Shown here one piece after another: positions 1 to 36,867 of a stretch of 36,867 bases of DNA. Under the pieces are notes generated by a model. That model was not told the DNA's origin, made no database searches, and saw nothing but the letters and a program-made list of their open reading frames with translations. The stretch is from Gammaproteobacteria bacterium (lineage in GTDB: Bacteria > Pseudomonadota > Gammaproteobacteria > Pseudomonadales > Azotimanducaceae), in contig VXSY01000069.1 in assembly GCA_009837725.1 (NCBI GenBank), positions 12,907 to 49,773 of the forward strand, read 5' to 3'. A program made the position numbers and the translations under genes. Position 1 is the stretch's first letter. Every line of letters starts with the position of its first letter.

Positions 1-13
1 CAAACCGTCCATG

Positions 14-1852
14 TCATCCACTTCGGCGTCCAGCCGGTTTCTTACCCTGAATCTCGAATAGCGCCGCGAGTTGCTCCGTCATTGCGCCGCCGAGTTGTTC
101 GGCGTCGGTGATCGTAACCGCGCGTTTGTAGTGGTGGGTTACGTCGTGGCCGATGCCGATGGCGATGAGTTCCACCGGGGAGCGGTTTTCGATTTGGTCG
201 ATGGCGTACTTGAGGTGGGCTTCGAGGTAGCTCGAGGGGTTCACGAGCAGAGTCGAGTTGTCCACGGGCAGGCCGTCGGAGATCACCATGAGCACGCGGC
301 GTTCTTCCGCCCGCGTGACGAGGCGGTTGTGCGCCCAGATGAGGGCTTCGCCGTCGATGTTCTCCTTCAGGAGTTCCTCGCGCATCATGAGGCCCAGGTT
401 GCGACGGGCGCGACGCCAGGTGTCGTCGGCGGCCTTGTAGACGATGTGCCGAAGGTCGTTCAGGCGGCCCGGGTTGGCTGGCTTGCCGGCGTTGATCCAC
501 TCCTCGCGGGACTGTCCGCCGCGCCAGGCGCGGGTGGTAAAGCCGAGGATTTCGACGCGCACGGAGCAGCGTTCGAGGGTGCGGCCCAGGATGTCGGCGC
601 ACACCGCCGCGATGGTGATGGAGCGGCCGCGCATGGAGCCGGAGCTGTCGATCAGCATCGTCACCACGGTGTCGCGGAACTTGGTCTCCTTCTCCTGCTT
701 GAAGGCGAGCGGGTTCATGGGATCGATCACCACCTGCGGCAGGCGCGACGTGTCGAGGATTCCCTCGTCGAGATCGAAGTGCCAGGAGCGGTTTTGTTTC
801 GCGAGCAGGCGGCGCTGGAGCCGGTTGGCGAGCTTTGAGGTGGCGTATTGCAGCGGGATGAGCTGCTGGTCGAGCAGGCTGCGAAGGCGGGCCAGTTCGT
901 CCGGTTCGCAGAGTTCCTCGGCCTTCACCACCTCGTCGAACTCGACGGTGAACGGCTCGTAGTTGGCGTCCACGCGAATGCGCCCGTGTTCGTCCGGAGC
1001 GAAGTCGGGGGCCTCCTCGGGATCGGTTTCCGCGCCGAGCTCGGTCATGTCCATGTCGGCGTCCATTTCCACCGTGGTGGACTCCCCCTCGCCGTCCTCC
1101 TCGCCGAGCGAGTCCTCGTCGAGCATCACGTCTTCGGGGGCGAACTCGGCCTCCGGTTCGGCGTCCTCGTCCATGGTTTCCATGTCTTGGTCGTTGTCGC
1201 CGAGCTCGGGCTGATCCTCGAACTCGGCGGCAAAGCCGAGTTCGGACATGAGCGAGCGGCAGCGACGAGCGAAGCCGCCTTGATCGGCGACCACGTCCCT
1301 GAGGGCCGCGATGTGCTCGCCAGCGCGCTCGTCCACGTAGTCGCGCCAGAAACGCACCACGTTCTCGGCGGAAGGCGGCAACGGGCGGCCCGTGAGCTGC
1401 TGGCGGACGATGAGACCGACCGCGATGCTGAGCGGTGCTTCCGTCTCCGCCGTCACGGTGTCGAAGTTGGCCTGCTGGCAGAGCGCCTCCAGAGAGGCTT
1501 CGAGGTTCTGCGCAACCCCCTCCATGCGCATGGAGCCAATGGAGGCGATGCGCGCGTCCTCCACCCACTGGAACATCTCTTGAGCGGGCCCCGCCTTCGG
1601 TGCGTTCTGCCGATGCACGCCTTCGTCGTGATAGCGCAGCTTCAGGGCGAACTCGTCGCCTACGCCTCGGATGGCGTTGAGTTCCGCTTCGGAGCAACCC
1701 ACGCGCGGCAGCGGCACGTGGATATTGTTGCCGCGCGCAGACGGATTGCCCTTGCCGAAGGAAACATCGAGCTCGTCGTTCTCGGCCAGCGCGCGCATGG
1801 TGGCGGTGGTGGCGCGCTTGTAGGTCTCGATGGGCAGGTCGTCGTCGCTCAT
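14..1852 (-). CDS. cobT: Cobaltochelatase subunit CobT (VWA domain)
   Basis: CobT is the large VWA subunit of the aerobic, ATP-dependent cobaltochelatase CobNST, which inserts cobalt into hydrogenobyrinic acid a,c-diamide in the cytoplasm. The 612-aa product has a helical N-terminal region, a very acidic linker at about residues 225-295 and a C-terminal von Willebrand A domain. Its MIDAS motif DSSGS starts at D402 and a later ISDG supplies another metal-site residue. I chose the ATG at 1852 over a TTG at 1870 because the N-terminus [14 protein letters not shown] reads like CobT and leaves 21 nt after cobS, as expected in one operon. The third subunit, CobN, is not in the window. One base beyond the stop, an ATG at position 12 on the same strand may open another gene outside the window. 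Length is close to classical CobT (about 630 aa). Confidence 0.95.
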
Positions 1853-1873
1853 GGCTGGATCATGCCCCAAGGT

Positions 1874-2872
1874 TCACGACTTCAGGGTGATGCCGCGCGT
1901 GGCGTCGCCAAGGTCCTCTCCGAGGCAGCGCTGGTAGTACTCGGCGACGATGGGGCGTTCGAGTTCGTCGCACTTGTTCAGGAACGACACCCGGAAGCCA
2001 AAGCCGACGTCGTTGAAGATGTCGGCGTTCTCGGCCCAGGTGAGCACGGTGCGCGGCGACATGACGACCGAGATGTCGCCGTTGATGAAGCCCTTGCGGG
2101 TGAGGTCTGCCACCGCCACCATCGACGCAATCATGCGACGGCCTTCGTCGTGGTCCTGCCACGCCTTGGCCTTGCCGTAGACGATGTCGACTTCCATGTC
2201 GTGCGGCAGGTAGTTGAGCGTGGTGACGATGTTCCAGCGGTCCATCTGCCCCTGGTTGATCTGCTGCGTGCCGTGGTAGAGACCGGTGGTGTCGCCGAGG
2301 CCGACGGTGTTCGTCGTGGAGAAAAGGCGAAACGCTGCGTGCGGGGTGACGATGCGGTTCTGGTCCAAGAGCGTCAGCTTGCCCTCCACCTCCAACACGC
2401 GCTGGATGACGAACATGACATCGGGGCGCCCCGCGTCGTATTCGTCGAATACCAGCGCGGTCGGGTGCTGGAGCGCCCACGGCAGGATGCCTTCGCGGAA
2501 GGTGGTGACCTGCTGGCCGTCCTCGATGACGATGGCGTCCTTGCCGACCAGATCAATGCGGCTGATGTGGCTGTCGAGATTGACACGGATGCAGGGCCAG
2601 TTGAGCCGCGCCGCGACCTGCTCGATGTGGGTGGACTTGCCGGTGCCGTGATAGCCCTGGATCATCACCCGGCGGTTGTGGGCGAAGCCGGCAAGGATGG
2701 CGAGCGTCGTGTCCGGATCGAAGCGGTAGTCGTCGTCGATTTCGGGCACATGCTCCGTGCGCCGGCGGAAAGACGGCACGGTCAGGTCTTGGTCCAAGCC
2801 GAAGGACTCCCGCACATTCACGGTGGAGTCGGGCAGCATGTCCGGGGAAAGGGTCGAGTCGTGGACGTTCAT
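1874..2872 (-). CDS. cobS: Cobaltochelatase subunit CobS (AAA+ ATPase)
   Basis: CobS is the AAA+ ATPase subunit of cobaltochelatase; it forms a ring with CobT and drives cobalt insertion by CobN. The 332-aa product has a Walker A motif GYHGTGKS at residues 73-80, a Walker B motif LVFDEYD and a sensor-like FSTTNT. The N-terminus carries a conserved-looking [12 protein letters not shown] segment. The ATG at 2872 gives the usual CobS length; the frame stays open to 2947, but that extension has no family resemblance and crosses the divergent gene. cobS lies directly upstream of cobT on the same strand, and the first base of its reading frame is 67 bp from the start of a divergent histidine phosphatase. 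Confidence 0.95.
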
Positions 2873-2939
2873 TGAGTGGCGTCGGCGGGGCAAAACGCCG
2901 CATTGTACGGCTTTTGGCAGGCAACAAGCGGGAGGAGAT

Positions 2940-3494
2940 GTGGCCACGATCTACATGGTGCGACATGGCAGGGCGGCAGCCGGGTTCGGTGCACACCGCG
3001 ACCCTGGGCTCGATGATGTCGGCCGGGAGCAGTCCATCAAGGCCGCTCGGGAACTGGCGCGAATGGTGCCTCAGGCGGTGCCCGTGTTCACGAGCCCGCT
3101 GGCGCGCACGCGGGAAACCGCGACGCCACTCGTCGCCATGTGGGAGGTCGAGCCGACTGTGGAAGAGCGCATCGCCGAGATCCCCTCGCCGACGACCGAC
3201 CTCAAAGAACGCGCCGCCTGGCTGCGCGCCGTGATGCGCGGCAAGTGGACCGATCTCGAGCCGTCTCTTCTCGAGTGGCGCCAGGCCATGGTCGCCTGGG
3301 CGCTCGCGCAAGAAACGAACGCCGTCGCATTCAGCCACTTCATCGCCATCAACGTACTGGTGGGAGCCGCCACGAATGCCGAAGACCTCATCACCTTTGC
3401 CCCGGACAACGGCTCCATCACGCGCCTGGACAACGCCGGCGGTGCGCTGAAGCTGGTGGAACTCGGTCAGCAGGCGCAGACACGGGTGAACTGA
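2940..3494 (+). CDS. Histidine phosphatase family protein
   Basis: This 184-aa protein belongs to the histidine phosphatase (phosphoglycerate mutase-like) superfamily. The phospho-acceptor motif is MVRHG with H9; the second arginine is in [10 protein letters not shown], the acid in RIAEIP and the second histidine in FSHFIAIN. I start at GTG 2940 because GGGAGGAG lies just upstream and the family begins only a few residues before RHG; the ATG at 2955 is an alternative. The frame is open further upstream, but that part overlaps cobS on the other strand. Substrate is unknown. CobC, the alpha-ribazole phosphatase of cobalamin synthesis, is in the same superfamily and cobS is the divergent neighbour, but nothing seen here separates CobC from other members. 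Confidence 0.85.
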
Positions 3495-3550
3495 AGCGGC
3501 CCTGCTCGGGTCTCCTGGTGCGCCCATCACCGAACTTGACCAAGGTCCAG

Positions 3551-4057
3551 TCAAAGCTCCCCGACGTCCGCCGAGGCGATGTACTGCCCGAAGCTCTCGC
3601 ACCAGATGGTGATGGCGCGCGTGCTGTCGAAGTCCGCTGCGGATGCGGCATAGACCTGCGAACCGGTGAAGCTCTTGAGCTTGGCAAGCCGGTGGCGCCC
3701 ACCGTCCGCTTCGAAGTCCGCCTCATCGTCGATCCCGCCGCGGGCGTTCAGGTAAACCCAGAAATTCGGCCCCGGCCCCACCTCGAAGTCCGCCTGCAAC
3801 TCGATCAGCACATTGCCGTCGTCGGCACGGAACGCGCGCAAGCCCCCACGCCCCCAATGCGCCGCGTCCTGTCCCGACACACCCTCCCGAAAGCGCGCAT
3901 CGACCAACGGCTCGACCTCGCGCCCTGCCATCGCCGCCACGGTCTCGTTCACGGCCGCTGGCGGAAACAGGAACGGAAACGCCAGCAGCATCCCGCCAGC
4001 ACCGGCAACGATGCCAAGCACGCCGCCCAAGAAGAAACCGATCATCGCCTTTGTCAT
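3551..4057 (-). CDS. Membrane-anchored DM13 domain protein
   Basis: The 168-aa product starts with a hydrophobic segment (about residues 5-33) that could be a signal anchor or uncleaved signal peptide. The remainder matches the DM13 domain pattern: a GRGGLRAFR strand, the motif FEVGPGPNFWVYLN, then LAKLKSFTGSQVYAA and the ending AITIWCESFGQYIASADV. The cysteine in IWCESF is the conserved DM13 cysteine. DM13 domains have been proposed to take part in redox or electron transfer at the cell surface; no role is established for single-domain bacterial forms. The gene converges with the histidine phosphatase and is divergent from the 4252 gene. Family assignment is by motif recognition only. Confidence 0.75.
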   Translation of the reverse strand: MTKAMIGFFLGGVLGIVAGAGGMLLAFPFLFPPAAVNETVAAMAGREVEPLVDARFREGVSGQDAAHWGRGGLRAFRADDGNVLIELQADFEVGPGPNFWVYLNARGGIDDEADFEADGGRHRLAKLKSFTGSQVYAASAADFDSTRAITIWCESFGQYIASADVGEL

Positions 4058-4185
4058 CGATTCGCTCCGCTCATTGGTCGTGTCCGATAGAAGTCAAGCA
4101 CCGTATCGACACCACCGGCAACCCTCACCCACTTCCAAAACCACGTTCTGCGGGACCAAAACGAACATAAAAGCTCAAAACCACA

Positions 4186-4214
4186 TTTACATTTTTAGCT
4201 TTTTACGTTAAAGT
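4186..4214 (+). promoter_or_regulatory. Candidate sigma70-type promoter for the 4252 gene
   Basis: In an unusually AT-rich patch for this window, TTTACA (4186-4191) and TAAAGT (4209-4214) resemble -35 and -10 boxes separated by 17 bp. The downstream gene starts at 4252 with GGAAGGAAG as a possible ribosome binding site. This is a pattern match only. Confidence 0.4.
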
Positions 4215-4251
4215 TCCCGAGGCAACTCGCAACCGGGAAGGAAGCCCACCA

Positions 4252-5301
4252 ATGAAGACACCGCTCGCAGATCTCATGCGCGACTTCGAGCAAGCGCTCC
4301 AAGGCGCGTCGTCAATTCACCCAACCGCAAAGGGCTTGGTTAGGACGGCGCTGCCCGAGCGGCTCGAGCGTTACTTCCGGCTACCGGAGAATCGGGACCA
4401 CCGCGGCGTCAGGTCTCACGTAAAGCGGCACGCCGAAACGACGGTCAAGCAGCTAACTCGCGCCGCCCGTTACGCCGACGATCACCCGGACGCCAACATT
4501 CGCAGCCGCGCCAAGGAACTGGTGCGCTCGGTGACGAAGCTGTGCTTTGAGGACCTCGCACTAGCCGCGAGCCGTTTCATCGGGCGCGTAAACAAGGTTG
4601 GCCACCGTCGGCGAGAGCGCGAGCGACACGCAGAGCGGAATACGTGGGTAATCGCACGGAACGCCAAGCTCGTCGAGCTCAACTCTCTCGACCAGATCCA
4701 GCACGCCGGCCGAGTGCTTGGTCTTTGTGTGGCGGACCTCCTTTGGGCTCGCGATTACTATGAAGGCGTCAGGAGCGGTGACGCTCTTGTCCTTCGGTTC
4801 GATCGGCCTGATGGCCCAGCGGGCCTCTTACACCTAAAGCTGAAGAAAAAGTGCTTTGCCGAGGTCGATGGGCGTGGCCACGAACTGCTGAAGCTCAGTC
4901 GAACGGAGGCGCTCAATGTCATGCGCGAGTTTTGGGAGTGCGAGACGAGTGACATCGATGCGTTCACGCGAGTTGGCGCATTCCGTGAGTTTCTCGAAGG
5001 CACGCCCGCGCCCGTCAAGCTCCGCCAGGGTGACGTGGAAATGCGTGTTTGGCGGTTTCCTGATGCGGTAATCCTGTCCTTGCGAGATCGGGCGCAGGGA
5101 AGGACATGGTGGTGGTCCCGGTTCGAGTACGAAGGGCCGAGGTGGCGCGGCCGTGCCCCCGGCAGGTCCCTGCGACGCCGGCGACTCCGTGTTGTGGAAC
5201 GTCCCTTCGTTGAAGGGTGTCACCACACTGGTGCCTTGTCGTTGGGCGAGTTCCTGTCTTTGCTGCTCTCTTGCCCAGAACTGTACGAGGTCCTTGGATA
5301 G
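4252..5301 (+). CDS. Hypothetical protein, unrecognised 349 aa
   Basis: I do not recognise a family. The start ATG follows GGAAGGAAG. The N-terminal half (about residues 1-150) looks helical and highly charged, with many Arg, Lys and His residues. The middle (about 180-215) has an alternating pattern such as LVLRFDRP and LLHLKLKKKCF that suggests beta strands. A Trp-rich stretch, GRTWWWSRFE, lies near residue 285, followed by an Arg-rich segment. No signal peptide or membrane helix is evident, so a cytoplasmic protein is likely. Base composition and codon choice look less GC-biased than the flanking genes. The gene sits alone with its own likely promoter, just upstream of a VapB/VapC-like pair, which suggests an acquired island. 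The frame is long and uninterrupted, so I consider it a real gene. Confidence 0.6.
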   Translation: MKTPLADLMRDFEQALQGASSIHPTAKGLVRTALPERLERYFRLPENRDHRGVRSHVKRHAETTVKQLTRAARYADDHPDANIRSRAKELVRSVTKLCFEDLALAASRFIGRVNKVGHRRRERERHAERNTWVIARNAKLVELNSLDQIQHAGRVLGLCVADLLWARDYYEGVRSGDALVLRFDRPDGPAGLLHLKLKKKCFAEVDGRGHELLKLSRTEALNVMREFWECETSDIDAFTRVGAFREFLEGTPAPVKLRQGDVEMRVWRFPDAVILSLRDRAQGRTWWWSRFEYEGPRWRGRAPGRSLRRRRLRVVERPFVEGCHHTGALSLGEFLSLLLSCPELYEVLG

Positions 5302-5407
5302 TGCCTTGTGGGTCGACAGTGCGTCTTGACGGGCATTGCACCGTTCACGGCGGAATGGCTACGCTAGTCCTCACTGCCACCACTGTTGGAGTGACCGAGG
5401 AGGACCG

Positions 5408-5770
5408 GTGCGCAAGCCGCATGACGAGGAAAGGGACTCGCACTGGCGCGGGACGCCTGCCGAGCCTGTCAAGAGACTAAGCCTCAATCTGCCCGAGAGC
5501 CTGCATACCCGCTTCAAGACGGCTTGCAGCGCCACGAACCGGAAGATGACGACGGAGTTGCAGGCCTTGCTGCGCCGGCGAACCGAGGAGCTGGAAGTCG
5601 AAGCAGGATTGGCGGGCGAACCGCTCCACGCACGGGGCGCGAGCGCAAGCTTGTCCGAAGGGGCGTTGCGTCGCCTGAATGCGGTGGAACGGGCTCTTAC
5701 CCACAACTATCCGACCGCGGATATCGGGGACATGCTGGCAGACATCGAGCGCGGTCGTGATCTTCGTTGA
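5408..5770 (+). CDS. VapB-like antitoxin (ribbon-helix-helix)
   Basis: The 120-aa product is the likely antitoxin of a type II module with the PIN protein that follows. A ribbon-helix-helix DNA-binding segment is visible from about residue 22: KRLSLNLPESLHTRFK, then a second helix KMTTELQALLRRR. The C-terminal part, ending in [14 protein letters not shown], would wrap the toxin and is typical of VapB-class proteins. I chose GTG 5408 because GAGGAGG stands four bases upstream; the frame runs further up without a better start. Its stop overlaps the start of the PIN gene by 14 nt, which implies translational coupling. By analogy with known pairs it would repress its own promoter. Confidence 0.75.
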   Translation: MRKPHDEERDSHWRGTPAEPVKRLSLNLPESLHTRFKTACSATNRKMTTELQALLRRRTEELEVEAGLAGEPLHARGASASLSEGALRRLNAVERALTHNYPTADIGDMLADIERGRDLR

Positions 5771-6146
5771 CTCCAACGTTCCCATGTACCTCATCGGTGC
5801 ACCGCATCCAAATCGGGAGCGCATGGTGGAGTTCCTCCGGGGCAATCCCGAGGAGGAGTATGTGACGAGCGCTGAGGTGTATCAGGAGATCCTGCACCGG
5901 TACGTCGCCATTGATCGCCGCGATGCCAGCAGCCATGCCTTCGCACTTCTTGACGATCTGACGGTCCGCGTATTCGACATCACACGCGACGACGTTGGTG
6001 CCGCCGTGCGCCACGCCCTTGCGCATCCAGGTCTCTCGGCACGAGATTGTCTGCACCTTGCAGTGATGCTGTCGCGGGGAATCGAACAGATCGTCACATT
6101 CGATCGAGCGTTTGCCGGCGTTCCTGGCGTGACTGCACTGCCATAG
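5757..6146 (+). CDS. PIN-domain toxin, VapC-like ribonuclease
   Basis: The 129-aa product is a PIN-domain protein, most likely the toxin of a VapBC pair; such toxins are Mg-dependent RNases. The four acidic positions expected for a PIN active site are present: D5 in FVDSN, E40 in SAEVYQEI, D97 in [10 protein letters not shown] and D116 in VTFDRAF. The start is GTG 5757, inside the end of the antitoxin gene (14-nt overlap), giving the N-terminus MIFVDSN usual for PIN toxins. All key residues are intact, so the toxin is probably active unless bound by the upstream protein. The RNA target cannot be told from sequence. Confidence 0.85.
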
Positions 6147-6186
6147 CCGACACTCCCTCTGCGCAATGCGCCTGTATGCTGGTTTG

Positions 6187-8913
<2,727 letters not shown>

Positions 8914-8954
8914 CCAATTCCACCCCGCCGACGACGCGGTCGTTTCTGAAGGTT

Positions 8955-9824
8955 TCACCGCCACCGCTGCGGCTGCATGGCAATGCCGCCGAGGCGTTCG
9001 GTGAGGCGTTCGAACGCTTCGCGGTCCGCGCCTTGCCACTCGAGGTCCACAAGTCGCTCCGGGAGCGGTACGTCGCAATCGAGCGTTGCCAGGCGGCGGT
9101 ATAGCGCCGCCGCCTCCCGGTGTTCGTTCAGAGCCTTGGCGAGGCGAGGTGCGCCGCGCACCGCCGCCGGCCAATCGAACGCTGAGCGGGGGATCGCGTC
9201 TATGGTGCGGAAACGGTTCAGCAGGGTTGCTGCGGTCTTGGCGCCAAAGCCTGGGACGCCCGGAATGCCGTCGGCGGTGTCGCCCACGAGCGCGAGCCAA
9301 TCCGGGATGCATTCGGGATCAACGCCGTTCTTCTGTCGAACGCCGTCGGCGTCAATCACCTTGCGCCGCATCCGGTCCACCTGGACGATGCGATTGCCGA
9401 CGACAACCTGTCCCAGGTCCTTGTCCGGCGTCATGATGCGAACCTGATCGACGCCGTCACCCCAGCGGTGGGCCGCGGTGCCGAGGGCATCGTCCGCCTC
9501 GTGGGCGTCCATGGACCACACCACGATGCCGAGGGCGGCGGTTGCCTCTTCCACCAGATCCATCTGCGCAACCAAGGCCGGATCCATGCCGGCGCCGGTC
9601 TTGTAGCCATCGAAGAGATCGTTGCGGAACGACTCGATGGGACTGTCAAAGGCGACGGCGATGTGCGTGACAGCCTCTTCCGGATCGGCCAGCAGTCCGA
9701 GCAGGGAAGAGACGACCCCCAGCGTGCCCTTGACGTCCATACCGTCCGGCGCGATCCGGGTGGGACGCCGGGAGTAGTGCGCGCGGAAGAGTTCGTACGT
9801 GCCGTCGATCACATGCAGGCGCAT
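8955..9824 (-). CDS. Stand-alone 5'-3' exonuclease / flap nuclease
   Basis: The 289-aa product resembles the 5'-nuclease domain of DNA polymerase I without the polymerase, as in the Xni/ExoIX group. Visible features are the N-terminal metal-binding motif HVIDGTYELFRAHY, the helical arch region, VAFDSPIESFRNDLFDGYKTG, the acidic cluster in MDAHEADDALG, IMTPDKDLGQVV and the helix-hairpin-helix element GDTADGIPGVPGFGAKTAATLL. Such enzymes cleave 5' flaps and assist replication, repair and Okazaki-fragment processing. The acidic residues appear complete, so activity is expected. The gene converges with ppdK and is divergent from the Nudix gene (70 bp between the starts). Confidence 0.88.
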   Translation of the reverse strand: MRLHVIDGTYELFRAHYSRRPTRIAPDGMDVKGTLGVVSSLLGLLADPEEAVTHIAVAFDSPIESFRNDLFDGYKTGAGMDPALVAQMDLVEEATAALGIVVWSMDAHEADDALGTAAHRWGDGVDQVRIMTPDKDLGQVVVGNRIVQVDRMRRKVIDADGVRQKNGVDPECIPDWLALVGDTADGIPGVPGFGAKTAATLLNRFRTIDAIPRSAFDWPAAVRGAPRLAKALNEHREAAALYRRLATLDCDVPLPERLVDLEWQGADREAFERLTERLGGIAMQPQRWR

Positions 9825-9894
9825 CGTTGGTCAGCCTCATGGAACATCACCACAAGCGTACACTTCCCGCCTTCGGCCAGAACCCGAGGCGCCC

Positions 9895-10506
9895 ATGCCG
9901 CGCATCTCCTACTGCCCTCGCTGCGCAACCCAACTCGTCGTGCGCCATGACGGCGGCCGCGACCGCCAGGCCTGCCCGGATCGCGACTGCGGCTTCGTTT
10001 TCTTTGGCGACTTCTCCATCGGCTGCGCCGGCGTTGTCCTGCGCGAGGACGGCGGCGTGACCCGCGCGCTGCTCATCCAGCGGGGCCAGCCGCCTTACGC
10101 CGGCAGCTGGCAGCTCCCCGGCGGCTACGCGGAACACGATGAGCTGCTCACCACCGCGGTCGAGCGGGAAGTGCGCGAGGAGGCAGCCGTGGAGGCGCGC
10201 TTCCGCGACGTGGTGGGATTCCGGCACATGATCGTTGGCCCGAGCACGAACATCTACGTCGTCTGCCGGCTCGACTACGTGAGCGGCGAACCGGCGAGCG
10301 ACGGCGACGAGACCGCCGCCGCCGGCTTCTACTCGTTCGACGAGATGGAGTCCATGGAGGGCGTGCAGGGCATCTCCCGCTGGGGCATCCGCCATGCCCT
10401 GGAGTCGCACCCCGGCAGCGGCCTCAGCGTGGACGACAACGGCAGCGACAACCGCTGGCAGATGTTTGGGCTCACGGACGTGGACCCACGCCATTGGCGC
10501 GGATGA
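9895..10506 (+). CDS. Zinc-ribbon Nudix hydrolase
   Basis: The 203-aa product has an N-terminal zinc ribbon with C7, C10, C27 and C32, followed by a Nudix fold. The architecture resembles NADH pyrophosphatase-related and ADP-ribose type enzymes. The Nudix box runs from GGYAEHDE to REVREEAAV, so the metal-binding REVREE core is intact. The glycine normally near the end of the box (EExG) is alanine here. The substrate is unknown; a nucleoside diphosphate derivative is likely for the family. ATG 9895 begins the Cys-rich ribbon exactly and the upstream open frame is not conserved-looking. slyX follows within 2 nt, suggesting co-transcription. Confidence 0.87.
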   Translation: MPRISYCPRCATQLVVRHDGGRDRQACPDRDCGFVFFGDFSIGCAGVVLREDGGVTRALLIQRGQPPYAGSWQLPGGYAEHDELLTTAVEREVREEAAVEARFRDVVGFRHMIVGPSTNIYVVCRLDYVSGEPASDGDETAAAGFYSFDEMESMEGVQGISRWGIRHALESHPGSGLSVDDNGSDNRWQMFGLTDVDPRHWRG

Positions 10507-10507
10507 C

Positions 10508-10729
10508 TTGCCTTTGGACGACACCGAACATCGCCTGATCGATCTGGAATCCCGCTTTTCCTTTCAGGAGGAAACCATCCGCGAGCTCAGCGAGGCGCTT
10601 GTGCGGCAACAGCAGCGCATCGACCGGTTAGAAGCGTCGCTCAAGGTCGTGGCAGAGCAGGTGCAGCGGGCCGATGCGGGCGACGACGCACCGCAAATGC
10701 CGAAGGACGAGCGTCCGCCGCATTATTGA
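10508..10729 (+). CDS. slyX: SlyX family protein
   Basis: This 73-aa protein matches SlyX: DDTEHRLIDLESRFSFQEETI, then SEALVRQQQRIDRLE and a C-terminus ending in DERPPHY, characteristic of the family. It should form a short coiled coil; its cellular role is not established. No ATG exists in frame, so translation must begin at TTG 10508 or TTG 10514, immediately after the stop of the Nudix gene, which suggests coupled translation. SlyX is largely a proteobacterial family, one of the pointers to the host lineage. Confidence 0.88.
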   Translation: MPLDDTEHRLIDLESRFSFQEETIRELSEALVRQQQRIDRLEASLKVVAEQVQRADAGDDAPQMPKDERPPHY

Positions 10730-10811
10730 GGTGTCGGGGCGGTTGGAGTGCGCCAGGGATCTCTGCCCAGAGTGTCTGTGCAAGGAGCGCGCGCAGGCCC
10801 TCCCGTGTGAC

Positions 10812-11237
10812 CTATATCTTCGAATACTGCTCCTCAAACTCCCGTGCAAACGCCGCGTCGCGCATCCGCGGCATTTCGTCGCGCCACCAGACCGCCAGCT
10901 CCTTCATGGGAAAGCGTCGGCCTGGGCAGGTGGTCCGACGGCCGCCGCGCACCTGCCGATGGGCGCCAAGTTCCACGGCCGGGTAGCGGCGCTTGAGCCG
11001 GAGCAGCAGGTCTCTGAGTGCCGCGAGTTGCGCCTCGGACGGCAGCGCCTCGTCGAAGTCCCCTGCCACCGCCACCGCGACGCTGCTCGGGTGCTGCCCA
11101 CGCAGACCCTCCGCAAGCATGGGCACCACGGCACCCTCGCTCGAGACGCAGTAGTGGAAGCCGCCGTCGGTGCAGGCGGTGTGGTGCAGCAGCACGAACT
11201 TCACGGCGCCACGCCGCGGCGCGTCTGTGGATGCCAT
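10812..11237 (-). CDS. Compact PGRP/Amidase_2-like N-acetylmuramoyl-L-alanine amidase
   Basis: The 141-aa product has the zinc-ligand pattern of the amidase_2/PGRP family: the motif LLHHT (H18/H19), the histidine in GAHRQVRG (H93) and the cysteine in TTCPG (C104). Such enzymes cut the bond between N-acetylmuramate and L-alanine in peptidoglycan. The usual segment between HHT and the FHYCVSSEG strand is almost absent, making it shorter than typical PGRPs (about 160-180 aa). There is no signal peptide, so it would act in the cytoplasm, for instance on recycled muropeptides. I prefer ATG 11237, preceded by the purine-rich GGGAGAGGA, over ATG 11270. It is divergent from the LarA-like gene. Confidence 0.72.
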   Translation of the reverse strand: MASTDAPRRGAVKFVLLHHTACTDGGFHYCVSSEGAVVPMLAEGLRGQHPSSVAVAVAGDFDEALPSEAQLAALRDLLLRLKRRYPAVELGAHRQVRGGRRTTCPGRRFPMKELAVWWRDEMPRMRDAAFAREFEEQYSKI

Positions 11238-11314
11238 CGGCTTGCGTCCTCTCCCCTCCCGGATCCCCATTGTCCACCGTCGTCACGGCGAGGATTCATG
11301 GATAATCTCAGCCA

Positions 11315-12604
11315 ATGCGGATTGAACTGCTTTTTGGGCGCACCGGGCTGGAACTGGAGCTTCCGGGCGACCTTGACGTAACGGTGGTGCGGAAGCCCCC
11401 CATGCCGCTGGCCGCGGACACCGATGCTGCCGTGTACCGCGCGCTGCATTCGCCCATTGGTGCGGCACCACTGGCCGAGCTTGCCCGTGGGCGCCGCTCC
11501 GCCTGCATCCTCGTCTGCGACGTGACCCGGCCCGTGCCGAACCACCTCTTCCTGCGCCCGATCATCGAAACGCTGCGCGACGCTGGGCTTGCGAAGCAGG
11601 ACATCGTCGTGCTGGTGGCCACGGGCCTGCACCGGCCGAACGAGGGCGAGGAGCTCGAAGCGGTCATCGGCGACCCTTGGGTATTCGCCCATGCGCGGGT
11701 GGAGAACCACTTCGCCCGTGACGCCGAGGCGCATGTCGATCTCGGATTCACGCCAACTCGCCACACGCCGGTGGAACTCGACCGGCGATTCGTCGCGGCT
11801 GACCTGCGCATCGCCACCGGTCTCGTGGAGCCGCACTTCATGGCCGGCTACTCCGGCGGGCGCAAGGTGATCGCACCGGGCGTCGCCGGCGAGCGCACCA
11901 TTCGCACATTCCACAGCGCTCGCTTCATGGAAGACGTGGCGGCGACTTCCTGCAATCTCGACGGCAATCCCCTGCACGAGGAGCAGCTCGAAATCGTCCG
12001 CATGGTGGGCGAAGTGTATGCGCTCAACACGGTGATCGACGACGAGCGGCGGCTCTCGCTGGCGAACTTCGGCGCGATTGACGAAAGCCATCAGGCTGCG
12101 GTGGATTTCGTGCACGGCTATTGCACGGTGGAGTTGCCGCGCCGGTTCCGCACCGTGGTCACGACATCGGCCGGCTATCCGCTGGACCAGACCTATTACC
12201 AGACCGTCAAGGGCATGGTGACGCCCCTGGAAGTCGTCGAGCAAGGCGCGACCCTGATCGTCGCCTCTGATTGCGGCGAGGGGCTCGGCTCGAACGCCTT
12301 CCGCGCCTCGCAAGCCCGGCTGATCGAATCCGGGGCGGGCGATTTCCTTACCGCCATCATGGCCAAGTCCCTTGCCGACATCGACGAGTGGCAGACCGAG
12401 ATGCAGGTCAAGTCCCAGCGTCGCGCCCGTGTGCTGCTGCACTCCAACCTCGACGCCGACGACCGCGCCCTGACAGGAGTGGAGCACGTCGAATGCGTCG
12501 CAACCGCGGTTCGGGCAAGCGTTGCCGCAAGCGGCGACAAGGCAGTGGCAGTGATCCCGGAGGGGCCGTACATCGTGCCCATGGCAGCCGACGGTCGCGA
12601 GTAA
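11315..12604 (+). CDS. LarA-like nickel-pincer-dependent racemase/epimerase
   Basis: The 429-aa product belongs to the lactate racemase LarA family, which uses a covalently bound nickel-pincer nucleotide to racemise 2-hydroxyacids. Signature elements are CDVTRPVP, ATGLHRPNEG (H106) and EPHFMAGYSGGRKVIAPG followed by FHS. The pincer-site residues fall at H174, K184 and H200, the same spacing and nearly the same numbering as I recall for Lactiplantibacillus plantarum LarA. The true substrate is open, because the family includes malate, phenyllactate and sugar-acid enzymes. The cofactor-making genes larB, larC and larE are not in the window. A two-domain CoA-transferase lies downstream on the same strand across a repeat-filled gap. 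Confidence 0.88.
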   Translation: MRIELLFGRTGLELELPGDLDVTVVRKPPMPLAADTDAAVYRALHSPIGAAPLAELARGRRSACILVCDVTRPVPNHLFLRPIIETLRDAGLAKQDIVVLVATGLHRPNEGEELEAVIGDPWVFAHARVENHFARDAEAHVDLGFTPTRHTPVELDRRFVAADLRIATGLVEPHFMAGYSGGRKVIAPGVAGERTIRTFHSARFMEDVAATSCNLDGNPLHEEQLEIVRMVGEVYALNTVIDDERRLSLANFGAIDESHQAAVDFVHGYCTVELPRRFRTVVTTSAGYPLDQTYYQTVKGMVTPLEVVEQGATLIVASDCGEGLGSNAFRASQARLIESGAGDFLTAIMAKSLADIDEWQTEMQVKSQRRARVLLHSNLDADDRALTGVEHVECVATAVRASVAASGDKAVAVIPEGPYIVPMAADGRE

Positions 12605-12987
12605 GCCCACCACACTGGCGGACAACCCGCCCTTAATCCGACTTGCCGATCCAAGTCTCAACCCGAGGCTCCGGGTCGCCCACGGACAAGGACTGGCGGC
12701 CTGCCCCGCCACCCAAGGGGCCTGTCTCGCGGGGTGAGGGCTGGTTGCACCTGCGGACCCTTGGCTGCTTCGCCTTCGGCGCGAGGAGCGTGACGGGCCC
12801 TCGCTCCGATGCGCCTCTCACTGCGCCATCCGGCCGGCACGTTGGTGTTGACTCCGCTCCGAGGCACATCCTCGCTTTATCAAGGTGTTACGAAATCTGT
12901 TCCTTGGGGAGCCCGTGGGCCAAAAAAGGGGGCGCAGCCGCGAAGCCCTTACAATCGCGCCCTTTGTCTATGGGGTGCGTATAAACC
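12605..12987. other. Gene-free spacer occupied by a dispersed repeat
   Basis: This 383-bp gap between the LarA-like gene and the CoA-transferase holds a 196-bp dispersed repeat (12708-12903) and short flanks. I see no supported gene. Open frames across it, such as 12643-12984, follow the repeat and show no coding-type substitution pattern when compared with the second copy. Confidence 0.7.
12708..12903 (+). repeat. 196-bp dispersed repeat, copy 1
   Basis: This stretch matches the reverse complement of 21750-21945 over 196 positions without any gap; by hand I count about 31 differences (roughly 84% identity). The best conserved core contains CTTCGCCTTCGGCGCGAGGA, with a CGCC-TTC-GGCG hairpin, followed by the potential stems GCGAGG/CCTCGC and GGAGCG/CGCTCC. 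In one reading frame the differences fall on second codon positions about as often as third, so a conserved protein is unlikely. The 3' end contains GTGTTACGAAATCTGTTCC. It lies in the same orientation as, and just upstream of, the CoA-transferase gene. Confidence 0.85.
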
Positions 12988-15360
12988 GTGGGAGCGCTAG
13001 CCGGGGTTCGTGTGGTCGATTTGTCGGGCCGGTTGTCGGGCGCCTGGGCCGCACGGCTCTTTGCCGGTTTCGGGGCGGAGGTGATTCTCGGCGAGCCCGC
13101 CGACGGTCATGCGTTGCGCGGCGAGCCGCCGTTTCTCAAAGGCGTGCCCGGCCCGGAGCGTTCGCTGCTGCACGCCTATGCCAACGCTGGCAAGCGTTCG
13201 GTGCTGGTGCGGGACCAAGGCGACCTCGCCACGCTTTGCGCCGGTGCCGATGTCGTGATCACCACTTCGGTGGACTTGCCCGAATGCCTCACAGGCCACC
13301 CCGGCGTTCATCTTTCCATCACCGCACATGGCCTGAAGGGTCCGCTCTCCCGCGTGCCCGGAAACCACCTCACCGCCTGCGCTCGCGTCGGTTGGGCCAC
13401 CATCAACGGTCGCGTGGATGAGCCCCCGTTGCAGCTCCCTGTGCGCCAGACCGGCTACATCGCCGGCGTCGCCGGTTTCGTCGGTGCCACCGCGGCCCTC
13501 GTGCGCGGCGGTGCCGAACGCGTGGATGTAAGCGAGACCGAGGCTCTCGCGCTCACCTGTGCGCCCTGGGCCGTGATGGGCATCTTCATCGGCGGCGAAA
13601 GCGTCGCGTTCGGACCGAACGGCCCACGGCAAAAGGGCCGTGCTGGACCGCTGTGGAAAGCCAAGGACGGACTCATCAACTATGGCTATGGGGATTGGCA
13701 GCGCTGGACGCCTGCCCTGCAGTCCCTGGGGCTCGACGACCTCGCCGTGGACGAGCGCTATGTGAAGGCATGGGGTCGGCACCAGCAGGACACTCGCCCG
13801 GTGCGCGACGGCCTCTCTAGAGCCTCCGCCGTGCGCGGCAAGTGGGACCTGTTCCACGGCCTCGCCGGCCATCGCTGCATCTCCGGCGTGGTGCAAGATG
13901 CCCGGGAACTGCGCGACAGTGAGCAACTGAACGCGCGCGGCTTCATCGTCGAGACCTCCGTGGACGGCGAGCCGGCGCGCGCCGCCGGGGCGCCGGCCAA
14001 GCTCTCGGCAACACCGTGGGACGCTGGCAAGCCGGCACCCGCGCTTAGTGCGATTGGGCCTGCGGTTGCACGCACGGGCGCACCACCGGGAGCCCTGCCG
14101 GCACCGCGCAAGCAGCCCCTCGCCGGCGTGCGCGTGCTCTGCTTTACCCAAGCATGGGCCGGCACCTTCTGCACGGAAATCCTCGCGCTCCTGGGCGCGG
14201 ACGTGGTGCAGATCGAGACGGTTCGTCGCCCTGACGTGTGGCGAGGCGCCGGCTCTCCGGTGCCGCCAGCGGTGCGAAACCCGCACCTCGAGCAGTCCGG
14301 CATCAACACCAACGGCATGTACAACACCGTCAACCTCAACAAGCGCGCCATCACGCTGGACGTGACCCATCCGCGCGGCAAGGAGATGTTCTGGGACCTG
14401 ATCCCGAAGTTCGACGTGCTGGTGGACAACTTCAGCCCCCACGTGATGACAAACTGGGGCGTGACGTTGGAGACGTTGCACAAGCGGCGTCCCGACATGA
14501 TCTTCGCTTCGGTGTCGGGCTATGGCCGCCAGGGTCCATTGGCCGAATACCCGGCCAATGGCGCTACCACCGAGCCGATGGCCGGGCTCGCGTCCATCCA
14601 CGGCTACGAGGACGACGAACCGATGAATACGGGCGGGCTCATCCCAGACCCTATCAGCGGCTACTACCTCGCCGCCGCCATCGTGGCTTCCATCCACCAC
14701 CGCCAGCGCACGGGCGTTGGCCAGCGCATCGATGCGGCGATGATCGAGGCGGTGGCCGTGCAGGTGGGCGACGCGATTCTGGAATATGACGCCAATGGCG
14801 ACATTCGCGCCCCGCAAGGCAATCGCCACCCACGCTTCGCGCCACACGGCATCTACCGCACGGCGAATGACGAGTGGCTGGCACTGGCGACGGAAAGCGA
14901 TGCCGAGTTCGCCGCCCTCGCGGGGGCCATGAACCGCCCCGAGCTTGCGCAAGAGCCGAGGTTCGCAACCGTCGAAGCCCGCAAGGCGAACGAAGCGGTG
15001 CTCGACGACATCGTGGCCGCATGGCTCGCGGAACGGGAGGCGGCTGCCACTGCCGAGGCACTGGGCGAGGCCGGCGTCCACGCCGCCCGCGTCGAGTCCT
15101 TCAAGCCAATTTACGCGAACGCGAATCCGCAGTGGGAGCAGCGCGGCTTCCTCACACCGGTGCCCCATCCCGAATCCGGCACCCACCTCATGCCCCTGAT
15201 GCCGTGGGTGTTCGCTCACACGCCAAGGGGCGATGTCCGCCACTCGCCGTTGTTCGGCCAACACAGCCGCGAGGTGTTCGCGGACGAGCTTGGTCTCGGC
15301 GACGAGGAATACAGGGAACTGGAGGAGGCCCTGGTTACCGGCACACAGCGCGTGGGGTAG
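12988..15360 (+). CDS. Two-domain class III (CaiB/BaiF) CoA-transferase
   Basis: The 790-aa product contains two complete CaiB/BaiF domains in tandem, each opening with a typical strand: LAGVRVVDLSGR near residue 3 and LAGVRVLCFTQAW near residue 376. Class III CoA-transferases move CoA between acids through an aspartyl-CoA intermediate and normally work as interlocked dimers, so a fusion would form a pseudodimer. In the C-terminal domain the catalytic aspartate is D554 in PDPISGYY. At the matching place in the N-terminal domain, TGYIAG, the residue is G156, so that half is probably inactive. DddD, the DMSP-cleaving enzyme, also has two CaiB domains with one active half, but no ddd partner genes are present. 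The start is GTG 12988, placing LAGVRV at the usual position. Confidence 0.88.
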   Translation: MGALAGVRVVDLSGRLSGAWAARLFAGFGAEVILGEPADGHALRGEPPFLKGVPGPERSLLHAYANAGKRSVLVRDQGDLATLCAGADVVITTSVDLPECLTGHPGVHLSITAHGLKGPLSRVPGNHLTACARVGWATINGRVDEPPLQLPVRQTGYIAGVAGFVGATAALVRGGAERVDVSETEALALTCAPWAVMGIFIGGESVAFGPNGPRQKGRAGPLWKAKDGLINYGYGDWQRWTPALQSLGLDDLAVDERYVKAWGRHQQDTRPVRDGLSRASAVRGKWDLFHGLAGHRCISGVVQDARELRDSEQLNARGFIVETSVDGEPARAAGAPAKLSATPWDAGKPAPALSAIGPAVARTGAPPGALPAPRKQPLAGVRVLCFTQAWAGTFCTEILALLGADVVQIETVRRPDVWRGAGSPVPPAVRNPHLEQSGINTNGMYNTVNLNKRAITLDVTHPRGKEMFWDLIPKFDVLVDNFSPHVMTNWGVTLETLHKRRPDMIFASVSGYGRQGPLAEYPANGATTEPMAGLASIHGYEDDEPMNTGGLIPDPISGYYLAAAIVASIHHRQRTGVGQRIDAAMIEAVAVQVGDAILEYDANGDIRAPQGNRHPRFAPHGIYRTANDEWLALATESDAEFAALAGAMNRPELAQEPRFATVEARKANEAVLDDIVAAWLAEREAAATAEALGEAGVHAARVESFKPIYANANPQWEQRGFLTPVPHPESGTHLMPLMPWVFAHTPRGDVRHSPLFGQHSREVFADELGLGDEEYRELEEALVTGTQRVG

Positions 15361-15474
15361 GGTTTTCTGTGCAAGGCGCAACGCACCGGGCCTCTCAACC
15401 AACGACCGGCCCGATCCATCGTTGACAACGCACCTCCGCACCTGAATCCTGTCCCCAACATTGGGAGGGAAGCC

Positions 15475-16824
15475 ATGCGTTTGCGAACGGCACCAAGAGC
15501 TTGCGCCCTCGAAATGGCGCGAACGCGTCATTCGACGGCGCAAGGTCATGGAGAGGCGGGGGCTGGGGCCAGACCCCGAGCGCCAGCGAGGGGTTTGGCG
15601 GCGCTAGCCGCATGTTGGGTCTTGGCGGCGGCGACACTCTGGGGCGGCGAGATTCCGGTCGCCGAGGCGGAATCCGTCGGCATGTCCACGGAGCGGCTGC
15701 TGCGGATCGACGCCGCCATGCAGCGTCACATCGATGCCGGAGACATCCAGGGCGCGGTGACCGCCGTCGCCCGCCGCGGCAAGGTGGTGCACTTCAAGGC
15801 GCACGGGCTCATGGATGTCGAGGCCGCGACCCCAATGGCCGACGACGCCATCTTCATCATGATGTCGTCCACCAAGCCGGTTCTCGGCGTCGCCGCGATG
15901 ATGATGATCGAGGAAGGCTTGATGCGTCCAACGGACCCGGTGTCGAAGTACATCCCCGAGTTCGAGGGCATGCAGGTGGCTGTGCTGGCGGAACCGGCGG
16001 ACGAGGACGTCAGCCCCTATCGCGTGGACCGGGAGAACCTGCCCGCGCACCGCCTGGTTCCCGCCGCAACGCCCATCACCATCCAGCACCTGTTGACGCA
16101 CACCTCTGGCCTCGCGAGCGGGGGCCTCGGCTCCGCGGTGTCGCCCAATGCCGAACGGACAACGCTGGCCGAGTACATCCCGACCCTCGGCAACACGGTC
16201 CTCGACTTCCAGCCCGGCTCGCGCTGGGCCTACAGTGGCGGCACCGGTCTCGACGTGGTGGCGCGCATCGTCGAGATCGTCTCCGAAACGCCCTTCGACG
16301 AGTTCCTGCAGACACGGATCTTCGATCCCTTGGAGATGACGGACACGCACTACAACCTGCCGGCATCGAAAGAGTCGCGCCGCGTCGTCATCAAGGACCG
16401 CGATCTGTCGCGATGGATGGGCGAAACCACCTACTTCTCCGGTTCCTATGGCCTTTCAAGCACAGCGAAGGACTATCTCCATTTCGAGCAAATGCTGGCG
16501 CGCGGCGGTGAACTCTTCGGCCAGCGCCTGCTCAGCCCGCGTTCGGTTGCGATGATGGGAAGCAACCATCTTGGCGACCTCTACCGCGGCTTCTCGCAAG
16601 AGGCCAAGGGTCAGGGATATGGCTACACCGTCTCCGTGATTCTCGACCCCATCGCCGCGGGAAGCCGCCGCAGCGCCGGCGCATTCGGCTGGGGCGGCGC
16701 CTTCGGCACCCGCTCCTGGACGGACCCGGTGGAGGAACTCACCGGCGTCATCATGCTGCAGCAGCCCTACGGCCCCGCGCAGTACGATTTCGAAAACGCA
16801 GTACGGCAGGCGATCATCGACTGA
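15475..16824 (+). CDS. Serine hydrolase, beta-lactamase/esterase fold
   Basis: The 449-aa product is a class C beta-lactamase-related serine hydrolase (family of esterases, D-aminopeptidases and carboxypeptidases). The active-site motif SxxK is S131-S-T-K134, the tyrosine motif is Y253-S-G in WAYSGG, and the family motif LLTHTSGL is present. A hydrophobic stretch LAALAACWVLAAATLW at about residues 41-57 followed by a small-residue region looks like a signal peptide, so the enzyme is probably periplasmic. The first 40 residues have no family likeness and cover a REP-like repeat (15560-15605); the real start may be the ATG at 15514 or later. True beta-lactamase activity is unlikely to be the main role. 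NnrU follows after 20 bp. Confidence 0.87.
   Translation: MRLRTAPRACALEMARTRHSTAQGHGEAGAGARPRAPARGLAALAACWVLAAATLWGGEIPVAEAESVGMSTERLLRIDAAMQRHIDAGDIQGAVTAVARRGKVVHFKAHGLMDVEAATPMADDAIFIMMSSTKPVLGVAAMMMIEEGLMRPTDPVSKYIPEFEGMQVAVLAEPADEDVSPYRVDRENLPAHRLVPAATPITIQHLLTHTSGLASGGLGSAVSPNAERTTLAEYIPTLGNTVLDFQPGSRWAYSGGTGLDVVARIVEIVSETPFDEFLQTRIFDPLEMTDTHYNLPASKESRRVVIKDRDLSRWMGETTYFSGSYGLSSTAKDYLHFEQMLARGGELFGQRLLSPRSVAMMGSNHLGDLYRGFSQEAKGQGYGYTVSVILDPIAAGSRRSAGAFGWGGAFGTRSWTDPVEELTGVIMLQQPYGPAQYDFENAVRQAIID
15560..15605 (+). repeat. REP-like 45-bp repeat, copy 1
   Basis: The 46-bp stretch from GGGCTGGGGCC to GGTTTGGCGGCGCT matches the reverse complement of 28561-28605 with two substitutions and one extra C. 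Internal complementarity (GGGG..CCCC and CGCC..GGCG) suggests a folded REP-type element. It lies within the 5' part of the hydrolase reading frame, and its end encodes the start of the predicted signal peptide. Confidence 0.8.
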
Positions 16825-16844
16825 AAAAGTCTGGGAGAAGGGCC

Positions 16845-17543
16845 ATGAATGAGCTTGCATGGTTGGCACTTTGGGCGGCCCTCTTCGTGACGCAGCACTT
16901 GGGTGTGCCGAGTTCCGGCTTGCGCCCGCGCCTGGTGGGCGCAGTGGGAGAAAAGGGCTATCTGGGGCTGTACTCCGTCGTGTCCATCGTCGTCCTTGTG
17001 CTGCTGATCCGTGCCTACGTTGCGGCAACGCCCACCGGCGTCTTGTGGCCCACCTACGAACTCCTCCGCTGGGTGCCGCTCGTGCTGATGCCGGTTGCGC
17101 TGTGGCTGGTGATTGGCGGCTTGCTGCAGGCCAACCCCACCATGGTGGGTGTCGTGCTCGACGACGGCAAGGAGGTGCCGGCGCGTGGCGTGCTGCGCAT
17201 CACGCGCCATCCGGTGCAGTGCGGCATCCTGCTTTGGTCCCTGAGCCACCTCGCCGCGAACGGCGACCTGCCCTCGCTTCTGTTCTTCGGTTCCTTGGCC
17301 CTCGTTTCGGGGTGGGGCATGGTGCTGATCGACCGACGCAGGAAGGATGCGCTCGGCGAGAGCTGGGCTGCGTTCCAGAGCGCCACATCGCTGCTCCCGT
17401 TCGTCGCCATCCTGTCGGGGCGCCAGTCTCTCAAGGCAAGGGAAATCGGCTGGCTGGCGCCGGCATTGGCAGCAGGCGCATTCGTGGCCCTGTGGTGGGG
17501 CCACGTCTGGATCGCCGGCACTCCGGTTGGGGTCGGCTGGTGA
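16845..17543 (+). CDS. NnrU family membrane protein
   Basis: The 232-aa product is an integral membrane protein of the NnrU family, with about five or six hydrophobic segments: near residues 3-20, 38-58, 75-96, 140-160 and 200-225. The conserved elements ARGVLRITRHPVQCGILLW and LIDRRRKDALGESWAAF are visible. NnrU was named from denitrification gene clusters and resembles isoprenylcysteine methyltransferase-like membrane proteins; its reaction is not settled. No denitrification genes are present here. It follows the hydrolase after 20 bp and probably shares its transcript. The ATG at 16845 is preceded by GGGAGAAGGG. Confidence 0.88.
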   Translation: MNELAWLALWAALFVTQHLGVPSSGLRPRLVGAVGEKGYLGLYSVVSIVVLVLLIRAYVAATPTGVLWPTYELLRWVPLVLMPVALWLVIGGLLQANPTMVGVVLDDGKEVPARGVLRITRHPVQCGILLWSLSHLAANGDLPSLLFFGSLALVSGWGMVLIDRRRKDALGESWAAFQSATSLLPFVAILSGRQSLKAREIGWLAPALAAGAFVALWWGHVWIAGTPVGVGW

Positions 17544-17645
17544 CCACCGAACCTGAGTCGCTGAACGACTCGTGGCAATGGGCACAATCGCCGCGACACG
17601 CGCCGACGTGCCGGTGCGCTTGAAGACGATGACCGGTCCTGGTTG

Positions 17646-19007
17646 ATGCGGGACGCCGCGCCCAAGGACCTTGTTTCCCGCACCTGGACGCAAGACTTGC
17701 GCGTTGCCACTGCGATTCCGTCGAAGGCAGACGTGGTCGTCATCGGCGGCGGCATCATCGGCGTCTCCACCGCGTGGTTTCTGGCGAAACAAGGCGTGTC
17801 CGTCGCAGTGTGCGAGAAGGGTCACATCGCCGGCGAGCAGTCCGGGCGCAACTGGGGCTGGGTGCGCCAACAGGGAAGGGACGCACGCGAACTGCCGATG
17901 ATCGTCGAGTCGCTCGGCATCTGGCGGCAACTCGCGGAGGAACTCGGCGAGGATGTTGGCTACCGCCAACGCGGCATTCTCTATCTCGCCCACAGCGATG
18001 CCCAGCTTGCCCGCTACGCCACCTGGGCGAAGTTGGCCGAGGAGTTCGAGACGGGCACGAGAGTCATTGCGCGCAAGGAGCTGCAGCAGCTCGTTCCCGG
18101 CGCTTCCGGGCCGTGGCAAGGCGCGCTCTACACACCCACCGACGGCCGCGCGGAACCACACAAGGCGACCGCCGCCCTGGCGCGCGCCGTGGAACGCGAA
18201 GGCGGATCGATTCTCACTGGATGCGCCGTGCGCGGCATCGAGACCACGCAGGGGCAGGTGTCGGCGGCAGTCACCGAACACGGCCGAATCGACACCTCGA
18301 CCGTGCTGTGCGCGGCCGGCGCATGGACCTCGATGTTCTGCCGCTCCCTCGGCATCCGCCTGCCGCAGTTGCGGGTGCGCGGCACGGTGGCGCGCACGGC
18401 ACCTGCGCCTCGGGTGTTCGAGGGCGCCATGAGCGATCGTCGTCTCGCATTGCGCCGGCGCGAAGACGGCGGCTACACCGTTGCCCCGTCATCGTTCATC
18501 GACCATCCAATCACACCGTCCACCCTGCGCTTCGGCGCCCAGTTTGGCCGCGCCCTGCTGGCTGACGCCCGCAGCATGCGGCTGTCGGTCGGCCGCCCAT
18601 TCTTCGAGGAGTTGGCGACGCCAACGACCTGGTCGGTCGATCAACCATCGCCGTTCGAGAAGCGGCGAGTTCTGAACCCCACCCCCAATCCCAAGGCCCT
18701 GCAACACATCCGCAAGCATCTCGATGCCACCTTCCCTGAACTCGCCGGCGTCCCCCTGGTGGAGAGCTGGGCCGGCATGATCGAAACGACACCCGACGTC
18801 GTGCCCGTGATCGACGAGGTGGAGGGGCTCGGCGGCTTCCATGTCGCGACCGGCTTCAGCGGCCACGGCTTCGGCATCGGCCCTGGCGCCGGCAAAGCGA
18901 TTGCGGGCCTCCTTACCGGCAAGGAATCGGGCTCGGGCCTGCACGAGTTTCGCCTCAGCCGCTTCTCCGACGGCACTCGCCTGTCGCCCCAGACCACGGC
19001 GGGATGA
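17646..19007 (+). CDS. FAD-dependent oxidoreductase (DAO family)
   Basis: The 453-aa product is a glycine oxidase / D-amino-acid dehydrogenase-type flavoprotein. The FAD-binding dinucleotide fold VVVIGGGIIGVSTAWFLA begins near residue 30, followed by CEKGHIAGEQSGRNWGWVRQQGRD, which resembles the flavin-contact region of DAO enzymes. The DAO C-terminal motif is clear: ESWAGMIETTPDVVPVIDEV and then GFSGHGFGIGPGAGKAIA. Such enzymes oxidise amines or D-/secondary amino acids, passing electrons to oxygen or quinones. The substrate cannot be assigned. There is no signal peptide. I start at ATG 17646; a TTG three bases upstream is the only nearby alternative. It follows NnrU on the same strand after 102 bp. 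Confidence 0.88.
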   Translation: MRDAAPKDLVSRTWTQDLRVATAIPSKADVVVIGGGIIGVSTAWFLAKQGVSVAVCEKGHIAGEQSGRNWGWVRQQGRDARELPMIVESLGIWRQLAEELGEDVGYRQRGILYLAHSDAQLARYATWAKLAEEFETGTRVIARKELQQLVPGASGPWQGALYTPTDGRAEPHKATAALARAVEREGGSILTGCAVRGIETTQGQVSAAVTEHGRIDTSTVLCAAGAWTSMFCRSLGIRLPQLRVRGTVARTAPAPRVFEGAMSDRRLALRRREDGGYTVAPSSFIDHPITPSTLRFGAQFGRALLADARSMRLSVGRPFFEELATPTTWSVDQPSPFEKRRVLNPTPNPKALQHIRKHLDATFPELAGVPLVESWAGMIETTPDVVPVIDEVEGLGGFHVATGFSGHGFGIGPGAGKAIAGLLTGKESGSGLHEFRLSRFSDGTRLSPQTTAG

Positions 19008-19099
19008 CGTGCGCGTCAGATAGCGTGGGTTGGCGCGCCACACCGTGCAAGCAAGCGAGGCGGCGGGCCTTCACGACGGCCATTCGACACCACCGGACT

Positions 19100-19462
19100 T
19101 CACAGCGCGAGGTGCAGGCGCATCGCTGCGTCGATCTCTGCCATGGTGCGCTGCGGGGCGCGTCCGACCCGGTCGTGCAACCGTTCGATCGCGACAGCCC
19201 GAATCTGCTCCGCCTGCGCCTTGGACTCGCGACCTAGGCCGCACGATCGGACCGGGAGTCTGACTTGGAAGGGGTACACCCTTCGAACGTTGCCGGTGAT
19301 GGGTACGACTGTGACCACGCCACGCCTCGTGGCCGATGCGCTTTCGTTCGCAGCATTATTGCTGACGATGACGGCCGGTCGCTCGAATGCCGCCTCCGAG
19401 CCTATCGGGTTCGCCAGATCCACCATCCAAATCTCGCCCCTGCGCGGCACATCGGATTTCAC
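19100..19462 (-). CDS. MazF/PemK-like endoribonuclease toxin
   Basis: The 120-aa product matches the MazF/PemK toxin family: RRGEIWMVDLANPIGSE at the start, RPAVIVSNNAAN, then GVVTVVPITGNV and VYPFQVRLP, and a helical C-terminus ending MRLHLAL. These toxins are sequence-specific mRNA interferases. GTG 19462 lies in a GTGA that would overlap the expected stop of the antitoxin in another frame; GTG 19450, directly before PRRGEIW, is the alternative. The toxin frame is intact while the paired antitoxin appears frameshifted at its C-terminus, which is unusual for an active module. Confidence 0.85.
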   Translation of the reverse strand: MKSDVPRRGEIWMVDLANPIGSEAAFERPAVIVSNNAANESASATRRGVVTVVPITGNVRRVYPFQVRLPVRSCGLGRESKAQAEQIRAVAIERLHDRVGRAPQRTMAEIDAAMRLHLAL

Positions 19463-19673
19463 CGTGCCATCCCGTCGTTCGAGGTTTGCGCCACGGGTCG
19501 TCCTCTTCACTCCACTCCGCCCACGCCGACGCGTAGTCGTCGGCAAGCTGCGACGTACGCAAGAGCCGCAGCGCAGCTTGAATTGCGCCCGATCGCGACT
19601 TGATGCCGTGAGACCGCGCGTAGGCGTCCAAGAAGCCGACTTCCTCGGCGGGGAGACTGATGCTGAGTTTCAT
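19356..19673 (-). CDS. MazE-like RHH antitoxin, C-terminus probably frameshifted
   Basis: From ATG 19673 the protein reads as a ribbon-helix-helix antitoxin: MKLSISLPAEEVGFLDAYAR, SRSGAIQAALRLL and ADDYASAWAEWSEEDD. Known relatives, as I recall them, end about 10-15 residues later with a DG-containing tail. Here the open frame instead runs on for 45 residues, deep into the toxin gene. In another frame, starting near 19495, the sequence reads VAQTSNDGMAR and then stops at 19459-19461 in a GTGA overlapping the toxin start. A one-base loss near 19495 therefore best explains the present form; the repaired protein would have about 71 aa. The DNA-binding half is intact, the toxin-binding tail probably not. 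Confidence 0.7.
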   Translation of the reverse strand: MKLSISLPAEEVGFLDAYARSHGIKSRSGAIQAALRLLRTSQLADDYASAWAEWSEEDDPWRKPRTTGWHGEIRCAAQGRDLDGGSGEPDRLGGGIRATGRHRQQ

Positions 19674-19802
19674 GAACCGTGGGGTAGCAACGGAAGGTGC
19701 TACCAGAGTAATACCGTCATCCAAGGGCGGCAAGTCTTCTGCGTCTTCCGCTTCCTGCAAGGTGGAGAGTGTCGAGACGGTGCCTGCACGCTTGGCAGTC
19801 GT

Positions 19803-19850
19803 CCCCGACACAAACTTTTCGTCCTACATGGGTCCGGGGCAACTTCGCAC
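19803..19850 (+). repeat. Inverted-pair repeat, left copy
   Basis: It runs from CCCCGACACA to ACTTCGCAC. It aligns with the reverse complement of 19991-20040 (CCCCGACACACAAACCTTTC and onward) with a 2-bp gap and scattered differences. The ends are better conserved than the middle. Confidence 0.65.
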
Positions 19851-19990
19851 ATGCCCCAGAGGATGGACGCGGAGACACCTCCACGATACCTCGTCCTGAT
19901 CTTCTAGGAGCCGTTCTCAACCCTCCACCGCAACGACGCGGTCGATCATTGCGTTGACGTCCAAGAGCCAATCCAGGACGAGCGCTAGGC

Positions 19991-20040
19991 GTGCGAAATC
20001 GTCCCTCGCGCATGAGGGACGAAAGGTTTGTGTGTCGGGG
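19991..20040 (-). repeat. Inverted-pair repeat, right copy with hairpin
   Basis: This copy carries a perfect 7-bp stem, GTCCCTC and GAGGGAC, around a 6-nt loop at 20001-20020. The left copy has lost most of that symmetry. The pair flanks about 140 bp of apparently empty DNA. Confidence 0.65.
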
Positions 20041-20094
20041 AAGCGACCACCGATCAGTCGGCAGTAGCATGGAGTCCGTGCTATTGTGTCATGG

Positions 20095-20391
20095 GTGATC
20101 AGGTCATTCGCAGGCAAGGGCACAGAGGACGTGTTCAATGGCGCCAACACCGCGCGGGCGCGACGCACCTGTCCCCAGTCGCTGCGGCCCGTGGCGGCCA
20201 GAAAGCTCGACCTGCTGGACTCCGCCGAGAGCCTGGAGGATCTGCGGGTCCCGCCTGGAAACAGATTAGAGGCGCTGGCCGGAAACCGGCAGGGAAAGCA
20301 CAGCATTCGGATTAACCAGCAGCATCGAATCTGCTTCCGATGGACCGAAGAAGGCCCGTTCGAGGTCGAAATCCTGGACTACCACCGCTGA
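20095..20391 (+). CDS. higB: HigB-like toxin (RelE/ParE superfamily)
   Basis: The 98-aa product matches HigB: IRSFAGKGTEDVFNG at the start, then RPVAARKLDLLDSAESLEDLRVPPGNRLEAL and the C-terminal KHSIRINQQHRICFRW followed by EILDYH. HigB toxins cut mRNA on the ribosome. I start at GTG 20095 so the protein opens with M-IRSF, the usual HigB N-terminus; GTG 20086 would add three residues. The toxin precedes its antitoxin, the gene order typical of higBA. All the basic C-terminal positions and the final His appear intact. Confidence 0.87.
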   Translation: MIRSFAGKGTEDVFNGANTARARRTCPQSLRPVAARKLDLLDSAESLEDLRVPPGNRLEALAGNRQGKHSIRINQQHRICFRWTEEGPFEVEILDYHR

Positions 20392-20406
20392 AGGGAGCCA
20401 AAGACA

Positions 20407-20718
20407 GTGGTTCGCATACCCGCGCACAGAGAACCGACGCATCCCGGCGAGATGCTGCTGCGGGAGTTTCTTGAGCCGATGTCACTCACGCAGAGAGATT
20501 TAGCCACCGGCATTCGCGTGCCGTACCAACGGGTCAATGAACTCGTCCGCAAGCGCAGGGGGGTGACTCCCAGCACGGCTCTGCGGCTGGGCAAGTTCTT
20601 TGGCACCTCGCCCTCGTTCTGGATGAACCTTCAGCTACGCTGGGATCTCTACCACGCAGAGCGTTCCGAGGCGCGGCAATTGGCGGAAATCCGCCGCGTG
20701 CAGGCGCCGGCCTCCTGA
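20407..20718 (+). CDS. higA: HigA-like antitoxin (HTH XRE family)
   Basis: The 103-aa product matches the HigA/VapI family: the opening HPGEMLLREFLEPMSLTQRDLA, the helix-turn-helix PYQRVNELVRKRRGVTPSTALRLGKFF, and the family motif SPSFWMNLQLRWDLY. It should neutralise the HigB-like toxin and repress the operon. GTG 20407 is preceded by AAGGGAG, which begins at the last base of the higB stop codon, so the two are translated in sequence from one transcript. The pair looks intact. Confidence 0.9.
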   Translation: MVRIPAHREPTHPGEMLLREFLEPMSLTQRDLATGIRVPYQRVNELVRKRRGVTPSTALRLGKFFGTSPSFWMNLQLRWDLYHAERSEARQLAEIRRVQAPAS

Positions 20719-20748
20719 CCTTCCTTGGCGGTCAGATTGCGACCTTCC

Positions 20749-21723
20749 CTAAATGGCGAGTGGCGGCTCGTCCAGCGCCGCTAGCTGCTCCTTCAGCGCC
20801 AGCACATGGTCGGACCAGAAGCGCAAGGTGTTGAAGCTCGGAAAGGCTACCGGGAAGGCGGGGTCGTTCCATCTGCGCCCGATCCAGGCGGCGTGGTGCA
20901 TGATGCGCAGGGTTCTTAGCGGTTCGATGAGGGCCACCTCGCGCACGTCCAGCGAAGCGAACTCGTCATATGCCTCGGCGAGTTCGGAGAGCTGGCCGCT
21001 GCGTTCGGCGCGTTCGCCAGACAGGAGCATCCATAGGTCCTGAATGGCCGGGCCCATCGCCGTGTCGTCGAAATCCACGAAGTTGGGGGCGTCGTAGCGC
21101 CAGAGGAGGTTGCCGAGGTGGCAGTCGCCGTGGATGCGCTGCGCCGCTGTGGCGCCCTTCATCACGGGCTCGATGCGTTCGAGCAGTTGCCTTGCCACCG
21201 CCTCGTACGCGTCGCGCATCTCGGCAGGAATGAAATCGCCCTCGAGCAGGTCGCGCATGGCCTCGACGCCGAGCCGCTCTGCCGTGATTGCGACTCGGTG
21301 CTCGAACGGCTTCACCGCGCCCACGGCGTGCATCCGCCCCAAGGCGTGGCCCAGAACCCGGAGCACGTCGAAGTCCTCGACATTGGGTGGGTGGCCTGCC
21401 TGGCGAGGGAACAGGGCGAAGCGATAGCCGTCGTGCTCGAACAGCGTGCGTTCGCTGCGCAGCATGGGCGCGACGCAAGGCAACTCCATCTGCACCAACT
21501 CGTGGGTGAAGGCGTGCTCTTCGAGGATCGCCTCGTTCGACCAGCGATTGGGGCGGTAGAACTTGGCGATGATGGGCACCTCCTCTTCGAGGCCCACCTG
21601 ATAGACGCGGTTCTCGTAGCTGTTGAGTGCCGTCAGCGTGCCGTCGGTGCGAAAGCCGAGCGCGTCGATGGCGTCGAGCACGGCTTCCGGGGAGAGTCCG
21701 GCATAGGGCGTTTCGGCATCCAC
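20749..21723 (-). CDS. srkA: Stress response kinase A (SrkA/YihE)
   Basis: The product is a protein kinase of the SrkA/YihE group with the aminoglycoside phosphotransferase-like fold. It shows LNSYENRVYQV and AKFYRPNRWS near the N-terminus, the catalytic loop IHGDCHLGNLLWR and the metal-binding VDFDDTAMGPAIQDLWMLLSG, all close to E. coli SrkA. SrkA counters stress-induced cell death, linked to MazEF in E. coli. GTG 21723 gives 324 aa, near the E. coli length. The frame is open to GTG 21768, but those extra 15 codons enter a dispersed repeat (21750-21945) and have no family likeness. Two toxin-antitoxin pairs lie just beyond its end, an intriguing but possibly accidental neighbour. Confidence 0.92.
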   Translation of the reverse strand: MDAETPYAGLSPEAVLDAIDALGFRTDGTLTALNSYENRVYQVGLEEEVPIIAKFYRPNRWSNEAILEEHAFTHELVQMELPCVAPMLRSERTLFEHDGYRFALFPRQAGHPPNVEDFDVLRVLGHALGRMHAVGAVKPFEHRVAITAERLGVEAMRDLLEGDFIPAEMRDAYEAVARQLLERIEPVMKGATAAQRIHGDCHLGNLLWRYDAPNFVDFDDTAMGPAIQDLWMLLSGERAERSGQLSELAEAYDEFASLDVREVALIEPLRTLRIMHHAAWIGRRWNDPAFPVAFPSFNTLRFWSDHVLALKEQLAALDEPPLAI

Positions 21724-21749
21724 TACGGGCTGGTCAGGTTCCCTTGCGT

Positions 21750-21945
21750 GGAACAGATCCCGTAACACGTTGATAAAACATGGATGTGCGTCGAAGCCGA
21801 GTCACTACCAACGTACGGACCGGATGGCGCCGTGTGAAGTGCTTCGAAGCGAGGGCCCATCACGCTCCTCGCGCCGAAGGCGAAGCAACCAAGGCTCGGA
21901 GTGTGCAACCAGCCCTCTCCCCGCCAGACGGGCCCTTTGGGTGGC
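21750..21945 (-). repeat. 196-bp dispersed repeat, copy 2
   Basis: This is the inverted second copy of 12708-12903, with the same length and no gaps. It fills almost all of the spacer between srkA and the upstream amidohydrolase. Its 3' end on the minus strand reads GTGTTACGGGATCTGTTCC; that GTG is the most upstream possible srkA start. In the stem GGAGCG/CGCTCC of copy 1, copy 2 has CGCTTC, turning one G-C pair into a G-U pair, so the fold is kept. Confidence 0.85.
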
Positions 21946-21953
21946 TCAGCCAC

Positions 21954-23387
21954 TCAGGCGGCCAGCACCGCCGCAGCCTCTTGCGCCACCCGGGTTCCAT
22001 CGAAGAAGTTGGCGTTGGTGCCGCCGAAGAAATGCACCGGGTTTTCGAACACGAACCGCTTGAAGCCGGCCTCGTCGATGCGTTCGTCTTCCACCAATTC
22101 CCAGGCCTCCGGAAGCACGCCTGCCATTTCCTGCACGTCGAAGTGGCCGATGTCGGAGCCGAACAGGGTCTTGATCTCGGCGTCGAAGGGGTTGCAGTCG
22201 GTGTTGAAGGCCCAGGCGTTGCTCGAGTCGTCCGCCTCGCAACCGAAGTAGAAGGGGCCGACGAATAGGTCCTTGATGTCGCTCGCCTGGTCGATGCCGC
22301 AGGCGGAGTAGTCGTCAAGCTCGTCGATCCCGCCGGTGGACTGCGGCCCGTTGTTGGTGCTCACCCCCGCGCCGGCACGAATGGCCTCCACCATTTCCGG
22401 CGGGCCGTACTCCTGCGCCAGTTCCAGAAGCACATCCGGTTTGAGGTTGGCGGGATTGGTGTCTTCGAGCGCCTTGCCGTTGCGGATGTTCCAGTGGCCG
22501 ATGAGGTCTGCGTAAAGGAGGCAAGCGAAGCCGACGCCGCCTTCCAGGAAGCCGAAGTTGAGCTCCGGGAACCGGCGGGTGACGCCGCCCAGGAAGATGG
22601 CCTTGCACACGGCCTCGGAGGCGGCGGCGAAATGGCCGATGTGGTTGTAGCAGAAGTTCGTAGGCGACATGCGGAAGGCGCGGCCCCGGGAGCCCCGATG
22701 GAAGGTGGGAGAGACCTTGAGTTCCCGGCACTTCTCCCACACGGGGTCGTAGTCGTGGACGCTGTCGAGGCCGATCATGTCGTACCAGGTAGCGAGGTCT
22801 GAAGCGTCCGGCCGGTCTTCGGCCACCTTGGCAATGGGGCGGTCGATCATGCTGTTCAGCATCACGGCCTTGAGGCCCAGCTCGCTCGCGTGTTCGAGCT
22901 CGGCGATGGCTTCGTCCGGCGTGTGCATGGGAATCACCGCCGCTGGCGTGATGCGGTCCTTGAGCGGCTCGAAGAGTTCGGCCTGGTAGGTGTTGAACGC
23001 GCTGCAGGCCGCGAGGCGGGCTTCGTCGTCGTTCACGCGGGGCAGGCCGAGGCCCATGGTGGGAAAGAGGATGCTGAAGTCGATGCCGAGTTCGTCGAGG
23101 CGCTCGTAGAGCAGGCGCGGCATCATGGCGGTGGCGCGGTCGCGGGTGTTCTTCGTCGGCGCACCCCAGAAGGACTCCTGGGCGATGTGCTCGCGACGGC
23201 GTTCCTCCGGCGTCATGCCGAGGGAGCGGCGCACCCGCTCGCCGTTGATCTCCATCGCCCGCACTGCGGCGTCGCCGCCGATCTTGCGCATGGCCGGCCC
23301 CACCACCGGGGCGTACTCGAGCCAGTGGCCGTCGGCGTCGATGACGGGATGGCCCAGGCTCGATCGGAGTTTCGCTGCTTCGCTCAT
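21954..23387 (-). CDS. Amidohydrolase family protein (Amidohydro_2-like)
   Basis: The 477-aa product resembles the amidohydrolase_2 group, which includes ACMSD-type decarboxylases and hydrolases with a metal-dependent TIM barrel. It opens with HPVIDADGHWLE, where the metal-binding histidine is in DGH. Later candidates are the histidines in SPTFHRGSRGR and YNHIGHF and the aspartate in LFGSDIGHFD near the C-terminus. The LGIDFSILFPTMGLG segment is typical of the group. The substrate is unknown. It follows the D-aminoacylase by 19 bp on the same strand, so the two are probably one operon and may act on related compounds. No signal peptide is visible. Confidence 0.85.
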   Translation of the reverse strand: MSEAAKLRSSLGHPVIDADGHWLEYAPVVGPAMRKIGGDAAVRAMEINGERVRRSLGMTPEERRREHIAQESFWGAPTKNTRDRATAMMPRLLYERLDELGIDFSILFPTMGLGLPRVNDDEARLAACSAFNTYQAELFEPLKDRITPAAVIPMHTPDEAIAELEHASELGLKAVMLNSMIDRPIAKVAEDRPDASDLATWYDMIGLDSVHDYDPVWEKCRELKVSPTFHRGSRGRAFRMSPTNFCYNHIGHFAAASEAVCKAIFLGGVTRRFPELNFGFLEGGVGFACLLYADLIGHWNIRNGKALEDTNPANLKPDVLLELAQEYGPPEMVEAIRAGAGVSTNNGPQSTGGIDELDDYSACGIDQASDIKDLFVGPFYFGCEADDSSNAWAFNTDCNPFDAEIKTLFGSDIGHFDVQEMAGVLPEAWELVEDERIDEAGFKRFVFENPVHFFGGTNANFFDGTRVAQEAAAVLAA

Positions 23388-23406
23388 GGTTTCGTCTCCC
23401 CTACGT

Positions 23407-25104
23407 TCATGCGATGCCGCGGAACAGGCGTCCCGCAGTCGCTCCGGTGTGTTCGTTGTCTTCCAGGAACACCTCGCCGTTGACGATGGTGTTCTTGATT
23501 CCCTTGGCCACCTGCTTGAGCCTCTTGGCGCCGGCCGGCAGGTCGTTCACCACCTCCGGCATCGCCGGCGCCACCGTTTCCGGGTCGAAGACCAGAAGGT
23601 CGGCATTCATGCCTTCGCGCACGAGACCACGATCGAACATGCCCCAGTGGCTGGCATTGTTGAAGGAGAGCTGCCGCACCGCCTCCTCCAGCGTCAGCGC
23701 TTCCTTCTCCCGCACCCAATGCGCCAGCACATGGGTCTGCAGGGAGCTGTCCATGATCTGCGAGACGTGGGCGCCGGAGTCGGAGAACGTGACCACCGAA
23801 CGCGGGTGCTGCATGAGTTCAAGCACGGCGTCCTGATCCTCGTTGGCGGCGGGCTGACGGAAGAACTGGCCGAGGTTCTTCTGCAGGCTGAGCTCGATCA
23901 TGAGGTCCACGGGGTCCATGCCCCGCTCGGCCGCCACGTCGCGCAGGAGGCGATCCTCGCCGCGCATGTCGTCCATGATGTAAAGATGGTCGTAGTCCGG
24001 CGGACGCGCCTCGACGCCGACGATCTTGCCGCCCGGGGCGGGGCCATTCGCCACTTCCACGAGCTTGGCCCGGGTGTCGGGGTCGCGCAATGCCCGTTGC
24101 TGTTCCGTGAGTGGCAAGGCGCGGATGTCGCGCCAGGTGTCCCAGCGGTCGAACGGAAGCTGGGTCTTGAACGAGAGCAACGTGTTAAGCGGGCGCGAAT
24201 GCACCTGAGCGAACATGCGCCCGCCGGCTGCGGCCGTTTCGTCCAGGAGATCCATGAATGGCCGCCAGCGGTCCGGCGCGAAGCGGGAGGCGAACATGCC
24301 CCAGGTAAGAGGCACGCCGGACTCCACGGCGAGGTCGCGGATGCGTTCGTGGTAGGCGCGGATGGCTTCCGGGTCGCGCCCGGTGTTTTCCTGGGCGATC
24401 TCGAAGACGCCGCGGCCTGTGCGGCCCATGGCATGGACGATGGCGCGCACCTCGTCCCAACTCGCGGCGCGGCTGGCCACAGGGCGGTCGTCGGCGGTGA
24501 CGTGGTTGGGCGTGCGCGAGGTGGAGAAGCCCATTGCGCCGGCGCGCACCGCTTCCTGAACGGCGTCGCACATGGTCTGGAGTTCTTCGTCCGTGGGGGC
24601 GTCAGTGAAGCCGCGCTCGCCCATGACGTAGTTGCGCAGCGCCGAATGGCCGATGTAGCCGGCGTAGTTGATGCCCTTGGGTAGAGCGTCGAGGGTGTCG
24701 AGGAACTCGGGGAAGGTCTCCCAGGACCACCTGATGCCGGCGAGCATGGCGTCGCGGGAGATGTCCTCGGCGCGCTCGAGGTTGCGGATGACGAGCTCGG
24801 CATCCTCTTCGCGGCAGGGCGCGATGGTGAAGCCGCAGTTGCCCATGACGACGCTGGTGACGCCGTGGTAGCAGGAGCAGGAACCGAGTTGATCCCAGAA
24901 AATCTGGGCATCCATGTGGGTGTGGCCGTCGATGAATCCGGGCGTCACCACATGCCCGTCGGCATCGAGTTCGCGCTTCCCGCGTTCCGGCACCCGGCCC
25001 ACAGCCGCAATCTTGCCCTCGGAAACGGCAACATCCGCACGAAAGCGTGGCGCCCCGGAACCGTCCACGACTGTCCCGTTCCGAACCACCAGGTCGTAAG
25101 GCAT
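23407..25104 (-). CDS. N-acyl-D-amino-acid deacylase (amidohydrolase)
   Basis: The 565-aa product matches the D-aminoacylase group of the amidohydrolase superfamily. It opens with LVVRNGTVVDGSGAPRFRADVAV, then GFIDGHTHMD (H61, H63) and VVMGNCGFTIAP, whose cysteine C90 is a metal ligand in D-aminoacylases. IGHSALR, AQVHSRP and VTFSDSGAHVSQ supply further metal and catalytic residues. The enzyme would release D-amino acids, or related products, from N-acyl derivatives. Length is close to other long members. It precedes the amidohydrolase gene in a likely operon. A second, frameshifted homologue lies at 32663-34362. Confidence 0.9.
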   Translation of the reverse strand: MPYDLVVRNGTVVDGSGAPRFRADVAVSEGKIAAVGRVPERGKRELDADGHVVTPGFIDGHTHMDAQIFWDQLGSCSCYHGVTSVVMGNCGFTIAPCREEDAELVIRNLERAEDISRDAMLAGIRWSWETFPEFLDTLDALPKGINYAGYIGHSALRNYVMGERGFTDAPTDEELQTMCDAVQEAVRAGAMGFSTSRTPNHVTADDRPVASRAASWDEVRAIVHAMGRTGRGVFEIAQENTGRDPEAIRAYHERIRDLAVESGVPLTWGMFASRFAPDRWRPFMDLLDETAAAGGRMFAQVHSRPLNTLLSFKTQLPFDRWDTWRDIRALPLTEQQRALRDPDTRAKLVEVANGPAPGGKIVGVEARPPDYDHLYIMDDMRGEDRLLRDVAAERGMDPVDLMIELSLQKNLGQFFRQPAANEDQDAVLELMQHPRSVVTFSDSGAHVSQIMDSSLQTHVLAHWVREKEALTLEEAVRQLSFNNASHWGMFDRGLVREGMNADLLVFDPETVAPAMPEVVNDLPAGAKRLKQVAKGIKNTIVNGEVFLEDNEHTGATAGRLFRGIA

Positions 25105-25209
25105 GTCCCCTCCACGCGTGCCAGAGCGAACTTCCGATCATACGCTTTCCGAGGCGGCTCGGGCGGTGTGTGCGTCACGCCTGGCGAGCCATGCACTCAG
25201 GCGGAGGCT

Positions 25210-25374
25210 TTATTGACGGCGAACGAAGCCCACCAAACGGCCTTCGAATCGGGCCATGCGCTCGGACACACCGGCGAGTTCGCGATGGATGCCGACCAAA
25301 TCGCGGTGCAAGCTCCAGAGGTACGCCACTATCGCGACACCGAAGGCCATTGTTGCCCCCAGTTCAGGTGTCAT
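25210..25374 (-). CDS. Small membrane protein, tandem copy 2
   Basis: The 54-aa product starts MTPELGATMAFGVAIVAYLW, a single membrane helix, followed by SLHRDLVGIHRELAGVSERMARFEG, a charged amphipathic coiled-coil tail. It is clearly a paralogue of the protein encoded just upstream at 25405-25569, with the same length, the same start and the shared SLHRD and ERMAR segments. ATG 25374 follows a purine-rich stretch, AGGGAGAA. Function is unknown; small proteins of this form are common in some marine bacteria as I recall, but have no assigned role. Confidence 0.7.
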   Translation of the reverse strand: MTPELGATMAFGVAIVAYLWSLHRDLVGIHRELAGVSERMARFEGRLVGFVRRQ

Positions 25375-25404
25375 GTCCGTTCTCCCTGCCCTCAAACGCA
25401 GGCG

Positions 25405-25569
25405 TCATGCCTTGGAACCGCCTTCTGGTTGCCGGCCGGTAAAGCCCTCGAACAGACCTTCGATGCGGGCCATGCGTTCGCGCAAGTCCGCCATGTCGCG
25501 GTGCAGGCTCCAAAGGAAGCCGAGCACTGCAATGCCTACCGCGATGGTGCCGATCAACTCCGGGGTCAT
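25405..25569 (-). CDS. Small membrane protein, tandem copy 1
   Basis: The 54-aa product is MTPELIGTIAVGIAVLGFLW (membrane helix) followed by SLHRDMADLRERMARIEGLFEGF and a polar tail. The ribosome binding site GGAAGGAAG sits immediately before ATG 25569. Conservation of length, start and two motifs between this gene and its neighbour at 25210-25374, with many differences elsewhere, supports both as real genes from a tandem duplication. The pair could form a hetero-oligomer in the membrane. A function is not known. Confidence 0.75.
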   Translation of the reverse strand: MTPELIGTIAVGIAVLGFLWSLHRDMADLRERMARIEGLFEGFTGRQPEGGSKA

Positions 25570-25718
25570 TCTTCCTTCCTTGGATTTGGGTGTTGAGCGG
25601 GTGCAATCGTAGCAACTCGCGACCACCCGTGCAGAAAACCGTGTGAGTGTTGACTGTGGCGGCGAGAGCCATGATGGGGCAAAGTTGCACGTTTGTCGGC
25701 GGTTTGTGGAGGGGATAC

Positions 25719-26789
25719 GTGCTGAAGACGGTTGCGGTGATCGAAGGGGACGATGCGGCACCGGAGGCGATGCGGCCGGTGGTGGAGTTCTTAGGGTCGC
25801 TGAACATCGGGCTTGAGTTCGTCTATCCGGTGGTGGGGGAAGCAGCGGAGGCGGCAACCGGCGACATCTTCCCGGCCGAGGCACGGGAGATGATCGACCG
25901 GGCGGACACGACGTTCTTCGGTTCCACCAGCGGCAAGTCAGGCGCCGCGCTGATGTACCTGCGCTGGGGCAAGGGCACGTTCGCCAACGTCCGCCCTTGC
26001 GTGCATCTACCCGGCTGCGCGAGCCCACTGGCCAACCCCGAAGGCATCGACTTTGCCATCGTGCGGGAGAACCTCGAAGACCTCTATGTCGGCTGCGAGG
26101 GGCCGCTCGGCGACCTTGCGCCGCTGAATCTCTCCGGGCGCACCATCCGCCGCCCGGTACACGACCTTGGCGAAGGGCGCTACGCCATCAAGGCCATCAC
26201 CCGCGCCGGCACCGAGCGCATCGTTCGCTTTGCATTCGACCTCGCCCGCCGCAGACGGCGGCAGGATCCGTCTCGCTCTCCCAAGGTGACCTGCGCGACC
26301 AAGCACAACATGCTGCGCGGCAGCGACGGCTTCTTTCTCGAAGTGGCGCAGGAAGTGGCTGAAGACAACGCCGATGTGGAGTTCGAGTCGTTCATCGTCG
26401 ACGACTTTGCCTGTCGCTTGATCCGCGAGCCGCAGCGACTCGACGTGGTGGTGATGCCGAACCTCTACGGCGACATTCTCTCGGACGCCGCTGGCGGCCT
26501 GCTCGGCAGCCTGGGCCTTGCGCCGAGCGGATGCTATGGCGACGACTACGCCTACTTCGAACCGGCGCACGGCACGGCACCAGACATCGCCGGGCGCAAC
26601 ATCATCAACCCCACGGCGGCGCTGCTGTCGGCCACCATGATGCTGGATCATCTGGGCTTCGAGCGCGAGGCGCGGCGCATTGAGGATGCAGTGCTGCGGG
26701 TCTATGCGGACGGCACGGCGCTGACCCCCGATCAGGGCGGTGAGGCAAGCACCACGATGTTCTGCGACGCGGTGGCGGCGGCGCTGTGA
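25719..26789 (+). CDS. Isocitrate/isopropylmalate dehydrogenase family protein
   Basis: The 356-aa product belongs to the beta-decarboxylating dehydrogenases, which oxidise and decarboxylate malate-type substrates (isocitrate, 3-isopropylmalate, tartrate). Visible are VIEGDDAAPE near the start, the substrate motif RENLEDLYVG, ATKHNMLRGSDGFF with the catalytic lysine, and the metal-binding MPNLYGDILSDAAGGLLGSLGLAPS followed by EPAHGTAPDIAGRNIINP. The usual lysine after HGTAPDIAG is arginine here. GTG 25719 is preceded by GGAGGGGA and gives a normal family length; longer starts lack similarity. The substrate is not determined. The stop overlaps the next gene by 4 nt (GTGA), indicating translational coupling. 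Confidence 0.85.
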   Translation: MLKTVAVIEGDDAAPEAMRPVVEFLGSLNIGLEFVYPVVGEAAEAATGDIFPAEAREMIDRADTTFFGSTSGKSGAALMYLRWGKGTFANVRPCVHLPGCASPLANPEGIDFAIVRENLEDLYVGCEGPLGDLAPLNLSGRTIRRPVHDLGEGRYAIKAITRAGTERIVRFAFDLARRRRRQDPSRSPKVTCATKHNMLRGSDGFFLEVAQEVAEDNADVEFESFIVDDFACRLIREPQRLDVVVMPNLYGDILSDAAGGLLGSLGLAPSGCYGDDYAYFEPAHGTAPDIAGRNIINPTAALLSATMMLDHLGFEREARRIEDAVLRVYADGTALTPDQGGEASTTMFCDAVAAAL

Positions 26790-27628
26790 CGGAGGCGGAG
26801 CAGGCAAGGCTCCACAGCGAGGACTCGCCAGCCATCGGCGCGGACGCGCCGCGTTGGGACGTGCATCCTGGAACGGGGCCGTATCTGCTCCTCGTGCACG
26901 GCTTCCTGTCCAGTCGGGCGCAGTGGGGACCGAACCTCGAGGCGTTGGCCGCGTTCTGCCAGCCGGTGACGCTGGAACTCTACGGACACGGGCGTTCGCC
27001 GAGCCCTGCTGACGCTGCTCTCTACAACACCCGGAGCTATGCGACATCTATCGACGCGATTCGCGAGAGCCTCGGTGTCGAGCGCTGGTTCGTGTGCGGC
27101 TATTCGCTCGGCGCCACGGTGACGATTCGCTATGCGCTCACGCATCCGCAGCGACTCTACGGTCACGTCTTCACGAACTCGGCTTCTGCCTTCGCCGAGC
27201 AAAGCCTGGCTGGGGACTGGCGAACGAAGGCAGCGGCGAACGCCAAGCGGATTCGGGACGGTGGAAGGGAAGCGTTGGACCGCATCGCCGTGCATCCTCG
27301 CCGTGCCAAGCGCTTGCCGCCCGCGACCTACGAGGCGTTGGTTGCCGACGCCGAAGGCATCGACCCCGAAGGCATCGCCATGGCCATGGAACACATGATG
27401 CCGACTGCCTCGGTGCGATCCGACCTCGGAGCAAACACGCGCCCGGCGCTGCTCGTTTGCGGCCGGTTCGAGAAGCGCTTCGCACCCAACCGCGACTTCG
27501 CCGCCGCACAAATGCCCCATCTCGAAATCGTCGACGTGGATGCCGGCCACGCCGTCAACATGACCGCCACGGAAGCCTTCAACACGGCGGTCGAACGCTT
27601 CGTACGCGCCAACTCGACCAAGACGTAG
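26786..27628 (+). CDS. Alpha/beta hydrolase
   Basis: The 280-aa product is an alpha/beta-fold hydrolase of the MenH/BioH-like type. The oxyanion motif is LLVHGFLSSRAQW, the nucleophile S107 is in CGYSLGA and the catalytic histidine H255 is in DAGHAVN. At the usual acid position after LLVCG the sequence is RFEKRF, so the acid may be E229 rather than the common aspartate. The GTG start lies inside the GTGA stop overlap with the preceding dehydrogenase gene, so the two proteins are made together and may act in one pathway. The substrate is unknown. Confidence 0.87.
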   Translation: MTEAEQARLHSEDSPAIGADAPRWDVHPGTGPYLLLVHGFLSSRAQWGPNLEALAAFCQPVTLELYGHGRSPSPADAALYNTRSYATSIDAIRESLGVERWFVCGYSLGATVTIRYALTHPQRLYGHVFTNSASAFAEQSLAGDWRTKAAANAKRIRDGGREALDRIAVHPRRAKRLPPATYEALVADAEGIDPEGIAMAMEHMMPTASVRSDLGANTRPALLVCGRFEKRFAPNRDFAAAQMPHLEIVDVDAGHAVNMTATEAFNTAVERFVRANSTKT

Positions 27629-27649
27629 GCGGCCATCCCTCGGAACAAT

Positions 27650-27663
27650 CCGCCGCGAGGCGG
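27650..27663. terminator. Hairpin between convergent genes
   Basis: CCGCC and GGCGG form a 5-bp stem closed by a GCGA (GNRA) tetraloop in the 56-bp gap between the convergent hydrolase and sucrase/ferredoxin-like genes. No T-tract follows, so this is only a candidate bidirectional terminator. Confidence 0.35.
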
Positions 27664-27684
27664 GTCACTCCTCAGCGCATGCCC

Positions 27685-28512
27685 TTACGCAGACACGAAC
27701 GGGAATACGTCCTCGGGTTCCGTCACGCCGCAGCTCGGGATCATCTGCCACGGCGACGAAGCGCGTCTAACCCGCACGGTTTTATTGCCCGACACCGTTG
27801 CGAATGTCACATCCTCGCCTTGTACCTCTTTCAGCGTGCTCGCGCCTTGCAAAAGCGCTTCTGCGGCCTGCGCTTCCGGGGGCCACATGCTGCGGCCCCG
27901 GAGGAACTCGGTGGCTAGCTCGCCGGCCTCTACGGCTTCCACAAACTCAGGCACGGCATCTTCCGTCACGCGGCCATAGAGTGCGCCCTGCGGCAGCACC
28001 AGCACATTGGGGGCGAAACGGTGGCCGCCGACGTGGGTGGTCTGCCAAGCGCGTTCGCCAACGGCTTCCTGCAGGCGGGTCCATGTCGGCAAGCCGTAGC
28101 GGGCGCAGCACAGGTCGCGCTGGCCGTTGGTGCAGACGAAATAATGGGGCTGGGCCACCGGTTCCAAATTGGCCAGGGCCAGATCCAAACCGGCAAGGTC
28201 GCGGTAATCCTCCACCTCGCGCCAGCCGAGGCCACCCTCTTCGGCTACGAATACCGTGACGCCAGCGTCGTCGCGCCCGGGTCGGCGAACCAGTTGCGGG
28301 CGCACCTTCCGGCCCGTTGCCTCGAACGCCGCCACCTGCTCGCGCAGCCAAGCCTGGATCTCCGGGGCCAAGTCGTTGTCCTCCACGGCCTTGCGACGCC
28401 AGGCCGGGCGGTACTCCAGCAGCAGCCAGACATCCACCTGCACGGCCGTACCCAGCATCGGTTCGCCCGACGCAAGGCAAAGGTCCGAGCAATACACCCG
28501 CTCCTCACTCAT
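27685..28512 (-). CDS. Sucrase/ferredoxin-like family protein
   Basis: The 275-aa product matches the sucrase/ferredoxin-like family, which has a thioredoxin-like ferredoxin fold. Cysteines occur in VYCSDLCLASGEP and in FVCTNGQRDLCCARYG, followed by the family motif THVGGHRFAPNVLVLPQGALYG. The cysteines could hold a 2Fe-2S cluster, as in related thioredoxin-like ferredoxins, but biochemical knowledge of the family is sparse. I start at ATG 28512 because MSEERVYCSD fits the family; the frame is open to 28908, but that extension crosses a REP-like repeat and the opposite gene. It converges with the alpha/beta hydrolase. Confidence 0.82.
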   Translation of the reverse strand: MSEERVYCSDLCLASGEPMLGTAVQVDVWLLLEYRPAWRRKAVEDNDLAPEIQAWLREQVAAFEATGRKVRPQLVRRPGRDDAGVTVFVAEEGGLGWREVEDYRDLAGLDLALANLEPVAQPHYFVCTNGQRDLCCARYGLPTWTRLQEAVGERAWQTTHVGGHRFAPNVLVLPQGALYGRVTEDAVPEFVEAVEAGELATEFLRGRSMWPPEAQAAEALLQGASTLKEVQGEDVTFATVSGNKTVRVRRASSPWQMIPSCGVTEPEDVFPFVSA

Positions 28513-28560
28513 GCTTGTCCCACACTCGCCTGCGAACCTTGAACAGTGTAACCCCCCGCA

Positions 28561-28605
28561 AGCGCCGCCAAACCCCTCGCTGCGCCCGGGGTCCGGCCCC
28601 AGCCC
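28561..28605 (-). repeat. REP-like 45-bp repeat, copy 2
   Basis: This is the inverted second copy of 15560-15605, with two substitutions and one missing C. On the minus strand it stands about 50 bp before the start of the sucrase/ferredoxin-like gene, so both copies lie upstream of a coding region in the same orientation. Confidence 0.8.
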
Positions 28606-28690
28606 ATCTCGCGCCTCGGGAGAGCTTTTCTCCGGCGGACCGAGCGATGCGCGAATGGGCAGGAGCCGCTCGTGAGCAGCCAAACAGGCG

Positions 28691-28747
28691 TTTGCGCTTC
28701 GGTTGCCCGGTGAGCGACACTCTGCGAAGGTGCCGGCGAAGCGCAAA
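28691..28747 (+). promoter_or_regulatory. Inverted repeat upstream of the MoxR-like gene
   Basis: TTTGCGCTTCG (28691-28701) and CGAAGCGCAAA (28737-28747) are perfect 11-bp inverted repeats with 35 bp between them, ending 24 bp before the ATG of the AAA+ gene. It could be a leader hairpin or paired operator; no regulator is suggested. Confidence 0.4.
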
Positions 28748-28771
28748 GCGTACATAAGGACAATTCGAGCT

Positions 28772-30172
28772 ATGGCAGCCAGAGTTGCGAGAGCGAAGAC
28801 CTTGGGGAAGCTCAAGGCATCCGGCTTCGAGATGCTGCCGGTGAAGGCAGAGATGCGCCGCAACCTCATCGCCAAGATTCGCGCCGGCGAGTCCTTGTTC
28901 CCCGGCATCGTTGGCTACGACGAAACGGTGCTGCCGCAGATCACCAACGCCATCCTCGGCGGCCAGGACGTCATCCTGCTCGGCGAGCGCGGCCAAGCGA
29001 AGTCGCGCATCGTCCGCAGCCTCACGAGCCTGCTTGATGAGTTCACGCCCGTGATCGAGGGCGCCGAGATTCCCGAAGACCCGTTCGCGCCCATCACCGC
29101 CCAAGGCCGTGCCATCGTCGCCGAGCAGGGCGACGCAACCCCCATCCGCTGGATGCACCGCGAAGAGCGCTATGGCGAGAAGCTGGCGACGCCCGACATC
29201 ACCATCGCCGACCTCATCGGCGAGGTGGACCCGATCAAGGTGGCCGAGGGTCGCTATCTCTCGGACGAGTTCACCATCCACTTCGGCCTCGTGCCGCGGG
29301 TAAACCGTGGCATTTTCGCGATCAACGAGCTGCCAGACCTCTCGGAGCGCATCCAGGTGGGCCTCCTGAACGTGCTCGAAGAGCGCGACGTGCAGATTCG
29401 CGGCCACAAGGTGCGCCTGCCGCTTGACGTGTTCCTCATTGCCACAGCGAACCCGGAGGACTACACCAACCGCGGTCGCATCATCACGCCGCTGAAGGAT
29501 CGCTACGGCGCTCAGGTGCGCACCCACTATCCAGACGAGATCGGCCAGGAGATCGACATCATGGAACAGGAGGCGGCGTCGCTCGACATGAGCGACTACC
29601 GCGTCCACGTGCCGGACTACATGAAAGAGATCGTCGCCGAAATGACCCGCCAGGCGCGTTCTTCTCCGGACATCAACCAGCGCTCCGGCGTCTCCGTGCG
29701 GGCGTCGGTCGCCAATTACGAGGCGCTGCTCGCCAACGCCTTCCGCCGCGCCCTGCGCCTGAACGAGCTCGACGTGATCCCGCGCATCTCGGACCTCCCT
29801 TTCGTGCTGCCCTCGCTGCAAGGCAAGGTGGAGTTCGAGGCGATGGAGGAGGGGCAGGAGGACAAGATCGTCGAGCGCATCCTCACCGCCTCCGTGAAGG
29901 CGGTGTTCGACCGCCGCATGGACGTGAACGACCTCGAGAACATCGTGCTCTCATTCGGCGATGGCCTCTCCGTCGAGACCGGGGAGAGCGCCGCGGTGAT
30001 GTCCTACGACTCCGTGATGGAGTCGATTCCAGGCATGGCGGAAGTGGTGTCCGGCCTCGTCTCCGAACCGGCCGCCATGCCGAGCGCCGTCGAGTTCGTG
30101 CTCGAAGGCCTGCACCTGCACAAGCTGCTGAACAAATACAGCGCCGGCGGGCGCGCGACCTTCACCGGATGA
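28772..30172 (+). CDS. MoxR/ChlI-type AAA+ ATPase
   Basis: The 466-aa product is an AAA+ ATPase of the MoxR/magnesium-chelatase ChlI type. Such ATPases work with VWA partners to remodel or metallate target proteins. The Walker A region reads GERGQAKS (71-78), with alanine in place of the last glycine. The Walker B region reads GIFAINELPDL, with asparagine at the usual aspartate. I recall both INELPDL and GQ-type loops from close relatives, so these are probably subfamily traits. LIATANPEDYTNRGRIITPLKDRYG carries sensor 1 and the arginine-containing segment. ATG 28772 is the first good start. A VWA gene follows after 90 bp, forming the expected pair. Confidence 0.88.
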   Translation: MAARVARAKTLGKLKASGFEMLPVKAEMRRNLIAKIRAGESLFPGIVGYDETVLPQITNAILGGQDVILLGERGQAKSRIVRSLTSLLDEFTPVIEGAEIPEDPFAPITAQGRAIVAEQGDATPIRWMHREERYGEKLATPDITIADLIGEVDPIKVAEGRYLSDEFTIHFGLVPRVNRGIFAINELPDLSERIQVGLLNVLEERDVQIRGHKVRLPLDVFLIATANPEDYTNRGRIITPLKDRYGAQVRTHYPDEIGQEIDIMEQEAASLDMSDYRVHVPDYMKEIVAEMTRQARSSPDINQRSGVSVRASVANYEALLANAFRRALRLNELDVIPRISDLPFVLPSLQGKVEFEAMEEGQEDKIVERILTASVKAVFDRRMDVNDLENIVLSFGDGLSVETGESAAVMSYDSVMESIPGMAEVVSGLVSEPAAMPSAVEFVLEGLHLHKLLNKYSAGGRATFTG

Positions 30173-30262
30173 AGGCGCGCCCTGCGGGCGTGTTGGGGCT
30201 TTTCGCTAGCGCGGGAACTCCAAAGGTCACCTGAAGCCTGCCAAGGCAAGGGGGAACGAGCC

Positions 30263-32329
30263 ATGCGCCGATTCGTCACTCGCCACCGCTTCTCGCAATG
30301 GGACGGCAGCCAGATGCTGGCCCACTCCGCCGACGATGCCCTGGGCGCGATGGTGGACGACCTGATGGAGTACGGCGACCTGCGCTGGGCCATGCGCAAC
30401 CTCTTCTCCCGCGGCATGGACATCCCCGGCGGCGACCGCCTGCAAGGCATGCGAGAAATGCTCAAGACCCTGCGCGAGCGCAAGAAGGAACGGCTGTCGC
30501 AGTTCGATCTCTCGAGCGTGATGGACGACATCGGCCGCAAGCTCGACGAAATCATCGGCATGGAACGCTCGCGCATCGATGAGTGGAAGGGCCGTGGGAA
30601 CAGCGAGGCCGGCGGCGAAGGTGGTGAAGGCAACGAGAGCGCCGACGCCGCCGGCGAAGACGCGGGCGAGGCGGAGAGCTTCTCCGACGACCTCCTGCGC
30701 CAGATCGCCGAAAAGAACGCCAGTGAGCTCGACAACCTGCCGGAAGACCCCGCCGGCAAGATGAATGCCCTGCAGAAGTACGAGTTCCTGGACCCCGAGG
30801 CGCAGAAGAAATACCTTGAGCTTCTGAACCAGCTCCGCAAGGCCATGGCGCAGTCGTTCTTCAACAACATCGAGCAGATGGTGAAGAACATGTCGGACGG
30901 CGACATCAAGCGCATGAAGGACATGCTGCGGGCGCTGAACGAGATGCTGGCGCGACGCGCCGCCGGCGACGATCCCGAGTTCGACCGCTTCATGGACGAG
31001 TTCGGCGACATGTTCGGCCCAAATCCGCCGAAGGACTTGGACGAACTCCTGGAGCAGATGCGCCAGCAGATGGCGGCGGCGCAATCGCTACTGAACTCGC
31101 TGAGCCCAGAGCAACGCTCCCAGCTCAGCCAGCTCATGGCCGGGCGCTTCGACGACCCCGAGCTTGAGTTCGAGATGCAGCAGCTCGCCAATGCGCTCGA
31201 CTTCCTGAACCCTCGCGGCCAGCGCTACAACTTCGGCGGCACCGAAGACATCGACCTCGAAGCCGCCATGCGCCTCATGGACGAGATGCACCAGCTTGAC
31301 GAACTCATCAACCAGGTGCAGGCCGCCGAGCGAGGCGGCGATCCGGATCGGATCGACATGGACCTGCTCAAGGAACTCCTGGGCGACGAAGCGGCAGACT
31401 CCCTCGACGAACTGAAGAAGCTTTTGAAGGCACTCGAGGAAGCCGGCTACATCCGCCCCACCGGCGAGAACCGCTGGGAACTGACGCCCAGGGGCTCACG
31501 CATGATCGGCCAGAAGGCGCTCGGCGAAATCTACGCGCGCCTGAAGCGCCAGAGCCTCGGCAACCACGCCGTGCCGGAGGAAGGCCCCTTCGGCGAAACC
31601 CAGGAACAGGCGAAGCCGTGGGAATACGGCGAACCGTTCCACCTGCACCTGCCGCGCACCGTGCGCAATGCCATCGACCGCAACGGCCCCGCAACGCCGG
31701 TGCAGCTTGAACCGGGCGACTTCGAGATTCACCGCTCGGAACTCATCACGTCCACCTCCACGGCGATGCTCGTCGATCTCTCTTGGTCCATGGCCTTGCG
31801 CGGTTCCTTCCAGGCGGCGAAGAAGGTAGCGCTGGCACTACACAACCTCATCACTTCGCAATACCCCAAGGACTCCTTCCACATCATCGGCTTCGCCGCC
31901 TACGCCCGCGAACTCAAGGCGCACGACCTACCCTTCCTGCAATGGGACGAGTACGTCCTAGGCACCAACATGCAACACGCCTTGCTGCTGGCTGAACGTC
32001 TGCTCGCCAAGCATTCCGCCGGCGCCAAGCAGATCATCATGATCTCGGACGGCGAACCCACCGCTCACCTCGAAAACGGCCAGGCCCGCTTCGCCTACCC
32101 GCCAACCGCCGCCACCATCCGCGCCACCATGCGAGCGGTGAAGCGCTGCTCCCAAAAAGGCATCGCCATCAACACCTTCATGCTGGACGCCAGCTACTAC
32201 CTCAAAGCCTTCATGGACCAAATCGCCCGCATCAACGGCGGTCGCGTGTTCTACACGACACCGGACAAGCTAGGCGAGTACATCCTCGTGGACTACGTGC
32301 AGCACAAGAGGAAGCGACTCGGTCGATAG
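30263..32329 (+). CDS. VWA-domain protein, partner of the MoxR-like ATPase
   Basis: The 688-aa product has a long helical N-terminal part, an acidic low-complexity stretch (about residues 110-135), further charged helices rich in Gln, Met and Glu, and a C-terminal von Willebrand A domain. The MIDAS motif is D505-L-S-W-S in MLVDLSWSM, with the threonine in LGTNMQHAL and the aspartate in IMISDGEPT, so the metal site looks complete. The overall plan resembles CobT and BchD-like chelatase subunits. It probably acts with the upstream ATPase in the cytoplasm; the client protein is unknown. The ATG follows AAGGGGGAA. It is the last gene before a 333-bp gap with a strong hairpin. Confidence 0.87.
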   Translation: MRRFVTRHRFSQWDGSQMLAHSADDALGAMVDDLMEYGDLRWAMRNLFSRGMDIPGGDRLQGMREMLKTLRERKKERLSQFDLSSVMDDIGRKLDEIIGMERSRIDEWKGRGNSEAGGEGGEGNESADAAGEDAGEAESFSDDLLRQIAEKNASELDNLPEDPAGKMNALQKYEFLDPEAQKKYLELLNQLRKAMAQSFFNNIEQMVKNMSDGDIKRMKDMLRALNEMLARRAAGDDPEFDRFMDEFGDMFGPNPPKDLDELLEQMRQQMAAAQSLLNSLSPEQRSQLSQLMAGRFDDPELEFEMQQLANALDFLNPRGQRYNFGGTEDIDLEAAMRLMDEMHQLDELINQVQAAERGGDPDRIDMDLLKELLGDEAADSLDELKKLLKALEEAGYIRPTGENRWELTPRGSRMIGQKALGEIYARLKRQSLGNHAVPEEGPFGETQEQAKPWEYGEPFHLHLPRTVRNAIDRNGPATPVQLEPGDFEIHRSELITSTSTAMLVDLSWSMALRGSFQAAKKVALALHNLITSQYPKDSFHIIGFAAYARELKAHDLPFLQWDEYVLGTNMQHALLLAERLLAKHSAGAKQIIMISDGEPTAHLENGQARFAYPPTAATIRATMRAVKRCSQKGIAINTFMLDASYYLKAFMDQIARINGGRVFYTTPDKLGEYILVDYVQHKRKRLGR

Positions 32330-32662
32330 AAGGCAACTACGCACACTAACAGCCTGTCGGACTTTCCCGCACAGCGGCGAAGTTCGTGGCGTGCACTTCC
32401 CCGTCACTCCCCCCTCGAGGGGAGTCGAGAAAAGCGTCCCCGCTTTTCTCGGAGGGGGGGCCGCCGACCCAACGCCTGTACGCCACAATCTCCGAACGAA
32501 GCCCTCCTGTCACTCCCCTCTCAACTCCGGCGCAAACGTCGTTTCTACGCTTACCTCCTAGCGCGCCCTGACGGCCACGGTGGCAGTCCGCTTCGCGAAC
32601 TGCTGCCGCCCGCATTGGCTATGATGGCAGCCCTGCAAAACCGCTCTCGGGGGAGATTGAGC
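32330..32662. other. Gene-free spacer with strong hairpin
   Basis: This 333-bp spacer between the VWA gene and the broken D-aminoacylase contains no supported gene. It holds a large hairpin (32409-32459) and two near-repeats of the word GTCACTCCCC (around 32403 and 32511). The start-proximal part carries GGGGGAGA, a likely ribosome binding site for the gene at 32663. Confidence 0.6.
32409..32459. terminator. Two-tier hairpin after the VWA gene
   Basis: An 11-bp perfect stem, CGAGAAAAGCG and CGCTTTTCTCG (32426-32451), has a TCCC loop. It is enclosed by a second 8-bp stem, CCCCCCTC and GAGGGGGG, with a 9-nt bulge on one side only. It lies 80 bp after the VWA stop and could end that transcript, though no T-tract follows; a dispersed element is the other possibility. 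Confidence 0.5.
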
Positions 32663-34362
32663 ATGAACGATCTGGTCATCCGCAACGCAACCATCGTGGA
32701 CGGCACAGGCGCTCCTGCGAGTAGCGGCGACGTTGTAGTCGACGAAGGCAAGGTCACGGACGTCACACCCTCGGGAGCCAGCGCGGCCAAGGCGCGGCGC
32801 GTCCTCGAGGCCAACGGCGACCTCCTGACCCCCGGATTCGTCGACATCCACACCCACTACGACGGCCAGGTCTGCTGGGACAAGCACGTCACGCCGACGA
32901 GCTGGCACGGCGTGACCTCGATCGTCATGGGCAACTGCGGGGTCGGGTTCGCTCCCGTGCGTCCCGGCACCGAGGACCGGCTGGTGGAACTCATGGAGAG
33001 CGTGGAGGACATCCCCGGCACCGCGCTGCACGACGGCATTCCCTGGGGCTGGGAGTCGTTCGCCGAATACCTGGAGGGCATCGACACGCCCTACGCGGTC
33101 GACGTGGGCACGCAGGTGCCGCACGTGGCCATGAGGCTCTATGCCTGGGCGAACGCTGTTACGACGATGCCACGCCCGAGGACATGGTCGAGATGCGTAG
33201 GCTGACCCGCGCGGCGCTCGAGGCGGGGGCACTTGGGTTCTCCACCTCGCGCTTCTACGGGCACGTGGACCGTGCGGGCAACCTGGTGCCGGGCACGCGG
33301 GCGTCGGCGGAGGAGATGAAGACCATCGGCAGCGCGTTCAAGGGGCTCGACTTCGGCACCATGGAGTTCGTCTCCGACAGCCTCAACCAACCCGAGGAGC
33401 TGGCGTGGATTGAGCACATCACGCGCACCACGGGCTGCATCGTCACGCCGCTGATGACCGCGGGTCCCGCGCCGGTGTGGGACCTCGCGGAGAAGCTGCA
33501 CGCGGAAGGCCATCAACTGCGCCCGCAAGTGGGCGCGCGCCCTGCATCGATCCTGATGACCCTGGACGGAACCATCAATCCCATGCGGCAGTTCCCGGCC
33601 TATAGGGAGATCCACGGGCGGCCGCTCGCGGAGCGCCGGGCGATGTTGCGGGATCCCGAGTTCCGTCGCCGGGTGCTTTCGGAAGAGCCGATGCTGCCGC
33701 CCAACGCGGACGCCGTGCGCTTCCTCAGCGATCATGAGTACCAATACGTCATGGACGCCGAACTCACCTACGAGCCCGGCCCCGACGACACCGTGGCGGC
33801 CGTGGCGCGCGCCCGGGGGGTCCACCCACGCGAGGTCATGATGGACACCCTCGCCGACGGCCAGCCGCTCTTGGCGCTGTTCGGCCGCTACGACGGGGAC
33901 CTCGAAGGACAGCGCGCCTCCATCGAGCATCCCCAGAGCGTGTTCGGCCTGTCCGACGGCGGCGCCCACTGCGGCGTGCTGGTGGACGCGAGCGTTCCGA
34001 CCTACATGCTGAGCTACTTCACCCGCGACCGAAAGCGCGGCCCGTGCATGCCGCTCGAATTCGTGGTGCACAAACTCACGCAGGACTCGGCTTCCGTGTA
34101 TGGGCTGAAGGACCGTGGCGTGATTGCGCCAGGGTATAGGGCGGACTTCAATCTGATTGACTACGACGGACTGCGGCTACTGCCGCCGGAGATGGTTTAC
34201 GACCTTCCCGCCGGCGGCAAGCGGCTGGTTCAGAAGGCCCAAGGGTATCGGATGACGATCAAGTCTGGGGAGGTGACCTATGAGGGCGGGGAGGCTACCG
34301 GGGCGATGCCTGGGAGGTTGATCCGGGGGCCGCAGCTCGGGCCGAACGTCGAGGCACTCTGA
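32663..34362 (+). pseudogene. N-acyl-D-amino-acid deacylase, broken by a frameshift
   Basis: The reading frame from ATG 32663 matches D-aminoacylases (LVIRNATIVDGTGAP, GFVDIHTHYDG, IVMGNCGVGFAP with C92) up to QVPHVAMRLYA at about 33145. The expected continuation, GERCYDDATPEDMVEMRRLTRAAL, lies in another frame and then runs to 34362 with intact motifs such as FGLSDGGAHCGVLVD and GALGFSTSRFYGH. Compared with the expected RLYAMGERCY, one base is missing next to 33145 (GCC-TGG where GCC-ATG-GGC is expected). All other parts look undamaged, so the event is recent or a sequence error. If repaired, the protein would have about 566 aa and parallel the intact gene at 23407-25104. Confidence 0.85.
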
Positions 34363-34385
34363 AGCCTTTGGGGCTGGGAAACAAG

Positions 34386-34626
34386 GTGTCGGAAGAACCC
34401 ACGCCTGCTATAGGACGACTGCTCAAAAAGCGGGGGCTTCGGCCCGACGACACGAGGTCGACAAACCTGCGTAGCCGCGAGAGCTTCTTCGCGGAGTTCG
34501 CTCCTAGGCTTCGAACCGCGAAAGCGCTAGGGCTCGACTTGGATCGGCATTTGGCGCAACGGTTCAAGGTTCTCGACTCTGCGAGACGACGAACTTGGGT
34601 TGTCGAGGATCATCGCAGACCTGCTG
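34386..34626 (+). pseudogene. Remnant of a PDDEXK-type nuclease gene
   Basis: From GTG 34386 the frame reads ESFFAEFAPRLRTAKALGLDLDRHLAQRFKVLDS; from 34579, in another frame, it continues LRDDELGLSRIIADLL. Joined, the two parts look like the N-terminus of PD-(D/E)XK superfamily nuclease-like proteins, where I recall a F-x-V-x-x-L-R-x-x-E-x-x-x-S-R-x-x-A-x-L-L-D-P pattern. One extra or two missing bases near 34578 break the frame, and similarity stops at DLL (34626), where DP should follow. A strong hairpin begins five bases later. The catalytic part of the protein is absent, so this is a dead fragment. The family call is from memory of motifs. Confidence 0.6.
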
Positions 34627-34630
34627 CCAT

Positions 34631-34667
34631 GCGTGCAATTCTGCATTCCAAATGCAAAATTGCACGC
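34631..34667. repeat. 17-bp-arm hairpin at the nuclease break point
   Basis: The left arm GCGTGCAATTCTGCATT (34631-34647) and right arm AATGCAAAATTGCACGC (34651-34667) pair along 17 positions with one mismatch, around a CCA loop. It is AT-rich compared with its surroundings. It could be a terminator, a mobile-element end or a recombination site. Confidence 0.75.
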
Positions 34668-34727
34668 CTGTCGCACGCCAAGCATACCGGCAAGACAGCG
34701 CTCCACGGTCGAGCTTGGCTGTAGTCC

Positions 34728-35528
34728 TTAACGCTCCGGGGAACGGAGGGTTACGCCGCCGTCCACCACCAGTGCCTGGCCCGTGATGTAGCGGGCGTGG
34801 TTCGAGGCGAGGAAGGTGACGGCGTGGCCGATGTCCCAAGGGCTGCCTTCGATGCGTAGGGCGGAGGCGTTCTTGCGTTGCTCGCGCACCTGCGGCGTCA
34901 TGTTGGGGCCGTTCACCATTGGGGTGAAGACCGGACCGGGCATCACGGCGTTGACGCGGATTCCGGCTTCGGCGTGATCCACCGCCATTGCTTGCGTGAG
35001 GGCGATGACGGCGCCCTTGGAGGTGGAGTAGGCGGTGTTGCCCTTGGGGCGGATGGCGGAGATGGAGCCGATGTTGACGATGGCGCCGCCGGCTTCGGCC
35101 ATTGCCGGGATGAGGGCGCGGGAGGTTAGGTACATCGACGTGACGTTGGTGTTCATCACGCGCTCCCACACGGCCGGGTCGGTTTGGAGGACGGTGCCGG
35201 CAGCGCCGATGCCGACGTTGTTGACGAGCACTTGGGGCGGGCCTAGCTCCCCAGTCACCATCGACCGCAGCGCTTCGCAGGCGCTCTCGTCGGTGACATC
35301 GGCGGCGAATGGGACAGCAGAACCGCCCTCGCCCTCGATCATCTCCACGGTGCGCTGGCTCGCATCGGCGTCACGGTCAACCACCACCACGGCAGCACCG
35401 GCGCGAGCGAGCAGGATCGCCGCAGCGCGGCCATTGCCGATCTCGAAGCCCCTTGCGCCACCGCCCGTGACGATGGCGACACGCCCATCGAGGCCCAACT
35501 CGCTCGCGGCACTCTCCGGCTCGGACAT
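34728..35528 (-). CDS. SDR family oxidoreductase
   Basis: The 266-aa product is a classical short-chain dehydrogenase/reductase. Cofactor binding is by VAIVTGGGARGFEIGNGRAAA, where the usual TGxxxGxG loop is two to three residues longer; LVNNVGIG and NTNVTSMYLTSRAL follow. The catalytic serine is in IGSISAIR and the Y-x-x-x-K motif is YSTSK. VMPGPVFTPM and ITGQALVVDGG end the fold as expected. VVVVDRDA at the end of beta strand 2 suggests NAD(H). The ATG at 35528 lies 3 bp after the stop of the upstream PhyH-HEAT gene, so the two are co-transcribed. The substrate is unknown. Confidence 0.9.
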   Translation of the reverse strand: MSEPESAASELGLDGRVAIVTGGGARGFEIGNGRAAAILLARAGAAVVVVDRDADASQRTVEMIEGEGGSAVPFAADVTDESACEALRSMVTGELGPPQVLVNNVGIGAAGTVLQTDPAVWERVMNTNVTSMYLTSRALIPAMAEAGGAIVNIGSISAIRPKGNTAYSTSKGAVIALTQAMAVDHAEAGIRVNAVMPGPVFTPMVNGPNMTPQVREQRKNASALRIEGSPWDIGHAVTFLASNHARYITGQALVVDGGVTLRSPER

Positions 35529-35531
35529 CGA

Positions 35532-36867
35532 TCAGAACGGGTGCTGGTTGTCGGTGTGGGGGCACCAACGGGCCGTGCGCAGGAAAGGCAACAATGCTTC
35601 GAGGGCCTCCGCGGTGCCAATTCGTTCCAGCGCTTCGGCGGCGTAGCCGCTGACGTAGCGGTTGGTGTCGTAGAGCGCCTCTTCGAGTGGCGCGATTGCC
35701 CCGGCCATCAGTTCCGTGGACGCTTGCGCTGCGGCTCGAACGAGGGAGAGGGCGGCGTCGAAGCGCACCTCCGAAGCGCTGTCGCACATGGCGCCGAGCA
35801 GTGCATCCCGGCTGTCGCTTGAGGGCGGAAGAATGCCGATCGCCTCCGCGGCGGCGATGCGCACATGCACATCGTCGTCGCCCAGGGCTTCGATCAAGCT
35901 TGGGATGGCCACGTCCGAGCCGATCTCACCCAAGGCAAACGCCGCGTGCTTGCGGCCGCGCGGGGTTCCGTTCCGGGCTACATCCATCAAACCGGGGAGG
36001 GCCTCACCGTCGAGTTGCACCAGTCCATGCGCGGCATTGCGCACGGCCGCGTCCTCTTGCCAGATGCGGCCGTTGTCCGAATAACGACGCTTGTTCTCGT
36101 GCGGTTCGGCATTGCTGTCGAGGGCGTCGAGCAAGGCTCGTTTCTGGCCAGCCGCAGCCAAGCGATAGCCGGCGTTGATGCCGGTAGCCTCGTCGTCCGA
36201 CGCGAGTTCCTCCGCATGAGCCTTGCCGTTCACGCGGCAGCCAGCTTGCCCGGAAAGCCAATCCCAACTCGCATGCCAGACCGGCGAGAGGTCGAGCGGG
36301 GGCGCGTGTTGCGGCTGCTGCCACGGCTGGCTGGTTTCCGTCTTGCGTGGCGGCGCCATGCGCGTGAACTCGAACTTGAACATGTAGCGGTTCAAGTCCG
36401 TCTGGTTCTTCATCTTCCGATGCCAGATGTCGTAGTGGATCAGCACGAACGAGCCGGCCGCTCCGGCAATGGGGACCTCGGTGCAGATGCCTTCGGGCCG
36501 CTGGTTCAGGTGCTGGCTGCCGGCCATCACCGCAGTCGGGCCCTTGACCACCTCCGTGTCCTGCGGGACGTACATCACCATCACCCACCAAGGCCGATGG
36601 TTGCGAACCCGCCGTGTGTAGCCCCAGTAGCTGTCCTTGTGGAACTCCTGCTCGTCGCTGCCGGGTGGATTGCGGTGCAGGGCCCGGTGAGGATGCATGG
36701 AGTATCCGGGCCCGAGCACGCTGCCCAGCGCCCCGCGCACCACAGGATCGTGGAAGAACTCGATCAGTTCCGGGATCAACGGCAGCAGGTTGTTGCCGAA
36801 GTGCCCCACGCCCGTCGCCCCTACGCCCCGCCCGGCCCCCCCGGCAGCGAAGCGCGCGAAGAGCGGC
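35532..36867 (-). CDS. Phytanoyl-CoA dioxygenase-HEAT repeat fusion (5' partial)
   Basis: The N-terminal part is a PhyH-type Fe(II)/2-oxoglutarate dioxygenase: QEFHKDSYWG provides the HxD pair, and HYDIWHRKMKNQTDLNRYMFKFEF provides the distal histidine and the arginine that would bind 2-oxoglutarate. The C-terminal part, after about residue 240 of the visible protein, is a run of HEAT-like helical repeats (AAVRNAAHGLVQL, RKHAAFALGEIG, VHVRIAAAEAIGIL, VRFDAALSLVRAA, RYVSGYAAEALERIG). The frame stays open to the window edge, so the start is outside; an in-frame GTG at 36809 is unlikely to be the true start. It is followed by the SDR gene after 3 bp. PhyH enzymes hydroxylate many small molecules; the substrate here is unknown. 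Confidence 0.85.
   Translation of the reverse strand, partial: PLFARFAAGGAGRGVGATGVGHFGNNLLPLIPELIEFFHDPVVRGALGSVLGPGYSMHPHRALHRNPPGSDEQEFHKDSYWGYTRRVRNHRPWWVMVMYVPQDTEVVKGPTAVMAGSQHLNQRPEGICTEVPIAGAAGSFVLIHYDIWHRKMKNQTDLNRYMFKFEFTRMAPPRKTETSQPWQQPQHAPPLDLSPVWHASWDWLSGQAGCRVNGKAHAEELASDDEATGINAGYRLAAAGQKRALLDALDSNAEPHENKRRYSDNGRIWQEDAAVRNAAHGLVQLDGEALPGLMDVARNGTPRGRKHAAFALGEIGSDVAIPSLIEALGDDDVHVRIAAAEAIGILPPSSDSRDALLGAMCDSASEVRFDAALSLVRAAAQASTELMAGAIAPLEEALYDTNRYVSGYAAEALERIGTAEALEALLPFLRTARWCPHTDNQHPF

Follow-up and report, generated by a model that had tools for sequence, protein, structure and literature searches.

Single-strand transposition of the IS200/IS605 type places an element 3' of a tetranucleotide, without terminal inverted repeats and without a sure target duplication. 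PATE-like elements are non-coding, lack terminal inverted repeats and insert 3' of a short motif with no clear target duplication, and BOX elements follow a boxA-boxB-boxC layout. PATEs are described as non-autonomous IS200/IS605 derivatives (PMC3119063), BOX elements are those of Streptococcus pneumoniae (PMC3049150), and REP and REPIN elements are mobilised by RAYT, or TnpA_REP (Bertels and Rainey 2011, PMC3116915). REPs are reported to follow coding regions and to sit where neighbouring genes are convergent or co-directional (PMC3733652); another account describes TnpA_REP as a domesticated transposase that reads the tetranucleotide GTAG in REPs, and the spread of REPs as poorly understood (PMC8266576). 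In A. variabilis, T. roseum and H. neapolitanus, REP dimers are set within repeated palindromes (PMC3733652), a precedent for mosaic repeats of the sort found here. So far as a limited literature search shows, the repeats analysed here form a new family, intergenic and non-autonomous, which resembles REP/BIME mosaics in habit and is unusual in having several unrelated cores between its arms. Its A unit, of about 256-261 bp, comprises a left arm, a core of ~160 nt (core A) and a right arm.

Like REP and REPIN elements, the A family is high-copy, intergenic and clustered, with similar placement at gene ends; a GNAG tetranucleotide adjoins the unit, and the genome holds a RAYT gene. Unlike REPINs, the A unit is 256-261 bp long, has no inverted ends and contains no REP pair of the local types: none of 45 units matched any of four local REP types with four or fewer mismatches, the best match of REP type C2 having five or six mismatches in 24 of the 45. 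Repeated outer sequence surrounds REP elements here as it does the palindrome-set REP dimers (PMC3733652), though these arms are not a simple palindrome and the cores between them are of several kinds, including one that is no REP dimer. With PATEs the A units share the lack of coding capacity and of terminal inverted repeats, and an apparent insertion 3' of a short motif with unclear duplication; they differ in that no autonomous relative was found and no subterminal hairpin was supported. The resemblance to BOX lies in the intergenic location, constant outer modules and variable middle, in an unrelated host and with different middles rather than repeats of one boxB.

The window, by which we mean the whole stretch of 36,867 nucleotides analysed, contains two copies of this repeat in opposite orientation. 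Positions 12708-12903 match the reverse complement of 21750-21945 over 196 nt without a gap, with 31 differences (84.2% identity; 16 transitions and 15 transversions; 12, 4 and 15 at the three positions modulo 3, counted from the first base), as the sequence-only reading had described at about 84%. This match is far above chance; the next-longest inverted pair listed for the window was 56 nt, and BLAST of copy 1 against its own genome recovered copy 2 at E = 3.7e-56. As a measure of the element, 196 bp was nevertheless too short. A family model built from 45 copies (R1) placed copy 1 at 12662-12906 on the plus strand and copy 2 at 21746-21965 on the minus strand (model positions 37-259). The outer ends of copy 1, read from arm motifs and from the repeat-free site in two congeners (G005 and G010), define a full unit at 12656-12911 (+). 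It consists of a diverged left arm at 12656-12707 (from alignment to the 261-nt unit and sequence reading), a conserved A-type core at 12708-12864 (from the inverted-pair and unit alignments) and a right arm at 12865-12911 (right-arm model R3, 12865-12907, 35.4 bits). Copy 2, at 21744-21965 (-), lacks most of the left arm; its core occupies 21788-21945 by the same two alignments and its right arm 21744-21787 (R3 over the same span, 39 bits). Copy 1 is preceded by a lactate-racemase-like gene (PF09861, PF21113; 11315-12604, +) and followed by a CoA-transferase family III gene (PF02515; 13012-15360, +). Copy 2 has an amidohydrolase gene upstream (PF04909; 21954-23387, -) and a phosphotransferase enzyme family gene downstream (PF01636; 20749-21723, -). 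This amidohydrolase-like gene has its stop codon inside the model match of copy 2.

Across the family, the left arm has the consensus TTTCCACCCCGnCGGGGACGCCGGGTCGCnGACGCGCAGGGAACAGG, usually preceded by AG, and the right arm terminates in ATCAACGTGTTGCGnGATTTGTTCCATGCnAG. Core lengths in 49 copies spanned 157 to 177, and the equal length of the window copies is thus not general in the family. Both arms were detected in 21 of the 67 A cores with enough flank, the right arm only in 20, the left only in 9 and neither in 17, and tandem units ran head to tail with 3-11 nt separating their aligned parts. In 12 copies picked for having both arms, the core showed a median divergence between paralogues of 14.6%, compared with 28.2% for the left arm and 38.5% for the right. 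Six orthologous pairs differed in the core by 0.6, 1.0, 1.3, 2.7, 3.8 and 14.6%, of which the last speaks against slow core change and the other five show it; only core and flank figures were used for these pairs, in four of which the labels overran into flanking DNA (in one, the core label too). Flanking genes were roughly 84-95% alike between the species.

BLAST with copy 1 gave at least 46 matches in its own genome (40 of 108 candidates scored), and R1 gave at least 78 in the window genome (G000) and at least 25 in each of G005 and G010, all lower bounds, since scoring in G000 covered 126 of 4176 first-look candidates. R1 had no match in the other 13 of the 16 genomes of the genus examined, G012 and G013 being without one under stricter filters also, and none under stricter filters in 58 genomes from other genera of the family. 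The window pair are members of a high-copy family found in one small clade (three of 16 genomes of the genus), so the further copies whose absence would have counted against the sequence-only reading do exist. Among named MAGs, in a collection that may omit the window's own genome, the exact core pattern occurred only in Gammaproteobacteria SB0662_bin_60 and IRC4_bin_23. We take MAGs such as these to be sponge-derived. Viral contigs held no exact match to the core pattern and plasmids no BLAST match to the repeat, and a phage or plasmid origin was rejected on these grounds.

Gene calls from our own codon-usage caller, trained on these genomes and used in place of annotation, put 66 of 67 copies outside predicted genes; these 67 include orthologous and tandem neighbours, and distances were measured from the matched part. 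The upstream gene lay on the strand of the unit in 43 of 65 copies, 31 of these 43 genes ending no more than 63 bp before the matched part or overlapping it, and the downstream gene did so in 33 of 63. Neighbouring genes were convergent in 19 cases, co-directional with the unit in 23, co-directional against it in 11 and divergent in 9. The earlier observation that each copy ends with a box beside a same-strand gene start is correct for both window copies, but on these counts it does not extend to the family, in which the same-strand neighbour is more often the upstream gene.

The same arms also enclose REP-pair (REPIN-type) cores, which we named B, C and D by reading rather than with a classifier. 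The C-type core, GGGGAGGGCATCTTGCCCTCCC with its partner, was read in 14 arm units; the D-type core is CGGAGGGAAGGCATCCTGCCTTCCC and the B-type core GGGGACGGGCTTGTCCCGTCC, these further types being read among the matches listed, weak arm matches included (E up to 1). Searching with a C-type unit gave 89 matches in G000, 87 in G005 and 78 in G010, many of the listed ones covering the REP pair only, and none in G013 and G014. At E<=0.01 the left-arm model had 76 matches in G000, 48 in G010 and 44 in G005, the remaining 13 congeners having between 0 and 10 each, and at E<=0.05 the right-arm model had 69 in G000, 35 in G005 and none in G013. Over 506 kb of the window and of stretches from G005 and G010, chosen around A copies and not around REPs, an arm adjoined 3 of 26 REP groups, so REPINs are not tied to arms. 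The family is high-copy, non-coding and modular (left arm, core A, right arm), and shares its arms with REPIN-type cores. On the complement strand of one locus (L191), beyond a C-type unit ending near 1500, the motif ACCGACCGGTCCCGCCACACACTTTTTCCGTCCTACA occurs twice in succession.

The clearer cases of presence and absence were the two window sites. At the site of copy 1, the intergenic stretch is short in G005 and G010 and contains neither the unit nor, by reading, any arm unit: G005 reads ...ACAGAGGAG and then GCGTG..., and G000 has the unit and then CCCGTG, the flanks having diverged too far to place the joint exactly. At the site of copy 2, between the same two genes, the A unit of G000 is replaced by C2-type REPs in G005; in G010 the contig ends there, and the remnant after the upstream gene holds a B-type REP-like sequence and no A unit. 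At a further site (L029) an A copy in G000 stands opposite a B-type core in G005 with a similar right box alongside, and other differences among the compared G005, G010 and G000 stretches were mainly apparent internal deletions and core differences. At L184, a 268-bp REPIN-cored C-type unit is nested in an A copy at GGAG, and the flanks, ...CATTCGGAG and CGAGGGCC..., give the A consensus when joined, with no A sequence lost. L297 has another C-type unit that breaks into an A copy at this very position, its far side lying beyond the contig end. GAG flanks the L184 insertion on both sides, yet GAG is also the usual unit end, and a 3-bp duplication looks the same here as insertion without duplication; at L299 the left side is TAG and the right end AAG. 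The many copies, their occurrence in three of 16 genomes of the genus, the presence and absence at both window sites and the head-to-tail tandems uphold the mobile non-autonomous element that was one half of the original proposal.

We consider it somewhat probable that the 196 bp form the interior of a mobile, non-autonomous repeat of ~256-261 bp, inserted 3' of (G)NAG by a Y1/HUH enzyme acting in trans. Each unit would enter immediately 3' of such a tetranucleotide (GGAG, GTAG, CGAG), at target sites that would be mostly intergenic and often after stop codons. The right end of the unit, ATGCRAG, would then re-form the target, which would explain the tandems, and cores may change as insertions, deletions and recombination recur at the same intergenic sites. 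Left ends were preceded by AG in 48 of 77 cases, AG having a frequency of ~5% in the window, and AG belongs to the left-arm model, so this count is not independent and describes the family rather than testing the target. Tetranucleotides at left ends included GGAG (17), CGAG (13), GTAG (5), CAAG (5) and GAAG (4), and the units themselves mostly end in RAG. Insertion 3' of a tetranucleotide, the lack of terminal inverted repeats and of a sure duplication, and the reading of GTAG by TnpA_REP together lead us to infer an IS200-like Y1/HUH transposase as the mobiliser.

The resident RAYT is a candidate for this enzyme, and the first one, since it is the sole match to PF01797 (Y1) in G000 at E<=0.001; an unassembled relative of the repeat would be the alternative source. 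The RAYT-like gene (L159:1333-2010, minus strand, on contig C96 of G000) has C2-type REP-like repeats upstream, and PF01797 had one match in each of G000, G005 and G010 and matches in 10 of 16 congeners overall. The RAYT loci of G000 and G005 carry C2-type REPs and not core A, those of G004 (L156) and G011 (L157) carry B-type REPs in rows, and that of G010 has none of the four REP types scanned. At L157, six exact B-type REPs lie within 1.2 kb. Against the proposed transposition, 17 of the 67 A cores have neither arm detectable, and the RAYT loci of G000 and G005 lack core A and that of G010 all four REP types. Against a Y1 enzyme in particular, RNAalifold predicted no pairs in either arm alignment, leaving the arms without supported hairpins, and the co-occurrence of PF01797 with arms is imperfect: G006 has 10 left-arm matches and no PF01797, and G004, G007 and G008 have 1, 3 and 2 PF01797 matches with one left-arm match each. 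The unassembled relative may also carry another enzyme. A wider version of the Y1 reading, which we regard as doubtful, is that the arms are a general shuttle, with one Y1 enzyme (RAYT) moving units of ~225-268 bp with unrelated middles between GNAG sites.

It is possible, though rather unlikely, that an ordinary IS (of DDE type, or of the REP-targeting IS110 type) gave rise to the repeat as a miniature derivative and moves it instead of a Y1 enzyme. Seven contigs of G000 (C12, C49, C146, C163, C242, C248 and C291; L325-L331) terminate in the same 47 nt, a stretch which finishes with a similar right end and was not found at up to three mismatches in the five other genomes searched; a further relative therefore exists, its inside unassembled. 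G000 also has four IS110-type genes, 8 of 37 long units combine GGAACA close to the left end with TGTTCC close to the right, and a 3-bp duplication is compatible with L184. Terminal inverted repeats in the units nonetheless do not exceed chance (mean ungapped score 6.70 versus 6.27 in shuffles, 37 units), and a terminal-repeat MITE is unsupported by the same score. An IS110-type mobiliser is disfavoured by its distribution, such genes not being found in the carriers G005 and G010 and being commonest in the non-carriers G015 and G014. Of the 19 IS110-type matches in G015, which lacks the repeat family, 16 lie in open frames of 363 aa.

Two further explanations are both quite improbable. A host DNA element selected at gene ends and spread by recombination, such as a site for a DNA-binding protein, a gyrase site or a transcription end, would suit the slow core change in five of six orthologous pairs and the location after same-strand genes; it fits poorly with an element not found in 13 of 16 congeners, absent from the orthologous window sites in relatives and apparently shortened through internal deletion in several copies. 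Alternatively, core A may be immobile by itself and have been passed between existing arm units through their arms, whether by gene conversion or by homologous recombination. The arms are common to other cores, and core A and a B-type core alternate at one orthologous site with a similar right box; the greater divergence of arms than of cores also speaks for such spread. The 17 A cores without a detectable arm, 29 more with one arm only, and the lack, by reading, of any arm unit in G005 and G010 where G000 has copy 1 speak against it.

The other half of the original proposal, a structured RNA, is mostly refuted. RNAalifold predicted 23 pairs from 45 copies, none with a two-sided compensatory change, so that the covariation whose absence had been named as telling against that half is indeed lacking. 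Mean folding z-scores over 40 cores were -0.28 and -0.11 on the two strands, no better than shuffles, and Rfam had no family match in the window and, at a relaxed threshold, none within the repeats of three loci. Stop codons were present in 14 to 25 of 49 cores in every one of the six frames, in agreement with the initial view that the repeat is non-coding, and a peptide was rejected on that basis. As covariation, excess folding and a conserved reading frame are all lacking, an sRNA, riboswitch or bridge-type RNA kept for its fold is highly improbable, even though the core is better conserved than the arms and five of six orthologous cores differ little, the sixth differing by 14.6%.

For this uncultured gammaproteobacterium, the result annotates dozens of intergenic regions that could otherwise be mistaken for conserved small RNA. 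The natural insertions, losses and core swaps between species provide material for testing how REPs spread. If the arms do act as a general shuttle, REPINs and the non-REP core A would be carried alike, and the same intergenic places would be re-populated differently in each species. The family shares its ends with REPIN-bearing units, has another middle and differs from site to site between species, and it thereby bears on the question of how REPs spread.
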